Part shown: one piece after another, positions 1-64,000 of the stretch | Position numbering within the stretch: the stretch's first letter is position 1 | Layout of the letters: each line of letters opens with the position of its first letter | NCBI RefSeq assembly: GCF_020295405.1 | Contig: NZ_JADEYP010000024.1 | Location: 1 to 64,000 of the forward strand | DNA: 64,000 bases | Reading direction: 5' to 3' | Origin: Sphingobacterium bovistauri | Lineage (GTDB): Bacteria > Bacteroidota > Bacteroidia > Sphingobacteriales > Sphingobacteriaceae | Notes under the pieces: generated by a model | What the model was told of the DNA's origin: nothing | The model's input: the letters and a program-made list of their open reading frames with translations, nothing else | The model's database searches: none | Translations under genes and position numbers: made by a program

Positions 1-30
1 ATTGTACTTTCATATCGTTTTTTGGGTGCA

Positions 31-53
31 CCTCAATTTACAAAAAATTGAGG
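31..53. other. short perfect hairpin at window edge
   Basis: A 9-bp inverted repeat (CCTCAATTT / AAATTGAGG) with a 5-nt loop. Neither side is followed by a clear T-run, so I do not call it a terminator; it may belong to a gene left of the window. No coding sequence can be supported in bases 1-65. Confidence 0.35.
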
Positions 54-65
54 ACAAAAAACATA

Positions 66-96
66 AGCCCCGCCATTATTTTTTAATGACGGGGCT
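66..96 (-). terminator. intrinsic terminator of the first fimbrillin operon
   Basis: A 13-position stem (66-78 with 84-96) closes a 5-nt loop. Its only non-Watson-Crick position is C/A when read on the plus strand but a G-U wobble on the minus strand, and on the minus strand it is followed by TATGTTTTTTG. Orientation and position fit termination of the minus-strand lipoprotein gene ending at 154. Confidence 0.7.
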
Positions 97-153
97 CTTT
101 AATTAACAGACCTTTTTAGACAGCCTCTTTTATTTTGCATAATTGAAATAGCA

Positions 154-1887
154 TTAAATACCAGTATAATCTCTTACGCAACGTAATGCAATCTTTCTAT
201 TTAAGGCTCTATCAGTTTCTTTAAGATAATTTTGTTCACCATCAATTTGAACCATATCATAAACTCCCCCTGTTGCATCTCCATTAACTACATGCAATAA
301 TGCCGAATCATTTAGACCTAAAACCCAAGAACTATACGCTCTATTATAATCTGTTGTAAAAATAGCCGTTTTAAAAAACGTAACCCACTGTCCGTCATCA
401 CCTTTAAATGATGTGTATGATTGTTGAGGAACATTAACATATGGTTTCGTCGGCCAAGTTACAGGAGAGCTATTATCCCATCCATCAGCTTGTTTTCTAT
501 CAGTAGCAGGGGTAGAACTTCCTCCAAGCAATAAATATTCAGCACTAGTAGGTAATCTCCAGCCGCCAGGTACTTGACGACAAGGATCTAGTGATGTACT
601 CCAAGTAGCCCCCCTATGTGAAACGTCATTTGATATTGTAGCATCCCAAGGAGTCAACGAATTATACATCCAATAATCATTTTCTGCATTTACGACAACG
701 CCATTGGGAGTTTTATTAATTCTATAAGTTTTAGTAGTTGGATTATAAGAAAGGTTACCTCTCGCCCAAATAATATTCCCCTTACGGATACCATCTGTAT
801 TTAACAAATTCAATCTTGGCGAATACGACGTTCCTGGTTGAGGAATAACAGCTGTTTTCGCTTTGATAACAAAATCCCTATTTGAAATAACCGGATAATC
901 AAAATCTCGATAGGTATATATATCCTTCAACTGAACAGAATTAACACGTAACGTTATATCAGTAAACGCATTAACAAAATCTGCAGTATACAAATATGCA
1001 ACACGAGATGAATCACCATCTGAACTTACAGCCGGAACAAATCCCAATGAACTTACTGTACTACTTGCAACATTACTAATTTGATTCGACACTAGGTTTA
1101 GTGACCCACTTTTAAAGTATGATTGACTAGTAGCAGCTAATTGTACATTAAATTGCGAATTTGGCATTATAGCCGGAAAATCATTTGCTCTCACTGTAAT
1201 TGCTAACCTAGCAAGCCTATGTTTGAATAAAATATTTACTTTTACATCAGGGACATTCGTTGAATTATCAACTGGAACTAAAATATTAGCAGTAGATGCT
1301 GCGTATAATAAGTCTTTATCGACAGGGGTTTGTATTGATAAACTACTTGCGTTTATAACATCAGTTATTGGTTGATTGTTGTTATATGAATAGGCAACCC
1401 ACTTATAATTTTTCCCTTTGAATATTGGAAATGAGGCATTAGTATAAGTCGTACCACGTGTTAAATCTTTATGAGCTTTATAAACAAAATTCCCTCCCTG
1501 CTCTTCAAGTAAGACAAACCTGTATATAATAGTACTACCTAACAGAGTAGCCCCAACTTTATTCATACGGTTGCTATTCAGTTGATTCTTTATAGTTGAA
1601 GTACCAAAACTCTCTTTATCGAATGATGTCGAATAATATATTTCACCCTCTTTAATAGTATTTACAACTTCATCATTATGAGATTCTCTACTATTTAAAA
1701 TAGTATTAGAAGCAGAAATATCCAATTGCTCTTCTATTCCGTCAATATTTATTGTAAAATTCACATTCTCAGTCAAGGAGTTAACTGGATCTACACTCTT
1801 TTCTTTACCACAGCCCCAAAATAAGAAGACAACAGAAAGAAGATATAGACTTAATGTATTGCTAATTTTATATTCTATATTTTTCAT
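154..1887 (-). CDS. fimbrillin-like surface lipoprotein with C-terminal FISUMP-like domain
   Basis: About 577 residues. A signal peptide ends in an SPII-like site with Cys26 (motif FLFWGC), so the protein is probably a lipoprotein exported to the outer membrane. Residues roughly 100-340 have the beta-rich layout of Bacteroidota fimbrillin/Mfa-like proteins, including the ...KGKNYKWVAYSYN... stretch typical of that family. The C-terminal ~200 residues (GNIIWARGNL, a conserved-Cys stretch before GGWRLPTSAEY) resemble FISUMP/major-paralogous domains. The reading frame extends to a TTG at 1893, but ATG at 1887 is preferred. It lies 31 nt after the stop of a 57-aa gene and shares that arrangement with the fimbrillin gene at 7833. 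Role inferred: pilus subunit, tip or anchor adhesin; the exact partner is unknown. Confidence 0.75.
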   Translation of the reverse strand: MKNIEYKISNTLSLYLLSVVFLFWGCGKEKSVDPVNSLTENVNFTINIDGIEEQLDISASNTILNSRESHNDEVVNTIKEGEIYYSTSFDKESFGTSTIKNQLNSNRMNKVGATLLGSTIIYRFVLLEEQGGNFVYKAHKDLTRGTTYTNASFPIFKGKNYKWVAYSYNNNQPITDVINASSLSIQTPVDKDLLYAASTANILVPVDNSTNVPDVKVNILFKHRLARLAITVRANDFPAIMPNSQFNVQLAATSQSYFKSGSLNLVSNQISNVASSTVSSLGFVPAVSSDGDSSRVAYLYTADFVNAFTDITLRVNSVQLKDIYTYRDFDYPVISNRDFVIKAKTAVIPQPGTSYSPRLNLLNTDGIRKGNIIWARGNLSYNPTTKTYRINKTPNGVVVNAENDYWMYNSLTPWDATISNDVSHRGATWSTSLDPCRQVPGGWRLPTSAEYLLLGGSSTPATDRKQADGWDNSSPVTWPTKPYVNVPQQSYTSFKGDDGQWVTFFKTAIFTTDYNRAYSSWVLGLNDSALLHVVNGDATGGVYDMVQIDGEQNYLKETDRALNRKIALRCVRDYTGI

Positions 1888-1918
1888 ACTCAAAATTTAA
1901 TTCTAATAACGTGAATCC

Positions 1919-2092
1919 TTAATTTATTATTACAAAATCGTTATCATCAAATCCACTTCCATCAGTCCAATTTTCAACTTCTACTGTATTTGATGAGGGA
2001 TCAATACCTAATCTTGCATTTGACGTACTTGAAATGGAATCTTCCATGTAGATAATAAAAACCTTACAGAATGGACGTTCATATTTTTTCAT
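1919..2092 (-). CDS. small (57-aa) fimbrillin-associated protein, copy 1
   Basis: ATG at 2092, stop at 1919-1921. The product starts MKKYERPFCKVFII and contains EDSISS, DPSSN and a C-terminal GFDDNDF segment. It has no signal peptide, TM segment or known domain that I recognise. It aligns with the 54-aa product at 7655-7819: both have MKK(x)Y-x2-P-x-C-x-V-x-I-x3-EDS, then PSSN and a late DDN, and both directly precede a fimbrillin-like lipoprotein gene (31 and 13 nt away). Matching context, length and motifs argue that this is a real gene. Similar MKK-x-Y-x-P short proteins are, to my knowledge, common beside surface-protein genes in Bacteroidota but are uncharacterised. Function unknown; secretion signal, regulatory peptide or assembly factor are all possible. 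Confidence 0.75.
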   Translation of the reverse strand: MKKYERPFCKVFIIYMEDSISSTSNARLGIDPSSNTVEVENWTDGSGFDDNDFVIIN

Positions 2093-2567
2093 ATTAAGTA
2101 TTTTTGCTTTGTTAAAAATTAGTGTGTAGGCTAAAACAATAGGTTAAAATTAACTACTCGGCGAAAGTACACATTAATAATTAAGAAACAGGATGTAATA
2201 CAGGTGTAATAAATTAACTGTAAAGGAAGGGCTACAATTTAAAACACAGCAGCATACAAAGCATATAAACTGTAGATAAATAGCTATACAAAATAAAGAA
2301 AAAAGATATTTTCACAGAAACTAACCATGTACCAACATGGAAATGGCTAATTAATTTTCTCAAAAAAATAAAGTAACCAAATAAATCTCATAGCAATAAG
2401 TAAGACGGAACATTTACCTAAGAGATCAACACTATAGACTTGAAGAATGTTTGGAGATTAAATATTTGTGTTTTGCTATATAAAATATTGCACACATTCA
2501 AAATATAACGAATAAGGCCACTATTTATAAATAGTAGCCTTATTCGTTATATAATCCAAATCACTTT
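2093..2567. other. AT-rich intergenic region upstream of fimbrillin operon 1
   Basis: No convincing ORF or RNA gene. The part next to 2092 should carry the minus-strand promoter of the fimbrillin operon; a box resembling the -7 consensus (TACTTTCG, one mismatch) lies at 2159-2166 on the minus strand. A 6-bp hairpin (CCATGT acca ACATGG) is at 2325-2340. The right end holds the hemJ terminator listed separately. Confidence 0.4.
2504..2552 (-). terminator. long hairpin terminator after hemJ
   Basis: A long stem (TATAACGAATAAGGC... with its complement) has a single internal mismatch that becomes a G-U pair when transcribed on the minus strand. The minus strand then reads ATTTTG. It lies just downstream of the hemJ stop at 2568. 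Confidence 0.7.
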
Positions 2568-3098
2568 TTATTTCCGATATTTCTTATATACTTTAATAAG
2601 CATCATCAGAATTATAGCAAGTCCTACAAGTCCTACAACTCCAAATATCCAATTCAAGGTAGATTTTAGTATAACTAAAAAAACGATTGCAAATAATATA
2701 AGAGTTGATATCTCATTCCACAAACGCAGTTGACCAGATGTCCAACTTGACTTTTGATCACGTAATTGATACATGATATGTTGGGTTTTGAAATGATAGA
2801 TCACCAACGCTACAACAAAGCCTAATTTAATTTGCATCCATCCTTGTCCCAATAGAGCCGAATTGTAATATAACATCAAAAGAGCAGAACCAATAGTAAT
2901 GTACATCGCTGGAGTAGTAATAATCCACCATAATCGATTCTCCATTACGGTAAACTGATTATGCAAAACACCATATACTTTATCGCCCTTATCCTTTGCT
3001 TCTGTATGATAGATAAATAAGCGTGGCATATAGAATAAGCCTGCCATCCAACATACGACGAAAATTACATGTATTGCTTTAGCGTATAAGTAAATCAT
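2568..3098 (-). CDS. hemJ: HemJ-type protoporphyrinogen IX oxidase
   Basis: 176 residues with four predicted membrane helices. The N-terminal AKAIHVIFVVCWMAGLFYMPRLF block, with conserved His10 and a Trp/Arg pattern, and ENRLWW in the second quarter are hallmarks of the HemJ (UPF0093) family. HemJ oxidises protoporphyrinogen IX to protoporphyrin IX in the inner membrane and replaces HemY/HemG where those are absent. It sits downstream of hemE on the same strand, which supports the heme assignment, but a strong terminator (3156-3182) and its own -7 box (3116-3123) suggest separate transcription. The length is normal for the family. Confidence 0.88.
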   Translation of the reverse strand: MIYLYAKAIHVIFVVCWMAGLFYMPRLFIYHTEAKDKGDKVYGVLHNQFTVMENRLWWIITTPAMYITIGSALLMLYYNSALLGQGWMQIKLGFVVALVIYHFKTQHIMYQLRDQKSSWTSGQLRLWNEISTLILFAIVFLVILKSTLNWIFGVVGLVGLAIILMMLIKVYKKYRK

Positions 3099-3115
3099 AA
3101 ATCTTAGTTAATATT

Positions 3116-3123
3116 CAAAAATA
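3116..3123 (-). promoter_or_regulatory. candidate -7 box for hemJ
   Basis: TATTTTTG on the minus strand matches the Bacteroidota -7 consensus TAnnTTTG and ends 17 nt before the hemJ ATG. A TTTTG 23 nt upstream could serve as the -33 element. Prediction from motif and position only. Confidence 0.45.
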
Positions 3124-3155
3124 AGAATTCTATACAAAAACCTATTCAAAATAAT

Positions 3156-3182
3156 AAGGAGCAAAGTTACCTTTGCTCCTTT
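3156..3182 (-). terminator. terminator between hemE and hemJ
   Basis: A perfect 11-bp stem (AAGGAGCAAAG / CTTTGCTCCTT) with a 4-nt loop, T-rich on both sides. It follows the hemE stop (3204) on the minus strand and should stop or attenuate the HK-RR-TPR-hemE transcript. Confidence 0.75.
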
Positions 3183-3203
3183 TATAGTAATTTCTACAAA
3201 GAA

Positions 3204-4241
3204 TTAATATCTAAATTCTTTGATAGTATCGATCGCAAACTTCACATGATCAAACTTCATATCTGGCGAAATACCATGCCCTAGATTACAAATAAAACCT
3301 TTCTCGCCACGCATTCTTTCAAATAATTCATGAATCTTTGCCTTGATCACTGGTTTATTTGCATACATTATAAATGGATCCAAATTTCCTTGAACTGCCA
3401 TACCTTCTGGTAAAGACTTTTTCATATTCAATAAATCTGCATTCCAATCCACAGACAAGACATCAGGATTAGTTTCAACCATTAATGGTGCAAATACCGA
3501 AGCTCCTTTAGCAAAGGAAATTACTGGAACAGTACGTTTTAGATTCGCAATGATATATTTATTGTACTTATGTGAAAAATCTCTATAATCATTCCAAGAT
3601 AATGCAGACGCCCAGCTATCGAATAGTTGTACTGCATTCACTCCTGCATCGATTTGCATATTCAAATATGCAATCGTCAAATCAGCTATCTTTTGAAGAA
3701 TATGATGTGCCAATTCTGGCTCATTGTTCAACATCAATTTTGTTAATTTAAAATCTCTTGTCGAACCTCCCTCTACTAAATAACTTAAAATTGTAAATGG
3801 TGCTCCAGCAAAACCAATTAATGGAATCGAGCCATTCAGACGTTGCTGAATTACTTTGATTGCATCCGCAACATATTGCAATTTGTCAATACTCTCAGCA
3901 CCTGCTAACTTTTTTGCATCAGCTAAAGATCGTACAGGATTTGAAAAACGAGGACCTACCCCTTGTTCAAAAGAAAGATCACCTCCCATCGCTTCCGCAG
4001 TAACTAAGATATCGGAAAACAATATAGCAGCATCAATCCCCAACAAGTCAACAGGCAACATTGTCACATCAGCCGCAATTTCTGGTGTTTTACACATTTC
4101 TAAGAATGTGTATTTATTTTTAATCTCCCAATACTCTGGCATAAAACGTCCTGCTTGACGCATAAACCATACTGGAGGTCTTTCAGTTTGCTGCGATAAT
4201 GCAGCTTTAATAAACAAATCGTTTTGTAAAATCGTACTCAC
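3204..4241 (-). CDS. hemE: uroporphyrinogen decarboxylase
   Basis: Cytoplasmic enzyme that decarboxylates the four acetate side chains of uroporphyrinogen III to give coproporphyrinogen III. The signature VWFMRQAGRFMPEY lies near residues 24-37, the DAAILFSDILV segment follows with its substrate-binding Asp, and NLGHGI is near the C-terminus. I choose the GTG at 4241 (345 residues, usual for the family): it lies 4 nt after the stop of the upstream TPR gene and removes a 16-residue Lys-rich extension that would overlap that gene. An ATG at 4289 in the same frame is the alternative. It is the last gene of a minus-strand operon with a two-component system and a TPR protein, far from the main hem cluster at 39.8-45.2 kb. 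Confidence 0.93.
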   Translation of the reverse strand: MSTILQNDLFIKAALSQQTERPPVWFMRQAGRFMPEYWEIKNKYTFLEMCKTPEIAADVTMLPVDLLGIDAAILFSDILVTAEAMGGDLSFEQGVGPRFSNPVRSLADAKKLAGAESIDKLQYVADAIKVIQQRLNGSIPLIGFAGAPFTILSYLVEGGSTRDFKLTKLMLNNEPELAHHILQKIADLTIAYLNMQIDAGVNAVQLFDSWASALSWNDYRDFSHKYNKYIIANLKRTVPVISFAKGASVFAPLMVETNPDVLSVDWNADLLNMKKSLPEGMAVQGNLDPFIMYANKPVIKAKIHELFERMRGEKGFICNLGHGISPDMKFDHVKFAIDTIKEFRY

Positions 4242-4245
4242 TATG

Positions 4246-4764
4246 CTAATTTTTATGTTTTTCAGTTTCGCTTTTAATTTTTTGAACAATATCCTTTTGT
4301 CTTTCTGTCAATTTCAACTTTTCCACAACACCAAGATAAACTTCTGTTCTATCGTACTCTTTTTTTCGAAGATTGATATTAGCCAAATTGATTAATACCA
4401 TAGCCTTTTCATTATCCTTACGCCACGGTAAGCGCGAAGCCAATTGAAAATGATATTCTGCCTCTTCAATATTGTTATCTTTTAGCGCAATATTCCCAAT
4501 CATGAACTCATAGAAATTCCTTCTCCCCTTACGTAAATGATCTGGATTTTTTATTTCACTCAATAGACGTTTGGTTTTTTCGTAATCCTGCTTGTGAAAA
4601 GCTTGTGTAGCCAAAAATACAGTACCATCACGGTATTGACTCCACACCATGTATCCTATCAAACCTAGAATATACACGCACGTGTAATAATACCCTGATA
4701 CAACACAATAAGCTAAAGCAATTACAGCAAAAACTAAAATGACAAGACGAAATCTAGTATTCAT
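4246..4764 (-). CDS. membrane-anchored TPR protein next to hemE
   Basis: 172 residues. Two closely spaced hydrophobic helices (about residues 7-24 and 28-42) are followed by a hydrophilic helical region with TPR-like repeats (AFHKQDYEKTKRLL, IALKDNNIEEAEYHF, ANINLRKKEYDRTEVYL). No catalytic motif. It is sandwiched between a response regulator gene (7 nt gap) and hemE (4 nt gap), so it is co-transcribed with both. The layout of two TM helices plus TPRs beside a heme gene recalls HemY of gammaproteobacteria, but that protein is about twice as long and I claim no homology. Function unknown; probably a scaffold on the cytoplasmic membrane. Confidence 0.7.
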   Translation of the reverse strand: MNTRFRLVILVFAVIALAYCVVSGYYYTCVYILGLIGYMVWSQYRDGTVFLATQAFHKQDYEKTKRLLSEIKNPDHLRKGRRNFYEFMIGNIALKDNNIEEAEYHFQLASRLPWRKDNEKAMVLINLANINLRKKEYDRTEVYLGVVEKLKLTERQKDIVQKIKSETEKHKN

Positions 4765-4770
4765 TCTATA

Positions 4771-5481
4771 TTATCCTTCACTATTGTCAGTAAACTTGTA
4801 TCCTACCCCACGAATGGAATGAAAATAAATAGGATGCTTCTGATCTGGTTCGAAATATTTACGGAAGGTCAATATAAAATTATCAATCGTACGTGTCGAA
4901 GGATACACATCATAATTCCATACCGTTTCTAATATTTGCTCTCGAGACACGGCTTCATTACGACGTTCAATCAACAATTTTAATAACATTGTTTCTTTTT
5001 TGGTCAATGACGTGATTGCTCCATCGGCCTGATGCAATTCAAATGAGTTAAAATAAATTGTTTTATCACCAATCGTATAAGAATTCAACTCTTTTAAATC
5101 TTCTGGCTTAAGCCCACGACGAATCAGGTTTCCTACACGAAGAATCAACTCTTCTAAATTAAAAGGTTTAACCAAATAATCATCAGCACCTTTTTTAAGT
5201 CCCGTAATACGATCTTCGCTGCTATTCTTAGCAGTTAAAAACATAATAGGCACCTCTGTATTTTGCAAACGAATTGTTTCAGCCACTTGGAAACCATCGA
5301 TTTCTGGAATCATGACATCCAGAATAATCAAATTAAAACGCTCTTCTTTAAATACTTTAAGCGCCTTCTTACCATCTGTAGCAGTAGTTACACGGTAACC
5401 CTCTAATTCTAAATTAAGTTTAATAGCTTCCAACAAATGTTCTTCGTCTTCGACTAGCAGTATTCTTTGTTTAGCTTGCAT
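4771..5481 (-). CDS. OmpR-family DNA-binding response regulator
   Basis: 236 residues from the ATG at 5481, which overlaps the kinase stop by 11 nt; the upstream in-frame Met at 5508 lies deeper in the kinase gene and is less likely. The receiver domain (residues ~6-120) has the acidic pair E11/D12, phospho-acceptor Asp55 (IILDVMIPEIDG), Thr/Lys in MFLTAK and Lys in DDYLVKPF. The C-terminal winged helix (residues ~140-232) has TRTIDNFILTFRKYFE and SIRGVGYKF. It is partner of the kinase encoded just upstream. The target genes are not visible; co-transcription with hemE makes heme or envelope redox state a reasonable guess only. Confidence 0.9.
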   Translation of the reverse strand: MQAKQRILLVEDEEHLLEAIKLNLELEGYRVTTATDGKKALKVFKEERFNLIILDVMIPEIDGFQVAETIRLQNTEVPIMFLTAKNSSEDRITGLKKGADDYLVKPFNLEELILRVGNLIRRGLKPEDLKELNSYTIGDKTIYFNSFELHQADGAITSLTKKETMLLKLLIERRNEAVSREQILETVWNYDVYPSTRTIDNFILTFRKYFEPDQKHPIYFHSIRGVGYKFTDNSEG

Positions 5482-6346
5482 AATTTTCAAATATAACTTC
5501 AAAAACACTACCTGAAGGCTGATTATCCTTTACTTTAATGGTAGCATTATGTCTTTGTAAAACGGTTTTTACTATATATAACCCCAAACCAGTTCCTTTG
5601 GTTTTACGAGTTGATTCATTTCCAACACGGTAGAACTTATTAAAAATAAGTTTTTTTTCATTATCAGCAATACCTTGCCCATGATCGGCAACTGTAAACA
5701 CCAAATCCTTTTCTCTTTTGAACATTCTAACATCTACTGTAGCACATGGTGGAGAGTATTTAATAGCGTTCTCTACTAAATTGTTAACTACGTTTGTAAT
5801 TGCAAATCTATCTGCATGCAGGGTAATATTGGGCTCAATATCGACCTTAATCATCTCTGTCTTGCATGCATTTTTTTGTAATCGATCTGTCACATCTTCA
5901 ATAAGTGTTGAAAAATCAAAATCTTCCTTAGGTAGGTTAAAACTTCTATTCTCTAATTTAGTAGCCAAAAGTACATTCTCGACCAAGTAGTCCAGTCGTT
6001 CAATATCTTTCAACGAATTGGACAAAAAAGCTTTTTGCTGCTCACGATCCAAATCTCTTTTGAGGATAGTCTGCAAATACAATTTAACCGAAGCAAGAGG
6101 AGATTTTAATTCATGAGTGACAGACAAAAGAAAATTATTTTGCTGCTGCGAATTATTACGTTCTTTTTCCAAATGGTTTTTAAGGCGTATGATACCTAAA
6201 ATGAAAATGAAAATAAAAATCATTCCCTCTCCAATAATCATCCCCTTACGATCAGGAACATATTTAATAAACATATACCCCCAAGCAAACAACTGGCAAA
6301 TTGCGTAAAATGCTAATACATAAAACCAAATTAAAGCTCTCTTCAT
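5471..6346 (-). CDS. small sensor histidine kinase without periplasmic domain
   Basis: 291 residues. Two N-terminal TM helices (~4-24 and ~36-54) are separated by only about ten residues, so there is no real extracytoplasmic sensor domain. The HisKA dimerisation helix carries phospho-acceptor His78 (SVTHELKSPL). The HATPase_c domain shows the N box (NNLVENAIKYSP), G1 (DHGQGI) and G2 (GTGLGLYIV). It is first gene of the HK-RR-TPR-hemE operon. With such a small input region it probably senses something in or at the membrane, or a protein partner such as the TPR protein encoded two genes downstream (inference). Confidence 0.9.
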   Translation of the reverse strand: MKRALIWFYVLAFYAICQLFAWGYMFIKYVPDRKGMIIGEGMIFIFIFILGIIRLKNHLEKERNNSQQQNNFLLSVTHELKSPLASVKLYLQTILKRDLDREQQKAFLSNSLKDIERLDYLVENVLLATKLENRSFNLPKEDFDFSTLIEDVTDRLQKNACKTEMIKVDIEPNITLHADRFAITNVVNNLVENAIKYSPPCATVDVRMFKREKDLVFTVADHGQGIADNEKKLIFNKFYRVGNESTRKTKGTGLGLYIVKTVLQRHNATIKVKDNQPSGSVFEVIFENYAS

Positions 6347-6360
6347 GTCTTATATTTCAA

Positions 6361-6391
6361 CAAAAATACTTAAAAGCCATAGCAATAGAAA
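6361..6391 (-). promoter_or_regulatory. candidate promoter of the kinase-regulator-TPR-hemE operon
   Basis: On the minus strand TTTC is followed after exactly 19 nt by TATTTTTG (TAnnTTTG -7 class), which ends 14 nt before the kinase ATG at 6346. Both spacing and position fit a Bacteroidota housekeeping promoter. Confidence 0.5.
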
Positions 6392-6455
6392 ATGCGGCAT
6401 ATTTTATGACAATAAGAGGAAAAATCAAATTCATCCGCATAAGACCTCAATTTTA

Positions 6456-6463
6456 TATCTTTG
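6456..6463 (+). promoter_or_regulatory. -7 box abutting the HAD hydrolase start codon
   Basis: TATCTTTG is a perfect TAnnTTTG match ending 3 nt before the ATG at 6467. The expected transcription start falls on or within the start codon, so the mRNA is probably leaderless; this also rules out the in-frame TTG at 6461 as the start. Confidence 0.5.
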
Positions 6464-6466
6464 CAT

Positions 6467-7168
6467 ATGTTTCATCACAAAAAAGATATTTTCTTCGATT
6501 TAGATCATACGATTTGGGATTTTGATCTCAACGCGAGGCAGACTTTGCACGAGTTATATTACATCTATAAGTTTGACCGACTCTTTAACAGACCTAATTC
6601 TGACGAATTTATTGAAACCTACACTATGAATAATCACCGTGTTTGGGATTTATATCATCACGGCAAAATCGACAAGCCAACATTACGCAAGCTACGATTT
6701 TCTGACACTTTTACTCAATTAGGTGTTGACCCCGAATTATTTCCGATAGATTTTGAGGAAGATTATCTAAAAATTTGCCCCACCAAAACGAATTTATTCC
6801 CTAATGCTATTGAAACATTAGCTTATCTACAAAGCAAGTACAATCTTCACTTGATATCCAATGGATTCAAAGAGGCTTGCGAAAAAAAGCTATACCACAG
6901 TGATCTCGAGAAGTATTTCAAAACAATCGTTATTTCTGAAGTTTTTGGTGTTAACAAACCAGATCCAAGGATTTTTGATTATGCCATAACTAATGGTCAG
7001 ACCCAAAAGGATAAATCAATTATGATTGGTGACAATTTGGATGCTGACGTAAGAGGAGCATTAAATGCAGGGCTAGATGCTATATTTTTTAATGTAATTA
7101 GCGCTGAGAAACCAAATGATGTACCGCATATGATTGTTGATTTAAAAGACCTCCAAGAACTCTTTTAG
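6467..7168 (+). CDS. YjjG-family noncanonical pyrimidine nucleotidase (HAD superfamily)
   Basis: 233 residues from ATG 6467. All four HAD motifs are present: I FFDLDHTIWD at residues 8-17 with both catalytic Asp, II LISNG, III the Lys of FGVNKPDP, IV IGDNLDADVRGA. The helical cap between motifs I and II and the DLDHTIWDF start match YjjG/YfnB-type nucleotidases, which dephosphorylate (deoxy)pyrimidine monophosphates including damaged ones. Divergently transcribed from the kinase operon; no operon partner. Substrate is inferred from family. Confidence 0.82.
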   Translation: MFHHKKDIFFDLDHTIWDFDLNARQTLHELYYIYKFDRLFNRPNSDEFIETYTMNNHRVWDLYHHGKIDKPTLRKLRFSDTFTQLGVDPELFPIDFEEDYLKICPTKTNLFPNAIETLAYLQSKYNLHLISNGFKEACEKKLYHSDLEKYFKTIVISEVFGVNKPDPRIFDYAITNGQTQKDKSIMIGDNLDADVRGALNAGLDAIFFNVISAEKPNDVPHMIVDLKDLQELF

Positions 7169-7654
7169 AATTAAAAGAGAGCATTCACTCAGATATCTAA
7201 AATATAAACATCATCTACAAAAAAACAGATTAGCATTTAATGCAACATTTTGATGTTTGAAACAAAATCCCACAGCCCCTTACACCTAGAAATTTCGCAA
7301 ATAAAATCTCCACATATTTAAATATAAAATTTATTTAATCGCACAAAAATTCAGATTAAACCTTCATTAACCTGCACTCTCCCAATCTTTTCTATTAAAC
7401 TAAAAGTTAACACTTTAAAATCAAACAATATAAAGCCCTAATAATACTTTTTATTCAGCAAAGCTTTATACCTCTTTTTATTAACATAAAATAATATTCC
7501 AAAAAGTTAATTAAATATACTTTATGTAAACTATATACTACAATAAGAAAATTACTTAGCTACATTTTTTTAAAACAACTATTAGATTTCTCGAATCTCA
7601 CAAAAGTTATCAGCAAATTTGCACAACGTTTTAACACTAACTAAAACATAACTA
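7169..7654. other. 486-bp AT-rich region upstream of fimbrillin operon 2
   Basis: No ORF longer than a few codons in a credible context, and no tRNA or strong hairpin. The right end should hold the plus-strand promoter of the small-protein/fimbrillin operon. A TTTG at 7618-7621 lies ~34 nt before the start, but a convincing TAnnTTTG with -33 partner is not evident. I found no inverted repeats that would suggest an invertible promoter. Confidence 0.4.
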
Positions 7655-7819
7655 ATGAAAAAGAAATATTACACGCCAATGTGTCATGTTACTATTGTTG
7701 AAATTGAAGATAGCTATTGCAATGCCTCATCAACGATTAGTCCAAGCTCCAATGATACAGATATTGTTTCTGAATATGAGACAGGACCAGATGACAATAG
7801 ATCTTTTACTTGGCAATAA
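7655..7819 (+). CDS. small (54-aa) fimbrillin-associated protein, copy 2
   Basis: ATG at 7655, TAA at 7817-7819. The product begins MKKKYYTPMCHVTIVEIEDS, has SPSSN in the middle, a PDDN segment near the end and stops after SFTWQ. It aligns over its length with the 57-aa product at 1919-2092 (shared MKK, Tyr, Pro, Cys, Val, EDS, PSSN, DDN) although the two DNA sequences are clearly diverged, which indicates selection on protein sequence. It is 13 nt upstream of a fimbrillin-like lipoprotein gene and surely co-transcribed. No signal peptide or known domain. Function unknown. Confidence 0.78.
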   Translation: MKKKYYTPMCHVTIVEIEDSYCNASSTISPSSNDTDIVSEYETGPDDNRSFTWQ

Positions 7820-7832
7820 ATAATAAGAAATA

Positions 7833-9383
7833 ATGAAAAAAAACACTTTTTTATATACTTTTCTACTGCTATTTCCTATAATAATCATTCAATCTTGTTC
7901 AAATAAAACAGATAATATAGATATTGAAACAGCCGTCCCCGAAGGATATGGATTAATAAAGGTTGACTTGCCTGAGATTGTATTTCAGGAAGAGAACATG
8001 GGAGGAGATAAAAACGCAAGTACTAAATCTACCGCTCCTACTACTAACATTACTGTTAGTGATGGTTTTGTATGCGATGTCAAATTGGAACCTATCGGTA
8101 CCGCCCGTGGGCTTGATTTAAGCGCCAAAAGTTTTGATAAAAAAGCCGCAACTATTACCGAACAAGTAAAGAAAGACGTAAGATATAGGTTGTATATATT
8201 TGACAAAACAACAGGTAATATTGTTGATTCAGCTAAATATATACGAGGAAAAGAATCTACAGTAGCTCCTTTAAAAATTGTTGGGGGTAAAGAGTATACG
8301 ATAATCGCCTACTCTATAAATTCAACAACAACTGACCCAGCTTATTTAGCAAACAAACAAAACATAAATTCAGCTGAAATTATAAATAAAGATGTTGATT
8401 TTATGTTTTACAAACAAAATATTACAATTCCTAACCGAAGCACTAACACCTTAAAAATAAAGTTTAGACACACTTTCAGTCAGATTACAACAACTGTTAA
8501 ATTGGACAATGCTACAGCTGCTTATTCATACATAAGAAATATCAGTTCAGCAAGTTTTGTAAAACCAAGCTTTACTACAACCAAGTTTAGAGTCAGCGAT
8601 CAAACTATAACAGGTCTAGAAGAAAACCCTCTAGGAGCACCTGTTATTTTCCCATTTATTCCTTTGACCAACACCTCATACAAAACCATAACAACTACAT
8701 CACCAACTATTGTAAATTCACCTGCAACAGGTAGTAATGGAAAAATGATCTTTGAAGCCATGACAATAGGTGGAGTAACTAGAGGAAATATAATTGTAGA
8801 TAATTTAAAACTTACACCAGGAGTAAAGTATAATCTTATTCTCACTTTCAATGTCCCAGAAACAGTAGAACTTGGTGATAACCCCTATTTTAAATATTAT
8901 GACAACTCTAATACTAATGGAAGCACTTATTTTGACCATGAAGTAAAACTTATCAATCCAACATACGGAGCTCAATTGGACATATTTTACTTAGATAATT
9001 CGTTTCAATTATTTGTTAACGATAAACCTGTTTTCTCAAGAGAAATAAACTTCGAAGATTACTTAGGCTCTGATGTAATATTTTCTGATGGTACATGGTA
9101 TGGATCTCCAAACTCTGGAACATCCGTGATTTATGCGATTAACAAGGATACACCAAGACAAGAAGTCCCTATAATAAGACTCGTAATTGATGAAAAAGGT
9201 CAAATCGTATTATTAGGTAGAAAAAGCCTTAATGAGACGCTGCGCATTTTAACATTTAGAAATGGTGTAACATATACTCCTGTTCAATTCAACCCTAATG
9301 CTGAGAACAAAATTAAGTTCAGATCTCACAACTGGAATATTACAGACGTATGGGGTCGACTATACGGAATTCGATTGAAATAA
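7833..9383 (+). CDS. fimbrillin-like surface lipoprotein
   Basis: 516 residues. A lipoprotein signal ends at Cys22 (IIIIQSC). The mature part is beta-rich and Thr/Asn/Ser-rich. The stretches RLYIFDKTTGNIV, GGKEYTIIAYSIN and the LKIKFRHTFSQITTTV region follow the FimA/Mfa-like order also visible in the paralogue at 154-1887. It lacks the FISUMP-like tail of that paralogue; its C-terminal 130 residues (from about DHEVKLINPTYG) have no domain I recognise. It follows the 54-aa gene by 13 nt and is followed by an intrinsic terminator, giving a two-gene operon. Likely a pilus subunit or adhesin on the outer membrane. Confidence 0.72.
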   Translation: MKKNTFLYTFLLLFPIIIIQSCSNKTDNIDIETAVPEGYGLIKVDLPEIVFQEENMGGDKNASTKSTAPTTNITVSDGFVCDVKLEPIGTARGLDLSAKSFDKKAATITEQVKKDVRYRLYIFDKTTGNIVDSAKYIRGKESTVAPLKIVGGKEYTIIAYSINSTTTDPAYLANKQNINSAEIINKDVDFMFYKQNITIPNRSTNTLKIKFRHTFSQITTTVKLDNATAAYSYIRNISSASFVKPSFTTTKFRVSDQTITGLEENPLGAPVIFPFIPLTNTSYKTITTTSPTIVNSPATGSNGKMIFEAMTIGGVTRGNIIVDNLKLTPGVKYNLILTFNVPETVELGDNPYFKYYDNSNTNGSTYFDHEVKLINPTYGAQLDIFYLDNSFQLFVNDKPVFSREINFEDYLGSDVIFSDGTWYGSPNSGTSVIYAINKDTPRQEVPIIRLVIDEKGQIVLLGRKSLNETLRILTFRNGVTYTPVQFNPNAENKIKFRSHNWNITDVWGRLYGIRLK

Positions 9384-9405
9384 AAATACACCTGAATATC
9401 TAACA

Positions 9406-9441
9406 GAGGCATTAGTAGAAATATTAATGCCTCATTTTTTT
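9406..9441 (+). terminator. intrinsic terminator of fimbrillin operon 2
   Basis: A perfect 9-bp stem (GAGGCATTA / TAATGCCTC) with a 10-nt loop followed by a run of seven T. Lies 23 nt after the stop of the fimbrillin gene; its 3' end touches the end of the convergent SGNH gene. Confidence 0.8.
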
Positions 9442-10549
9442 ATAGGATTCTCTTTAAAATCTTATGATAAGCTTCTGCTATTTTAAGCATTCCAATGTCA
9501 TTTGGATGGGCATAATCAACAGTAGAATTTATATCTAAATTATAATCCATTGCCGATACAAAATACAACTTTTTTACACCTGATTTTTTCAACCTTTTCA
9601 CGGTAGCATGGACAACTTTTGATGATTTTCCATATTCAGCCATTGTATGTATATTCTGAAACCCTCTAGTATATGCAGAACTATGCTCTGCTAATACAAT
9701 AGGTGTAGTTGGATGTTTAGAACGCAACAATTGGACAGCGTGTGTAATAAGCGAATCCAATTGTCCTTCCGAACGACTATTGGTGATAGCCAAATTGGGA
9801 ATACAATCCAAAATATAAACCGCAGCATCTTCTTTATTAATTAAATCCAAAATAGGCTGTTCTAATCGACCATTCCCTGAAAAAGCAAGATTAACAACCT
9901 CATTATCGAACTCTCTTCCTAATATATTTGTCCAACCAACACCAGGTCGAGATGCACATGCACCCTGTGCTATTGATGTACCATATACGATAATAGGTTT
10001 ATTGTCCTTTCGGATAAACTTAAAATTTTCATTTACATTTACACCTATTTCTAGCCATTCTACAGTGTTATAAAGTGGTAGATACAGCCTGTAAGTATGA
10101 TTGATATTTTTACCTATATTATTAAAATTATAAGTAACCGTATCCTTAAATTGATATTGACCAAAAGCCCAATCCCAGCTTTTAGTTGTTTTATTGAACG
10201 AATACAGATCCACGCCACTCACCCCTGTACTAGGCATATGCGGCATGTTTAACGAACCTTTCACCTTATAACGGACCTGGATAGAGTCTGAACTCGTTTC
10301 GAACTCTATATAAAGTCCTGCTGAATTTGTCCCCAGAGACCAAACTGGATCTCTTACTACATTCTTGGATTCAAGAGGTAGCCTACCAAAATTTTTTGCT
10401 TCATCTAAGATGGCCAATCGTCCTTGTATAGCTTCCTGACCCAATGGATTGAAATATTTTTTACTTTGAGCTATAGCTACAGATAAACTCAACAAACAAA
10501 AGAGAGCGCATAATACGCTCTCTTTAATAAAACTATTTTTTAAAATCAT
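9440..10549 (-). CDS. secreted SGNH/GDSL-type hydrolase
   Basis: About 369 residues from ATG 10549; the frame continues upstream to 10585 but that stretch is inside the DUF1080 gene, whereas ATG 10549 gives a good signal peptide (VLCALFCLLSLSVAIAQ) and a TAATG stop-start overlap. SGNH blocks are visible: VYGTSIAQGAC with the nucleophile Ser (GTS instead of GDS), the Gly/Asn block AFSGNGR, and the late DYAHPND with catalytic Asp and His. An N-terminal beta domain of ~150 residues precedes the hydrolase domain. Periplasmic or extracellular esterase; substrate unknown, an acylated glycan is a plausible guess given the coupled sugar-active neighbour. Confidence 0.8.
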   Translation of the reverse strand: MILKNSFIKESVLCALFCLLSLSVAIAQSKKYFNPLGQEAIQGRLAILDEAKNFGRLPLESKNVVRDPVWSLGTNSAGLYIEFETSSDSIQVRYKVKGSLNMPHMPSTGVSGVDLYSFNKTTKSWDWAFGQYQFKDTVTYNFNNIGKNINHTYRLYLPLYNTVEWLEIGVNVNENFKFIRKDNKPIIVYGTSIAQGACASRPGVGWTNILGREFDNEVVNLAFSGNGRLEQPILDLINKEDAAVYILDCIPNLAITNSRSEGQLDSLITHAVQLLRSKHPTTPIVLAEHSSAYTRGFQNIHTMAEYGKSSKVVHATVKRLKKSGVKKLYFVSAMDYNLDINSTVDYAHPNDIGMLKIAEAYHKILKRIL

Positions 10550-11367
10550 TATTTTAATACTTTCACTTTCATATCGCGGTACCACACATCATCACCATGA
10601 TCTTGAAAACCAATTAATCCAGATTTTGTTACCCCTCCAACATTATTCAACAACTCAAATGCCATTGGCCATTTTTCTTTACTGAATTTACTAGCCTGCA
10701 ACAACTCGGTCCATTCCTTTGTACGCACAGTATATTCAACCACTTTGACACCGTTTTGGAAATGTTGAATGGTATTACCCTTCACTACAATTTTCGAAGT
10801 ATTCCACTCGCCTGCTGGCTTTGCATTTTGTGGTTTAGCGGGTATCATATCATATAGTGAAGCAGATTTGCGATTACCATCTACCCCCATCTTAGCATCT
10901 GGATGTTTTTCGTTATCTAAGATTTGAAATTCAGGGCTTGAGATATAAATTGGTTGCCCCTTAATCTCTTTAGCAAGAAAGAACACACCTGAATTACCTG
11001 CTTCAGATATTTTCCAGTCAAAAGTCAATTCAAAATTCTTAAAATCATACACAAATACGATATCCCCTCCTTCAGGCTTATCAACATTAGGATTTTTTGA
11101 AAATTTTAATGTTCCATTATCAATATTCCATTTATTCGGTACATATTCTTTGTTATAACCTCTCCATCCATTTAATGACGAACCATCAAACAATATGTAT
11201 GCACCTGAGTTATCCTTTTTAAGTGACTTTATATCTACTCTAGATAATTTTAATTCCTCGATTCCTGACTGTTCTTTCACGACCTCAAATGATTTTTTAC
11301 CTTGAGCGCATGCCGTGGTAAACAAAAGTGATGCGACTAAAGATGATTGTAAAAAGTACTTTATCAT
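10549..11367 (-). CDS. DUF1080 (3-keto-disaccharide hydrolase-type) exported protein
   Basis: 272 residues. An export signal ends around LLFTTACAQG (possible lipoprotein Cys19). The rest is a concanavalin-like DUF1080 domain: YILFDGSSLNGWRG opens it, FELTFDWKISEAGNSGVFF is the core signature, and GLIGFQDHGDDVWYRDMKV closes it. Family members bind or cleave glycosidic linkages, including 3-keto-glycosides. Translationally coupled (TAATG) to the SGNH hydrolase. The substrate of this copy cannot be deduced here. Confidence 0.85.
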   Translation of the reverse strand: MIKYFLQSSLVASLLFTTACAQGKKSFEVVKEQSGIEELKLSRVDIKSLKKDNSGAYILFDGSSLNGWRGYNKEYVPNKWNIDNGTLKFSKNPNVDKPEGGDIVFVYDFKNFELTFDWKISEAGNSGVFFLAKEIKGQPIYISSPEFQILDNEKHPDAKMGVDGNRKSASLYDMIPAKPQNAKPAGEWNTSKIVVKGNTIQHFQNGVKVVEYTVRTKEWTELLQASKFSKEKWPMAFELLNNVGGVTKSGLIGFQDHGDDVWYRDMKVKVLK

Positions 11368-11438
11368 AGCTTATAAATTGTATATCTTAAAAGTATAAAA
11401 AATATTGCTCACTACATACGATATTTTAATTTGTTTGA

Positions 11439-13919
11439 TTAATAACCGCCATCACCACCATCATCCATAGATCCTTCATCATTACGCTTTGACTTTGAAA
11501 AATCCTGAAGGCCAAATCTATAAGAGAATGTCAAATTAAAAGTACGACGTGACCAACGGTGGTAGAAATCCGAATAACGTGTTGGAAGATATGTTTCGCC
11601 GCCAAATCTGCGTTTATCAAATACATCACGCACATTAAATAACAATGAACCCTTTCCTTTTAAAATATCTTGTCGCAATGCGAAATCAACACCGTGCATA
11701 GATTTCATTTTACCCTGAAGTGTCTTCATCGGTGCACGATAATCACCTTTAATTTGCATAGAAGTTGTAGTAGAAAACTTAACATTTGTTGTCAAATTAA
11801 CATCCCAAGCTATATTTTCGACTTTGTTGATGTTATAACTTTCTACTGGATTAACACGTTGATAATACAAATTAGCATTTGCTGTAGCATCCCACCATTT
11901 GAAAATATTTACTTTAGAAATCAATTCTAAACCTGCATTATTACGAGAGCCTACGTTTTCCCAACGCATGAAAGTCGCATTTTCTTTGCCATCTAAATAC
12001 ATAGCAGCTATCGGATCACTTTCATCATATTGGAGCGGCTGAGTCATATCGTTAACACGACGGAAATAAGCCGTAGTGATGAAATTCCATTTGCTGTAAA
12101 ACTTAGCAAAACTCAATTCCATAGCATGAATATCTTCGGGCATAAGATTTGGATTCCCTTGTCTAATATTCAATGGATCTGATAAACTCACAAATGGATT
12201 CACTTGCCACCCACGAGGACGTTGTACACGACGCGAATAGGACAACTGTACTTTATCCCCTTCCTTATTCACTTCGTAGGTTAGAAATGCACTTGGATAA
12301 ACGCGGAAATAATCCAAATTACCCTTATCAATGTAATTCCCTGTTGCAATCACAACTGGATCTACACTTTTATTTTCGGTATTTAAATAGGCGTCTTCTG
12401 CACGTAAGCCTAGTTGTAGACCGACCCTTTCGCCCAACATACGTTGGTAATTCGCATACAATGCATGTACCCCACTTTTCATTTCAAACTCATTCGAAAC
12501 GGTATAGTCTGGAATCCAAGCCGTATTATTTAATGTATCAGAAAACTGAAAATCATTTGAGTTACGTAATGTAGTACGATACCCCGTCTCAAATTTATGA
12601 TTCTCTCCTAATGGTAAAACATAATCTAACTGAAAATTCCAGTTTTTACCATTTTCTCCTGTTCTATTAGAACGATTACTTACAAAACTAGGATTAGTTT
12701 GTACATAATCATTTGTTCCATCTTCCTTATCGTTTCCAAATGTCACATTCGCCGTAATTTCCTCCCCTTCACGTTTCAATACTCTTTTGAAATCGAACAT
12801 CATATCATAGCCTAAATCATCTTCATGCTGTCTCGATGTACGTGGAGTAACCACTGCTGCGGACTGACCACGATACGATTTATAAAAAAGATCTTCGCCC
12901 CGATCATTACCACGCACGCTTACATTACCACCTAAGCTCAATGTGGTTTTATCATTAGCATAATAATCTACTCCTAAACGCAACGAGTTATTCAGTCCTT
13001 TACGGAATGATTCATTTGTTGTTTCCGTAATTAAGCTATTAGGCTCTTGCACTCCATTAATAAGGCCAATGGTCGTGGTTTTGCCTTCCCCTAAGTTTCG
13101 ACCGTATCTGAAATTGTAGCTTCCGAAATAATTGAATTTATTGTCACGATAATTTAAAGCAACTCCAGCATTATAATTGTCATAATTACCTACCGAGGCA
13201 TTTACATTTCCATTCAAACCTGTACGGATATTCTTTTTCAAAATGATATTTATAATACCAGATTGCCCCTCAGCATCATATTTAGCAGATGGATTGGTAA
13301 TAATTTCGACTTTCGAAACAGCGTCCGCAGGTAACGATTGCAATAGTTTATTCACATCCGAACCTGCCATAGCAGATTCTTTACCATCAATCAATATCTT
13401 TACACTCGATGAACCACGCAAACTAACGGCACCATCAGCATCCACTTGCAAAGTAGGGACATTACCCAATAAATCTTGCGCCGTACCACCTACAGAGACG
13501 AGACTTTGGGATACATCAAAAACTTTTTTATCGATGCCTAATTGTAAATCTGCGACACGACCTTGCACAACAACTTCATCTAGCTGTTTTCCTGCCTCTT
13601 TCAATTCTATTTTCCCTAAGTCTAACGTTCTATTTTCAGAGATCTGTATAATGGCTTGCTCATGATTAAGCATACCAACATAACTTATGAGTAAACTATA
13701 CGTACCTGCAGGAACAGACTCTATTAGGGCTATACCTTTATTATCAGTTTGACGGCCTTTGATTGGAGCTTTTGAAGTTGTGGTTAAGATTGAAACCGAT
13801 GCTCCTAAGATTGGTTGTTTATTCTGGTGTTGAACTACTTGAACTTTTAAATTTCCCTGTTGAGCAACTGCGTAAAACGGTAGTAACAGCAATAATAGAT
13901 AGATTCTTTTCAAATACAT
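11439..13919 (-). CDS. TonB-dependent-type outer-membrane receptor (OMP beta-barrel family)
   Basis: 826 residues. Signal peptide (LLLLLPFYAVAQ), then a CarboxypepD_reg-like domain (residues ~20-105), a plug domain (~115-230, with LDEVVVQGR, LLGNVPTLQVDADG and IIKKN-like strands) and a large C-terminal barrel ending in YRFGLQDF. It is of the outer-membrane beta-barrel (OMP_b-brl_3) class, not the SusC class, and no SusD partner is adjacent. The C-terminus ends in a short acidic/Gly tail (DDGGDGGY). Same strand as the DUF1080/SGNH pair but 72 nt upstream; ligand unknown. Confidence 0.85.
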   Translation of the reverse strand: MYLKRIYLLLLLLPFYAVAQQGNLKVQVVQHQNKQPILGASVSILTTTSKAPIKGRQTDNKGIALIESVPAGTYSLLISYVGMLNHEQAIIQISENRTLDLGKIELKEAGKQLDEVVVQGRVADLQLGIDKKVFDVSQSLVSVGGTAQDLLGNVPTLQVDADGAVSLRGSSSVKILIDGKESAMAGSDVNKLLQSLPADAVSKVEIITNPSAKYDAEGQSGIINIILKKNIRTGLNGNVNASVGNYDNYNAGVALNYRDNKFNYFGSYNFRYGRNLGEGKTTTIGLINGVQEPNSLITETTNESFRKGLNNSLRLGVDYYANDKTTLSLGGNVSVRGNDRGEDLFYKSYRGQSAAVVTPRTSRQHEDDLGYDMMFDFKRVLKREGEEITANVTFGNDKEDGTNDYVQTNPSFVSNRSNRTGENGKNWNFQLDYVLPLGENHKFETGYRTTLRNSNDFQFSDTLNNTAWIPDYTVSNEFEMKSGVHALYANYQRMLGERVGLQLGLRAEDAYLNTENKSVDPVVIATGNYIDKGNLDYFRVYPSAFLTYEVNKEGDKVQLSYSRRVQRPRGWQVNPFVSLSDPLNIRQGNPNLMPEDIHAMELSFAKFYSKWNFITTAYFRRVNDMTQPLQYDESDPIAAMYLDGKENATFMRWENVGSRNNAGLELISKVNIFKWWDATANANLYYQRVNPVESYNINKVENIAWDVNLTTNVKFSTTTSMQIKGDYRAPMKTLQGKMKSMHGVDFALRQDILKGKGSLLFNVRDVFDKRRFGGETYLPTRYSDFYHRWSRRTFNLTFSYRFGLQDFSKSKRNDEGSMDDGGDGGY

Positions 13920-14008
13920 GATTGTCTCTTGAATGTGTGTACCTACAAAATTGTAGATTATTCAGTCAACATCAACTATCGTAACTGCAATATTACCAAG
14001 TAGTAGAA

Positions 14009-14290
14009 TTATTCTACTGAAACAGTAAGTCCCTCAGCTTTTAAAATTTTACGATAGATTTCCATTTCGGTAAAGGACCCTTCCAAGATAGCACACTTAC
14101 CATCATTATGTACTGTCCAAGCGATTCTCTCTGCTTCACCTTCCGTATATTGCAAATGGTGTATCAAACAATAAATCACGTGATCAAATGTATTTGTATC
14201 ATCATTCCAAAGAATAAGACGATGGCTTTCTTTGACAGAAGCCAAAATTTCCTCTAGGGTATAGGTTTCTTGTGTGGTCTCAACACTCAT
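14009..14290 (-). CDS. clpS: ATP-dependent Clp protease adaptor ClpS
   Basis: 93 residues. Compact ClpS domain with LILWNDDTNTFDHVIYCL (Asn/Asp N-degron binding pocket), HHLQYTEGEAERIAWTVHNDGK and the closing LTVSVE. ClpS hands N-end-rule substrates to ClpAP/ClpCP in the cytoplasm. Aat, which creates such N-degrons, is encoded at 36.7-37.4 kb in this window, although Aat substrates and pathway use in Bacteroidota are inferred. The start at 14290 is fixed by a -7 box 4 nt upstream. Confidence 0.9.
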   Translation of the reverse strand: MSVETTQETYTLEEILASVKESHRLILWNDDTNTFDHVIYCLIHHLQYTEGEAERIAWTVHNDGKCAILEGSFTEMEIYRKILKAEGLTVSVE

Positions 14291-14294
14291 ACTG

Positions 14295-14302
14295 CAAAAG
14301 TA
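14295..14302 (-). promoter_or_regulatory. -7 box abutting the clpS start codon
   Basis: TACTTTTG on the minus strand (perfect TAnnTTTG) ends 4 nt before the clpS ATG, so transcription should begin at or next to the start codon. Leaderless mRNA predicted. Confidence 0.5.
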
Positions 14303-14373
14303 GCTTATTTTTCAAAAAAAACTGTATTTTTAACTCGCTTTTGCAATAACTAATTATAAAAAATAAACATATT

Positions 14374-15420
14374 ATGTTTCAGTCAAAAATTGCTGGTATA
14401 GGCTATTACGTTCCGAAAAATATATATACGAATAATGATTTAAAACGTTTCATGGATACGAGCGATGAATGGATTCAAGAACGGACAGGTATCAAAGAGC
14501 GTAGATATGCTGATCGAATTGGCGAAAGCACCACCACTATGGCTGTAGAAGCATCAAAACTAGCCATTGAACGCGCTGCTGTGACTCCTCAAGATATTGA
14601 TTTTATCATATTCGCGACATTATCACCAGATTACTATTTCCCCGGTTGCGCCGTATTATTACAACGGGAAATGGGTATGGGAGAAATCGGCGCTTTAGAC
14701 ATTCGCAATCAATGTTCGGGATTTGTGTATGCCTTATCCATAGCTGACCAATTCGTAAAAACAGGGATGTACAAAAATATATTGGTCGTAGGTTCAGAAA
14801 AACAGTCTTTTGCTTTAGATTTTTCTACCCGCGGACGTGCCGTCTCTGTAATTTTTGGTGATGGCGCTGGTGCTGTAGTCGTACAACCAACGACAGAGCC
14901 CAATAAAGGGATATTGAGTACCCATCTACATTCAGATGGTGCTGATGCTGAAAAACTGGCCATGTATTATCCTGGTGCTTCAAGTGGAATTTGGCTAGAC
15001 GAACAGCCCGAATGGCCTGATAAAGAGTTAGGAGGTATGTTTATGACGTCCAAAATGTTAGAAGATGGCACAGCATTCCCTGTCATGGATGGACAAGCCG
15101 TATTCAAAAAAGCGGTAGCCAAGTTTCCAGAAGTAATTGTTGAAGCCCTGACAAAAAACAATCTTACACCCTCGGATATTGATTTATTAATTCCACATCA
15201 AGCGAATTTGAGGATATCCCAATTCGTACAAAAGACCCTTGGACTTTCTGACGACAAAGTATTTAACAATATACAAAAGTATGGAAACACCACTGCTGCC
15301 TCTGTACCTATCGCACTTTGTGAAGCTTGGGAACAAGGCAGAATAAAAGATGGAGATATTGTGTGTTTAGCTGCCTTCGGAGCAGGATTCACCTGGGGAT
15401 CAGCTTTGATAAGGTGGTAA
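14374..15420 (+). CDS. fabH: beta-ketoacyl-ACP synthase III family protein
   Basis: 348 residues. Thiolase-fold condensing enzyme with the FabH triad: Cys114 in DIRNQCSGFVYA, His in IPHQANLRI and Asn in KYGNTTAAS. It starts fatty acid synthesis by condensing an acyl-CoA with malonyl-ACP; branched-chain primers are usual in Bacteroidota. The N-terminal RTGIKERRYAD segment is typical. It stands alone, divergent from clpS, with a shared bidirectional terminator at its 3' end. No accompanying plsX/rpmF, so a paralogue elsewhere may be the housekeeping FabH; some members make specialised ketoacyl products. Confidence 0.85.
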   Translation: MFQSKIAGIGYYVPKNIYTNNDLKRFMDTSDEWIQERTGIKERRYADRIGESTTTMAVEASKLAIERAAVTPQDIDFIIFATLSPDYYFPGCAVLLQREMGMGEIGALDIRNQCSGFVYALSIADQFVKTGMYKNILVVGSEKQSFALDFSTRGRAVSVIFGDGAGAVVVQPTTEPNKGILSTHLHSDGADAEKLAMYYPGASSGIWLDEQPEWPDKELGGMFMTSKMLEDGTAFPVMDGQAVFKKAVAKFPEVIVEALTKNNLTPSDIDLLIPHQANLRISQFVQKTLGLSDDKVFNNIQKYGNTTAASVPIALCEAWEQGRIKDGDIVCLAAFGAGFTWGSALIRW

Positions 15421-15428
15421 AAACCCAT

Positions 15429-15467
15429 TTCTTAATCTATTTTAAACTTACAAAAATAGATTAAGAA
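15429..15467. terminator. bidirectional terminator between fabH and the MutS-like gene
   Basis: A perfect 15-bp AT-rich stem (15429-15443 with 15453-15467) around a 9-nt loop, in the 40-nt gap between convergent genes. Its right arm contains the stop codon of the MutS-like gene. Confidence 0.65.
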
Positions 15468-16729
15468 CGCTTTAATAATTCCTTTAAACCTTCCTTTTCA
15501 AATAACAATTCCCCAATTTTCAAATTTGTCCACCCCTCTTTGAGCTGATAGGTGAATTGTGGATAATTAGCTTCAACTTTACAATCCAAATGATATGCAG
15601 AAAGGGATTCTGTATTTTCAATCTGATTTCTCAATTCATAAATATGAGTAGATATTATAAAATTAGAATTTGAAAACTGCCTCAATCCATCTACTGTAAG
15701 AGCACTTATTGCGAGCGCATCATCGTGATTTGTACCCTTATACAATTCATCAAAAATTGCAAAACATCGTTTACCCGATCTCACTTCTTCTAAAACTCGC
15801 TTCATATTCACAATCTCCTGCATAAAATGACTTAATCCATTTTTGATATCATCACTGTGATTGATATGAATTGAAATAGAATCGTAATAAGGAATATTAG
15901 CGGATACTGCAGGAACAGCCAATCCTAAATGTGCAAAATAAACAATTAAACCAACAGTTTTTAAAAAGGTAGACTTACCAGACATATTAGCTCCAGTAAG
16001 TAAATTCACAGTTGAATATGTTTGAAAATCATTTTTTATTGGATTAGCCAATAAGGGATGATACATTTGATGAATAGTAAACCCCTCCTTCACAAATTCT
16101 GGAAAAACAAACTTATTCTTTCTGATAGTTGTTGCAATTGAAATAAGTGCTTCTAGTCTATTGAACAAAGCATAAAACTTTGCTGTATCACCATTTTTTC
16201 TTTTCTCAATTACAGTTCTATGCAAATCCTGGACTGCTGAATAGTTTAAATTTCCTCTATCCGTTTGCTTTTTATACTTCTTGAGTTGAAATGAACTGAT
16301 GTAATTCAAAATGAAATGTAAATCCGTCTGATATAATTCAGGATACTTTTTGATTTCAAGATGAGATCGCAATATCTTGTCTATTTCAAAAAAGAAGTAA
16401 GACAATTGAATATAATTACCTATTAAGCTACTGTTGACTTTTCCTTGGAATATGTATGTCAAATAATCAACAGTTTTGAAATTTTTAGAATCAAAGATAT
16501 TTAAGAAATAAAAAACTTCAGTGTAATCTGTTTTATAATAGGTAAAAGCATGAGTCAATTCTGAAGCTATAATGGTCTTTAAAATATTTTGACGCGTCAC
16601 AATACTTTGGATGGATTCCAAAGGTATTGATAGTATAGTCTTCAACTCTGATTTTGCATCATGATTCAATGTCGTATTGAACATGTTTAAAAAATCATCT
16701 ACGACATATAAATCATCGGTTTTAGTCAT
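15461..16729 (-). CDS. MutS-family ATPase lacking the mismatch-recognition domain
   Basis: 422 residues, about half of a true MutS. The N-terminal ~235 residues correspond to the helical core/lever (MutS domain III). The ATPase domain follows: Walker A GANMSGKST at residues 246-254, a SISIHINHSDDIKNGLSHFMQE signalling region, Walker B FAIFDELYKGTNHDDA with the catalytic Glu, and the ISTHIYEL His motif. Domains I and II (mismatch binding) and any Smr nuclease tail are absent, so it is unlikely to act as MutS1 or MutS2. Role unknown; recombination or structure-specific DNA binding is possible. Monocistronic. Confidence 0.8.
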   Translation of the reverse strand: MTKTDDLYVVDDFLNMFNTTLNHDAKSELKTILSIPLESIQSIVTRQNILKTIIASELTHAFTYYKTDYTEVFYFLNIFDSKNFKTVDYLTYIFQGKVNSSLIGNYIQLSYFFFEIDKILRSHLEIKKYPELYQTDLHFILNYISSFQLKKYKKQTDRGNLNYSAVQDLHRTVIEKRKNGDTAKFYALFNRLEALISIATTIRKNKFVFPEFVKEGFTIHQMYHPLLANPIKNDFQTYSTVNLLTGANMSGKSTFLKTVGLIVYFAHLGLAVPAVSANIPYYDSISIHINHSDDIKNGLSHFMQEIVNMKRVLEEVRSGKRCFAIFDELYKGTNHDDALAISALTVDGLRQFSNSNFIISTHIYELRNQIENTESLSAYHLDCKVEANYPQFTYQLKEGWTNLKIGELLFEKEGLKELLKRS

Positions 16730-16805
16730 TATCCAAGTTTAATAATGACTAAATATAAATACCAATTGATTATCTCAATTCTCTTTTAACTGATTTTAAC
16801 AGAGT

Positions 16806-18002
16806 TTACTCATTCACGTAATTAATACGTTGTAGATTAGGCAAAAATACAGCGATTATTCCTATCAGTGGCAGATACGAACATACTTGATAAATGTATT
16901 CAATAGAGGTTCTATCAGCCAGCCAGCCTAACAAAGCAGAACCAATCCCAGCCATTCCAAAAGCAAATCCATAAAACAATCCCGAAACCATACCTAATTT
17001 TTTTGGTAATAATTCTTGCGCATATACAATTATTGCTGGAAAAGCAGAGGATAAAATTATCCCAATTATAACAATAAACACAGCGGTCATCGTTAAATCA
17101 ACATAAGGTAATGCTAAAGTAAATGGTGCTGCACCTAATACCGAAAACCAAATCACATATTTTCGTCCAAAACGGTCACCAAATATGCCGCCTAGCATGG
17201 TGCCTACAGCCACAGCAATCAAAAAGTAAAACAGATAAACTTGAGCTTGTACATCCGAGAGTCCAAATTTTTCCATACTGTAAAACTGTAGAAAATTTGT
17301 AATACTCGATACGTAGAAATATTTTGACAAAATAAGCAACAACAAGATCGTGACAGATAACGCTATTTTGTTTTTTGATAAATCAGGTACTTTTACAGCC
17401 TTCTTTTGAGATTTTGCTTGTATGATTAATCTCCCTTTATACCAGTTTCCAATATAATAAGCCACAAACTGGCCTATAATTGGAACGACGATCAACCACA
17501 TCAAAGCCCATTGCCCTCGTGGCAAAACAACATATGCCACCGCTAGAGGTGCCAAAGCCATACCACAATTTCCACCAATCTGAAAAATAGACTGTGCCAA
17601 ACTGCGTTGCCCAGATGATGCCATATAAGCAATTCGGGATGACTCGGGGTGAAATATAGAGGATGCGACGCCAACTAGAAATACCGAAAATAATAAATAG
17701 GAAAAACTATCTGCATTTGCAAACATCAACATACCGACAATAAGAATACTCATAGATAATATCTGTGAGTAAGGATGTGAATGTTTGTCTGTATAAGCCC
17801 CAACTATGGGCTGAAATATAGATGCTGACATTTGATAGACAAATGTAATAAGGCCGATTTGCCCAAAGTCTAAGTTATGTACTTCCTTGAGTAAGGGATA
17901 CACAGCAGGTAATACACCTTGTATTAAATCATTGAGTAAATGAGCAAAACTTACGGCTACTAAAATCGAATAAACAGGTCTCGATGTAGTTGAATTTAGC
18001 AT
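16806..18002 (-). CDS. MFS transporter of the fosmidomycin-resistance (Fsr) type
   Basis: 398 residues with about 12 TM helices. The opening VAVSFAHLLNDLIQGVLPAVYPLLK and the FHPESSRIAY motif near residue 125 are characteristic of the Fsr-like MFS subgroup. A central cytoplasmic loop (KGRLIIQAKSQKKAV) separates the two halves, and GDRFGRK is the MFS motif A repeat. Predicted proton-driven drug or metabolite exporter in the inner membrane; the natural substrate is unknown. Located downstream of rlmI on the same strand but separated by a weak terminator. Confidence 0.8.
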   Translation of the reverse strand: MLNSTTSRPVYSILVAVSFAHLLNDLIQGVLPAVYPLLKEVHNLDFGQIGLITFVYQMSASIFQPIVGAYTDKHSHPYSQILSMSILIVGMLMFANADSFSYLLFSVFLVGVASSIFHPESSRIAYMASSGQRSLAQSIFQIGGNCGMALAPLAVAYVVLPRGQWALMWLIVVPIIGQFVAYYIGNWYKGRLIIQAKSQKKAVKVPDLSKNKIALSVTILLLLILSKYFYVSSITNFLQFYSMEKFGLSDVQAQVYLFYFLIAVAVGTMLGGIFGDRFGRKYVIWFSVLGAAPFTLALPYVDLTMTAVFIVIIGIILSSAFPAIIVYAQELLPKKLGMVSGLFYGFAFGMAGIGSALLGWLADRTSIEYIYQVCSYLPLIGIIAVFLPNLQRINYVNE

Positions 18003-18014
18003 AAATCACATAGT

Positions 18015-18040
18015 AAAATGGCTTCCTTTACAGAAAGCCA
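18015..18040 (-). terminator. hairpin after rlmI
   Basis: On the minus strand TGGCTTTC pairs with GGAAGCCA (one G-U) around a 6-nt loop, followed by TTTTA. Located between the rlmI stop (18047) and the MFS start (18002). Confidence 0.6.
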
Positions 18041-18046
18041 ATATCG

Positions 18047-19231
18047 TTATAAAACGCGAACCAATAAACCCTTTAAGTATTCTCCCTCGGGGAATGAAGC
18101 CCTAACAGGATGATCCTCGGGCTGCGCAAATTGACGAATAAACTGTATTTCTTTACCCGCATCAAGTGCTGCCCACGCTATTACTTGTTTGAACGTCTCA
18201 ATATCCATTGCACCAGAACAAGAGAATGTAGCTAACAAGCCTCCAGATTCTAACAACATCAATCCTCTTCTATTCAAATCTTTATAAGCACGTGATGCTT
18301 TTTCTAAAGCTGAGCGAGAAGGTGCATATTTTGGAGGATCTAGCACAATGACATCAAATTTCTCTCCCTTTTCACCTAAAGTACGCAAGTATTTATTTAC
18401 GTCAGCTTGAACTGCAGTATACTTAGACACGTCTAAACCGTTGTGAATAATATTATTTTTCAATGTCTCAATCGCTAAAGCTGAACTATCCACCGCAACG
18501 ACTTCGTCAGCACCTTCACGTAAAGCATTCAACGTGAAGCCACCCGAATAGCAAAAGCAATCCAACATTCGTTTACCTTTTACATATTGCGCTGTTAAAT
18601 ATCGGTTATCCCGTTGATCACAATAAAAACCAGACTTTTGCCCATCAATGATGTTTACTTTGTAATGAATGCCATTTTCTATCATATCGACAAACTCTGG
18701 AGGTGTTTCGCCCCACAATAAACCATTGGTATCAGGCAATCCTTCATGTTCGCGTGATTTCAAATCACTACGTTCATAGATTCCTTTTGGAGAAAGTAGT
18801 TTCACCAATTCATCTACGATAATTGACTTCACACGCTCTACACCTGCTGCATGTACTTGGATAGAAATAAAATCAGCGTACTTATCTGCAATCAAACCTG
18901 GCAAAAAATCTGCTTCCGCAAAAATTAAACGAACAGAATCATTCGTCGAAGACAATAAATGTGTTCTATTTTTCACTGCTTTCTGCACTCGCGTTCTCCA
19001 CCAATTTTCGTTGATTTCATGTGCAGGATTCCATTCCAACAAGCGAACAGCCACGCGTGATGTATTATTGTACACGCCGTACGCTATAAATTCGTCATCT
19101 ATATTGTAAACAGAGACTACATCTCCATTTTCGATTTTACCTTCTTTTTTGTAGATCGCTCCCGAAAACACCCAAGGGTGTAGTTGCCAAGCCGCTTTAT
19201 CTTTGCCTTTATTAAGGATTATTTTATTCAT
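18047..19231 (-). CDS. rlmI: class I rRNA (cytosine-C5) methyltransferase, RlmI type
   Basis: 394 residues. An N-terminal PUA domain (HPWVFSGAIYKKEGKIENGDVVSVY) precedes a central EEHEC-like domain and a Rossmann methyltransferase domain with MLDCFCYSGGFTLNAL (SAM loop), VVAVDSSALAIETL and the VLDPPKYAPSR catalytic motif. RlmI methylates C1962 of 23S rRNA in E. coli; the same target is inferred. I take ATG 19231: the frame extends to 19249, but a perfect -7 promoter box lies inside that extension. Confidence 0.87.
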   Translation of the reverse strand: MNKIILNKGKDKAAWQLHPWVFSGAIYKKEGKIENGDVVSVYNIDDEFIAYGVYNNTSRVAVRLLEWNPAHEINENWWRTRVQKAVKNRTHLLSSTNDSVRLIFAEADFLPGLIADKYADFISIQVHAAGVERVKSIIVDELVKLLSPKGIYERSDLKSREHEGLPDTNGLLWGETPPEFVDMIENGIHYKVNIIDGQKSGFYCDQRDNRYLTAQYVKGKRMLDCFCYSGGFTLNALREGADEVVAVDSSALAIETLKNNIIHNGLDVSKYTAVQADVNKYLRTLGEKGEKFDVIVLDPPKYAPSRSALEKASRAYKDLNRRGLMLLESGGLLATFSCSGAMDIETFKQVIAWAALDAGKEIQFIRQFAQPEDHPVRASFPEGEYLKGLLVRVL

Positions 19232-19236
19232 CAATG

Positions 19237-19244
19237 CAAAAATA
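19237..19244 (-). promoter_or_regulatory. -7 box that decides the rlmI start
   Basis: TATTTTTG on the minus strand ends 5 nt before ATG 19231. It overlaps codons of the longer possible reading frame, so that frame's extra residues cannot be translated from this promoter. Leaderless mRNA predicted. Confidence 0.45.
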
Positions 19245-19284
19245 CACAAAGCGATGATTATTATGTAGAGAAATCATAAAACTA

Positions 19285-19312
19285 AAAGAGGCAATCTTAC
19301 GATTGCCTCTTT
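19285..19312 (-). terminator. terminator of the thrABC operon
   Basis: A perfect 12-bp stem (AAAGAGGCAATC / GATTGCCTCTTT) with a 4-nt loop, followed on the minus strand by a T-rich stretch, 6 nt after the thrC stop. Confidence 0.8.
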
Positions 19313-19317
19313 ATAAA

Positions 19318-20625
19318 TTATTTATTATTTAACAAATAAGCTTTAAAATCATCATAGCTTACAGCCAAAGGTTCGGCTAATTTTGGTTTACCTGCCAAAT
19401 CTTCTGCACCAGCTGGATAGGTTACCTTTTCGAAAATATCCGCATCAATTCCTTCTGGGAATTTACACGGGTGCGCCGTTGATAAGAATATAGAAGCATA
19501 TTCAACAGCATGTTCAGCTTTGTACGCTTTCGCTGCCAAATACGCAATTGCTGTATGCGGACAAGCGACATAATTGTATTTTTCAAACAATTCACGCATT
19601 GCTTCTTGAGTCTTTGTATCATCATACGTATAAGACGAAATGATACCATTTAATTTCTCCAATTCATTATCAAACAAATCTTGAATACGCACCCAATTAC
19701 TTGGATTCCCCACATCCATAGCATTTGCTAATGTTTGAACCGAAGGTTTTGGATTATATAAACCTGAAGCTAAGAAACGTGGAACAGTATCATTCACGTT
19801 TGTACCTGCCACAAAATGTTTCACGGGCAACCCCATTTTATAAGCTAACAAACCAGCACCTATATTACCAAAGTTTCCACTAGGTACGGTAAACACAACT
19901 TCATTCACACCTTGTGATTTCAGTTGTGCGTATGCCCAGAAATAGTAGAAAGTTTGTGGAATCAGACGTGCGATATTAATAGAATTAGCTGAAGTCAGAC
20001 GTAATTCTATATTTAGTTCATCATCATTGAACGCTTGTTTCACCAATGCTTGACAATCGTCAAAAGTTCCTTCAACTTCCAAAGCACGAATATTTTGACC
20101 ATTTGTTGTCAATTGTTCTTCTTGCACTTTAGAAACTTTTCCTTTTGGATACAATATCGTCACTCGTGTACCTTCTACTCCTAAAAAACCCGAAGCGACA
20201 GCCCCCCCAGTATCACCTGAAGTAGCTACTAACACATCCAATAATTTATCGCCATCCTTAGAAAAATAGCCCATTACACGACTCATAAAACGTGCACCAA
20301 AATCTTTGAACGCATAAGATGGGCCATGAAACAACTCCAAAACGCCTGTTTCTGCATCCAAAAATTTCACCGGAGCATCAAAATTAATCGCATCTTCTAC
20401 AATTTTTTTCAAATCTTCTTTTGGGATGTCATCACCGATAAGCGTAGAAGCAACAGTCAACGCAATCTCTTGTAAAGAATATTGCTGAATATTTTTGATA
20501 AATAAAGGATCAAGTGTTGGAATTACCTCGGGCATATATAAGCCTTTGTCTTGAGGCAAGGAATTGAATACCGCATCCTGAAACGATACACGTAAATCTT
20601 TATTATTTGTACTATATAATTTCAT
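19318..20625 (-). CDS. thrC: threonine synthase
   Basis: 435 residues. PLP enzyme converting O-phosphohomoserine to threonine and phosphate, the last step of the pathway. The PLP lysine is in HGPSYAFKDFGARF; the phosphate-binding segment VATSGDTGGAVASGF and the ...TVPSGNFGNIGAG... glycine-rich loop follow. The N-terminal YSTNNKDLRVSFQDAVFNSLPQ is typical of the fold type II bacterial form. Third gene of thrA-thrB-thrC, 5 nt after thrB, followed by a strong terminator. Confidence 0.95.
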   Translation of the reverse strand: MKLYSTNNKDLRVSFQDAVFNSLPQDKGLYMPEVIPTLDPLFIKNIQQYSLQEIALTVASTLIGDDIPKEDLKKIVEDAINFDAPVKFLDAETGVLELFHGPSYAFKDFGARFMSRVMGYFSKDGDKLLDVLVATSGDTGGAVASGFLGVEGTRVTILYPKGKVSKVQEEQLTTNGQNIRALEVEGTFDDCQALVKQAFNDDELNIELRLTSANSINIARLIPQTFYYFWAYAQLKSQGVNEVVFTVPSGNFGNIGAGLLAYKMGLPVKHFVAGTNVNDTVPRFLASGLYNPKPSVQTLANAMDVGNPSNWVRIQDLFDNELEKLNGIISSYTYDDTKTQEAMRELFEKYNYVACPHTAIAYLAAKAYKAEHAVEYASIFLSTAHPCKFPEGIDADIFEKVTYPAGAEDLAGKPKLAEPLAVSYDDFKAYLLNNK

Positions 20626-20630
20626 ATAAT

Positions 20631-21629
20631 TTAGTCTATAAATGGTAATACTTTGGGACCTTCCACGTTCACAGCGGAAACATATTTAAAGCTTTCGATG
20701 CCATTAGCCGAGAGATGATCTTGAATTTTTGAAGTAACGATTTCAGCCACTTCTTTACCTTTGGAAACCGCCACCACTGATGGCCCTGATCCTGAGATAC
20801 CAAAACTCAACGCTCCATTGGACAACGCAATCTCTTTCATGGCATAAAATTCTGGAATCAAAATAGCACGAGAAGGCTCAATAATCACATCATGCATGCT
20901 TCTACTGATTAGCTCATAATCTTCTTGAAACAATCCTGCAACTAATCCTGCAATATTACCCCACTGTGTCACCGCATCGCTCAGAAACACTTTATCTTTT
21001 ATCAATTGACGTGCATCACGTGTAGGGACATCCACCTGAGGAAAAACAATACCCGCATACAATTCTTTAGGTACAGGAATTTTTACAATATCCAAATCTG
21101 CACCACCTCGTACTAATGTAATTCCACCCATCAGAGCTGGAGCAACATTATCCGCATGACCATGTCCACACGCTAATCGTTCACCTTCTACACAGTATGG
21201 CATAAGCTCTTCTTTAGTCAATGGATTTCCAAGCAAAGCATTGATAGCAAATAAACCAGCCACAGTACTCGCAGAACTAGATCCTAAACCCGAACCGATT
21301 GGCATATGTTTAATTAATTCAATCTCAACACCAATATCTTGCAATATCCCTAAATCGTTCAACAACATTTTAACACAAGCACTAACCGTATTACGATCCG
21401 CATCCAATGGCAATCTTCCGCCATCACCAACAATGGAACGAATTCGTACTCCAGGTTCATTTACACGATACATTTTAACTTCGTCACCTGGCTCATCCAC
21501 AGCAAAACCCAAGATGTCGAAACCACAAATCATATTAGCAACCGTAGCAGGCGCAAATACGCGAACCTTATTCAGGATAGTATTAAAATCTATTTTCTTT
21601 TCCTTTAGATTATTTTGATAAATAGGCAT
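20631..21629 (-). CDS. thrB: homoserine kinase
   Basis: 332 residues from ATG 21629. GHMP kinase: the N-terminal VRVFAPATVANMICGFDILGFAV block, the ATP-binding HMPIGSGLGSSSASTVAGL and the C-terminal SFGISGSGPSVVA motif 3 are all present. It phosphorylates homoserine on the hydroxyl. An in-frame start at 21671 would overlap the thrA end by 17 nt; I prefer 21629 because AAGGA lies 4-8 nt upstream and the longer form adds a non-conserved tail, but the choice is uncertain. Middle gene of the attenuated thr operon. Confidence 0.92.
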   Translation of the reverse strand: MPIYQNNLKEKKIDFNTILNKVRVFAPATVANMICGFDILGFAVDEPGDEVKMYRVNEPGVRIRSIVGDGGRLPLDADRNTVSACVKMLLNDLGILQDIGVEIELIKHMPIGSGLGSSSASTVAGLFAINALLGNPLTKEELMPYCVEGERLACGHGHADNVAPALMGGITLVRGGADLDIVKIPVPKELYAGIVFPQVDVPTRDARQLIKDKVFLSDAVTQWGNIAGLVAGLFQEDYELISRSMHDVIIEPSRAILIPEFYAMKEIALSNGALSFGISGSGPSVVAVSKGKEVAEIVTSKIQDHLSANGIESFKYVSAVNVEGPKVLPFID

Positions 21630-21654
21630 ATGATCCTTTTTAGTTCTATTAAAA

Positions 21655-24105
21655 TTATTTAGCTCCGACATTTACTAAATCTGCAAACACACCTCCTGCA
21701 GTCACCTCTGCTCCTGCACCAGGTCCCTTCACAACCAATGGACGCTCTTTGTAACGCTCTGTTGTAAATGAAATAATATTATCACTACCTGACAACGCAT
21801 AGAAAGGATGTCTCTCATCAACCATTTGCATCGAGATCGCAACTTTTCCATCCTCTAACTTACCAATGTAACGAATAACCCTATTTTCTGCTGCTGCCCT
21901 TTCTTTCAAATCATTGAAATATTGGTCAGCTTTCAATAATTCTGTATAGAACTCATCTACTGAATCTGCTTTAAGACATGATTCTGGCAAGATAGCTCCC
22001 AAATCTACATCCGAGGGCTCAATTTTGTGTCCTGCATCACGAGCTAGGATAAGCATTTTACGCATAAAATCTACCCCACCTAAATCATCACGTGGATCTG
22101 GCTCTGTATAACCCAAAGCCTGTGCTTTCTTTACCACATCGTAGAAAGAAGCGTCAGCTACGAAATTGTTAAATATGTACGAAATTGTGCCTGATAGAAT
22201 AGCTTCAATTTTTAATATTCTATCACCACTTAACATTAAGTCTTTCAATACACGAACGATTGGTAAACCTGCGCCTACATTCGTTTCGTAGAAAAAGTCA
22301 ACACCATGCTTACGCGCTGTATCACGTAACAATTTATAATTAGCATACTCACCTGAATTTGCTATTTTATTACATGTTACAATAGAAATATTAGCCTTAA
22401 AAATGTCTTCGTAATAAGTAGCTGGTAATTTACTAGCTGTATTATCTATGAATACACAGTTTGGCAAATTCATACTTTTCATTTTCTCCACGAAACTTGA
22501 CAAATCTGCTACTTGACCATTATCCTCCAGATTTTCACTCCATGTATTCAAATCAATACCTTCAGCATCAAATAGCATTTTACGTGAATTTGCCACACCC
22601 GCTACTTTGATCTCAATGTCATTTTTGTCTAATAAGAAATCATGTTGCTCTGCCAATTGCTTAAATAAAGTAGAACCAATATTACCCGTTCCTAAATTGA
22701 AAACGTATAGTGTCTTTTTTAATTCAGCAAAAAACGCATCATGTACTGTATTTAAAGCCTTTGCCAAATCTTCCTTAGATATAATAACAGAAATATTAAA
22801 CTCAGAAGAGCCCTGTGCAATAGCGCGCACATTAATACCATTACGTCCCAAGGCTGCAAACAAACGTCCTGACATTCCAGGTGTGCGCTTCATATTTTCG
22901 CCTACGATAGCCAAAACAGAAAGATGTTGCTCAACCTCTGGCATGACTAATTTATTGGCATCCAATTCAAGTTCAAATTCTGAAGAAATCAATTTCAATG
23001 CACGCTCTGCATCACTTGGATTTACAGCAAAAGTGATACTATGCTCAGAAGAAGATTGCGTGATTAACACCACATTGATTTGTTCACGCGCCAATAACGT
23101 AAATAAGCGTCCCGAAAAACCAGATTTCCCAATCATACCAGACCCCGAAAGATTGATAATAGAGATGTCTGAGATAGATGAAATACCTTTAATAGGATAC
23201 TGTGTACAATCTGTTTCAAACTGAATAATAGTGCCTGGAAAATCAGGCTCAAACGTATTTCGTATAGCAATTGGAATACGCTTTAAAAATGCAGGAATCA
23301 TAGTTGGTGGATAAATCACTTTCGCACCGAAATACGATAACTCCATTGCTTCTGTGTAAGATAATACAGGCAATGAAAATGCTTTTTTCACTATTCGAGG
23401 ATCAGCAGTCAACATTCCATTCACATCTGTCCAAATTTCAATTACTGTTGCATCTAAGATTGAACCAAATATAGCAGCTGTATAATCTGAACCGCCACGT
23501 CCAAGCGTTGTAACTCTTCCTGCATCATTCGAGCCTATAAATCCAGTCACAAACATTAATTTATCGGCATGAGAATGTTTCAAGGAATTAATCAATTGAG
23601 TCGTTAACTCTTCATTCAAATGCGCATTTCCAAAATTGGAATCTGTCTTTACATAATGTGAAGCATCTACAAAAATTGCTTCTGGATTATATTGTTCCAT
23701 GATTTTTGACACCATGTAATTCGAGAAACGTTCTCCGAATGAAATAATTAGGTCTTTACTCTGTAAACTTAATTCCTTCAAAGCATAGACACCTTGCAAA
23801 ATTTCTTCCAACTCATTAAGCATCAATTTCAATTTGGTGAAAACTGGATTTTGATACTTAATAGCTATTAATTGTTTTACTACTTCAAAGTGTTTCTCTT
23901 CTAATAATTTAATATCCTCTGAGAATGATTTGCGCTCTGCGGCATTTTTAGCCATCAATGTCAATAAATTAGTGACACCAGACATTGCAGATAAGACAAC
24001 TAATGGTTTCTCTCCCTTTTCATAAGAAGACTTTACAATCTCTAATACAGATTTGATACTTTCTACTGTTCCTACAGATGTTCCGCCAAATTTTAGAACT
24101 TTCAT
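21655..24105 (-). CDS. thrA: bifunctional aspartate kinase / homoserine dehydrogenase
   Basis: 816 residues. The aspartokinase domain (residues 1-~290) opens with KFGGTSVG and contains the TTLGRGGSDYTAA loop. Two ACT domains follow (~305-460), the likely threonine feedback site. The NAD(P)-dependent homoserine dehydrogenase part (~465-816) starts at LYVFNLGTGNIGSTL, has the GAGLPIVRVLKDLM stretch and catalytic Lys/Asp in ALGYTEPDPRDDLGGVD. It carries out the first and third steps of the threonine/methionine branch. Transcription is predicted to be controlled by the upstream leader peptide and attenuator. Confidence 0.95.
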   Translation of the reverse strand: MKVLKFGGTSVGTVESIKSVLEIVKSSYEKGEKPLVVLSAMSGVTNLLTLMAKNAAERKSFSEDIKLLEEKHFEVVKQLIAIKYQNPVFTKLKLMLNELEEILQGVYALKELSLQSKDLIISFGERFSNYMVSKIMEQYNPEAIFVDASHYVKTDSNFGNAHLNEELTTQLINSLKHSHADKLMFVTGFIGSNDAGRVTTLGRGGSDYTAAIFGSILDATVIEIWTDVNGMLTADPRIVKKAFSLPVLSYTEAMELSYFGAKVIYPPTMIPAFLKRIPIAIRNTFEPDFPGTIIQFETDCTQYPIKGISSISDISIINLSGSGMIGKSGFSGRLFTLLAREQINVVLITQSSSEHSITFAVNPSDAERALKLISSEFELELDANKLVMPEVEQHLSVLAIVGENMKRTPGMSGRLFAALGRNGINVRAIAQGSSEFNISVIISKEDLAKALNTVHDAFFAELKKTLYVFNLGTGNIGSTLFKQLAEQHDFLLDKNDIEIKVAGVANSRKMLFDAEGIDLNTWSENLEDNGQVADLSSFVEKMKSMNLPNCVFIDNTASKLPATYYEDIFKANISIVTCNKIANSGEYANYKLLRDTARKHGVDFFYETNVGAGLPIVRVLKDLMLSGDRILKIEAILSGTISYIFNNFVADASFYDVVKKAQALGYTEPDPRDDLGGVDFMRKMLILARDAGHKIEPSDVDLGAILPESCLKADSVDEFYTELLKADQYFNDLKERAAAENRVIRYIGKLEDGKVAISMQMVDERHPFYALSGSDNIISFTTERYKERPLVVKGPGAGAEVTAGGVFADLVNVGAK

Positions 24106-24147
24106 TGGTTTGTATATGTTTAGTTTGTTTTAATACACTGTTAACAA

Positions 24148-24181
24148 AAGAAGCCTTCCTCTTTTCGGAGGAAGGCTTCTT
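24148..24181 (-). terminator. thr operon attenuator (terminator and competing antiterminator)
   Basis: On the minus strand a perfect 14-bp stem (AAGAAGCCTTCCTC / GAGGAAGGCTTCTT, loop CGAAAA) ends in a U-rich tract, 43 nt before thrA. Ten bases of its 5' arm and loop (CTTCCTCCGA, plus positions 24165-24174) are exactly complementary to TCGGAGGAAG at plus positions 24213-24222, which are the last codons of the leader peptide. A ribosome stalled upstream leaves that segment free to pair and disrupt the terminator; a ribosome at the leader stop covers it and lets the terminator form. Confidence 0.85.
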
Positions 24182-24209
24182 AATATTTACACTCAATTGT
24201 ACACACAAG

Positions 24210-24278
24210 TTACTTCCTCCGAGAATTTGCCCCCGTAGTAATAATAATAGTTGTGATAATTGAGTTGATAATTTTCAT
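24210..24278 (-). CDS. thrL: thr operon leader peptide (22 codons)
   Basis: ATG 24278 to TAA 24210-24212. Residues 7-15 read IITTIIITT; in total 7 of 22 residues are Ile and 4 are Thr, followed by GANSRRK. Ile and Thr are the end products of the pathway fed by thrABC, so scarcity of either charged tRNA should stall the ribosome on this run. The overall shape recalls enterobacterial thrL but the sequence is different. It sits in the thrABC leader, 29 nt before the terminator stem, and its last four codons contain the antiterminator strand. It is regulatory: the peptide itself probably has no function. Confidence 0.85.
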   Translation of the reverse strand: MKIINSIITTIIITTGANSRRK

Positions 24279-24295
24279 ATTTTTTAATTCTGCGA

Positions 24296-24328
24296 CTAAG
24301 ATAAAATAATTTTGATATTAAATTCAAA
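24296..24328 (-). promoter_or_regulatory. candidate promoter of the thr operon
   Basis: On the minus strand TTTG is followed after 21 nt by TATCTTAG (one mismatch to TAnnTTTG). It ends 17 nt before the leader-peptide ATG, leaving a short leader consistent with the attenuator. Confidence 0.45.
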
Positions 24329-24555
24329 TTTATTTTAAAAAATTAGCAATAAACCATTGTTACAATAGACACACATAAGCAACCGTTTGCGTAATAAACT
24401 ACTTTTCAGACAGTTAAGGCTTTGAATATGTTAAAAAACTGTTAAAACATCTTAAATTTATTTGGATTGTAGCTATGTTTCTATTATCTTCGTAATATCT
24501 ACTCCTTGGAAAAGAGTAGAAGGAAGGAAAGTTGTAAATAAAAAAAAGCGATTTA

Positions 24556-25119
24556 ATGAACACAAAAAAACTAATAGCGTCAATGCTATTGATAGGCTTT
24601 TGTCTAGTGTCGCAAGCACAAACTACCAAAAAGAACGAGCAAGATAATCTTGCTAAAGAGTATTTTTCGCAAATCATGGGTGTGGCTGTAAACGCTACAA
24701 CTAATACTAAACTTTATCAGTTTGTATACGATTGGTTGGGCACACCTTACCGTTTAGGTGGTGATTCTAAACGCGGAATTGATTGTTCTAAATTCTCACT
24801 TGCAGTTTACGAGAATGTATTTAATACAACGATAGGATTCAACAGTAGAAATCAATATGCTAATGTTACCCCTGTCAGCAAAAATGATTTAGAAGCCGGA
24901 GATTTGGTTTTTTTCAAAATCAGAAGCAAAAGCATCACTCACGTAGGAATATATCTTGGAGATGACAAATTTGCTCATGCTTCATCAAGTAAGGGAGTCA
25001 TGGTAAGCAACCTAAATGAAGCATACTGGAAACGTTACTATTATAATGGTGGACGTCCTAAAGCAGAAGACTCGCAAACAATGACAGCCGATGCTGGAAA
25101 TTATAACGAGAAAAGGTAA
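24556..25119 (+). CDS. secreted NlpC/P60 (C40) peptidoglycan endopeptidase
   Basis: 187 residues with a signal peptide (ASMLLIGFCLVSQAQ). The NlpC/P60 domain has catalytic Cys77 (GIDCSKF), His129 (SITHVGIYLG) and a third polar residue His141 (FAHASS). Such enzymes cleave D-Glu-mDAP or similar bonds in stem peptides. No SH3 or LysM targeting domain is present. Monocistronic, divergent from the thr leader; the ~280-nt region between them holds both promoters. It is followed by a strong terminator. Confidence 0.88.
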   Translation: MNTKKLIASMLLIGFCLVSQAQTTKKNEQDNLAKEYFSQIMGVAVNATTNTKLYQFVYDWLGTPYRLGGDSKRGIDCSKFSLAVYENVFNTTIGFNSRNQYANVTPVSKNDLEAGDLVFFKIRSKSITHVGIYLGDDKFAHASSSKGVMVSNLNEAYWKRYYYNGGRPKAEDSQTMTADAGNYNEKR

Positions 25120-25144
25120 TTAAGAATAATTTAATATATTAGAA

Positions 25145-25178
25145 AGTCCGAATGATAAACATGCATTCGGACTTTTTA
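25145..25178 (+). terminator. terminator after the NlpC/P60 gene
   Basis: A perfect 10-bp stem (AGTCCGAATG / CATTCGGACT) with a 9-nt loop and a T5 tail. Confidence 0.82.
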
Positions 25179-25180
25179 TT

Positions 25181-25188
25181 TATTTTTG
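25181..25188 (+). promoter_or_regulatory. -7 box of the phosphoribosyltransferase gene
   Basis: TATTTTTG lies 26 nt before ATG 25215, right behind the preceding terminator. It supports ATG 25215 over the frame's first Met at 25152, which lies inside the terminator. Confidence 0.45.
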
Positions 25189-25214
25189 TCGTAACAGAGC
25201 AGAGATTTGAATTT

Positions 25215-25730
25215 ATGTCAGCAAAAAGAACACTCATATTAAATAAAGAACAAATACTTCAAAAGTCGAAGCGTATAGCTTATCAAATCTTAGAAGATAA
25301 TTTTGATGAAAGTCACATTGTCTTAGTAGGTATAGCAGACAGAGGGTATGTATTCGCACAACGTTTACAAAAATTACTTCAAGAATTTGCAAAAGATAAA
25401 GAAGTTGAACTAATTAAAGTTTCGATAAATAAAGGCAAGAGATCATTGGAGGCAACTACTGATTTACCTGTAGAAACAGCCAAGAATAAGGCCGTTATAG
25501 TTGTTGATGATGTATTGAACAGCGGAAGAACTTTAGCATATGCCTTGGGCGCCTTTATCAATGTTCCATTGAAGAAAATGCGAACAGCTGTATTGATAGA
25601 TCGTAGTCATCACCAATTCCCCGTATACAGTGACTTCTATGGTCAAAAGCTTTCTACTATTTTGAAAGAAAATGTGGAAGTATATTTGGAAGAAATTGAC
25701 GAACAAGAAGATGCTGCTTGGTTAGCATAA
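25215..25730 (+). CDS. PyrR-like phosphoribosyltransferase
   Basis: 171 residues from ATG 25215. Type I PRTase fold with the PRPP-binding signature AVIVVDDVLNSGRTL near residues 95-109, the IVLVGIADRGYVFA loop (PPi-binding loop region) and a C-terminal hood. Best match by eye is the PyrR/uracil-PRTase-like group: PyrR salvages uracil and in Gram-positives attenuates pyr mRNA, but RNA binding cannot be inferred here and no pyr genes are adjacent. Hypoxanthine-type activity is the alternative. Confidence 0.7.
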   Translation: MSAKRTLILNKEQILQKSKRIAYQILEDNFDESHIVLVGIADRGYVFAQRLQKLLQEFAKDKEVELIKVSINKGKRSLEATTDLPVETAKNKAVIVVDDVLNSGRTLAYALGAFINVPLKKMRTAVLIDRSHHQFPVYSDFYGQKLSTILKENVEVYLEEIDEQEDAAWLA

Positions 25731-25772
25731 AATAAGAAAGGGTTAATGAAAAATTAACCCTTTCTTATTTTT
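25729..25772. terminator. bidirectional terminator between convergent genes
   Basis: A 17-19 bp perfect stem (AAATAAGAAAGGGTTAAT and complement) with loop GAAAA lies across the end of the PRTase gene and the last codons of the convergent MltD-like gene; T-rich on both exits. Confidence 0.75.
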
Positions 25773-27208
25773 AGTTTCATCCCTGGCTTGATGAATGAAT
25801 TCTTCAAATTATTATCTGTCTTTATTTTAGAAACAGAGCTACCGTCAAATTTTCTAGCGATACGATCTAACGAATCTCCTTTTTTCACGACATAATAAGC
25901 CATTCTAGATTGCTGCTCCTTCTTAACTCTTTCTACGGATGCAACATTTTTTGCCAAGCTAGAATTCTGTGGTCGTGATACTACCAACGAACGTCCAGCC
26001 GCCAAACTACTACTCCTTAGATTATTCCAAGCTTTCAAATCTTGGACACTCACTCCATATTTGCCTGAAAGACTAGACAAACTTTCCCCTTGCTTTACTC
26101 TATGTTTGCGTAATGAACCAATACTAGCTGCCAAATCTTCAGCTTCTTCTCTTACAGTAGAAACTGTTGAAGAGGAGGAATGAAGTGCTACATACAACAA
26201 ACTATCGTTCAGTTGAGGTGTTATAGGTACAAACAAGCGTTTTGGATTTTCTACTGTACCATTAATCAATGTCTTTTTATATGCAGGATTATAATGCTTT
26301 AATTTATCGAGGTCCAAATTTATAGCTTGAGCAACATGATGTAAATCAACTTTTTTATCCACCATAATCACTTTACTATTATAAGCTAATTCAGTAGAAA
26401 TAGGCTCAATATCATACAAATTTGCATTGGACATCACGTAAGTCATGGCAACAAATTTAGGGATGTAATTTTGAGTTTCCTTTGGCAAAAAAGGAGATAA
26501 TTCCCAATATGTTGGACTATTCATCCCTGATCTTTTGATAGCGCGCTGCACACATCCTCGACCACAATTATAAGAAGCTAAAGCTAATAACCAATCGTTA
26601 AATTGGTCATATGATTCGATTAGATATTTTGACATAGCATACGTCGAAGCGTAAATATCTTTACGCTCGTCAACTTGCGAATTCATATCTAAATCATAAA
26701 TCTTCGCTGTAGTATACATAAACTGCCAAGGACCAACGGCTCCAGAGGTTGAAACAAGATGCGGATTTAATGAAGACTCTACTAATGACAGATATTTTAC
26801 CTCTTTGGGCACTCCCAACTCCTCAAATACTTGATCGTAAATTTTGAAATAATGACTACTCAAACCGTGAAGTCTATTCATATAAGGACGGTAATTTGAC
26901 GAGATATATTTGTCTATATAATATTTAACTCGAGAATTATAATCCAACGGAATAGCATTTACTATTGCTTTCATACGACGCAAAATAGTAGCATCTTCCA
27001 TTGAAACATCAACATTTTGATCGACATTCTTTTTAATAGAATCAAGTTCAAGTAAAAGATTCATATGTTCTTCCATGGGCGAAGCCAATGTCGATTGATT
27101 ATAATTGTAAAAATCATTATCAATTGAAATTTTCTCAGATACTTGAGCTTTTAAGGAAAAAACACTAATTATTGTCGTAAATAATGCGGTGTATAATATT
27201 TTATTCAT
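25754..27208 (-). CDS. mltD: MltD-like lytic transglycosylase with two LysM domains
   Basis: 484 residues. Signal peptide (LFTTIISVFSLKAQ), then an SLT domain at roughly residues 105-260: catalytic Glu in YLSLVESSLNP, GAVGPWQFMYTTAKIYDL, and LALASYNCGRGCVQRAI. Two LysM repeats follow (~365-410, HRVKQGESLSSLSGKYGV; ~437-480, YYVVKKGDSLDRIARKF) that anchor it to peptidoglycan. It cleaves glycan strands with formation of 1,6-anhydro-MurNAc. Last gene of the TPR-DUF4292-envC-tatA-mltD series, although a hairpin separates it from tatA. Confidence 0.88.
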   Translation of the reverse strand: MNKILYTALFTTIISVFSLKAQVSEKISIDNDFYNYNQSTLASPMEEHMNLLLELDSIKKNVDQNVDVSMEDATILRRMKAIVNAIPLDYNSRVKYYIDKYISSNYRPYMNRLHGLSSHYFKIYDQVFEELGVPKEVKYLSLVESSLNPHLVSTSGAVGPWQFMYTTAKIYDLDMNSQVDERKDIYASTYAMSKYLIESYDQFNDWLLALASYNCGRGCVQRAIKRSGMNSPTYWELSPFLPKETQNYIPKFVAMTYVMSNANLYDIEPISTELAYNSKVIMVDKKVDLHHVAQAINLDLDKLKHYNPAYKKTLINGTVENPKRLFVPITPQLNDSLLYVALHSSSSTVSTVREEAEDLAASIGSLRKHRVKQGESLSSLSGKYGVSVQDLKAWNNLRSSSLAAGRSLVVSRPQNSSLAKNVASVERVKKEQQSRMAYYVVKKGDSLDRIARKFDGSSVSKIKTDNNLKNSFIKPGMKLKIRKG

Positions 27209-27264
27209 ATTGTGCTAGTTTTGGGTACTAGTTGGCAATATTTAGCCATTACCGGCAAAGAACA

Positions 27265-27295
27265 AAGATTACATTAATATGCTTAATGTAATCTT
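27265..27295 (-). terminator. hairpin between tatA and mltD
   Basis: A perfect 13-bp stem (AAGATTACATTAA and complement) with a 5-nt loop, followed on the minus strand by TGTTCTTTG. Probably ends the tatA transcript, possibly with read-through into mltD. Confidence 0.6.
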
Positions 27296-27310
27296 CGTCA
27301 TTGATAAGAA

Positions 27311-27505
27311 TTAATTATTTGTTTTTTCTTTCGTATTAGAATCTTGGGTTGTGTCTTCACGTTGACCATCCTTAAATTCCTTAACCCCTCTACCTAATCC
27401 ACGCATCAACTCAGGAATTTTTTTACCTCCAAATAACAAAAGAACCAATACCACAATGATAATGATCTCTTGTGTCCCTATAAATAATAAATTAGATGTA
27501 TACAT
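27311..27505 (-). CDS. tatA: Sec-independent (Tat) translocase subunit TatA/E
   Basis: 64 residues. One N-terminal TM helix (QEIIIIVVLVLLLFGGKKIPEL) with the FGGKKIPEL hinge, followed by the amphipathic helix GLGRGVKEFKDG and a charged tail: the standard TatA layout. It forms the pore-like component that moves folded proteins across the inner membrane. tatC is not in the window. It is placed between envC-like and mltD-like genes; in E. coli the cell-wall amidases AmiA and AmiC are Tat substrates, so a functional link with the EnvC-like protein is plausible. Confidence 0.92.
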   Translation of the reverse strand: MYTSNLLFIGTQEIIIIVVLVLLLFGGKKIPELMRGLGRGVKEFKDGQREDTTQDSNTKEKTNN

Positions 27506-27585
27506 TTTGTGTTATTTCTTTAAATATCTTACGTTAAAATATGACTCCTTACAAATATATAGAATTAATTGTTATCTAAGTGTAA

Positions 27586-28851
27586 CTATCTTGCTAACCA
27601 AGGAGCTGGATTAAATTCACTTTGCCCCTGTGATAAACCAAAATAAACCACTGTATAACCTAATTCAGGATCTTTATCTGCTGTACCTATTTGTTGACCT
27701 CTACTTACCTTTTGGCCTCTACGTACAGATGATGATGCCAAATTAGAGTAAAAACTAAAATACTCACCATGCTTTATCACAACAACTCCAGCAACAGCCT
27801 GAACAACCTCTCCTTCAAAAACGGCTTTCACACCAGCGCCATCATTAGTTCGAATACCTACATCAGGAGCCGAACTTGTGATTCCATCTATCGTATAAGC
27901 TCCATAGTTACGAACAATATTCCCCTGTGCTACGGGCCACGGTAAGCGTCCTCTATTTGACTTGAAATCTGCAGACAGTCTAGCCGCCTCAGGCGTAGAT
28001 CTTAAAATCTCACTATCTGATTTCTTAGGGGTAGCTTTCTCCACTTCTGCTACCGTTTTACCTGTACGTTTTGCTTCGGCTTCGGCGAGACGCTTACGCT
28101 CTGCCTCTTCTTTCCTTCTTTGCTCAGCAATTTCTCTATTAATGGCTGCACGAATTAACGCTTCCATTTTTTTCTTCTCTTGTTGCTTTTTAGACAACTG
28201 CCCCTTGAACGAACGCTCCTCTTTTACAATACTACTTAATTGTGATTGATGATCAGCTCTATCTTTGCGAATAATATCCCTTTCTTTTTGTTGATCGGAC
28301 AACAATTCACGTTGAGTCTTACGATCCGACTCCATTTGCGCGATTTTAAGTTCAATATCACTTTTGACTTTTTCAATTTCCGCGGCCTTTATTTTGCGTG
28401 CATCAGAAAATTGTTGAAGATATTTTATACGCTTAAATGCTTGATTAAAGTCTTTAGAAGCAAAAATGAACATCATCTTATTGTATCCATTTTTATTACG
28501 AAAAGCGAACATTATCATCTTTTCATAATCTTTACGCATTTTCTCCAATTCTGCTTTCAAGCCGTTAACTGCTTTCGTGTTCTGACCAATTTGCGCAGTA
28601 AGATTATTGACTTCCTTACTAATTACACCAATCTTTTCTTCACGAAGATTTAACTGACGGCTTAATGCTGTTACCTCTTTTTGTGACAAAAGCTTCTCTT
28701 TGGTTTTTGCGACAAGCTCCTTATTTAGATTCGCAATCTCCACATTTATTTTCTCTAATTGCTTTTTCAATTGCACACTACTTTGCCCAAATGATAGTTG
28801 GCTACAAAGGAAAATAAAAAATATGCTTAATAGTATGTGTCTAAAATTCAT
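27586..28851 (-). CDS. envC: EnvC-like murein hydrolase activator (degenerate LytM domain)
   Basis: 421 residues from ATG 28851, which gives a clean signal peptide (ILLSIFFIFLCSQLSFGQ); the frame extends to 28890. A long coiled coil spans about residues 25-250, and the C-terminal M23/LytM-like domain ends NPAPWL as in EnvC. The zinc ligands of active LytM enzymes are missing: the HxxxD position reads DVGIRTND and the HxH position reads YSNL. It is therefore probably a non-catalytic amidase activator like EnvC. It is the third gene of a minus-strand series after the TPR and DUF4292 genes. Confidence 0.85.
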   Translation of the reverse strand: MNFRHILLSIFFIFLCSQLSFGQSSVQLKKQLEKINVEIANLNKELVAKTKEKLLSQKEVTALSRQLNLREEKIGVISKEVNNLTAQIGQNTKAVNGLKAELEKMRKDYEKMIMFAFRNKNGYNKMMFIFASKDFNQAFKRIKYLQQFSDARKIKAAEIEKVKSDIELKIAQMESDRKTQRELLSDQQKERDIIRKDRADHQSQLSSIVKEERSFKGQLSKKQQEKKKMEALIRAAINREIAEQRRKEEAERKRLAEAEAKRTGKTVAEVEKATPKKSDSEILRSTPEAARLSADFKSNRGRLPWPVAQGNIVRNYGAYTIDGITSSAPDVGIRTNDGAGVKAVFEGEVVQAVAGVVVIKHGEYFSFYSNLASSSVRRGQKVSRGQQIGTADKDPELGYTVVYFGLSQGQSEFNPAPWLAR

Positions 28852-28927
28852 GAAATGAGTCCAGATTACTCGTTTTGTTACAACTTCCAAAAATAGTGAT
28901 ATCTATGTTAGTTGCCTAATAAAAAGA

Positions 28928-29695
28928 TTATTTTAACACCTTGTACTTAGCGGGCACAGAAAATGGCATTTCTAATTCCTGATTAAACTCTGCTTTATTG
29001 TAATTCAAAATAGCATTCACTGTAAAGCCTTCTGATGTTAGCTTAATATTCTGATTCTGTGGAAAATTGTATCCAGCCACATCGTTAAAAGAACTGTAAA
29101 AACTTTCTAAACTCTGACTTCCCCCTATAGGTGTCAAACGAATGACTTTAGGTCTGTATTTATCATTTAAACTATATTGAAAAGATAAATCATTTTTCAC
29201 CCCCGCAAGCTGTACATCATCAGTCGCTTGTGCAACAGTTATTTGATCTGTACGCAACAGGTCAGAAGAAACATTGGCAACTAATAAATCTTGTAAAACA
29301 CCAAAATTCACCCCCTCTCCTGTATATCTACGGATATAATCAAATGGTTTAACTATATATTCACCTTGTAGTTTATTCATAATTTTCACACTATCTGGAG
29401 TAATCAATAAACGAGCTCCTTCCACGTTCAAAAAAGTTGCTGTAACAGATATCCAAATAGCCTTGTTGCGCTGTACACGTACATGCAATGTTACATCCTG
29501 ATTATCTTTACCCAACTCAACTTTTGCTTTTGCTCTTCCAGAAAAAGTATGATAATCCAAGTTATTTATTAAATAATCTGAATTCTTATTTGTTACGACA
29601 TCATTACTTACAGCGCGATTCGACTTATTTTTCCGAGTACCACAACTTACAAATACAGAAATTACAATTCCCAATATTAATATTTTATTCCACAT
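28928..29695 (-). CDS. DUF4292 lipoprotein
   Basis: 255 residues with a lipoprotein signal and Cys18 (SVFVSCG). The mature part matches the Bacteroidota DUF4292 family (YHTFSGRAKAKVE near the N-terminus, AIWISVTATFLNVEGARLLITPD in the middle), which by eye resembles LolA/LolB-like half-barrels. Overlaps the upstream TPR gene by 11 nt and precedes the EnvC-like gene, an arrangement I recognise as common in Bacteroidota. Function unknown; envelope lipoprotein handling is only a guess. Confidence 0.78.
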   Translation of the reverse strand: MWNKILILGIVISVFVSCGTRKNKSNRAVSNDVVTNKNSDYLINNLDYHTFSGRAKAKVELGKDNQDVTLHVRVQRNKAIWISVTATFLNVEGARLLITPDSVKIMNKLQGEYIVKPFDYIRRYTGEGVNFGVLQDLLVANVSSDLLRTDQITVAQATDDVQLAGVKNDLSFQYSLNDKYRPKVIRLTPIGGSQSLESFYSSFNDVAGYNFPQNQNIKLTSEGFTVNAILNYNKAEFNQELEMPFSVPAKYKVLK

Positions 29696-31412
29696 ACTTC
29701 CTCTGTTGTATCTTTTCTTGAATTTTCGCCAAACTTACGTCTGATTTTTTACCTAAATCTATTTCCAACGCTTTTTTCCATTGCAATATAGCATCTTTAT
29801 CTCTATTTAACTTACTTAGTATATCACCGTAGTGCTCAAGCAAAACAGATGATTTACTATCTAACTTAACGGCCTTCTCTATCCAAAAAAGAGCATCATC
29901 AAATTTTCCTTGCTGAAACAACACCCATGCATATGTATCCATGAAAGTAGCAGAGTTTGGATCTATATCATTTGTACGTTTAGAAAAATCTGCAGCTTTT
30001 TCTAAATCTTGTTTTCTTTGAGCTAAATAATACGCATAATTATTTAATGCGGACACATTGGTACTGTCCAGGGCAATAGCCTCTTCATATGCTACATCAG
30101 ACATACTTTGCATTTTTAACTGATGGTACATATCCCCCAATGAGCCGTATATTAAAGATCTCAAATAATTATTATCATTTTCTGAATAATTAAGTGCTGT
30201 CTCCAATAGATCCTTACTTTTTTCGTAATCTTCTTTTACAGCATATGCTAAACTTGTAAAATATATTATCTCTGTATTATTAGGATTATGTTTCAAACCT
30301 TCGAATCCATGTTTGATTGCCTCGTCTGGCTGACCTAATGCTAAATCAGTATTAATTATTTGGCGCCATACCTTTACATATTTAGGATTTGATGAAAGAA
30401 CTTTTAGAAATAAAGACCTAGCTTCTTCAATATTTTCACGCTTCCAGAGAATCTCTCCTTTTAACACCTTGGCCTCCAAAACATCTGGATGACATGCCTC
30501 CATTGCATTAGCTAATTGCTGCAATTTATCACCCGAAAGACCATTATTTTCATTCATTAAGCCAACGAGAAACTTATATTTATCCCAAAAAACAACTTCT
30601 GGTGCATCGAAAGCTGTTTTCAACGCATTATACATCGCATCTAGCTTATCCATTCCTTTATACACATCCGCAAGGTCTAAATAAAGACTTTTATCATTAG
30701 TTCTTTTTATACCGCGCTCAATAGCGGACAAAGCTTCCTTAGATTTCCCTTCTTTTGTATATATATAACCCAAATACCCATACACGTCACCTATCAGCGT
30801 TTTACCCTGAATACTTGTCAATATCTTTTTTGCCGAAGTCAGATTATTTCCATTCAGGTAAACTTCCGCCATTACCAAATTCAATGTATCAGAATGATTA
30901 ACTTTTATAAGATCTTCATATAGACTCTCAGCCTCAGAGATTTGATTGTTCTCTGCGTATAAAATCAGTAATTCTCTATTCAAACCTTCATGATTGCTAT
31001 ACTGCTGTTTCAAATCTTTTAATAATTGAATACCTTCTCCAAAGGCCTTTTTGGATTTATACAACTCTAAAAGATGATTTGCATAGAACATATGCTTAGT
31101 TTTTTCGTAGGCTGCTTGCGCACTATTGACGGCCTGATCATAATTACCAATCTGAGCAAAAATCAATGACTTTGCATAATTAACATCGGCCGCATCAGGA
31201 TATTTTACACCTATCTCATCCAACAATGCTAACCCACCCTGAAAATCACCTTCGCGCAACTTAACCTCTACACGTCTTAGATCATCTTTATAATAAGCCA
31301 CATCTTTCTCGATTTGGGCATAGGTCAACACTACACTAGAGACACTCAATAGCACAAATAGAAATAATCTTAAAGTATATCTTAATTCTATATTCATTCT
31401 TTTTAAAAACAT
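29685..31412 (-). CDS. exported tetratricopeptide-repeat protein
   Basis: About 575 residues. An N-terminal signal peptide (LRLFLFVLLSVSSVVLTYAQ) is followed by TPR-type helical repeats throughout, for example YAKSLIFAQIGNYDQAVNSA, YGYLGYIYTKEGKSKEALSA, YAYYLAQRKQDLEKAADFS and YAWVLFQQGKFDDALFWIEKAV. Periplasmic scaffold, no catalytic motif. The start is uncertain: the frame begins with TTG at 31421, with ATGs at 31412 and 31397. First gene of the series that continues with DUF4292, EnvC-like and TatA, so a role in envelope biogenesis is likely but unproven. Confidence 0.82.
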   Translation of the reverse strand: MFLKRMNIELRYTLRLFLFVLLSVSSVVLTYAQIEKDVAYYKDDLRRVEVKLREGDFQGGLALLDEIGVKYPDAADVNYAKSLIFAQIGNYDQAVNSAQAAYEKTKHMFYANHLLELYKSKKAFGEGIQLLKDLKQQYSNHEGLNRELLILYAENNQISEAESLYEDLIKVNHSDTLNLVMAEVYLNGNNLTSAKKILTSIQGKTLIGDVYGYLGYIYTKEGKSKEALSAIERGIKRTNDKSLYLDLADVYKGMDKLDAMYNALKTAFDAPEVVFWDKYKFLVGLMNENNGLSGDKLQQLANAMEACHPDVLEAKVLKGEILWKRENIEEARSLFLKVLSSNPKYVKVWRQIINTDLALGQPDEAIKHGFEGLKHNPNNTEIIYFTSLAYAVKEDYEKSKDLLETALNYSENDNNYLRSLIYGSLGDMYHQLKMQSMSDVAYEEAIALDSTNVSALNNYAYYLAQRKQDLEKAADFSKRTNDIDPNSATFMDTYAWVLFQQGKFDDALFWIEKAVKLDSKSSVLLEHYGDILSKLNRDKDAILQWKKALEIDLGKKSDVSLAKIQEKIQQRKYVE

Positions 31413-31560
31413 TTTAACCAACTACACTTAACAACACTAAGGTAACATTCTATACTTACAAAAGAGTAAATTCTAAACCATAAGTTTAAATTGAAAAAAC
31501 TTAAAAATAGTTAAAAGATAAATTAGTTATAATATGTTTTAAAATTGAAAATAAAAAAGC

Positions 31561-31568
31561 TACCTTTG
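31561..31568 (+). promoter_or_regulatory. -7 box of the rplM-rpsI-rpsB operon
   Basis: TACCTTTG (perfect TAnnTTTG) with a leader of about 55 nt before rplM. The leader shows GATTGTAGTGATTACAATC-like dyad symmetry at about 31577-31593, a possible autoregulatory hairpin. Confidence 0.5.
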
Positions 31569-31628
31569 CATTCCGATTGTAGTGATTACAATCAGATTAA
31601 ATATTATTAATTAATTAAATAAAAGCAA

Positions 31629-32072
31629 GTGAATACGTTAAGTTACAAAACTGTCTCTGCCAACAAAAACACCGTTAACAAAGAATGGATTGTTGTTGAC
31701 GCTGAGGGCGAGATCTTGGGACGATTGGCTAGTGAAATTGCGAAAGTAATTCGTGGTAAGCACAAACCATCTTTCACCCCACACGTAGACTGCGGTGATA
31801 ACGTGATCGTTATTAATGCAGACAAAATCAAGTTGACAGGAAACAAATTAGGCGACAAAGTATATGTTCGCTACACTGGCTACCCAGGTGGTCAACGTTT
31901 TGTTTCTCCAAAAGAATTATTGGCTAAACACCCTGAGCGCATCATCGAAAAAGCGGTACGTGGTATGTTACCTAAAAACCGTCTTGGTCGTCAGTTATTC
32001 AAAAACCTTTTTGTTTATGCTGGAACAGAGCACAAGCATGAAGCGCAAAATCCAAAACCAGTTAAATTTTAA
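31629..32072 (+). CDS. rplM: 50S ribosomal protein L13
   Basis: 147 residues, GTG start at 31629. L13 signature elements are visible: [33 protein letters not shown] split over the N-terminal third, the YTGYPGG loop and [13 protein letters not shown]. It binds 23S rRNA early in 50S assembly. Heads rplM-rpsI-rpsB, the usual pairing with S9. The 5'-UTR is short and AT-rich. Confidence 0.97.
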
Positions 32073-32083
32073 GGAGAACAAAC

Positions 32084-32470
32084 ATGTCAACAACTAACAC
32101 TTCAGGAAGAAGAAAAACTGCTGTTGCTCGTATCTACTTAGGAGCAGGTAGCGGAAACATTACCGTAAATGGTAAGGACTACAAAGAATATTTTCCAACA
32201 TTGCCATTGCAATACATCGTTACTCAATCTTTATTGGTAGCGGAGTCATTAGCAAATTTTGATGTGAAAGTTAACGTTCAAGGTGGTGGAGTTAAAGGTC
32301 AAGCAGAAGCTGTGCGTTTAGCAATTGCTAAAGCATTAGTAGAGCTTAACCCAGAAGTAAAACCAGCTTTACGTGCTAAAGGTTTAGTAACACGTGACGA
32401 CCGTATGGTTGAGCGTAAAAAACCAGGACGCAAGAAAGCTCGTAGAAGATTCCAATTCAGTAAACGTTAA
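32084..32470 (+). CDS. rpsI: 30S ribosomal protein S9
   Basis: 128 residues. S9 pattern: N-terminal SGRRKTAVARIYL, central VQGGGVKGQAEAVRLAIAKAL and the basic C-terminal tail RRRFQFSKR that reaches the P-site tRNA. 11 nt after rplM, preceded by AAGGAG. Confidence 0.98.
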   Translation: MSTTNTSGRRKTAVARIYLGAGSGNITVNGKDYKEYFPTLPLQYIVTQSLLVAESLANFDVKVNVQGGGVKGQAEAVRLAIAKALVELNPEVKPALRAKGLVTRDDRMVERKKPGRKKARRRFQFSKR

Positions 32471-32488
32471 TCAAAGGAGGAACACAAA

Positions 32489-33289
32489 ATGGCAAGAACT
32501 ACTTATCAAGATTTATTGGATGCGGGTGTTCACTTCGGTCACCTTACTCGTAAATGGGATCCGAAAATGTCTAAGTACATTTTCATGGAACGCAACGGTA
32601 TCCACATCATTGACTTGAACAAAACTCTTACGAAATTAGAAGAAGCTGCTTCAGCTATCAAACAAATCGTAAAATCAGGTCGCAAAGTTTTATTCGTAGC
32701 TACGAAAAAACAAGCAAAAGAAATCATCGCTCAACAAGCTAAGGCTGTAAATATGCCTTACGTTACTGAACGTTGGTTAGGTGGTATGCTTACAAACTTC
32801 GCAACAGTTCGTAAGTCTATCAAAAAAATGACTACTATCGACAAAATGCAAAAAGATGGTACATATGATGTATTGTCTAAAAAAGAAAAGTTGATGATTC
32901 AACGTGAGCGTATTAAGTTAGAAGCACTTTTGGGTGGTATCGCTGACTTAAACCGTTTACCTGCAGCTTTATTCATCATCGATGTGAAAAAAGAACACAT
33001 CGCTGTAGCTGAAGCTATCAAGTTGAACATCCCTACTTTTGCAATGGTAGATACAAACTCTGATCCTACTAACATCGACTTCCCTATCCCAGCTAACGAT
33101 GACGCTACTAAATCTATTAGCCTTATCGCTGGTATCATTGGTCAAGCAATCATAGAAGGTTTAGACGAGCGTAAACGCGACAAAGAAGAAGATGCGGAAA
33201 AAGAAGCTGCTGCTGCTAAAGCTGCAGTAGACAATGGTGACGCTGATACTTCAGGAAAACGCACTCGTAAAGCAAAAGACGTAGAATAA
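32489..33289 (+). CDS. rpsB: 30S ribosomal protein S2
   Basis: 266 residues. S2 signatures: LLDAGVHFGHLTRKWDPKM at the start, FVATKKQAKEII, YVTERWLGGMLTNF, and the PTFAMVDTNSDP / IPANDDATKSI block. A ~35-residue charged Ala/Glu/Lys tail follows the conserved core, common in Bacteroidota S2. Third gene of the operon; preceded by AAAGGAGG, an unusually strong Shine-Dalgarno sequence for this phylum. A large hairpin separates it from tsf. Confidence 0.98.
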   Translation: MARTTYQDLLDAGVHFGHLTRKWDPKMSKYIFMERNGIHIIDLNKTLTKLEEAASAIKQIVKSGRKVLFVATKKQAKEIIAQQAKAVNMPYVTERWLGGMLTNFATVRKSIKKMTTIDKMQKDGTYDVLSKKEKLMIQRERIKLEALLGGIADLNRLPAALFIIDVKKEHIAVAEAIKLNIPTFAMVDTNSDPTNIDFPIPANDDATKSISLIAGIIGQAIIEGLDERKRDKEEDAEKEAAAAKAAVDNGDADTSGKRTRKAKDVE

Positions 33290-33302
33290 TATTCTATATA
33301 TA

Positions 33303-33372
33303 AAGCCGGATAGACAAGTGTAGGTTTCTGGAAGTTTGCTTCCTTACCCACGCACGTCTTTCCGGTTTTTTT
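33303..33372 (+). terminator. large structured hairpin between rpsB and tsf
   Basis: An outer stem (CCGGA with TCCGG, extended by AGAC/GTCT and GTG/CAC segments) encloses a terminal hairpin GGAAG tttg CTTCC, and the outer stem is followed directly by seven T. It looks like an intrinsic terminator with an unusually long, interrupted stem; it could alternatively be an RNA-binding or processing site controlling tsf. Confidence 0.6.
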
Positions 33373-33453
33373 GTTAAAAAGAACCAAAAACTTAACAATA
33401 GCTCAGCGCTTTGTTAATGACAACATTGTAATTTTATTAAAAAAGAAAATATC

Positions 33454-34290
33454 ATGTCAGTACAAATTTCTGCATCAGATGTAAACAAATTGCGTCAACA
33501 AACAGGCGCAGGTATGATGGATTGTAAAAAAGCTTTAGTAGAAGCTAACGGTGACTTCGAGGCTGCTGTTGACTACTTACGCAAAAAAGGTGCTAAAGTA
33601 GCTGCTAGCCGTCAAGACCGTGATTCTAACGAAGGTGTTGTAATCGCTAAATCATCAGCTGATGGTAAAACTGGTATCGTAGTAGAAGTTAACTGTGAAA
33701 CTGACTTCGTAGCTAAAAATGCTGATTTCGTAGCTTTCGCTGACAAAATCGCTGATATAGCTTTAGCTAATACGCCTGCTACAGTTGAAGAATTGAAAGC
33801 TTTAACTTTAGACGGTAAATTAATTTCAGAAACATTAATCGAGCAAACTGGTGTAATTGGTGAGAAAATCGATGTTTCTAAATACGAAATCGTAACTGGT
33901 GACAAAGTAGTAGCATACATCCACGGTAACTACCGTTTAGGTGTATTAGTAGGTCTTTCTGCTGACGCGGAAGGTGCTGACGAAGCTGGTAAAGATGTAG
34001 CTATGCAAATCGCTGCTATGAACCCTATCGCTATCGATAAAGATGGTGTAGATGCTAATACAGTAGAACGTGAAATCGCTATCGCGAAAGAACAAATCAT
34101 CGCTGAAGGTAAACCAGCTGAAATGGCTGAGAAAATTGCTCAAGGTAAATTGAACAAGTTCTTCAAAGAAACTACTTTATTGAACCAAGAGTTCGTTAAA
34201 GATTCTTCTAAAAACATCGCTCAATTCTTAGACTCAGTATCTAAAGGATTAACTGTAACTGCTTTCAAACGCGTACAATTAGGAGCATAA
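33454..34290 (+). CDS. tsf: translation elongation factor Ts
   Basis: 278 residues. N-terminal UBA-like domain VNKLRQQTGAGMMDCKKALVEANGDFEAAVDYLRKKG, followed by EVNCETDFVAKN and two subdomains of the GDP-exchange core. It recycles EF-Tu. Downstream of rpsB as in most bacteria, with a structured 165-nt gap that may include its own promoter. Codon use is strongly biased, as expected for a highly expressed gene. Confidence 0.98.
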   Translation: MSVQISASDVNKLRQQTGAGMMDCKKALVEANGDFEAAVDYLRKKGAKVAASRQDRDSNEGVVIAKSSADGKTGIVVEVNCETDFVAKNADFVAFADKIADIALANTPATVEELKALTLDGKLISETLIEQTGVIGEKIDVSKYEIVTGDKVVAYIHGNYRLGVLVGLSADAEGADEAGKDVAMQIAAMNPIAIDKDGVDANTVEREIAIAKEQIIAEGKPAEMAEKIAQGKLNKFFKETTLLNQEFVKDSSKNIAQFLDSVSKGLTVTAFKRVQLGA

Positions 34291-34330
34291 TTTTAGTATT
34301 AAGTAGAATACTTAATATTAAGATATAACA

Positions 34331-34362
34331 AAGCCTTGCTGAAATTTCAGCAAGGCTTTTGT
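34331..34362. terminator. palindromic terminator after tsf
   Basis: A perfect 28-bp palindrome (AAGCCTTGCTGAAA and its complement) with T4 on the plus side; T-rich on the minus side too. Ends tsf and overlaps the last codons of the short minus-strand ORF at 34347. Confidence 0.75.
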
Positions 34363-34553
34363 TTGTAATGTATTACATTATATATTATTTGTAAAAAAAT
34401 ATTTTTTATAGCTCCCCAACTCCTTAATATAACATAAGATACAAATAGGAATATTCCAAAAAACAACAATAATCTATAGTCTTTTGATAATAAAGCGGTA
34501 AAAACCAATACACCAATTAGTAGCAAATAAAAATTAAATCTCAGGTTTCTCAT
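34347..34553 (-). CDS. possible small membrane protein
   Basis: 68 residues with two hydrophobic helices (about residues 7-22 and 28-46) and a basic N-terminus (MRNLRF). No family recognised. Its stop codon lies inside the tsf terminator palindrome and its 3' third has poor coding character, so it could be spurious; the double-TM pattern and ATG start are the only support. Confidence 0.35.
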   Translation of the reverse strand: MRNLRFNFYLLLIGVLVFTALLSKDYRLLLFFGIFLFVSYVILRSWGAIKNIFLQIIYNVIHYKQKPC

Positions 34554-34653
34554 GATCCAGGTTTAACAAACTGAGGGTAAATATAATATTTCGGATATAA
34601 ATTAGCAAAACGACTATTTATTTGCAATAAAGATGAATCTACAGCATATAAAA

Positions 34654-34682
34654 TATGCTTACTTAGAATTTAAGTAAGCATA
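34654..34682 (-). terminator. terminator after the dodecin gene
   Basis: A perfect 12-bp stem (TATGCTTACTTA / TAAGTAAGCATA) with a 5-nt loop; T-rich on the minus side (TTTTAT) and T6 on the plus side. Confidence 0.7.
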
Positions 34683-34706
34683 ATATTTTTTGAACAATGT
34701 GTATAA

Positions 34707-34910
34707 CTATTTTTCTACGCGGAATGAAATTTTACAATTCACACCATAAGTAGATATTTTACCATCTTTGACATGACACTTCATGTCTTGCACCCATACA
34801 GAATCAATATTTTTAACAGATTTTGAAGCTTCTGTCACGGCTTGCTGTACGGCATCATCAAAGCTCACTGTAGATGATGCAATTAATTCAATTACTTTTA
34901 CTATTGCCAT
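34707..34910 (-). CDS. dodecin family flavin-binding protein
   Basis: 67 residues. Dodecin pattern: an N-terminal strand VKVIELIASS, helix SFDDAVQQAVTEASKSVKNI, then DSVWVQDMKCHVKDGKI with the Trp and Gln that stack on flavin, and the final strand. Dodecamers store riboflavin/FMN and limit photodamage. Monocistronic with its own terminator. Confidence 0.92.
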   Translation of the reverse strand: MAIVKVIELIASSTVSFDDAVQQAVTEASKSVKNIDSVWVQDMKCHVKDGKISTYGVNCKISFRVEK

Positions 34911-34984
34911 ATTATTTAGTTTATACTGTTATATGAACTAACAACAAGCAATATGTAATATTGTTTATCTAATAGATACGAAAA

Positions 34985-35632
34985 CTATTTTTTATATGGT
35001 CTGTGTGAGATAAAATGAGATTTCAATTTATCTAAACCAATATCCTCTTCTGGTTTATCAATTTCGTACAACCAAGCTTTATCATTCAACATTTCTACGC
35101 GTTCTTTTGAAATAATTAAATCCAAAGGTTTCACACGAAACTCTTTGCTAATAGGTTGAGTCTGTGTCTGAATTAATCGACTATGACGAATAATTTGCAA
35201 CTGAAAAGTAGGCCACTTCCCAACTGTTGAAAAATTAGCCGTATAAAATTGTGCAAAATCATGCTTGGGAACTGAATTCGCGAAAACACCTGTAGTTTTC
35301 GAACCCGAAACTTCAGATACAGATACTAACAATTCAAATGATGTCTCATTGACAATATAAAACTTTGCTAATCCATCCTTTTGTTCGCCTAATACAGCAA
35401 TATAAATTCCTTTATCTACAAATGGTAAATTAGCTTGAACTGGTAAATCGTCTAAATCATCTTCTACAGTGCGCATATTACCATGTACCAAAGTCAATTT
35501 AGAACGTAAAACAGGTATTTCGAATCCCGTCTCATCTGTAACACCTATTATATCATTTGCTTGTATTGATGTGATATGACCCTCTATTGGCTCATCCACA
35601 AAACGTACTAAATCTCCTAGTTTTAGATTCAT
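34985..35632 (-). CDS. DUF2027-like protein without Smr domain
   Basis: 215 residues. The N-terminus (LKLGDLVRFVDEPIEGHITSI, then GVTDETGFEIPV) matches the Bacteroidota DUF2027 family. Family members I know of continue into a C-terminal Smr nuclease-like domain with a VDLH motif; here the protein ends at PYKK and the following bases do not encode an Smr remnant in any frame I checked. Function unknown. Packed directly against the PLP-enzyme gene (1 nt), so co-transcribed with rbfA-aat-PLP enzyme. Confidence 0.6.
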   Translation of the reverse strand: MNLKLGDLVRFVDEPIEGHITSIQANDIIGVTDETGFEIPVLRSKLTLVHGNMRTVEDDLDDLPVQANLPFVDKGIYIAVLGEQKDGLAKFYIVNETSFELLVSVSEVSGSKTTGVFANSVPKHDFAQFYTANFSTVGKWPTFQLQIIRHSRLIQTQTQPISKEFRVKPLDLIISKERVEMLNDKAWLYEIDKPEEDIGLDKLKSHFISHRPYKK

Positions 35633-35633
35633 C

Positions 35634-36716
35634 CTACTTATCTATTTTATCTATTACCTCTATTAATTTATCAACATCTTCATTTGTATTATACATATGC
35701 AACCCAATGCGAATTCCTGAACCTCTAGGAAAACATTTAATACCATTCTCCATTAGAAATTCATAATGTTTTGGTTCTATTTGCAGATTAATCAAGGAAG
35801 ATTTTATTTTACGCTTGCTAATTTCAGGTAAAATTAAGCCTCTTTCGTCTAATTTACTATATGCATAATCATTTAAATCTACAAGATACTTACTAATATT
35901 ATCTAATCCCATTTCTTTCAGAAAACGAATAGATTGTAATAAAGTACCATGGCTCAAAGTATCTTGATGCCCTGGCTCGAAAAAAGTATCTAAGATACTT
36001 TTTGCTGACCACATAGCTTCTCTTGGTCTATCGCCATATTGAGCTTTACTGTATAACATGGATTTGACATATTCAGAAATCATCATATAACCATTCCCAA
36101 AGCCAGCCATCAACCACTTATATCCAGACCCACCCACTATATCAAATCCTGAAGAATAAAAATCAAAAGGTTCGGTGCCTAAATACTGTGTCGCATCTCC
36201 AATAATAATCAAATTTGGATTAGCAGATTTTAATCTCTTAATAAAATCCAAATCAATCTTTATTCCATTAATATATTGAACAATACTCAATAAAACCACA
36301 TCAACTGAATTATCCAAAATAGATTTTTGAATATTTTCTTCCACAAACTCATCAAGTCTAATCTTGACATAATTCAATTGACGACTAATGATTGGGTAAT
36401 TCAAAGAAGGGTAGTCTCCTTCCAGGATAGCATATTTTAAATTCTGAGGAAGACCATTCAAAATTGTATGTAGACCGAAAGAAAAATTCGGTAATGCAAA
36501 TAAATTCTCCTGTTGACAACCAAAGATAGAAGCAAATTCTTCTTTTATAGATGAAATAAAAGCACCCTGTTGATCACGTAAATGACCATTTACATCAAAG
36601 AATTTCTTATCGCGATCTTGCCTCCATTGGTAATGAGTTCTTGGCATCAAACCATTTCCAGGTGTGTTTAAATACGTAATATCTTTAGGGATATCGAAAT
36701 AGTTTTTGAAGTCCAT
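35634..36716 (-). CDS. class V aminotransferase-fold PLP enzyme
   Basis: 360 residues. Class V (NifS/kynureninase-like) features: N-terminal YLNTPGNGLMPR, IIGDATQYLGTEPFDF with the PLP-binding Asp, and the Schiff-base Lys in GSGYKWLMAGFGNG. The residues around the Lys differ from cysteine desulfurases (no SxHK), and there is no active-site Cys loop, so a desulfurase role is unlikely. Substrate unknown. Its start overlaps the aat gene by 32 nt. Confidence 0.75.
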   Translation of the reverse strand: MDFKNYFDIPKDITYLNTPGNGLMPRTHYQWRQDRDKKFFDVNGHLRDQQGAFISSIKEEFASIFGCQQENLFALPNFSFGLHTILNGLPQNLKYAILEGDYPSLNYPIISRQLNYVKIRLDEFVEENIQKSILDNSVDVVLLSIVQYINGIKIDLDFIKRLKSANPNLIIIGDATQYLGTEPFDFYSSGFDIVGGSGYKWLMAGFGNGYMMISEYVKSMLYSKAQYGDRPREAMWSAKSILDTFFEPGHQDTLSHGTLLQSIRFLKEMGLDNISKYLVDLNDYAYSKLDERGLILPEISKRKIKSSLINLQIEPKHYEFLMENGIKCFPRGSGIRIGLHMYNTNEDVDKLIEVIDKIDK

Positions 36717-37368
36717 TTACGGTATATTTTTGATTACTTAGCAAAGTATAAAATAATTCTGAATCAACTCCCCTTGCACCCATTGATTCTAAATGTTCAG
36801 AATGAATTTGACAATCTACTAATTCCAAATCAAAGTTTTGAATCAGGTAGATAAGCGCAGCTTTTGAAGCATTAGAAACTATTGAAAACATACTCTCGCC
36901 ACAAAAAACTTTACCCACCAGGATACCATACAATCCCCCAACTAACCTTTCGTTCTGCCAGACCTCTACACTATGTGCAAATCCTTGCTGATGTAAAGAA
37001 TTATACGCATTCTGCATATCATCCACGATCCAAGTTCCATCTTGATCTGCACGATCTACATTCGCACAATTAGAAATTACATTTTTGAATGATCTATTAA
37101 AAGTAATGTTAAAAGCGTTACTTTTCATCACTTTCGCCATCGATTTACTTATCTTTATTTCTGTAGGAAAAAGCACAAAACGTTCCTTTGGAGCATACCA
37201 AAGTATGGGAGTATCTTCAGAGTACCATGGAAAAATCCCTTGAAAATAAGCCTGTAGAAGACGCTCACTACGCAAATCACCTCCTACAGCTAATAAACCA
37301 TCATCATCCGCTAATCGTGGATCGGGAAATAAAATTGAATTATCTTCTAAACGAAATATCATAATCAA
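36685..37368 (-). CDS. aat: leucyl/phenylalanyl-tRNA-protein transferase
   Basis: 227 residues. Aat motifs: FPDPRLADDDGLLAVGGDL near the start, YFQGIFPWYSEDTPILWYAP, and the C-terminal region around LIYLIQNFDLELVDCQIHSEHLESMGA with the conserved QxxxxHLxSxGA pattern. It adds Leu/Phe to N-terminal Arg/Lys, generating N-degrons for the ClpS pathway. Between rbfA and the PLP-enzyme gene on the minus strand. Confidence 0.93.
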   Translation of the reverse strand: MIMIFRLEDNSILFPDPRLADDDGLLAVGGDLRSERLLQAYFQGIFPWYSEDTPILWYAPKERFVLFPTEIKISKSMAKVMKSNAFNITFNRSFKNVISNCANVDRADQDGTWIVDDMQNAYNSLHQQGFAHSVEVWQNERLVGGLYGILVGKVFCGESMFSIVSNASKAALIYLIQNFDLELVDCQIHSEHLESMGARGVDSELFYTLLSNQKYTVNGLQKLFRYP

Positions 37369-37382
37369 AAAAGCCAGATTAA

Positions 37383-37754
37383 TTAATCTGGCTGTCTAGT
37401 TTCTTTACTGATTTCTTCGAAAATTTTATCCATATGCTCGACATATTCATTGGTATCATCTAAGAAAAACTCTAACTGCGGTACTATTCTTGCTTGATCC
37501 TTAATACGAGCGCCCAATTTATATCGAATTTCATTTGTTTTCGTCTTTATAGACTTAATATCATCTTTTGCTGTATTGGTATTTAAAAAGCTTAAAAATA
37601 CACGCGCAATAGCCAAATCTGGTGTAACACGTACTTTTGTAACTGTAATAAAAGCTCCTGGAGCCCATGCTCCCCCCTCTCGTTGAAATAGCTCCGCTAA
37701 ATCTTGTTGTATTACCCCTGCAAATCTTTGTTGTCTCTTACTTTCCGTACCCAT
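37383..37754 (-). CDS. rbfA: ribosome-binding factor A
   Basis: 123 residues. KH-fold RbfA pattern: N-terminal KRQQRFAGVIQQDLAELFQRE, VTKVRVTPDLAIARVFLSF and the C-terminal RIVPQLEFFLDDTNEYVEHMDKI. It assists 16S 5'-end maturation and cold adaptation. Heads the rbfA-aat-PLP-DUF2027 series; a strong hairpin terminator lies 90 nt upstream, so it either has its own promoter or is controlled by read-through. Confidence 0.95.
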   Translation of the reverse strand: MGTESKRQQRFAGVIQQDLAELFQREGGAWAPGAFITVTKVRVTPDLAIARVFLSFLNTNTAKDDIKSIKTKTNEIRYKLGARIKDQARIVPQLEFFLDDTNEYVEHMDKIFEEISKETRQPD

Positions 37755-37841
37755 ATGTATTTCTTCCTAATGGTTTTTAATCTGTAGACATTGTCTGTAC
37801 AAATATACGTATTTGGACCTGTTATTTATATATAAAAGAAA

Positions 37842-38012
37842 GACTTGTCGAAGGTTCGTCGACAAGTCCATAATTAGTCTAAAATAGTTTTATAATTGGA
37901 TAGAAAATATCTTGTGAAGTTTTAAGACATTTCGGTCTATCAATAATCTTGTTTTTTGGTTACCAACTTGTAAGTAAATACTCACAAAGTTTCATTCTTT
38001 CATCTCCCTTAG
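37842..38012 (-). ncRNA. candidate small RNA / leader RNA
   Basis: A transcription unit of about 170 nt between a good promoter (38018-38048, minus strand) and a perfect 10-bp terminator hairpin (GACTTGTCGA / TCGACAAGTC, followed by TTTCTTTT). It has no ORF beyond an 11-codon one. Internal complementarity is visible (CTTTGTGAG near the 5' side with CTTCACAAG near the 3' side; AGAC / GTCT hairpin), giving an irregular rod. It could be a stand-alone sRNA, a 6S-type RNA, or an attenuating leader of rbfA. No family match can be asserted. Confidence 0.35.
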
Positions 38013-38017
38013 TCTTA

Positions 38018-38048
38018 CAAACATAATGAGTTCAAATGGATTACGAAA
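38018..38048 (-). promoter_or_regulatory. candidate promoter of the small RNA unit
   Basis: On the minus strand TTTC, 19 nt spacer, then TATGTTTG (perfect TAnnTTTG). The same TTTC-N19 geometry is found before the kinase operon at 6361-6391. Confidence 0.5.
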
Positions 38049-38090
38049 GAAAAAATAAAAAAAAAGTAAGTGGTCACTTTTTAAGTTTGT

Positions 38091-39131
38091 TTAATCCAAA
38101 TCAAGGGCATTTCCCTTGCCATATTCATTCGAATAGACTTTTACCAATACGCCTACAGATGATAAAATCAATGGTCCAAAAATTAATCCCAACATTCCAA
38201 ACATTTTTAATCCCAATAAAACCCCAAAAACAGTAATTAAAGGCGGAACATTACCCAATGTTTTCAGAATCGTAAATCTCAAGATATTATCAATACCACC
38301 TACCAACAAAAAGCAATACAGTGTCAAGCCAATACCATTGCCCATCTCTCCAGAGGCAAACACAGTAATACATAAAGGAATATAAATTGTCATCGTCCCT
38401 AACACCGGTACAATAGAAGATGCACCAGTCAATATGCCCAAAAGAATGTAATTCTCTACACCAAAGATCCAATATCCAAACATAGCTACCAACCCTTGAC
38501 AGACTCCCAGAATAGGAATCCCTATTGCATTTGAACGCACCATTAAATCAACTTCAGCCCAAATTTCATTCTTACTCGTTTCTGAAAAAGGTAGTGCTCT
38601 ACGTATGTAATCTTCCATTTTACGTCCATGGACTAACATAAAATACAGGACAAAAAGGGCTACTAAAATATTGACCCCAACCTCCATCACCGAATTCAGA
38701 ATGCTAGGTATATACTTCGTTAATCGTTGTAATAAATTTAGTAAAGCCTCATCTGACATATCTATTTCTCGTAATAGAGGTTTATCAGACATAAATACTT
38801 TTACTTGATTAAACTGAGTCACGATTTGATCAGTATTATTTAAAAAGCTACTAATTTGTGGAATAAGATAGTCAACAATCGCCCATATGGGTAATACTAT
38901 AAACACAATCGATATCAAAATATATAAAACACTTGCTAATGCCCTATTCCATCTTCTGTCTTCTGTCAATTTAAAATACGAACTACGATATAGGATATAT
39001 AAAGTCACTGCACCTAAAAAGCCAGGTAAATAATACAATAGATTGTTAAAAATCAACACACATATCAGTAGAATAATCAAAATCAACATGATTTGATTAA
39101 TTGGCGTATTATTTATCTGTTTATACCTCAT
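38091..39131 (-). CDS. AI-2E family transporter (PerM/YdiK type)
   Basis: 346 residues with about eight TM helices in the AI-2E exporter layout: an N-terminal TM pair, a soluble loop (about residues 95-140), then a TM bundle with NAIGIPILGVCQGLVAMFGYWIFGV and GPLILSSVGVLVKVY near the end. The family name is historical; most members export unknown metabolites or ions. It starts 1-3 nt from the stop of the following small membrane-protein gene, so the two form an operon. Confidence 0.85.
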   Translation of the reverse strand: MRYKQINNTPINQIMLILIILLICVLIFNNLLYYLPGFLGAVTLYILYRSSYFKLTEDRRWNRALASVLYILISIVFIVLPIWAIVDYLIPQISSFLNNTDQIVTQFNQVKVFMSDKPLLREIDMSDEALLNLLQRLTKYIPSILNSVMEVGVNILVALFVLYFMLVHGRKMEDYIRRALPFSETSKNEIWAEVDLMVRSNAIGIPILGVCQGLVAMFGYWIFGVENYILLGILTGASSIVPVLGTMTIYIPLCITVFASGEMGNGIGLTLYCFLLVGGIDNILRFTILKTLGNVPPLITVFGVLLGLKMFGMLGLIFGPLILSSVGVLVKVYSNEYGKGNALDLD

Positions 39132-39132
39132 C

Positions 39133-39552
39133 CTACTTAATCTCTTTTACTTTTTTAACACTAAGAACCATAATTAAGGCAGATAAAATTAACACAACCC
39201 AGCCCCATTTGATATGTAAAGTTTTTGCTAATAAACCATCAACCAGCTTCATTCCAAAATAGTTATTAATCTTGAAATAAACAGCTATCACTCCCAAAAT
39301 AGTCCAGAAAAAATACCCTATTGATACAAAGCGGAATAAAGATATTTTTCGCATCACAAAAAATAAAACAGCTAAGCCGAGAAAACCTAATGTAATCAAA
39401 AACAAACTTGTGTCCGTGTCATAAAGATTCCAATTACCTTTAATCGGAACTTTCAAAAATGGACAAAAAACAGTTGATACTGCACTCAGTACAATACCAA
39501 ATAAGGCTATTGGTTTTCTTAGTATATACATAAATGTAAAGGTAAATTTCAA
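39133..39552 (-). CDS. small four-helix membrane protein of unknown function
   Basis: 139 residues, four hydrophobic helices (about residues 11-30, 48-66, 73-92 and 113-132) with basic connecting loops. No motif recognised. It is translated just before the AI-2E family permease and is probably co-transcribed. The start may be the Met at residue 8. Confidence 0.6.
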   Translation of the reverse strand: MKFTFTFMYILRKPIALFGIVLSAVSTVFCPFLKVPIKGNWNLYDTDTSLFLITLGFLGLAVLFFVMRKISLFRFVSIGYFFWTILGVIAVYFKINNYFGMKLVDGLLAKTLHIKWGWVVLILSALIMVLSVKKVKEIK

Positions 39553-39847
39553 AATTAATAAGCCAAAATAATTTAAAAGCTATATTTGAATATTATCACA
39601 CAGCCAAAAATAACACACTTCTATTACCCCAAATTATGATTGTAATTACAAAATAGATTTTATTTATGTGACATAGATCATAAAAAGAATATTTTAAATT
39701 TACAACAATCTAATTATCAGTAATTTAAATATTTAAAAACTACTATTTAGAGTCTTTCTAAATTAATTGGTTTGACAGATTTTTGACATTAGAACAAAGG
39801 TTTTAGGTTACATTTGCAACAGTTATTTGAGCTAGAAAGTTAAAGAG
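39553..39847 (+). promoter_or_regulatory. hemA upstream region with -7 box
   Basis: 295-bp divergent intergenic region without ORFs or RNA genes. TACATTTG at 39809-39816 matches TAnnTTTG; a TTTTGACA sits 23 nt upstream of it. The predicted 5'-UTR to the hemA start is about 25-30 nt. No riboswitch-like fold is evident. Confidence 0.45.
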
Positions 39848-41089
39848 TTGAAGAATTTAAAAGTTATAGCATTCACCCACAAACATGTTGACCTAAAAGA
39901 TTTGGGTAATTTAGTTATCTGCAACGAAGAGTTAGATGCTAGATTAATCAATCTTAAAAACACGTTAGATATACCTGAAGTTTTTTATATAGCTACATGT
40001 AATCGTGTGGAGTTTGTTTTCTATGGCGCACATGATTTGACAGATGATTTCATAGCTGACTTTATGCAACGCATGAATTTCTGCGTACCAGCAGAAAGAT
40101 TGCAATGTTATTTGGGGCAAGTAACACGCTACACTGGACTTGAAGCTCTGAACCACCTATTCCGCATGTCTTGCTCTCTAGAGAGTCTAGTTGTTGGTGA
40201 AAAAGAAATCTTAGCACAAGTTCGCCGTGCATATGAAAAATGTCGTGAAGCTGGCTTTACAGGAGACTTCCTTCGTCTAATGATGGATAGATTGGTAAAA
40301 ACAGCTAAAGAAGTGTATACTTACACAAACATTTCTCGCAATCCTATATCGGTTGTTTCTTTGGCTTACAGAAAGCTTAAAGAAATCAAGTTAGCCGAAA
40401 ACCCAAGAATACTTGTTATTGGTTCTGGTGAAACAAATCAAAATTTTGCTAAATACCTAAAAAAACATAGACATTCTAATTTCGTCATTTTCAATCGTAC
40501 ATTAGAGAATGCTAAAAAATTGGCAACTGAGCTTAATTGTGAAGCTTATCCTCTGTCCGAATTAGCAAATTACAAACAAGGATTTGATGTAATTATCACA
40601 TGTACAGGAGCTGCTGGCTCTATCATTGACAATAATCTATATCAAACTCTTTTAAACGGTGAAGCAGACAAAAAAGTTGTTGTTGACTTAGCAATCCCTA
40701 ATGATATAGACGCTGAAGTCTTGACAAACAATTCGATTCACTATATCGAAGTAAGTGGTTTGCAAGCTATTGCTGAGAAAAATATCCAAGAAAGATACAA
40801 CGAATTAGAAAGTGCTGAAACGATAATCGAAGCTAATATCAAAGAATTTCTTCCAATCATCAAACAACGTCGTGTAGAAGTAGCTATGCGTCAAGTACCT
40901 GATAAGATAAAAGAAATTCGTGCTATGGCGATGAATGAAGTTTTTGCACAAGACCTAAGCAATCTTGACCCGCAAGCTCGTGAGGTTTTGGAAAAGGTTA
41001 TCAATTATATGGAGAAAAAATACATCAAAGTTCCTATGGTGATGGCTAAAGAAATTCTTGTAAAAAATACCGAATTCGAGAAAAACTAA
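39848..41089 (+). CDS. hemA: glutamyl-tRNA reductase
   Basis: 413 residues with a TTG start at 39848 (no ATG fits upstream of the catalytic region). The catalytic Cys is in FYIATCNRVEFVFYG near residue 50; LFRMSCSLESLVVGEKEILAQVRRAYE is the GluTR signature; the NADPH domain has ILVIGSGETNQNFAKYL; a C-terminal dimerisation helix follows. It reduces Glu-tRNA to glutamate-1-semialdehyde, the committed C5 step. First gene of the plus-strand hem cluster. Confidence 0.95.
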   Translation: MKNLKVIAFTHKHVDLKDLGNLVICNEELDARLINLKNTLDIPEVFYIATCNRVEFVFYGAHDLTDDFIADFMQRMNFCVPAERLQCYLGQVTRYTGLEALNHLFRMSCSLESLVVGEKEILAQVRRAYEKCREAGFTGDFLRLMMDRLVKTAKEVYTYTNISRNPISVVSLAYRKLKEIKLAENPRILVIGSGETNQNFAKYLKKHRHSNFVIFNRTLENAKKLATELNCEAYPLSELANYKQGFDVIITCTGAAGSIIDNNLYQTLLNGEADKKVVVDLAIPNDIDAEVLTNNSIHYIEVSGLQAIAEKNIQERYNELESAETIIEANIKEFLPIIKQRRVEVAMRQVPDKIKEIRAMAMNEVFAQDLSNLDPQAREVLEKVINYMEKKYIKVPMVMAKEILVKNTEFEKN

Positions 41090-41162
41090 TTCACTTTATT
41101 CTTTCCGAGCAAAAGATACTTTATTCTGACACTAAAAGAGGCAGAATTTGGTTCTATTTGGC

Positions 41163-41170
41163 TAAATTTG
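41163..41170 (+). promoter_or_regulatory. -7 box of hemCD
   Basis: TAAATTTG (perfect TAnnTTTG) 31 nt before the GTG start of hemCD, in the 112-nt gap after hemA. Suggests hemCD has its own promoter. Confidence 0.4.
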
Positions 41171-41201
41171 CACCGTTAATACATAACGTAAATCAGTCTC
41201 A

Positions 41202-42791
41202 GTGAACAGAAAATTAATTATCGGAACTAGAGGTAGCCAACTTGCACTTTGGCAAGCCAACTTCGTAAAAGATACATTAGCAGAAATCGGCGTAGAAGCT
41301 GAATTAAAAATTATTAAAACTCAAGGCGATATTATCCAACACTTACGTCTGGATAAATTAGAAGGCAAGGGATTTTTCACCAAAGAATTAGAAGAAGAAT
41401 TGCTTTCTGCTCAGATTGATCTTGCTGTTCACTCTCACAAAGATTTACCTACTGTAAACCCTCCTGGTCTTATTATAGCCGCTGTTTCGGAACGTGAAGA
41501 TCCTTCAGAAGTTATAATTATTCACAAAGACTGTGTAGATGTGACTAAGCGCCTTTCCTTGAAACACAATGCAAGTGTAGGAACTTCATCAAACAGACGT
41601 AAAGCACAATTATTATCGGTTCGTCCAGACTTAGAATTTTCGGATTTACGTGGAAATTTACAGACGCGTATTCAAAAATTACGTGATGAGCAATACGACG
41701 CTATTGTACTAGCCAAAGCTGGGGTTACTCGTATCGAAATGGATTTATCTGATTTTCATATTGAAGAAGTTTCTCCTGTTGAAATCATCCCTGCTCCTGC
41801 ACAAGGTGTATTAGCGATTCAGATTCGTGAAACAGACCAAGATTTATTCAATTTATTACAAAAAATAAACTGCGAAGGGGTTGCCAAAACTATAGCTGTA
41901 GAGCGCAAAGTATTGAACATGTTTGACGCGGGCTGTCATGCACCCCTTGGCTCCTATTGCCGAGAGCGTAATGGCAAATTCGAGTCATGGACTTCTATCG
42001 CCGAAGACAACGAAGATTTCCCCAATAGATTGTACTTGGAGTCGAATACGACCGAGGGTATGGCCCAAAGAATTTTTGATAAATTCAAGAAAGACCGCAA
42101 AATGCCTTCTTCCGTTTTTATTTCAAGAGATTTGGATGAAAACTCTTATTTAGGTAAATGGTTAGCCAAACATAATATTACTGTTGATGCGCGATCATTA
42201 ATTAAAATATTCCCAACGACTAACACATTAGATTCTTTTATCCTAAAAAGAGCAGATTGGATATTCTTCAATAGCAAAAATGCAATTGAACACTTCTTCA
42301 AACTTGAACCATTGATTTTGAAAAAGACTAAAATTGCAGTTTTAGGTAGAGGCTCAGAGTCGACTTTACGTAAATTTGGTCGTGTAGCAGACTTCTCAGG
42401 AGATGATTTAGGTATCAGCACCGAAGAAATTGCGAATGAGTTTGCGAAAATTGCGGATGGACAAACAGTCTTTATTCCACGTGCTAAAGATTCGTTGATG
42501 AGTATACAAAAAGCATTGACAGAGAATACGACTGTTATTGATATGCCAATCTACGAAACGGTGCTAGAAGAAAATGTAGACAAAACAAATGCAGAAGTAT
42601 TAATATTCACTAGCCCAAGCAACGTACAAGCCTACTTTGCAGAGAACTTAGCAGAACCAGACCAACAAATCATTTGTATTGGCTACTCAACAGCTAAAGC
42701 TATCGAAGAAATGGAGTTAAAATATACACTTCCATTTTCTCCAGATGAAATGGGGCTGTCAGAAGCAATTTTTGGATTAGAATATAAATAA
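41202..42791 (+). CDS. hemCD: fused hydroxymethylbilane synthase / uroporphyrinogen-III synthase
   Basis: 529 residues, GTG start. Residues 1-~305 are HMBS: IGTRGSQLALWQA, HSHKDLPT with catalytic Asp, and DAGCHAPLG with the Cys that carries the dipyrromethane cofactor. Residues ~306-529 have the uroporphyrinogen-III synthase shape: SSVFISRDL at the start, ADWIFFNSKNAIEHFF, VFIPRAKDSL and IFTSPSNVQAYF near the end. The two chemical steps, assembly of the tetrapyrrole chain and its closure to uro'gen III, are thus on one polypeptide. A separate hemD is absent from the cluster. Terminator follows. Confidence 0.9.
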   Translation: MNRKLIIGTRGSQLALWQANFVKDTLAEIGVEAELKIIKTQGDIIQHLRLDKLEGKGFFTKELEEELLSAQIDLAVHSHKDLPTVNPPGLIIAAVSEREDPSEVIIIHKDCVDVTKRLSLKHNASVGTSSNRRKAQLLSVRPDLEFSDLRGNLQTRIQKLRDEQYDAIVLAKAGVTRIEMDLSDFHIEEVSPVEIIPAPAQGVLAIQIRETDQDLFNLLQKINCEGVAKTIAVERKVLNMFDAGCHAPLGSYCRERNGKFESWTSIAEDNEDFPNRLYLESNTTEGMAQRIFDKFKKDRKMPSSVFISRDLDENSYLGKWLAKHNITVDARSLIKIFPTTNTLDSFILKRADWIFFNSKNAIEHFFKLEPLILKKTKIAVLGRGSESTLRKFGRVADFSGDDLGISTEEIANEFAKIADGQTVFIPRAKDSLMSIQKALTENTTVIDMPIYETVLEENVDKTNAEVLIFTSPSNVQAYFAENLAEPDQQIICIGYSTAKAIEEMELKYTLPFSPDEMGLSEAIFGLEYK

Positions 42792-42798
42792 AAAACAC

Positions 42799-42826
42799 AA
42801 AGCCATTTCGTCTGAAATGGCTTTTA
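42799..42826 (+). terminator. terminator between hemCD and hemB
   Basis: A perfect 10-bp stem (AAGCCATTTC / GAAATGGCTT) with a 4-nt loop and TTT tail, leaving only 17 nt before hemB; partial read-through is likely. Confidence 0.75.
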
Positions 42827-42842
42827 TACAAACACATATACC

Positions 42843-43814
42843 ATGTTACAACGTCCTAGAAGAAACAGAAAATCAGCAGTCATTCGTGACATGATTCAAG
42901 AGACACATTTGTCGTCTTCTAACTTAATATTTCCTTTATTTATTGTGGACGGCGAAAACCAAAAGGTGGAAGTAAAATCCATGCCAGGTATTTTTCGCTA
43001 CTCCATTGACAATTTACTACATGAAGTAGAGAGTTGTATGAATTTGGGATTAAAAGCTTTTGACTTGTTTCCTGCTGTGGAAGAATCGTTGAAAGATAAA
43101 TATGCTACAGAAAGCTACCGCGAAGGAACTCTGTACTTACGTGCTATCGAAGCTGTGAAAAAGAATTTTCCTGAAGCCTGTGTAATCACTGACGTAGCAA
43201 TGGATCCGTACAGCTCCGATGGACATGATGGAATCGTGGAGAATGATGAAATCTTGAACGATGAAACTTTGGAAGTTTTAGGCAAAATGGCTTTAGCTCA
43301 TGCGAGGTCTGGTGCAGATATTATCGCTCCATCAGATATGATGGATGGACGTATTGGCTATTTACGTGAGGTACTAGACCAAAATGGTTTTACAAATGTG
43401 TCCTTGATGTCGTATACAGCAAAATATGCTTCTGCATATTACGGTCCTTTCCGTGACGCTTTAGGTTCTGCGCCGAAGAAAGGTGATAAAAAAACATATC
43501 AAATGAATCCTGCAAACAGTAGAGAGGCATTAATCGAAGCACAATTAGATATGGAAGAGGGGGCTGATTTCTTAATGGTAAAACCAGGTCTTCCTTATTT
43601 AGATATTATCAAATTATTGCACGATAATTTTGATTTACCAATCGCAGCGTATAATGTTTCTGGTGAATATGCGATGTTGAAAGCAGCTATTGCAAATGGT
43701 TGGTTGTCTGAAGCAGCTATTATGGAAACTTTATTAAGTTTCAAACGTGCTGGCGCAACTTCTATCCTAACCTACCACGCGAAAGAAGTCCTGGAAAAAG
43801 GTTGGTTGAAATAA
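42843..43814 (+). CDS. hemB: delta-aminolevulinic acid dehydratase (porphobilinogen synthase)
   Basis: 323 residues. Condenses two ALA into porphobilinogen. Motifs: VITDVAMDPYSSDGHDGIV (metal-site region; the Cys-rich zinc triad of animal enzymes is absent, suggesting the Mg-type enzyme), SYTAKYASAYYGPFRDA with a Schiff-base Lys, and MVKPGLPYLDII with the second Lys. In the hemA-hemCD-hemB-hemL cluster. Confidence 0.96.
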   Translation: MLQRPRRNRKSAVIRDMIQETHLSSSNLIFPLFIVDGENQKVEVKSMPGIFRYSIDNLLHEVESCMNLGLKAFDLFPAVEESLKDKYATESYREGTLYLRAIEAVKKNFPEACVITDVAMDPYSSDGHDGIVENDEILNDETLEVLGKMALAHARSGADIIAPSDMMDGRIGYLREVLDQNGFTNVSLMSYTAKYASAYYGPFRDALGSAPKKGDKKTYQMNPANSREALIEAQLDMEEGADFLMVKPGLPYLDIIKLLHDNFDLPIAAYNVSGEYAMLKAAIANGWLSEAAIMETLLSFKRAGATSILTYHAKEVLEKGWLK

Positions 43815-43827
43815 GGTAAACAATATT

Positions 43828-43897
43828 TGTCATTTCGACCAAAGGAGAAATCTGTTTTAGATTCCTTAACTTCATTACATTTCGTTCGGAATGACAA
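43828..43897. repeat. REP/MITE-like intergenic palindromic repeat
   Basis: About 70 bp with terminal inverted repeats TTGTCATT / AATGACAA, extended after one mismatch by CGA / TCG. Motifs such as TTGTCATTTCGACC and TTCGTTCGGAATGACAA are, from memory, of a type that recurs in intergenic regions of many Bacteroidota genomes. Only one copy is visible in this window, so repetitiveness cannot be shown here. Confidence 0.55.
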
Positions 43898-43940
43898 TAT
43901 AATAATATAGATAACTTCGCAACAATATTGATTTTAACAC

Positions 43941-45248
43941 ATGAAAGCACAAGATATATCTAGAGAAAAGTCAGCTGAACTTTTCGAAAAAGCAAAAAAT
44001 TATTTCCCCGGAGGAGTAAATTCTCCGGTTCGCGCATTTAAATCGGTTTATGGCACACCATTATTTATCGAAAGAGGTGACAAAGCACATCTTTGGGATG
44101 CCGATGGAAATGAATTTATAGATTTTTGTTGTTCTTGGGGACCACTTATTTTAGGTCATAACAATTCCGAAATCCGAGAAGCGGTACAAGCGCAATTGGC
44201 TAAAGGTTTGAGTTTTGGAGCACCTACAGCTTTAGAAAATGAATTAGCAGAATTGATTATATCGAACAATAAATATGTAGAAAAAATCCGTTTTGTAAGT
44301 TCGGGTACTGAAGCGGTGATGTCAGCCATTCGTTTGGCTAGAGGCTATACAAAACGTGACAAAATCGTAAAATTCGAGGGTTGTTACCACGGTCACTCGG
44401 ATTCATTGTTGGTAAAAGCAGGTTCAGGATTAGTAACATTTGGAGAGACATCTTCAGCAGGTGTTCCTAAAGCTTTCGCAGATGAAACTATCGTAATCGG
44501 CTTAAATGACAAGGCTGCTCTAGAACAAGTTTTCGTTGATTTCAAAGATCAAATTGCTGCTGTAATTATTGAAGGTGTACCTGCAAATAATGGATTATTG
44601 ATTCAGGATAAAGCTTATATTCAATTCTTGAGGGACATCACTAAATCAAATGGTTCTTTGTTGATTTTTGATGAGGTTATTACTGGATTCCGTCTTGGTT
44701 TCGAAGGCGCCGCTAAATATTATGATATCCAACCTGATATTTTAACCTATGGCAAAATTATAGGAGGTGGTATGCCTGTAGGTGTTTATGGTGCTTCGGC
44801 AGAAATCATGGGACATATTTCACCAGATGGAGGTGTTTACCAAGCGGGTACCTTGTCGGGAAATCCAGTTGCTATGGCAGCAGGTATTGCGGCATTAAGT
44901 ATTTTAGCTCAACCAGGTTTCTATGAAAACCAAGAGAAAACTACGTTGGCTTTCGTAGAAGAAATCCGCGCATTTATCGCAGAGAATAATCTTGAAGTAA
45001 AAATCTTTACTCTTGGTTCTATTTTTTGGTTTGCATTCACTTCTTTGGACAAAATTCAATCTGCTGACCAGATTGAACATGAATCTATGGGAAAATATAA
45101 AATCATGCACCGTGAATTGTTAAATAGAGGTATTTACTTTGGGCCATCTGGTTACGAAGTAGGTTTTATTTCAGCAGCACATACGCAAGAAGATCTATCT
45201 ACGACAATTTCAGCAATTAAAGAAGCGCTTTTAATAGCTTTCGAATAA
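43941..45248 (+). CDS. hemL: glutamate-1-semialdehyde 2,1-aminomutase
   Basis: 435 residues. Class III aminotransferase fold: FPGGVNSPVRAFKSV at the N-terminus, EGCYHGHSD, and PLP Lys in TYGKIIGGGMPVG; YQAGTLSGNPVAMAAG follows. Converts glutamate-1-semialdehyde to 5-aminolevulinate, working directly with HemA. Last gene of the hem cluster. Confidence 0.96.
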   Translation: MKAQDISREKSAELFEKAKNYFPGGVNSPVRAFKSVYGTPLFIERGDKAHLWDADGNEFIDFCCSWGPLILGHNNSEIREAVQAQLAKGLSFGAPTALENELAELIISNNKYVEKIRFVSSGTEAVMSAIRLARGYTKRDKIVKFEGCYHGHSDSLLVKAGSGLVTFGETSSAGVPKAFADETIVIGLNDKAALEQVFVDFKDQIAAVIIEGVPANNGLLIQDKAYIQFLRDITKSNGSLLIFDEVITGFRLGFEGAAKYYDIQPDILTYGKIIGGGMPVGVYGASAEIMGHISPDGGVYQAGTLSGNPVAMAAGIAALSILAQPGFYENQEKTTLAFVEEIRAFIAENNLEVKIFTLGSIFWFAFTSLDKIQSADQIEHESMGKYKIMHRELLNRGIYFGPSGYEVGFISAAHTQEDLSTTISAIKEALLIAFE

Positions 45249-45261
45249 AACTTTTTAGGAC

Positions 45262-45301
45262 AGTGGTTTGTTGTACTAAGTATTGATTACAATAAACCAC
45301 T
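45262..45301 (+). other. 14-bp hairpin directly before the next start codon
   Basis: AGTGGTTTGTTGTA pairs along its whole length with TACAATAAACCACT (one G-U) around a 12-nt loop, and ends 5 nt before ATG 45307. Either the hemL terminator (weak T-run TTTCT) or a translation-blocking structure for the lipoprotein gene. Confidence 0.5.
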
Positions 45302-45306
45302 TTCTC

Positions 45307-46125
45307 ATGAAAAATATTCTATCAAAAAATATTTTGTTAACTGCTGCTTGCGGATTAATAATTACATTTTCATGTAATTCACCCAATAATTCGCAAACGA
45401 CTTCTACACAAGACTCCTTAGCGACTACAGATACCGCAAAAGCGATTGAAGTGACACCATTGCCACATGCGAAAGAATTTCCTGGCGCCACATTAACCAT
45501 TTCTTCTTTAGCTTCGGAAAAATTAGGTAATGATTCGGCAAAGGTTACCATCAAGTATGAGCTTCAAAACTTTAATCTCACGGATCAAACCTCGCATGAT
45601 CATCATATGGCAAATTCGGCCGACGGACAACATATTCATTTTATATTAAACAATACACCGTACGTTGCATTATATAAACCTGAGCATACATTTACAGTCC
45701 CTATTAATTCACAACATTACCTTCTTTCCTTTTTATCCAGATCTTTTCATGAATCTATCAAAACTGCGGATGCGTCAAAGTTGATAAAATTCAAAATCAA
45801 TGCAGATGGAAAAATCGAGGAACAAAATGTTCCTACAGAACCTTCTTTATTCTACAGCAGACCAAAAGGCGACTATAAAGGAGCCGATACTAAATCTGTT
45901 CTTTTAGATTTTTTCGTTGTAAACACTGATATTTCACCTGAATCTAATAAGGTTAAAGCTGTGATAAACGGTCAAGAATTTGTGTTGGATCGCTGGATTC
46001 CTTATGAAATTATCAACCTACCATTAGGAGAAAATACAATTCAACTAAGCCTAATTAATAAAGAAGGAAATGCCCTGACGGGAGATAATGTGACAATTGA
46101 AAGAAAATCTAACATTTTGGAATGA
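45307..46125 (+). CDS. lipoprotein of unknown function with HIHF motif
   Basis: 272 residues from ATG 45307 (the frame starts earlier, inside the hairpin). Lipoprotein signal LIITFSC, then a Thr/Ser-rich linker. Two similar beta domains appear: the first holds DHHMANSADGQHIHFILNN and LYKPEHTFTVP, the second ends with FVLDRWIPYEIINLPLGENTIQLSL. The His cluster could bind metal, but I recognise no characterised family. Monocistronic. Confidence 0.65.
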   Translation: MKNILSKNILLTAACGLIITFSCNSPNNSQTTSTQDSLATTDTAKAIEVTPLPHAKEFPGATLTISSLASEKLGNDSAKVTIKYELQNFNLTDQTSHDHHMANSADGQHIHFILNNTPYVALYKPEHTFTVPINSQHYLLSFLSRSFHESIKTADASKLIKFKINADGKIEEQNVPTEPSLFYSRPKGDYKGADTKSVLLDFFVVNTDISPESNKVKAVINGQEFVLDRWIPYEIINLPLGENTIQLSLINKEGNALTGDNVTIERKSNILE

Positions 46126-46222
46126 TATTGGTTATAAAGAAATGTAAAAATGTGTTAAACTTTTATTGATTATCATTGTCACACCTAAAAACTAGTATTA
46201 ATTATTTTAACTTTCAATACAC

Positions 46223-46633
46223 ATGAAAAAGATATTACTTGCATTAGCTATTGCTAGCGCTTCTTTGGTCACACTAAATTCTTGCACAAAAGAATATATC
46301 ACTAATACTCTACCAGGAGTAAGCTACGTGTATCCTATAAAATCAAACCAATGGGTTCAAACCGAACCAAGAGTATATCGATTTGAACAAAATATTTCTG
46401 ATCTAGATGAGAGGTATTTTGAAGATGGTCATGTAAGTGTTGCTATATCATATGACAACAATGAGACAACTTATGAATTATTACCTGCTACAATAGGCAA
46501 TTATATATTCACTGCGAATTATTCAATTGGTAAAGTAAGAATATTCGCAGAGTATCGTGGTTCGGGTTCTCCAATTTCGCCTGATAACATGATTACAAAA
46601 ATCATATTAACAGATAATGAAATTGGCAACTAA
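46223..46633 (+). CDS. small lipoprotein of unknown function
   Basis: 136 residues with a clear SPII signal (LVTLNSC, Cys21). The mature part is a predicted small beta domain (YVYPIKSNQWVQTEPRVYRFEQ...) with no known motif; the pattern of short lipoproteins starting with CTKE is frequent in Bacteroidota. Monocistronic, with a terminator. Confidence 0.6.
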   Translation: MKKILLALAIASASLVTLNSCTKEYITNTLPGVSYVYPIKSNQWVQTEPRVYRFEQNISDLDERYFEDGHVSVAISYDNNETTYELLPATIGNYIFTANYSIGKVRIFAEYRGSGSPISPDNMITKIILTDNEIGN

Positions 46634-46640
46634 AAAATAA

Positions 46641-46670
46641 AAGAGCGGTCTAACGACCGCTCTTCTTGTT
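46641..46670. terminator. bidirectional terminator
   Basis: A perfect 10-bp stem (AAGAGCGGTC / GACCGCTCTT) with loop TAAC; T-rich to the right and TTTTATTTTTT on the minus side. Serves the lipoprotein gene and the convergent barrel-protein gene. Confidence 0.82.
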
Positions 46671-46692
46671 AAAAAATCTATCTATTTTAACT

Positions 46693-47949
46693 TTAGGGTG
46701 CAATTCCAAAACTAATAGCCAAACCTTTGGACTGTAAATTTGTTCGACCATAGCCTATTCCTGTCAAAGGAAGTTGCATAAATGGTCTTATTCCAATACT
46801 CAATTTGTTGTTAATTTTTCGATCAAAAGAAACAGAGAGATCTGCGACTCCAAAATAATGTTGATTCTCTCCCTTTATGGTATAATCGGATGTATATGCC
46901 TGATATCCCTTACCGTTATACAACATCTTATACTTTTCGCTCAACATAAAATAACTTGACAATCCTGAACTTATAGTAATTCCAAAATTGCCATGTTTCA
47001 AAACTTGATAATTAGCTAAAATCGGTACAGACAATACCTGACATGATGCATCTACTTCTGATGGTAGATGATGTGCTGTTCCATATGGATTCTTCGGATT
47101 GTAATAACTGAAAGGTGATTCATAGTTTTTCTTTGAATACAAAATACCGGATGAAACACTGAATTTATTTGTAATTGGATGCGTATAAAGTAAACCCACA
47201 TTCTGGCTTATAGATTGTTTGCCTGCTCCTCTCACCTCTGTCATATCCAATGCAGCCAATATATTTATTGTTCCACGACCCTTTACAGAAACTAAATCGG
47301 CTTTATTACTCGCATGATCTTCATTGGCATAAGAATCTCCTATAATCGTCTCATTTACAACCGTTGATTCAGTGGTACGTTTGCTACTATCAGGTTGGAT
47401 TGCTATAAGTTTATTTTCTAGTTGCGTATTGCTGTTAGCAATTTGAGTCAACCCACTGTTGTTAATATTTATTTCTAACACGTCATTTGTTGCAAGAGTA
47501 TCACTAATGACATTTCCTTGATTATCATTGCTAAACAAGTGGATTCTCTCAACTACATAATGATTAATTATCTCTTTGCTTTTAGTATTTCTAACGAATG
47601 ATAAATCATTAACTTCCTTCTCAACATTGTTGTTTAATAATTCTTCACTCAGTTTTTTTACACTTATATCCGTCTTATCTATGACACGATTAGAAATATC
47701 ACTTTCCTTTACCTTGACTAGTTTATTATCATCTTCGACTGGTGATTTTTGTTTTGAAAAAATAAAAAACAGTAATAATGCTGCTGCAATTGAGGATGAA
47801 GTAATACCAGCAAAATATACGAATCCATTATTTTTTTTACGCATAGGCAAAATGGTTTCAAGAGCTACCCAATCTTTATCTCTAAAATTATTCGAAGGAT
47901 AGTTTCCCAGCCCTTCTTTAAAAATTTTATCTATATCATTATTTTCCAT
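46693..47949 (-). CDS. ECF-sigma-linked protein with inner-membrane helix and OMP-like barrel domain
   Basis: 418 residues. A short N-terminal soluble part (1-40, IDKIFKEGLGNYPSN, RDKDWVALETIL) precedes one TM helix at ~42-64 (FVYFAGITSSSIAAALLLFFIF), a ~150-residue Asn/Ser/Thr-rich linker and, from ~225, a domain with alternating beta strands like small outer-membrane barrels (VGLLYTHPITNKFSVSSGIL, ILANYQVLKHGNFGITISSG, LSIGIRPFMQLPL). No cleavable signal peptide. It is 12 nt after an ECF sigma gene, which suggests it works as its anti-sigma or receptor. Function inferred from context only. Confidence 0.6.
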   Translation of the reverse strand: MENNDIDKIFKEGLGNYPSNNFRDKDWVALETILPMRKKNNGFVYFAGITSSSIAAALLLFFIFSKQKSPVEDDNKLVKVKESDISNRVIDKTDISVKKLSEELLNNNVEKEVNDLSFVRNTKSKEIINHYVVERIHLFSNDNQGNVISDTLATNDVLEININNSGLTQIANSNTQLENKLIAIQPDSSKRTTESTVVNETIIGDSYANEDHASNKADLVSVKGRGTINILAALDMTEVRGAGKQSISQNVGLLYTHPITNKFSVSSGILYSKKNYESPFSYYNPKNPYGTAHHLPSEVDASCQVLSVPILANYQVLKHGNFGITISSGLSSYFMLSEKYKMLYNGKGYQAYTSDYTIKGENQHYFGVADLSVSFDRKINNKLSIGIRPFMQLPLTGIGYGRTNLQSKGLAISFGIAP

Positions 47950-47961
47950 TACCCTACTTCC

Positions 47962-48537
47962 CTAATATGATTCTTTATAATTATATCTACTATTATCCTC
48001 AAGAGTTTTGACCATCTCCATTAATTTTGTTCTAGCCTTAGACAAATTCGATTTGGAAGTACCGACCGAAATATTCAATTGTTTTGAAATTTCATTATGA
48101 TTAAAACCCTCTATTGCATATAAATTAAATACTGTTCTATACATCGGAGAAAGCTTTTGAATAAGCTTTAGCAATTCTTCGTAGCGAAGCTTTGAGTACA
48201 CAAAATCATCTGTCTTCACGACATTTACATAATCTTCTATCTCAACATTGTTTTCAAATTTTGATTTTTTTCGACAATAATCGATTGAAGTATTTATCAT
48301 TATCTTTCTTATCCACGGTGCTATCGGCTTCTCAACATTAAAACTATCAATCTGGTTGAAAATTTTATAAAAACCCTCATTCAAAATACAGGATGCGTCA
48401 TCACGATTATTGGCATAACGTTGACAAATTGACAAGCTAAAGTCATAAAAAACCCTATAGAGTTCCTTTTGAGATCTACTATCGTGTTTTCTACATCCTT
48501 TTACAATATTATTGATAATCTCTAACCGTTCTTCCAA
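47962..48537 (-). CDS. ECF-type RNA polymerase sigma factor
   Basis: 191 residues. Region 2 (~25-95) includes KPIAPWIRKIMINTSIDYCRK; region 4 (~120-180) has LSPMYRTVFNLYAIEGFNHNEISKQLNISVGTSKSNLSKARTKL in parts, a typical helix-turn-helix. Divergent from a secreted-repeat lipoprotein gene and co-transcribed with the TM/beta-barrel protein downstream, the usual sigma-then-regulator order. Confidence 0.88.
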   Translation of the reverse strand: MEERLEIINNIVKGCRKHDSRSQKELYRVFYDFSLSICQRYANNRDDASCILNEGFYKIFNQIDSFNVEKPIAPWIRKIMINTSIDYCRKKSKFENNVEIEDYVNVVKTDDFVYSKLRYEELLKLIQKLSPMYRTVFNLYAIEGFNHNEISKQLNISVGTSKSNLSKARTKLMEMVKTLEDNSRYNYKESY

Positions 48538-48706
48538 GTTGATTTATTCACTAACTGACATCATACATGCAATCATTTCTTAATACGTAAATAAAATGCG
48601 AATGGTTGCTTCAATACTATAAAATATTTTTTCGAATAGAAGGCAACCATTTAAATTCTCTAAACGTATTACATTTGATAACTTAAAATTAATAAATTAA
48701 AAAATT

Positions 48707-49549
48707 ATGAGAAATATTTTAAAAAAAACAACAGCAATCATAACTACAACTTTATTATTTGCCTCTTGTGGAGACGGAGACAGCGCCGCTCCAATGGAGA
48801 ATAAACCAAAAGGAATCCAATTGGCTGATGATGCTACACATGGCAAAATATTGACCGACGCTAATGGAAAAACTTTATATTATTTTGCTGATGATGTAGA
48901 TGGTAAATCAGCTTGTACAGGCGACTGTTTAGTTAATTGGCCGGCATATTACACCGCAGACGTCACTACAGATAGCAAAGTAGATAAGGCTCAAATCAGT
49001 CAAATAACAAGAGCTGATGGCACAAAACAATTAACATATAAGGGATGGCCTTTATATTATTACAAAGATGATATGAAAGCCAAAGACACAAAAGGCGATA
49101 AACTTGGAAATGTCTGGTATGTTGCCAAACCCGATTATACGGTAATGATCGCAAGAACACAATTAATCGGAAATGATGGTAAAAATTATATTCAAACTGG
49201 TGAAGGGACTGGTAAAACCATCTATTTAACCGATGATAAAGGGAGAGCTTTATATGTCTTTAAAAACGACACTGAAAACAAGAATAATTATACCAAAAAT
49301 GCAGACAGCGAAAAATCATGGCCAATATTTGCGCCACAAGTAGCGCTATTCCCATCGTATATCAGTAAAGACCTTATTTCTAAAACAACTGTGCTAGACA
49401 AAGCACAATTGACCTATAAAGGTTGGCCATTATATTATTTTGCGCTAGACACTAAAAGAGGAGAAACAAAAGGAGTAAGTATGGGATATAGCCAAAATGT
49501 ATTTACTTGGCCAATCATTAATGCTACTTCAGTTAACGCTACTAAATAA
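48707..49549 (+). CDS. lipoprotein with two secreted-repeat (Lipoprotein_15/COG4315) units
   Basis: 280 residues with an SPII signal (LLFASCG). Two tandem copies of the secreted repeat are visible: GKILTDANGKTLYYFADD with CTGDCLVNWP, then QLTYKGWPLYYYKDD; and KTIYLTDDKGRALYVFKND, then QLTYKGWPLYYFALD. The second copy has lost the Cys pair. Function of this repeat is unknown; some members are linked to redox or stress. It is divergent from the ECF sigma gene, so may belong to its regulon (inference). Confidence 0.8.
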   Translation: MRNILKKTTAIITTTLLFASCGDGDSAAPMENKPKGIQLADDATHGKILTDANGKTLYYFADDVDGKSACTGDCLVNWPAYYTADVTTDSKVDKAQISQITRADGTKQLTYKGWPLYYYKDDMKAKDTKGDKLGNVWYVAKPDYTVMIARTQLIGNDGKNYIQTGEGTGKTIYLTDDKGRALYVFKNDTENKNNYTKNADSEKSWPIFAPQVALFPSYISKDLISKTTVLDKAQLTYKGWPLYYFALDTKRGETKGVSMGYSQNVFTWPIINATSVNATK

Positions 49550-49585
49550 GTAATAATTTTAAAGATTAAAAAGCAACAATAGAAG

Positions 49586-49620
49586 ATCGTCCTAGTTCCT
49601 ATACTAGGACGATTTTTGTT
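49586..49620 (+). terminator. terminator of the secreted-repeat gene, overlapping recN end
   Basis: A perfect 11-bp stem (ATCGTCCTAGT / ACTAGGACGAT) with a 6-nt loop and T5 tail. The right arm contains the recN stop codon. Confidence 0.8.
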
Positions 49621-51280
49621 TTATTGACAATAAACTTTTTGCATGCTCCAAAGCTGCTTCTCCAGGATTTGCACCACTCAGCATTTGCGCAACTTCTACA
49701 ACTCTTTCCGCAGGATTTAGCAATAAAATATTTGATCGAGTCTTATCATCCCTATCTTCTTTATACACTTTAAAATGTGAAGTTCCCTTAGAAGCGATTT
49801 GTGGCAAATGCGTTATTGCTAATACTTGCATATTGGAGGCCAGCCCCTGCATAACTTCTCCTACACGTAAGGCTACTTCTCCCGAAATACCCGTATCAAT
49901 CTCATCGAAAATAATAGTTGGCAGAGCTGAATTTTTAGCAACCAAAGATTTGATGGCTAACATCACACGAGATAATTCACCTCCGGAAGCTACTTTATGA
50001 ATCGGCTGCAAAGATTGTCCCTTATTTGCACTAAATAAAAACTGAACCGCATCCATTCCTTTAGACGTTGCCTTTTCTAAAGATTGTAAGGTTAGTGAGA
50101 TATCCAATTTTGCATTACTCATGCCCACGTGCGCTAATGTATTTTGTACCGCCTCTTCCACAGAAACCTTTACTTTCGATCTCTTGTCATGAATAACTTG
50201 ACCTATAGCTATAACTTTTTCCTGCTGTTGTTGTTTTTCTACTTCTAATTTGGATAAAATTTCATCGTGATTTAACGCGATTTGAAGCTTTTCTTCCAAT
50301 TCATGTCGCAATTGAATTAATTCCACTTCCGAATCCACATGATGTTTTTTCAACAAACTATAGATATCACTCAAACGCGAATTGACAATATCCAAACGCT
50401 GTTCGTCCAAATTCACGGCAGATTCTTGATTTGCAAGTTCTGCCGATACATCCTTGATTTCTATATAGGCACTTTGCAAGCGATTCGCAAAGTCATCCGC
50501 ATCCGAAAAATAACGAGAGGCTTGTTGAATCTGCTGAATGCTTTCTTTTAATAAGGCTAAAGCATTTTGCTCACCATCTTCCAGCAAATGATTTGCTGCC
50601 AATAAAGCATGTTTAATTTCTTCGGCATTTTCCAATTGCCCTTGCTCCTCTTCCAACTCTTTCACCTCACCTTCACGCACGTTCAATTTCTCCAACTCAT
50701 CAAACAAAAATTGGTTATAATCCAATTCTGCATTTGCCGTACGAGACTCTTCTTTTAACGACTTGAGTTTTTTATCAACAAGTCTTAATTGCTGTAGTTC
50801 CTTACGAAACTCTACTATAATTGACTCATTATCTGCAATAGCATCCAAGACAAACAATTGAAAATCCTCTGTATTTATTTGTAAAGTAGCATGTTGTGAA
50901 TGGATATCGATCAAACGCTCACCTAAAGACTTTAACAATGTAAGATTCACCGGAGAATCATTTACGAAAGCACGAGATTTGCCATCTACTGCTATTTCCC
51001 GACGGATGATGGTTTCGTCCTCATATTCTAACTCATTTTCTTCGAAAAAAACTTTCAAATCATAAGGCGCTATCAAAAAATAGCCCTCTATCACGCATTT
51101 TTTATCTTCATTAAAAAACTGCTTTCCCTCCACTCTATTACCCAAGATCAAACCTAATGCCCCCATCAAAATTGATTTACCAGCCCCTGTTTCTCCTGTA
51201 ATAATATTTAATCCCTTATCAAAAGTGATATCTAAATTGTCGATTAAAGCGTAGTTTTTTATTAATAATCGTGATAGCAT
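49604..51280 (-). CDS. recN: DNA repair protein RecN
   Basis: 558 residues. SMC-like ATPase: Walker A GETGAGKSILMGALGLILG near residue 30, DIHSQHATLQI (Q-loop region), a coiled-coil middle (~170-370), the ABC signature VASGGELSRVMLAIKSL and Walker B PTIIFDEIDTGISGEVA, then ITHLPQIAS. RecN acts in double-strand break repair. The length is normal. Confidence 0.96.
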   Translation of the reverse strand: MLSRLLIKNYALIDNLDITFDKGLNIITGETGAGKSILMGALGLILGNRVEGKQFFNEDKKCVIEGYFLIAPYDLKVFFEENELEYEDETIIRREIAVDGKSRAFVNDSPVNLTLLKSLGERLIDIHSQHATLQINTEDFQLFVLDAIADNESIIVEFRKELQQLRLVDKKLKSLKEESRTANAELDYNQFLFDELEKLNVREGEVKELEEEQGQLENAEEIKHALLAANHLLEDGEQNALALLKESIQQIQQASRYFSDADDFANRLQSAYIEIKDVSAELANQESAVNLDEQRLDIVNSRLSDIYSLLKKHHVDSEVELIQLRHELEEKLQIALNHDEILSKLEVEKQQQQEKVIAIGQVIHDKRSKVKVSVEEAVQNTLAHVGMSNAKLDISLTLQSLEKATSKGMDAVQFLFSANKGQSLQPIHKVASGGELSRVMLAIKSLVAKNSALPTIIFDEIDTGISGEVALRVGEVMQGLASNMQVLAITHLPQIASKGTSHFKVYKEDRDDKTRSNILLLNPAERVVEVAQMLSGANPGEAALEHAKSLLSIKQKSS

Positions 51281-51384
51281 ATAGTGTTTGTTGATGATCG
51301 TTCTACCGAAAAACTAAATTCAAATATAGGGATAAGATTTAGGTTTGAAAACCACAAAAAATTCACTTTATGCTAATAAAATAA

Positions 51385-51392
51385 TATGTTTG
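51385..51392 (+). promoter_or_regulatory. -7 box close to the SprT-like start
   Basis: TATGTTTG (TAnnTTTG) ends 7 nt before ATG 51400; predicted leader of zero to a few nucleotides. Confidence 0.4.
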
Positions 51393-51399
51393 TACTGAT

Positions 51400-52014
51400 A
51401 TGCCTGATTTCAGCAAACAATTGAGTAAGTATATTCCAGCAGAGGCTGCACCGATTATTTCGCAATGGATTAATGACAGTACTTGCCGTTTCAAAGTAAC
51501 CAAAAGCCGAACATCGAAATTAGGCGACTATCGCGCACCATTTCGAGGAAGTCCTCATCAAATCACTGTGAATCACGACTTAAATCCTTATGCTTTTTTG
51601 ATGACGACTGTGCACGAATTTGCGCATCTCAAAACCTATCAAGATTTTAAAAATAAAGCTAAACCCCATGGTGAAGAATGGAAAAATAATTTTAAATCGC
51701 TCATTCAGCCATTTTTAAAATTAAATATCTTCCCTACAGATGTAGTTATTGCGATTAATAACTACATGAATAATCCAGCAGCTTCCTCTTGCACGGATCT
51801 CAATCTTTATCGCGTCTTAAAAAAATATGACAATAAGATTTCGGAAGTAATTCATGTAGAAGAATTGCCAGAAAAAGCTGTCTTTCAACTTAAAAATGGA
51901 CGGACATTCCAAAAAATGGATAAATTACGTAAACGATATAAGTGTTTAGAAATTTCAACGAATAAAATCTATCTCTTTCATCCTATAGCAGAGGTTTTTC
52001 CTGTCAAAGATTAG
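51400..52014 (+). CDS. SprT-like zinc metalloprotease domain protein
   Basis: 204 residues. The zinc motif HEFAH (TTVHEFAHLKTYQDF) near residue 71 and a downstream His in KPHGEEWKNNF fit the SprT/Spartan-like fold. The C-terminal ~70 residues contain a YRVLKKYDNK...FQLKNGRTFQKMDKLRKRYKC region like SprT zinc-ribbon tails, but with a single Cys near the end instead of four. SprT proteins are linked to DNA-protein crosslink repair or chromatin; the bacterial role is unclear. Confidence 0.8.
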   Translation: MPDFSKQLSKYIPAEAAPIISQWINDSTCRFKVTKSRTSKLGDYRAPFRGSPHQITVNHDLNPYAFLMTTVHEFAHLKTYQDFKNKAKPHGEEWKNNFKSLIQPFLKLNIFPTDVVIAINNYMNNPAASSCTDLNLYRVLKKYDNKISEVIHVEELPEKAVFQLKNGRTFQKMDKLRKRYKCLEISTNKIYLFHPIAEVFPVKD

Positions 52015-52075
52015 ATAAATCAGCGACAATCTTCTTTTAAAATTGTAATTTTAGTCGTTTCAACACAAAAGAACT

Positions 52076-53731
52076 ATGAATAAATCATTTTTTATTTCCT
52101 GTGCACTTAGTTTGGGGCTATTCTCTTGTACAGAACAGGCATCAAATTTTAACGCTAGTAAACTCGATAGCCTAGCGCTTGAAGCCATTACAGAGGATTC
52201 TTACAAAGCACACGTCGCGCAATTATCCTCTGATGATTTCTTAGGTAGAAAACCATTTACTAAAGGTGATACCCTAACCGTAAATTACATACAAGAGCAA
52301 TTCAAAACTTTAGGCTTAGAACCAGGAAATGGTGATTCATACTTTCAAGAAGTGCCTATGGTAGAAATCACTTCGAAACCTGTGGTGCAAAACTTAACTT
52401 TCACTGGGAAGAACGGATCAATATCTGTTAAAAACTTAGATGATTTTGTAATAGGCACACGTAAACTAAAAGAAAGCACAACAGTTGAAAATACAAAACT
52501 AGTATTTGCGGGTTTCGGAATTGTAGCTCCTGAGTACAACTGGAACGATTATGAAGGACTAGATGTAAAAGGAAAAACTGTAGTCGTCATGGTGAGCGAT
52601 CCAGGTCGATACGATAAAAATCTTTTCAAAGCAGATACAATGACCTATTATGGTAGATGGCGTTATAAATTTGAAGAAGCTGGTCGTCAAGGTGCAACAG
52701 GCGTCTTATTGATTCATGAAAAAGGTGCGGCTAGTTATGGATGGGATGTAGTTCGCTCGGGCTGGTCAGGTCCGCAGCTGGATTTAACTACCAATAATCC
52801 TGATGAAATGCCAGAATTCGAAGGATGGATTTCCTCAGAAACAGCACAGAAATTATTCAAAATCGGAGGACTTAATGCAGATGTATTAGAAGAGTCTAAA
52901 AAAACTGGATTTAAAGCTATACCGATGAATGTCAGCACTAAAGTTGAACTTAAAAATTCGTTCAGACATTCAAAATCGAACAACGTAGTCGCTAAAATAT
53001 CAGGTTCAAAGCGTCCAGATGAAACCATTATTTACACGGCTCATTGGGATCATTTAGGTATTGGAGAAGCTGTGAATGGAGATTCAATTTACAATGGCGC
53101 AATTGATAATGCTGCTGGTGTAGCTGCTTTATTTGAAATCGCAAAAGCTTTTAAAGCTGCAAAACATCAACCAGAAAGATCTATTATTTTTATTGCGTTG
53201 ACAGCTGAGGAAGAAGGTTTATTGGGCTCTTCCTATTATGCAAATAACCCAATTTATCCACTGAATAAAACTGTAGCAAATTTGAACATGGATGCCTTCA
53301 GTCCATTAGGTGCGACAAAAGATGTCTCGATTGTAGGTATTGGTCAGACAGAAATTGAAGATTATGTAGAACGTTCAGCTGCAAAATTTGGAAGAATTGT
53401 AGTTGGTGAAAAAAATCCTACATCAGGAGGATTTTACCGTTCAGATCATTTTAATTTTGTCAAAAAAGGTGTACCTGGTTTATTTATGGGATCTGGCTCG
53501 GAATTGATTTCAACTGATACTATTGCCATTGAAAAACGCAAAGTCTCATTAGCAAATAGGTATCATAAACCTCAGGATGAATTAGATGAGCATTGGGATT
53601 TTTCTGGCATCCTAGCTGATATACGTTTGTTTTTTGACATTGGACATATCATGAGTCAAGAAAAAACATTCCCTCAATTTAAGACTAAATCTGAATTTAG
53701 AGAATTAGGTGAAAAACGACTTTCAAAATAG
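52076..53731 (+). CDS. M28 family metallopeptidase lipoprotein with PA domain
   Basis: 551 residues. SPII signal (LGLFSCTE, Cys18). An inserted PA domain (~150-300; VFAGFGIVAPEYNWNDYEGLDVKGKTVVVMVSD split) precedes the co-catalytic zinc domain with HWDHLGIG, GAIDNAAGVAAL, the EEEGLLGS catalytic Glu, the NLNMDAFSP ligand Asp and RSDHFNFVKKGVPG His. Periplasmic or surface aminopeptidase. It stands alone. Confidence 0.9.
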   Translation: MNKSFFISCALSLGLFSCTEQASNFNASKLDSLALEAITEDSYKAHVAQLSSDDFLGRKPFTKGDTLTVNYIQEQFKTLGLEPGNGDSYFQEVPMVEITSKPVVQNLTFTGKNGSISVKNLDDFVIGTRKLKESTTVENTKLVFAGFGIVAPEYNWNDYEGLDVKGKTVVVMVSDPGRYDKNLFKADTMTYYGRWRYKFEEAGRQGATGVLLIHEKGAASYGWDVVRSGWSGPQLDLTTNNPDEMPEFEGWISSETAQKLFKIGGLNADVLEESKKTGFKAIPMNVSTKVELKNSFRHSKSNNVVAKISGSKRPDETIIYTAHWDHLGIGEAVNGDSIYNGAIDNAAGVAALFEIAKAFKAAKHQPERSIIFIALTAEEEGLLGSSYYANNPIYPLNKTVANLNMDAFSPLGATKDVSIVGIGQTEIEDYVERSAAKFGRIVVGEKNPTSGGFYRSDHFNFVKKGVPGLFMGSGSELISTDTIAIEKRKVSLANRYHKPQDELDEHWDFSGILADIRLFFDIGHIMSQEKTFPQFKTKSEFRELGEKRLSK

Positions 53732-53767
53732 TACTTTTGTAATAACGAAAATTAAAAACAAAAACAT

Positions 53768-54196
53768 ATGTTAACAGGTATGAAACACTTACACTCAACT
53801 TTGGCTATTATTCTATTGATAGCTTTAGTTATTTCTATTGTAATTACGGCAGTGAATTATTTTAAAGCTAACCCATATAATCGCAAAATCGCATTAATTG
53901 GATTTATCTCTGCGCATTTACAATTACTTATTGGTTTGATTATTTACTTTGTTTCTCCATTAGGTATCAAAAGTTTTTCTGGAGAAAATATGAGTAACAG
54001 CTTATCGAGATTGTACTTCCTAGAGCATCCATTGGTTATGATTATTGCTATTGTATTAATTACAGTAGGATATATAAAAGCTAAAAAAGCAACAGAAGAT
54101 TATGCTGCCAACAAAACAGTTTTCATTACGTATACTATTGCATTGATTTTGATTCTATCAAGAATTCCATGGTCAACTTGGTCTACATTAAACTAA
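53768..54196 (+). CDS. small four-helix membrane protein (cytochrome-b-like)
   Basis: 142 residues, four TM helices. HLHSTLAIILLIAL begins helix 1 and LYFLEHPLVMIIAIVLI helix 3; the His residues at helix ends could bind heme, and proteins of this kind are sometimes labelled cytochrome b by similarity. The start is ATG 53768 or 53780 (MKHLHS). Just downstream of the M28 gene (36 nt). Function unknown. Confidence 0.65.
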   Translation: MLTGMKHLHSTLAIILLIALVISIVITAVNYFKANPYNRKIALIGFISAHLQLLIGLIIYFVSPLGIKSFSGENMSNSLSRLYFLEHPLVMIIAIVLITVGYIKAKKATEDYAANKTVFITYTIALILILSRIPWSTWSTLN

Positions 54197-54230
54197 CAAA
54201 AAAAGCTCTTCGTCGAAGAGCTTTTTTTGT
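54196..54230. terminator. palindromic bidirectional terminator
   Basis: A 16-bp nearly continuous stem (CAAAAAAAGCTCTTC / GAAGAGCTTTTTTTG), T7 on the plus strand and T7 on the minus strand. Between convergent genes. Confidence 0.85.
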
Positions 54231-54235
54231 TTCTA

Positions 54236-55852
54236 CTAATTAAAATTCACAACTCTATCTTTAGGATACTTAACTGTAAACGTAAAACGATATGTTTGGG
54301 TTTCTGCGGGCTTCACATTTAGCATCCAAGTTAACACCCCTGTTTCTCTGTTGACAGAGCTTCCCCCACCATCAACTAAATCAATCTCTATCGACTTATC
54401 TATCGAAATTGGAAATTGATCTTTCAACAACATATTGATAGCTGTCGATTTAGTATTACGCACACGCAACTCATAAGTATATGTTTGTCGCTTTGTACCA
54501 CCACTTACTTGTGTGCTTTTTTCATCCATTATACGCTCTCTTTTAATGGAAATTGATTTATCGCGTCCCATACTTAGGTTTAATGTATCTGTTGTAACGG
54601 CAGGATTAATATAAGAAGTTCCAACAAACATATTTTCGAACAAAATATTAGCTTCTCCAGGAACGAGATTCAACTTTTCAAAATCTTTGATTTCAGCCAA
54701 TAAGAACGCATCTTTATCCAATTTCGGTACTGCATAATATTTAAATAACGCTGGATGTGAAAATTCTTTCAGTGTCACACTATGTGGAAGACCATTGGAC
54801 GCTATATCATACGGAAAATCTATTTCAAATATTGCACTTAATTGGTTCTCCGTAATGGTAGCAACAGGACTAGATAGCGACTTTTTTGCTTCAGTTTGTT
54901 CCATCCGAGAGTTTTCCATCTCCGCTCTTGTCCCAATAGATTGAACTCTATTTTGCATGACATTTACCCCTGCCGCTCGTCCTGACAATTGCCCAAAAAG
55001 ACCTTGATTAGAATAATACTGTGCATAAATTGGATTCAATAGAGGAGCATCCCCATTTTGGGAAGGGTTTCCCGTGGAAAGCGTAAGTTTCACATTTTTC
55101 CAATCCACACCAGTAAACTGCGTAACCCGTGCTTTGTACAATATCTCTAATGGCGAAGCAACAGATTTAGCTCTCAAATCATAATAAGCCTCCCAATTTG
55201 CTGAATACGTCATATACGAAATATTGAAAATCCCCTCTATCGCTTTAGCATTGCTCATCTGAATAATCAATTGTCCACCATCCCCCGTGTACACGCGGAT
55301 TTTGTCCTGTAGACGTCCTATGGCTTTATCCTCACTAGCTATATCTTTTTTCAAGGAACTAATATTTGCATTTAATTCGACGACTTTGACTTGGTAATAG
55401 TCGACCAATTTAGTCAAATCTCCCAATTCTACTTTGCTGCCTCCACCGAGCAACTGATCATTATTCAAAATTTTCAATGCACCTTGTGCTGCATTTAGTT
55501 TGTTCATCAATATCTCACGACGAGAAATAGCACTATCCAAAGTATCCTTTAGCTTTCGATGTATAGGATTTAATATTTCCATCTCGCCAGACTGTTGTGT
55601 ACTTATAGAAAGAACAGTGATACCATCAGGTCCTGATATCTGTACACTCCGCAAATCCAAATCTTTGGCTACATTCTGCACGAATAAAGTCGTACTACCT
55701 TTTGGCAAATTTACTTTTACAGAACTAGACAATTCAGCACCATTAGCATATACAGTAACCTCTTTAACCTGTGCTGCTGCATTTATTCTATCTTGAGCAT
55801 TTGAAGCTATATTAAATGCTACTAATAAGCATACAAATATTATTTTTATCAT
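54236..55852 (-). CDS. MuiA-family (DUF4139/DUF4140) exported protein
   Basis: 538 residues with a signal peptide (CLLVAFNIASNAQ). N-terminal DUF4140 (~20-120, VKEVTVYANGAELSSSVKVNLPKG), a coiled coil (~95-200), then DUF4139 with ISYMTYSANWEAYYDLRAKS and the final MLNVKPAETQTYRFTFTVKYPKD. The internal segment SGRAAGVNVMQNRVQS (about residue 290) looks like the start of a SusC/TonB plug domain and lies in a flexible region. Role unknown; the name comes from suppressors of mucoidy in other bacteria. Confidence 0.8.
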   Translation of the reverse strand: MIKIIFVCLLVAFNIASNAQDRINAAAQVKEVTVYANGAELSSSVKVNLPKGSTTLFVQNVAKDLDLRSVQISGPDGITVLSISTQQSGEMEILNPIHRKLKDTLDSAISRREILMNKLNAAQGALKILNNDQLLGGGSKVELGDLTKLVDYYQVKVVELNANISSLKKDIASEDKAIGRLQDKIRVYTGDGGQLIIQMSNAKAIEGIFNISYMTYSANWEAYYDLRAKSVASPLEILYKARVTQFTGVDWKNVKLTLSTGNPSQNGDAPLLNPIYAQYYSNQGLFGQLSGRAAGVNVMQNRVQSIGTRAEMENSRMEQTEAKKSLSSPVATITENQLSAIFEIDFPYDIASNGLPHSVTLKEFSHPALFKYYAVPKLDKDAFLLAEIKDFEKLNLVPGEANILFENMFVGTSYINPAVTTDTLNLSMGRDKSISIKRERIMDEKSTQVSGGTKRQTYTYELRVRNTKSTAINMLLKDQFPISIDKSIEIDLVDGGGSSVNRETGVLTWMLNVKPAETQTYRFTFTVKYPKDRVVNFN

Positions 55853-56363
55853 AAATCGTAAAGTTAGTTTAGCAATGGATGCAATATTTAATACATTTCC
55901 ACAAGTCGATTCAAATTATATCACAAAATATTAACATAAAGAAAATTAAACGTCAATTAAATCTAAAAAAAACAAACTGAATTATGCCTAAAACTTTCAT
56001 TTATAAATGAATCTACAACACCCTCCACAGTATTATGCATTAATACATTCTACTTAGCATATTTTAAACCAATATTTGAAGAGTAAAAACTATAAAAACT
56101 ATAGATTATCTATAAAAAACATATATCCATATGATGCTTAAACCTTTTACCAAAATAGACACTTATATTTCAATACTTTATAAAAAACATTAGATCACAA
56201 GACATATACTTCGTATAAAAAACAAAATATGAGTAGAAATTTCGGAGTATCAATCTTATAGAATTTAATTTTGAATTTAACTACTGGATAAATCAAAAAT
56301 TATTATGCAATAATAGACAATAATCGCTTCCTAAAACATTTAATTTCATTAACTTTACACGCA
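55853..56363. other. AT-rich intergenic region between muiA-like and transketolase genes
   Basis: About 510 bp, no ORF, tRNA or strong hairpin. It contains divergent promoters: near the left end TAACTTTA (one mismatch to TAnnTTTG) on the minus strand before the MuiA-family gene, and near the right end TAACTTTA at 56350-56357 on the plus strand. Confidence 0.4.
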
Positions 56364-56371
56364 TAAATTTG
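56364..56371 (+). promoter_or_regulatory. -7 box of the transketolase operon
   Basis: TAAATTTG (perfect TAnnTTTG) ends 15 nt before ATG 56387 and overlaps the in-frame TTG at 56369, which excludes that upstream start. Confidence 0.45.
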
Positions 56372-56386
56372 TATAAATCAATCAAA

Positions 56387-57235
56387 ATGAGTGTAGATAT
56401 CAATAAACTTGAACAGACTGCAACACAAGTAAGACGTGACATCGTGCGTATGGTACACGGTTGTCAATCCGGACACCCAGGAGGATCATTGGGCTGTGCT
56501 GACTATTTCGTAGCATTATATTTTCATGCTATGAAACATGACCCTTCATTTAATATGGATGGTAATGGTGAAGATTTATTCTTTTTGTCGAATGGACATA
56601 TTTCACCCGTGTTTTACAGCACTTTAGCACGCGCTGGATATTTTCCAGTGAGTGAATTAGCTACTTTCCGTAAACTTGACTCTCGTCTACAAGGTCATCC
56701 GACTACACACGAAGGTTTACCTGGTATCCGTATCGCTTCAGGTTCATTAGGTCAAGGTCTTTCTGCTGCTATTGGTGCTGCTCAAGCTAAAAAACTAAAT
56801 AAAGATAATAGTTTAGTTTATGTATTGATGGGTGATGGTGAATTGCAAGAAGGTCAAGTTTGGGAAGCTGCTATGTATGCACCACACAACAAAATGGATA
56901 ATGTGATTGCAGCAGTAGATTATAATGGAGCTCAAATTGATGGTTCTACAGATCAAGTTTTGTCATTAGGTAATCTAAGAGCTAAATGGGAAGCTTTCGG
57001 CTGGGATGTTTTAGAAGTAGAGAAAGGTAATGATATGACTTCTGTCGTAGCGGGTATTGAAGAAGCAAAATCGCGTACTGGTAAAGGCAAGCCTGTTATT
57101 ATCTTATTGCACACGGCAATGGGTGCAGGTGTTGACTTTATGATGGGAACACATAAATGGCATGGTGTTGCTCCTAATGATGAGCAATTAGCTAGTGCAT
57201 TAAATCAATTACCAGAAACATTAGGCGATTATTAA
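56387..57235 (+). CDS. transketolase, N-terminal (ThDP-binding) subunit
   Basis: 282 residues. This half carries the thiamine diphosphate binding fold: HGCQSGHPGGSLGCADYF, LPGIRIASGSLGQGLSAAIGAA and VLMGDGELQEGQVWEAAMYA (Mg/ThDP GDG...). The second half is encoded separately 86 bp downstream; together they form one split transketolase that shuttles two-carbon units in the non-oxidative pentose phosphate path. Cytoplasmic. Confidence 0.93.
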   Translation: MSVDINKLEQTATQVRRDIVRMVHGCQSGHPGGSLGCADYFVALYFHAMKHDPSFNMDGNGEDLFFLSNGHISPVFYSTLARAGYFPVSELATFRKLDSRLQGHPTTHEGLPGIRIASGSLGQGLSAAIGAAQAKKLNKDNSLVYVLMGDGELQEGQVWEAAMYAPHNKMDNVIAAVDYNGAQIDGSTDQVLSLGNLRAKWEAFGWDVLEVEKGNDMTSVVAGIEEAKSRTGKGKPVIILLHTAMGAGVDFMMGTHKWHGVAPNDEQLASALNQLPETLGDY

Positions 57236-57239
57236 TATT

Positions 57240-57301
57240 AGAAATTAGATATCGATGTTAGACATTAGATTATATGCTAAATACTAACTACTAACATCTA
57301 A
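57240..57301 (+). repeat. imperfect AT-rich palindrome between transketolase genes
   Basis: GATGTTAG (57254-57261) is complementary to CTAACATC (57291-57298), and tandem TTAGA/CTAA variants fill the rest. This looks like a member of a short TTAGAT-rich repeat family; other copies are needed to prove it. Confidence 0.4.
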
Positions 57302-57320
57302 ATACTACGACTACAACAAC

Positions 57321-58277
57321 ATGAAAAAATATACATTCACAGAATCTAAAGATACACGTTCAGGTTTCGGTGCAGGCTTATTAGAAGCTGGTAAACAGAA
57401 CGAAAATGTAGTAGCATTATGTGCTGATTTGGTTGGCTCATTAAAAATGGATGCTTTTATTAAAGAATTTCCAGAGCGTTTTTTCCAAATTGGTATTGCT
57501 GAGGCTAACATGATGGGCATAGCTGCAGGTTTGACTATCGGTGGTAAAGTTCCTTTCACAGGTACATTCGCGGAATTCTCTACAGCACGTGTATACGATC
57601 AAATTCGTCAATCTATTGCTTATTCACATAAAAATGTGAAAATATGTGCTTCACATGCAGGGCTAACTTTAGGTGAGGATGGTGCAACACACCAGACTTT
57701 AGAAGATATTGGTTTAATGAAAATGTTACCTGGAATGGTCGTAATCAATCCATGTGATTTTAACCAAACTAAAGCAGCTACTCTTGCGATTGCAAATTAT
57801 GAAGGTCCAGTTTATTTGCGTTTTGGACGTCCTGTAGTCCCTAACTTTACTCCTGCTGATCAAACGTTCGAAATTGGTAAAGCTGTAATGCTGAACGAAG
57901 GTACAGACGTTACGATCATAGCAACTGGTCACTTAGTATGGGAAGCTATTCAAGCTGGTGAAGAATTAGAAAAATTAGGTATTAACGCTGAAATCATCAA
58001 CATCCACACAATCAAACCTTTGGATGAAGAGGCTATATTGGCATCAGTTAAAAAAACTGGGTGTGTAGTTACTGCAGAAGAACACAACCGCTTAGGTGGT
58101 TTAGGTGATAGCGTTGCTCAAGTATTAGCTAAATATTTACCAAGCCCTCAAGAATATGTCGCTGTAAATGATAGCTTTGGTGAATCAGGTACACCTGCAC
58201 AATTGATGGAAAAATACGGCTTAAATGCAGCTAGCATTGTTACAGCTGCACAAAAAGTTATCAGCAGAAAAAAATAG
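57321..58277 (+). CDS. transketolase, C-terminal subunit
   Basis: 318 residues. Pyrimidine-binding domain (VVALCADLVGSLKM, PERFFQIGIAEANMMGIAAGL with catalytic Glu, FAEFSTARVYDQIRQSIAYSH) followed by the C-terminal domain (NAEIINIHTIKPLDEEAI). Partner of the subunit encoded upstream. It ends 3 nt before the ECF sigma start, so the sigma gene is in the same transcript. Confidence 0.93.
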   Translation: MKKYTFTESKDTRSGFGAGLLEAGKQNENVVALCADLVGSLKMDAFIKEFPERFFQIGIAEANMMGIAAGLTIGGKVPFTGTFAEFSTARVYDQIRQSIAYSHKNVKICASHAGLTLGEDGATHQTLEDIGLMKMLPGMVVINPCDFNQTKAATLAIANYEGPVYLRFGRPVVPNFTPADQTFEIGKAVMLNEGTDVTIIATGHLVWEAIQAGEELEKLGINAEIINIHTIKPLDEEAILASVKKTGCVVTAEEHNRLGGLGDSVAQVLAKYLPSPQEYVAVNDSFGESGTPAQLMEKYGLNAASIVTAAQKVISRKK

Positions 58278-58280
58278 CAA

Positions 58281-58826
58281 ATGGAAGATGCGCAAATCAT
58301 ATCAATGTTTGCCGACGAAAGCTCGCGTGAAGCAGCTTTCAAACAATTGTTGAATAAATATCAACAGAAAATATATTGGCATGTCAGACGCATGGTCATC
58401 GATCATGACGATGCGGATGACGTCACTCAAGATATCTTTGTGAAGGTTTGGCGCAATTTAGATAAATTCAGAGAAGACTCACAATTGTACACTTGGTTGT
58501 ATAGAATAGCAACAAATGAGTGTATAACTTTTTTGAATAAGAAAAAACAAAAAAAGAATATTTCACTAGATGACGATAGTTCTTCGTATCTTTCTGAAAC
58601 ATTAGCCGATGGGACGTATTTCAATGGTGATAAAGCACAGATGAAGTTACAACAAGCCTTACTGACTTTACCAGAGAAACAACGTCTAGTATTCAATATG
58701 AAATACTTCGAAGATTTGAAGTATGATGAGATATCCGATATTTTAGGGACAAGTGTAGGAGCATTAAAAGCCTCTTATCATTTGGCGGTGAAAAAAATAG
58801 AGCATTTTTTTAATAGTCACGATTAA
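58281..58826 (+). CDS. ECF-type sigma factor in transketolase operon
   Basis: 181 residues. Region 2 has DHDDADDVTQDIFVKVWRNLDKF and WLYRIATNECITFLNKKK; region 4 has LPEKQRLVFNMKYFEDLKYDEISDILGTSVGALKASYHLAVKKI split over helices. It sits between the transketolase genes and two genes for a repeat-containing membrane protein and a Spy-like protein, suggesting a sigma/anti-sigma/periplasmic module. Confidence 0.9.
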   Translation: MEDAQIISMFADESSREAAFKQLLNKYQQKIYWHVRRMVIDHDDADDVTQDIFVKVWRNLDKFREDSQLYTWLYRIATNECITFLNKKKQKKNISLDDDSSSYLSETLADGTYFNGDKAQMKLQQALLTLPEKQRLVFNMKYFEDLKYDEISDILGTSVGALKASYHLAVKKIEHFFNSHD

Positions 58827-58861
58827 ACCTTTGGCTTTTAGAAATATCTATATATACACTT

Positions 58862-59818
58862 ATGAAGGAAAATAACACATATAACGAAGAGTTAGGAGGC
58901 AACAATCTACCAGATTCATTGCGTGTAAATCCTTTTTTAACCCCTAAAAACTTCTTTGAAGAGCAGGGACAGCAAATCTTAAGTCAAACGTTTATTCAAA
59001 TTGATAACGTTTCTGACAGTAAATACGCTACAGCACTTAATATTCCTGAAGGATATTTTGAAACACTATCTGACAGCATATTTACTAAAATTTCAGAACA
59101 AAACATCAGGGATAAAGTTTCAGAAGAAGGCTTTACAATACCTAACGACTACTTTACACAATCGCATTTAGATATTGAAGCAAACATTTCTGAACAAAAC
59201 CTTAGATCAAGTGTTTCTACAATAAATTTTCAAGTACCTAGCGATTATTTTGAAACTTTTGAAAATCAATTATTCACTAAATTGTCTGAAAGGAAACTTA
59301 TTGATAATGTTGGTAAGGAAAATGGCTTTGCTATACCTGAAAATTATTTTGAAGAATCAAACAACAGTATTGAAGCTAATGTTTTAGCCTATAAATGGAA
59401 ATCAGAAATCAGCAATGAAGACTTCTATGTGCCAGTTGGATATTTTAATGAGTTGACAGACGGTATTTTAGCAAAAACTTCTGACTTAACCAAACAGGAA
59501 GGCACCATTATAACTCTTCCTAAACGCATAAATTGGAAGAAATATTCAGCTGCTGCTGCTATTGTGTTGACTGTAGGTATAGGCTCTTATTTTGGTTTCA
59601 AATACAACAATTTAACTTCAAATACATTAGTAGCTACTGATGTAAATCTTCAAAATGTCAGTGATGAAGAAATAATTAGTTATTTAGCACAAGTTTCTGA
59701 TGGTGCAGATTTAATCCATTTGGCAGAATATGCGTCAGACACTACAGAAGAAACTACTCAATTAGATTCGGAAATTGATAGTGAGGAAATTGAAGAGTAT
59801 TTAAATTATATGCTATAA
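58862..59818 (+). CDS. single-TM protein with six alternating 32-residue repeats (putative sigma regulator)
   Basis: 318 residues. Residues ~24-210 contain six copies of P-x-x-(Y/F)-F-x-E-like units with the Pro at 28, 62, 94, 126, 159 and 191 (spacing 34, 32, 32, 33, 32). Units 2, 4 and 6 share (D/N)-x-(I/L)-(F/L)-(T/A)-K and units 3 and 5 share IEAN, so A and B types alternate. One TM helix lies at ~228-246 (YSAAAAIVLTVGIGSYFGF), followed by an acidic helix ending EEIEEYLNYML. No signal peptide, so the repeats should be cytoplasmic. Downstream of an ECF sigma, it is a candidate anti-sigma factor. Confidence 0.6.
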   Translation: MKENNTYNEELGGNNLPDSLRVNPFLTPKNFFEEQGQQILSQTFIQIDNVSDSKYATALNIPEGYFETLSDSIFTKISEQNIRDKVSEEGFTIPNDYFTQSHLDIEANISEQNLRSSVSTINFQVPSDYFETFENQLFTKLSERKLIDNVGKENGFAIPENYFEESNNSIEANVLAYKWKSEISNEDFYVPVGYFNELTDGILAKTSDLTKQEGTIITLPKRINWKKYSAAAAIVLTVGIGSYFGFKYNNLTSNTLVATDVNLQNVSDEEIISYLAQVSDGADLIHLAEYASDTTEETTQLDSEIDSEEIEEYLNYML

Positions 59819-60243
59819 TGTTACATTTAAGATACATTTTAACTACTATCTGTTTTGTTTTAACCCTTTGTTTTACTGCGTCTGCGCAGCATAACTTTAG
59901 GGCTATAGAAAGCGAAAAGATAGCTTATATTACGAAAGAATTAAAACTTACTCCTGGAGAAGCAGAACTTTTTTTCCCTACCTACAACCAGTACAATAAA
60001 GAAATGTGGGATCTAAAAAAAGCAAAAAGAGGAATGTCTCGCTCAGTAGAAAGCAATTCATTAAATGCGCAGAAGCGTGATGTCATTGCATTTGACGCTA
60101 AAGAAGTAGAACTTAAAAAGTCATATCGCGCTGAGTTTGGAAAAATTCTAGGACAAGCTAGAGCCTCTCAATTTTTTCAAGTAGAAGAAGACTTTTTCAA
60201 CAAACTAAGAAGTAGCCTTGAAAATAGAAAAAATAGACAATAA
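59818..60243 (+). CDS. Spy/CpxP-like periplasmic protein
   Basis: 141 residues. A signal peptide (TICFVLTLCFTASAQ) and then a highly helical domain with alternating charged residues (AYITKELKLTPGEAELFFPTYN, EVELKKSYRAEFGKILGQARA), as in Spy/CpxP-type chaperone-like proteins. It starts in a TAATG overlap with the repeat protein, so is translationally coupled. The likely job is to sense or protect envelope proteins in the sigma module (inferred). Confidence 0.6.
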   Translation: MLHLRYILTTICFVLTLCFTASAQHNFRAIESEKIAYITKELKLTPGEAELFFPTYNQYNKEMWDLKKAKRGMSRSVESNSLNAQKRDVIAFDAKEVELKKSYRAEFGKILGQARASQFFQVEEDFFNKLRSSLENRKNRQ

Positions 60244-60280
60244 AATATAAACGCCTACAAATTGTAGGCGTTTATATTTT
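60244..60280. terminator. palindromic bidirectional terminator
   Basis: A 17-bp inverted repeat (AATATAAACGCCTACAA and complement) with a minimal loop, between the Spy-like gene and the convergent permease gene. Confidence 0.8.
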
Positions 60281-60294
60281 ACATTAATATTAAA

Positions 60295-61776
60295 TTAATT
60301 TTCTCGCCCCGATTCAATCTCCTTGCGTAATACTGAGTGTTTCTTTCCATATAGAAAATAAACAACTACCCCAATTAACATCCAAATACCTAGACGCTCC
60401 CAACTTACTAATGGCAAAGAAAGCATCATAAGAACACAGACAATGATTCCTAATATCGGCACCAATGGAACGAAAGGTGTCCTAAAGGGACGCTCTGCTG
60501 TTGGATTGCTTTTACGAAGAACAAGTATCCCCACGCACACCAACGTGAATGCTAACAATGTCCCTATACTCACCATATGTCCTAGATCTGACACTGGAAC
60601 AAATCCTGCAAATATGCTTACAAACACCATAAAAATAAGATTTGTCTTCCAAGGAGTTTGTCTTTTCGAAAGATCAGAAAATATTTTTGGAAGCAAACCA
60701 TCTTTACTCATAGAATAAAATACACGGCTTTGACCTAGTAACATGACTAAGATTACAGAAGTATATCCTGCAATAATAGTTACGATCATCGCTGTATTTA
60801 AGAAATCGTATCCTGTCTTAGCAAATGCAGTAGCCACAGGCTTAGCGTCATCCTTAAATTCCGTATAATTAGCAAGACCAGTCATTACATAAGAAAACAA
60901 TACATATAGTACAGTACAGATCAATAATGAGCCGATGATACCAACAGGCATTCCCTTTTTAGGATTAATAGCTTCCTGTGCAGCGGTACTAACAGCATCA
61001 AAACCCACAAAAGCAAAAAACAATACTCCTGCAGCACGAAGTACTCCAGAAATCCCAAACTCACCAAAACTATCACTTTTAAAGAATTCAAAAAAGCCTA
61101 TTTTTCCTTGCTTAAGCAATTCCTCACCTTCATTCGTTGGAATAAAAGGTGTGTGATTTGCTGGATTTATAAATTGCCAACCTAAGGCAATAAAAAGAAT
61201 TACAACAGCAACTTTTAAAACAACTAAAATATTGTTTATAAAAGATGATTCTTGTGTACCACGCATCAATAAAAAGGATAACAAACACACAATAATTATT
61301 GCAGGTAAATTTACGATCCCTCCTTCCCATGGCCCAGACAACAACTGTTCTGGTATTGACATCCCGAAGACGAGAAGTAATTGATTAAAATATTGAGACC
61401 AACTGGCGGCAACAGTTGCACTAGCGAGCGCATACTCTAAGACCAAATCCCAGCCAATAATCCAGGCCATAAATTCGCCCATGGTAGCATACGAATACGT
61501 ATAGGCAGACCCGGCAACTGGAATCATTGATGCAAATTCAGCATAGCATAATCCTGCAAAGGCACAACCTACTGCAGCGATTATAAATGACAACATTACA
61601 GCAGGACCAGCGTTTTCAGCGGCTGCAATCCCAGTTAACGAAAAAAGTCCGGCACCGATAATCGCTCCTACTCCCAGAGCTATCAGACCCGAACTTGTTA
61701 ATGTTCTTTTTAAAGTTCCCTCCCCACTTTGCGCCGCTTCGGCAACAAGTTTTGGAATTGATTTTTTATACCACAT
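60295..61776 (-). CDS. APC-family amino acid permease (cationic amino acid type)
   Basis: 493 residues with about 12-13 TM helices. GLIALGVGAIIGAGLFSLTGIAA is the substrate-binding unwound helix-1 motif, LCYAEFASMIPVAGSAYTYSYATMGEF is helix 3, and FFAFVGFDAVSTAAQEAINPKKGMP is helix 6. The spread of features is that of the YfnA/CAT subgroup that carries basic or branched amino acids. Monocistronic. Confidence 0.87.
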   Translation of the reverse strand: MWYKKSIPKLVAEAAQSGEGTLKRTLTSSGLIALGVGAIIGAGLFSLTGIAAAENAGPAVMLSFIIAAVGCAFAGLCYAEFASMIPVAGSAYTYSYATMGEFMAWIIGWDLVLEYALASATVAASWSQYFNQLLLVFGMSIPEQLLSGPWEGGIVNLPAIIIVCLLSFLLMRGTQESSFINNILVVLKVAVVILFIALGWQFINPANHTPFIPTNEGEELLKQGKIGFFEFFKSDSFGEFGISGVLRAAGVLFFAFVGFDAVSTAAQEAINPKKGMPVGIIGSLLICTVLYVLFSYVMTGLANYTEFKDDAKPVATAFAKTGYDFLNTAMIVTIIAGYTSVILVMLLGQSRVFYSMSKDGLLPKIFSDLSKRQTPWKTNLIFMVFVSIFAGFVPVSDLGHMVSIGTLLAFTLVCVGILVLRKSNPTAERPFRTPFVPLVPILGIIVCVLMMLSLPLVSWERLGIWMLIGVVVYFLYGKKHSVLRKEIESGREN

Positions 61777-61846
61777 CTTAGATTTTAATTAGTATCTGAA
61801 TCTAAGAAAAAAAAATAAAAACCTATAATAAATTTAAATAGTTAAA

Positions 61847-62401
61847 TTATTTCCAAGGTTTATAATTTGATTTTACAGATTTAGTTAAATCAAATTTCAC
61901 AGTAAAAACTCTATCTGAGCCAATTCTTCTTAAATTATAAGTATAAGTCGCGCCATCCATTGTTATCCACCATACATTTTGACAAGCGTAATCAATCAAT
62001 TGGCAAGTTTCATGATCTGCAGGGAAAATTTGCGAGTTCACAGCTCCCTCATTTGGTGCTGTACCACCATAGAAAGTTACTTTATCTGGTGATCCATCTT
62101 CATGACGGTGATCGTGCTTTAATGTAATGACATTATTAGAATAATTCAAAATCCAAGTTCGAGATTTATCTTCACCTACATAAAAAGGTATTTTCACTTC
62201 ATGATCGTCATAGGACATTACTTGCATAAGTAATCTTTTGCCAGTGAATCCATCCCCTTCTTTACCGCCCTCAACGATCTCGCCTTCGAAATATTGACCA
62301 ACAAAAGGTTTAAATTGTTCTAAAAACAACTTAGAATTAGGCTTATCCTGCGCTATAACTAACTGACTGCTAAAAAGAAAAAAGAATAAAAGGTACTTCA
62401 T
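61847..62401 (-). CDS. secreted protein of unknown function
   Basis: 184 residues with a cleavable signal peptide (LLFFFLFSSQLVIAQ). The mature part is probably a single beta-barrel-like domain (FVGQYFEGEIVEGGKE, MSYDDHEVKIPFYVGEDKSRTWIL, VITLKHDHRHEDGSPD, TCQLIDYACQNVWWITMDG). Two Cys (in ETCQLIDYACQNVWW) may form a disulfide; the DHRHED cluster may bind metal. No family recognised. Monocistronic. Confidence 0.65.
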   Translation of the reverse strand: MKYLLFFFLFSSQLVIAQDKPNSKLFLEQFKPFVGQYFEGEIVEGGKEGDGFTGKRLLMQVMSYDDHEVKIPFYVGEDKSRTWILNYSNNVITLKHDHRHEDGSPDKVTFYGGTAPNEGAVNSQIFPADHETCQLIDYACQNVWWITMDGATYTYNLRRIGSDRVFTVKFDLTKSVKSNYKPWK

Positions 62402-62484
62402 AAGGTATGCTTACATAATAATAAGTTTCGAATATAGCTTAAAAATCAATTGATTACACTATTGTGTATGTCAAATTTTATACT

Positions 62485-62492
62485 TACCTTTG
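62485..62492 (+). promoter_or_regulatory. -7 box of the DEAD-box helicase gene
   Basis: TACCTTTG (perfect TAnnTTTG) 40 nt before ATG 62533. The short leader contains two overlapping hairpins described in the findings. Confidence 0.45.
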
Positions 62493-62532
62493 CAACGCCT
62501 TAGGCAATAGTGCCTATTGTATAATTTATTTC

Positions 62533-64000
62533 ATGAACCCATTTTTAGAACTGGGAATCCGTGAGGAAGTTGTTAAAGCCATCTCAGAAATAGGTTTCGA
62601 AAAACCTTCTGAAATTCAGGAAAAAGCCATTCCTGTTTTATTGACTGGTAGCGACGATTTTGTCGGATTAGCCCAAACCGGCACAGGTAAGACAGCGGCA
62701 TTCGGTCTTCCATTATTAGAGCAATTAGACTTTTCTCAAAAACACCCACAAGCATTAATTTTATGCCCTACACGTGAGTTGTGTTTACAAATCGCTAAAG
62801 ATTTAGAAAAATTTGCTAAATACATCGACAACGTACACGTTGTAGCTGTATATGGAGGTGCGAATATCAGTGACCAACTACGTCAAATTAGACGCGGTGT
62901 GCAAATTGTTGTAGCGACCCCTGGTCGTATGTTAGATATCATTGGCAGAAATGCAATTGATTTTTCTAGCGTAAAATATGTTGTATTAGATGAAGCGGAC
63001 GAAATGTTAAACATGGGTTTCCAAGAAGACATCAACAACATTTTATCAGAAACTCCTGAGGAGAAAAAAACTTGGTTATTCTCGGCAACAATGCCAAAAG
63101 AGGTACGTCGTATTGCTCAAAAGTATATGACAGATCCGTTTGAATTAACTGTAGGTACAAAAAACACAGGTAATGCAAACATTGAACATCAGTACTTTTT
63201 AGTAAAAGCGAGAGATAAATACGCTGCTTTCAAACGTATCGTAGATTCAAATCCAGATATTTTTGGTATTGTATTCTGTCGTACAAAAATTGAAACACAA
63301 GAAATTGCTGAAGCTTTAATCAAAGATGGTTATAATGCGGATGCATTACATGGTGATTTATCACAACAGCAACGTGATAAAGTAATGAAACGTTACCGTG
63401 ACCGCAACTTACAAATGTTGATCGCAACAGATGTAGCTGCACGTGGTATCGATGTAAATGACGTAACGCACGTTATCAACTTTTCATTACCAGATGAAAT
63501 TGAAAACTACACACACCGTTCAGGCCGTACAGCTCGTGCTGGTAAAACAGGTATTTCAATCTCATTAATCAACATCAAAGAACAAAGTAAAATCCGTCAA
63601 CTTGAAAAAGTAATCGGTAAATCTTTTGAACGCAAGCAAGTTCCTGAAGGTGCTGCTGTTGTTGAAAAACAATTGTTGACTATTATTAACAAAGTAAACA
63701 ATGTTGAAGTAAATGAAGAACAAATCAATCAATTCATGCCTGCTATTATGGAAGGTTTTGAATCATTATCAAAAGAAGATATTGTAAAAAGATTTGCTTC
63801 ATTAGAATTTAATAGATTCTTAGAATACTACAAAAATTCTCCAGACTTAAACATCGAAGCTCGTGAAGTAAGTGGTGATAGACGCGAAAGAGATGATCGT
63901 GGACCTCGTCAAAGCTCTAAAGGTTACACGCGTTTATTTATGAACTTAGGTTCTGTAGACGAGTTCAGCCGCGGAGACATGTTAGGTTTCATCTGTAACA
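62533..64000 (+). CDS. DEAD-box RNA helicase with DbpA-like RNA-binding domain (3' end cut by window)
   Basis: 489 codons visible, no stop before the window end. All helicase motifs are present: Q motif (KPSEIQEKAIP), I AQTGTGKTAA, Ia PTRELC, Ib TPGR, II VLDEADEML, III FSATMP, V ATDVAARGID and VI HRSGRTARAG. After a linker rich in Arg/Glu/Asp (SGDRRERDDR) the sequence TRLFMNLGSVDEFSRGDMLGFI starts a DbpA/CsdA-type RNA-binding domain. Likely role: ribosome assembly or cold-stress RNA unwinding. Predicted from family; the C-terminal end is not visible. Confidence 0.93.
   Translation, partial: MNPFLELGIREEVVKAISEIGFEKPSEIQEKAIPVLLTGSDDFVGLAQTGTGKTAAFGLPLLEQLDFSQKHPQALILCPTRELCLQIAKDLEKFAKYIDNVHVVAVYGGANISDQLRQIRRGVQIVVATPGRMLDIIGRNAIDFSSVKYVVLDEADEMLNMGFQEDINNILSETPEEKKTWLFSATMPKEVRRIAQKYMTDPFELTVGTKNTGNANIEHQYFLVKARDKYAAFKRIVDSNPDIFGIVFCRTKIETQEIAEALIKDGYNADALHGDLSQQQRDKVMKRYRDRNLQMLIATDVAARGIDVNDVTHVINFSLPDEIENYTHRSGRTARAGKTGISISLINIKEQSKIRQLEKVIGKSFERKQVPEGAAVVEKQLLTIINKVNNVEVNEEQINQFMPAIMEGFESLSKEDIVKRFASLEFNRFLEYYKNSPDLNIEAREVSGDRRERDDRGPRQSSKGYTRLFMNLGSVDEFSRGDMLGFICN

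Follow-up and report, generated by a model that had tools for sequence, protein, structure and literature searches.

The thr operon of the window (the whole 64-kb stretch of DNA that was analysed) is preceded by a leader that is best explained as a ribosome-mediated transcription attenuator. From the sequence and from folding models, we give this reading a probability of about 0.92. As seen in Sphingobacteriaceae-type relatives, the element extends a known attenuator plan to a new lineage and is not a new design. The textbook thr attenuator is then not limited to Proteobacteria: co-variation across 18 genera makes it the rule in one Bacteroidota family, in a phylum whose control of amino acid operons has so far been little described.

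Feature coordinates are given in Table 1. The leader ORF reads ATG AAA ATT ATC AAC TCA ATT ATC ACA ACT ATT ATT ATT ACT ACG GGG GCA AAT TCT CGG AGG AAG TAA on the minus strand. An earlier sequence-only reading had described 22 codons with an IITTIIITT run, 7 Ile and 4 Thr in total, which direct reading of the sequence confirms. It had also placed a perfect 14-bp terminator 43 nt from thrA; the hairpin stands, with the sequence AAGAAGCCTTCCTC(CGAAAA)GAGGAAGGCTTCTT, and the distance from its end to the thrA ATG is corrected to 42 nt. A 28-nt linker separates the leader stop codon from the hairpin. Lying between the ORF and the first gene of the operon, the hairpin has the form of an intrinsic terminator, with TTGTT directly after it. 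The T tract 3' of the hairpin is uneven (CTTCTTTTGTT); in the RNA, this is a broken-up U tract (CTTCTTTTG), a point against the attenuator reading. The exact 10-nt complementarity claimed between the last leader codons and the terminator arm and loop, TCGGAGGAAG with CTTCCTCCGA, is likewise found on reading the sequence. Together with the spacing and the folding model described below, it predicts, at the level of sequence, an antiterminator pairing that would be mutually exclusive with the terminator. A promoter-like sequence ends 17 nt upstream of the leader ATG. It (TTTG...TATCTTAG) was called by its likeness to the Bacteroidota promoter consensus; similar TTTG/TTG - N - TAnnTT pairs lie 5' of most of the 42 leaders considered below.

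Table 1. Features of the thr leader and operon in the window, in order of transcription
Feature	Position	Strand	Basis or remark
Promoter-like sequence, Bacteroidota-type: TTTG, 21 nt, TATCTTAG	24328-24325 (TTTG); 24303-24296 (TATCTTAG)	-	sequence only
Leader ORF, 22 codons, MKIINSIITTIIITTGANSRRK	24278-24210	-	ATG start; TAA stop at 24212-24210
Strand 1, within leader ORF control region	24266-24242	-	pairs with 24215-24190; family partner-swap test
Control codons, Ile/Thr run IITTIIITT	24260-24234	-	sequence; Ile/Thr-rich leaders in orthologues
Putative antiterminator strand TCGGAGGAAG (strand 2 of 2:3), final leader codons	24222-24213	-	exact complement; spacing, folding model
Strand 2 region, partner of strand 1	24215-24190	-	duplex folding, partner-swap test
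Putative intrinsic terminator hairpin (3:4), perfect 14-bp stem, 6-nt loop	24181-24148	-	co-varying stem, 42 sequences
Strand 3 CTTCCTCCGA, antiterminator target, terminator 5' arm and loop	24174-24165	-	sequence, duplex pairing
thrA, fused aspartate kinase - homoserine dehydrogenase	24105-21655	-	Pfam AA_kinase, ACT, NAD_binding_3, Homoserine_dh
Probable thrB (homoserine kinase)	21671-20631	-	overlaps thrA end; name from sequence and position
Probable thrC (threonine synthase)	20625-19318	-	name from sequence and position

The fold of the 173-nt leader beats 200 of 200 shuffles (z -5.2), and the linker pairs with the terminator 5' arm better than any of 200 shuffled linkers. Perfect hairpins of at least 12 bp are not rare, occurring at 8 places in the window. 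Chance is excluded because of the combination of leader and hairpin and its conservation, not because of the hairpin by itself. We consider it very improbable that there is no switch at all, with the hairpin terminating constitutively (for example, a transcript from upstream) and the ORF being low-complexity sequence that arose by chance. A low-GC genome does yield AT-rich Ile/Thr codons cheaply by chance, and the other perfect hairpins also speak for that explanation. However, no transcript comes in from upstream that could end here: the nearest upstream minus-strand ORF of at least 100 aa has its end at 25754, and on the plus strand a divergent ORF begins at 24556. The leader ORF is also the sole one of its kind, no other ORF of 12-45 codons with at least 8/10 Ile/Thr being found on either strand of the 64 kb. 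That all 42 orthologues keep the arrangement, with co-varying strands and a fixed footprint spacing, argues further against a constitutive terminator.

Of the 61 family genomes searched, every one matches the query protein and 49 encode a full-length ThrA relative. We analysed the leaders of the 42 thrA orthologues most similar to that of the window (62-100% identity, 18 genera, one family). Every one has a leader rich in Ile and Thr codons, as a leader-peptide attenuator of such an operon should, and a terminator-like hairpin before thrA; the start codons of L012, L032 and L036 were assigned by hand. The peptides are diverse (1-8 Ile, 2-9 Thr), with both residues always there and their ratio shifting. 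Named relatives of the window ThrA include members of Sphingobacterium (83% identity), Parapedobacter, Pedobacter, Mucilaginibacter and Daejeonella. Leader and hairpin occur again in named members of these five genera and of Empedobacter; the contig of one named relative, L097, was too short to be judged.

Comparison of family leaders for compensatory changes, a check suggested along with the sequence-only reading, came out in favor of the attenuator: leader and hairpin are conserved in the 42 orthologues, and the strands co-vary. The terminator stem is 97.9% paired across the 42 sequences. Both sides change in 5 of 10 pairs; the 46 cells with such double changes were not equalled in any of 500 shuffles. 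Strand 3 changes from CTTCCTCC to CTTCTCTC in L008 and L011, where the leader has GAGGGAAG, and to GTCCCG in L025 and L027, where the leader has CGGGGC. RNAalifold on a MAFFT alignment recovered the terminator stem and nothing else; it misses the pairing of strands 1 and 2 (1:2) because this slides between genera. We therefore used per-sequence duplexes and a partner-swap test in its place, in which each strand takes its partner from the homologous strands in other genomes (5000 permutations). Mean duplex energies over the 42 leaders were -15.3 kcal/mol native versus -12.3 swapped for 1:2, -16.4 versus -14.8 for 2:3 and -22.7 versus -17.6 for 3:4, and none of the three native means was equalled in 5000 permutations. 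With one sequence per genus, the swap z-scores were -4.4, -1.8 and -5.4, respectively. By this test, the support is firm for 1:2 and 3:4 and weak for 2:3, as expected because the strand 2/3 motif is almost invariant; the 2:3 and 3:4 constraints are not independent, since strand 3 is common to both.

A ribosome with the last control codon in its A site protects about 12 nt past the first base of that codon. Strand 2 starts 12-28 nt past this base in 41 of the 42 leaders (14 nt in the window), and the stop codon lies between -12 and +17 nt relative to the strand 2 end. For attenuators of this kind, the position of the stop codon in region II is an acknowledged design variable (PMC1183508). We modelled how the nascent RNA folds once it has been transcribed as far as the terminator loop, with fixed ribosome footprints and equilibrium assumed. 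When a ribosome is stalled at the last control codon, 39 of 42 leaders have a predicted antiterminator probability above 0.5; when it is at the stop codon, none of the 42 does. As modelled, this is the geometry required of a stall-and-release switch. Spacing and model thus agree with the earlier proposal of a thr attenuator in which stalling on the Ile/Thr codons would leave the antiterminator strand free and a ribosome at the stop codon would mask it. In the full-length equilibrium fold of the window sequence, the terminator is still favored with a stalled ribosome (0.84), and the switch would therefore rely on co-transcriptional timing.

The proposed mechanism runs as follows. A ribosome would translate the leader while RNA polymerase transcribes it. 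When Thr- and Ile-tRNA are charged, the ribosome would reach the stop codon and cover TCGGAGGAAG, so that the terminator forms and transcription ends before thrA. When charging with Thr (or Ile) is low, the ribosome would stall on the run and occupy strand 1, leaving TCGGAGGAAG free to pair with the emerging terminator 5' arm and loop and so permit read-through into thrABC. Without translation, 1:2 should favor termination in many relatives, and probably does so weakly or not at all in the window's own sequence. What the sequences show is the anatomy, its conservation, the co-variation and the footprint geometry; that termination, translation of the leader and the response to Thr and Ile take place in vivo is our inference.

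The role of strand 1 is where a variant of this explanation must be weighed. In the window species, only 2:3 and 3:4 might matter, with read-through in the absence of translation; attenuation itself is retained. We regard such a three-strand device, the simpler design of the sequence-only reading, as possible but rather unlikely. The pairing by which strand 1 would mask strand 2 without a ribosome co-varies family-wide, but in the window it is predicted not to win: the nascent 2:3 antiterminator dominates without a ribosome in the window (P 0.95) and its nearest relative L002 (0.95-0.96 for the two), and the state without translation is therefore uncertain in the window. Nor is 1:2 better than shuffles in the window sequence (p 0.195) or in L002 (p about 0.2). 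Against the variant stand the co-variation of 1:2 across the family and the 17 of 42 ribosome-free transcripts in which 2:3 stays below 0.5. Furthermore, the minimum-energy structure of the full-length window leader contains 1:2, and this pairing forms first in transcription, an order that equilibrium folding ignores.

The attenuator would work like the enterobacterial thr attenuator; we note a likeness of plan and make no claim of common descent. Escherichia coli K-12 thrL, taken through the same steps as a control, shows the same layout. Both precede the same operon, with Thr/Ile control codons and strand 1 in the leader ORF. In both, the final leader codons hold an antiterminator strand with a 10-nt exact complement in the terminator 5' arm, and a terminator lies just before thrA. 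In E. coli, GGTGCGGGCT covers the last three codons plus the first stop base and is exactly complementary to AGCCCGCACC of the terminator. The sequence-only reading had called the window's design simpler than the four-strand enterobacterial one because its antiterminator strand is in the coding sequence. This argument fails, as E. coli thrL has the same arrangement. A co-varying strand 1 in the leader ORF also pairs with the strand 2 region family-wide, so that a four-strand layout is present. A trace of the simpler design survives in the window itself, where 1:2 is predicted to lose to the antiterminator. The strand sequences (GGAGGAAG/CTTCCTCC) differ from those of thrL, 1:2 is weak in the window (-13.4 versus -25.8 kcal/mol in E. 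coli) and the footprint spacing is 14 nt versus 9 nt.

No Rfam family matches the window at gathering level. A permissive search returned Thr_leader (RF00506) and chance matches; the top match is Thr_leader at 34.0 bits (E 7e-5 in a 301-base search), below the gathering cut-off of 55, and the relative L020 scores 40.6 bits against the same cut-off. The alignment spans the whole model (1-118), both 1:2 and terminator stems; several pairs of the first stem are non-standard. Scores near 34-40 bits could arise by convergence, from a low-complexity Ile/Thr run and a hairpin. An attenuator that senses a protein or small molecule, with the short ORF incidental, is extremely unlikely. We found no point in support of it, the Ile/Thr codons and the pairing strands carry the conserved information, and the top Rfam match at any level is Thr_leader at full length. 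The 22-aa leader peptide, which is very short, has no match in Pfam or NCBIfam up to E 10.

Our search of the literature, partial in coverage, found nothing specific on a thr attenuator in Sphingobacteriaceae or Bacteroidota. Within the phylum, leader-peptide-like sORFs have been noted in Bacteroides thetaiotaomicron (PMC7366714). The Flavobacterium psychrophilum transcriptome gives clues for leader-peptide attenuation before amino acid operons, with structured 5' elements without Rfam hits before pheA, hisG and others; no thr element is named in the main text of that paper (PMC9723704). The Flavobacterium thrA leaders that we found are of a different type from the window's. Attenuators with leader peptides in actinobacteria and firmicutes (PMC1262725, PMC2965389) are similarly ribosome-mediated, serve amino acid genes and lie outside Proteobacteria, but belong to other phyla and other genes. 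As a coupling-dependent switch, the attenuator would also be of use for testing transcription-translation coupling in Bacteroidota.

A sequence model of the leader, R1, matched 271 of 395 genomes of the class, most of which have nothing but weak, terminator-like matches; matches at E <1e-13 fall exclusively in the window's own family. In the window's own genome, R1 found no second thr-like copy, and the next matches inspected were ordinary terminators.

Many other Bacteroidota families have a second type of thrA leader, which we observed in 28 sequences outside the terminator-type group (24 named records, L127-L168, and 4 from genus g5, L045-L048; further records L171-L192; example L145:1344-1433). 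Here the Thr/Ile run adjoins a short co-varying mini-hairpin such as ACCCCTTAGGGGT, and the stop codon lies in or just beyond it. Several lineages have the hairpin strands exchanged (ACGGG...CCCGT, as in ACGGGGTAACCCGT). The 28 leaders were chosen by eye for the hairpin, so its presence reflects selection; the phase of the stop codon does not. The offset of the stop from the first base of the hairpin is almost constant: 6 nt in 15 leaders, 15 nt in 11, 12 nt in 1 and 21 nt in 1. Most have a conserved CATATNATCC-like motif about 10-14 nt after the hairpin or stop, and a hairpin scan between mini-hairpin and thrA found no intrinsic terminator in nearly all. At E <0.001, a sequence model built on these leaders had matches in 34 of 296 genomes of the class. 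Among 19 matches examined, 17 have a downstream ORF of at least 100 codons, and 16 of these 17 start like ThrA or aspartate kinase; the exceptions, L199 (another ORF start) and L183 and L186 (no such ORF), are weak matches.

The odds seem to us about even that Bacteroidota have two structurally different Thr/Ile-sensing thrA leaders: the terminator-based one in Sphingobacteriaceae-type genomes and a few Weeksellaceae, and the second, without a terminator, in Flavobacterium-, Cyclobacterium- and Chitinophaga-type families. If so, the second type would represent a ribosome-sensing element of a new class, its output perhaps Rho-dependent. It looks more novel than the terminator-type finding, and its occurrence in neighbouring families raises the question of how the same control logic passed from one RNA device to another.

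Two Weeksellaceae have terminator-type leaders. L103 (Empedobacter tilapiae), with a ThrA 64% identical to the window's, has an Ile/Thr leader of this type, unlike Flavobacterium; in L112 (Epilithonimonas hominis; ThrA 53% identical to the window's), the leader was read by eye. This suggests that the operon was transferred together with its attenuator.

Other amino acid genes have similar leaders. In the window's own genome, pheA (L202; G000:C70, near 18000) is preceded by a Phe/Tyr-rich leader, MKNFNTYYFNFFYFSNKSWDKYLVLK, and then a terminator hairpin, with a complementary strand CTGGGAC in the leader, read by eye. From its sequence, this is apparently a second attenuator of the same design in that genome. 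Upstream of hisG (L201:1210-1269; G000:C11) lies a His-rich leader, MTKFFTYHFHSHHRHCGDM, with a short hairpin ATCGCC-ATTGC-GGCGAT just 5' of the stop codon and no clear intrinsic terminator, resembling the second thrA leader type. The thr model also matched leader-like ORFs and terminators before other amino acid genes in other families, whose names we inferred from protein starts: hisG (L073, L075, L079), pheA (L074), ilvN-like (L076), leuA-like (L077), ilvD-like (L078) and ilvA-like (L082). Example leaders are MNNALIINNHHHHHV before hisG, MTNKNRYYFFFYPTPTKG before pheA and MKNIINIAVIIIIIIIR before ilvN.
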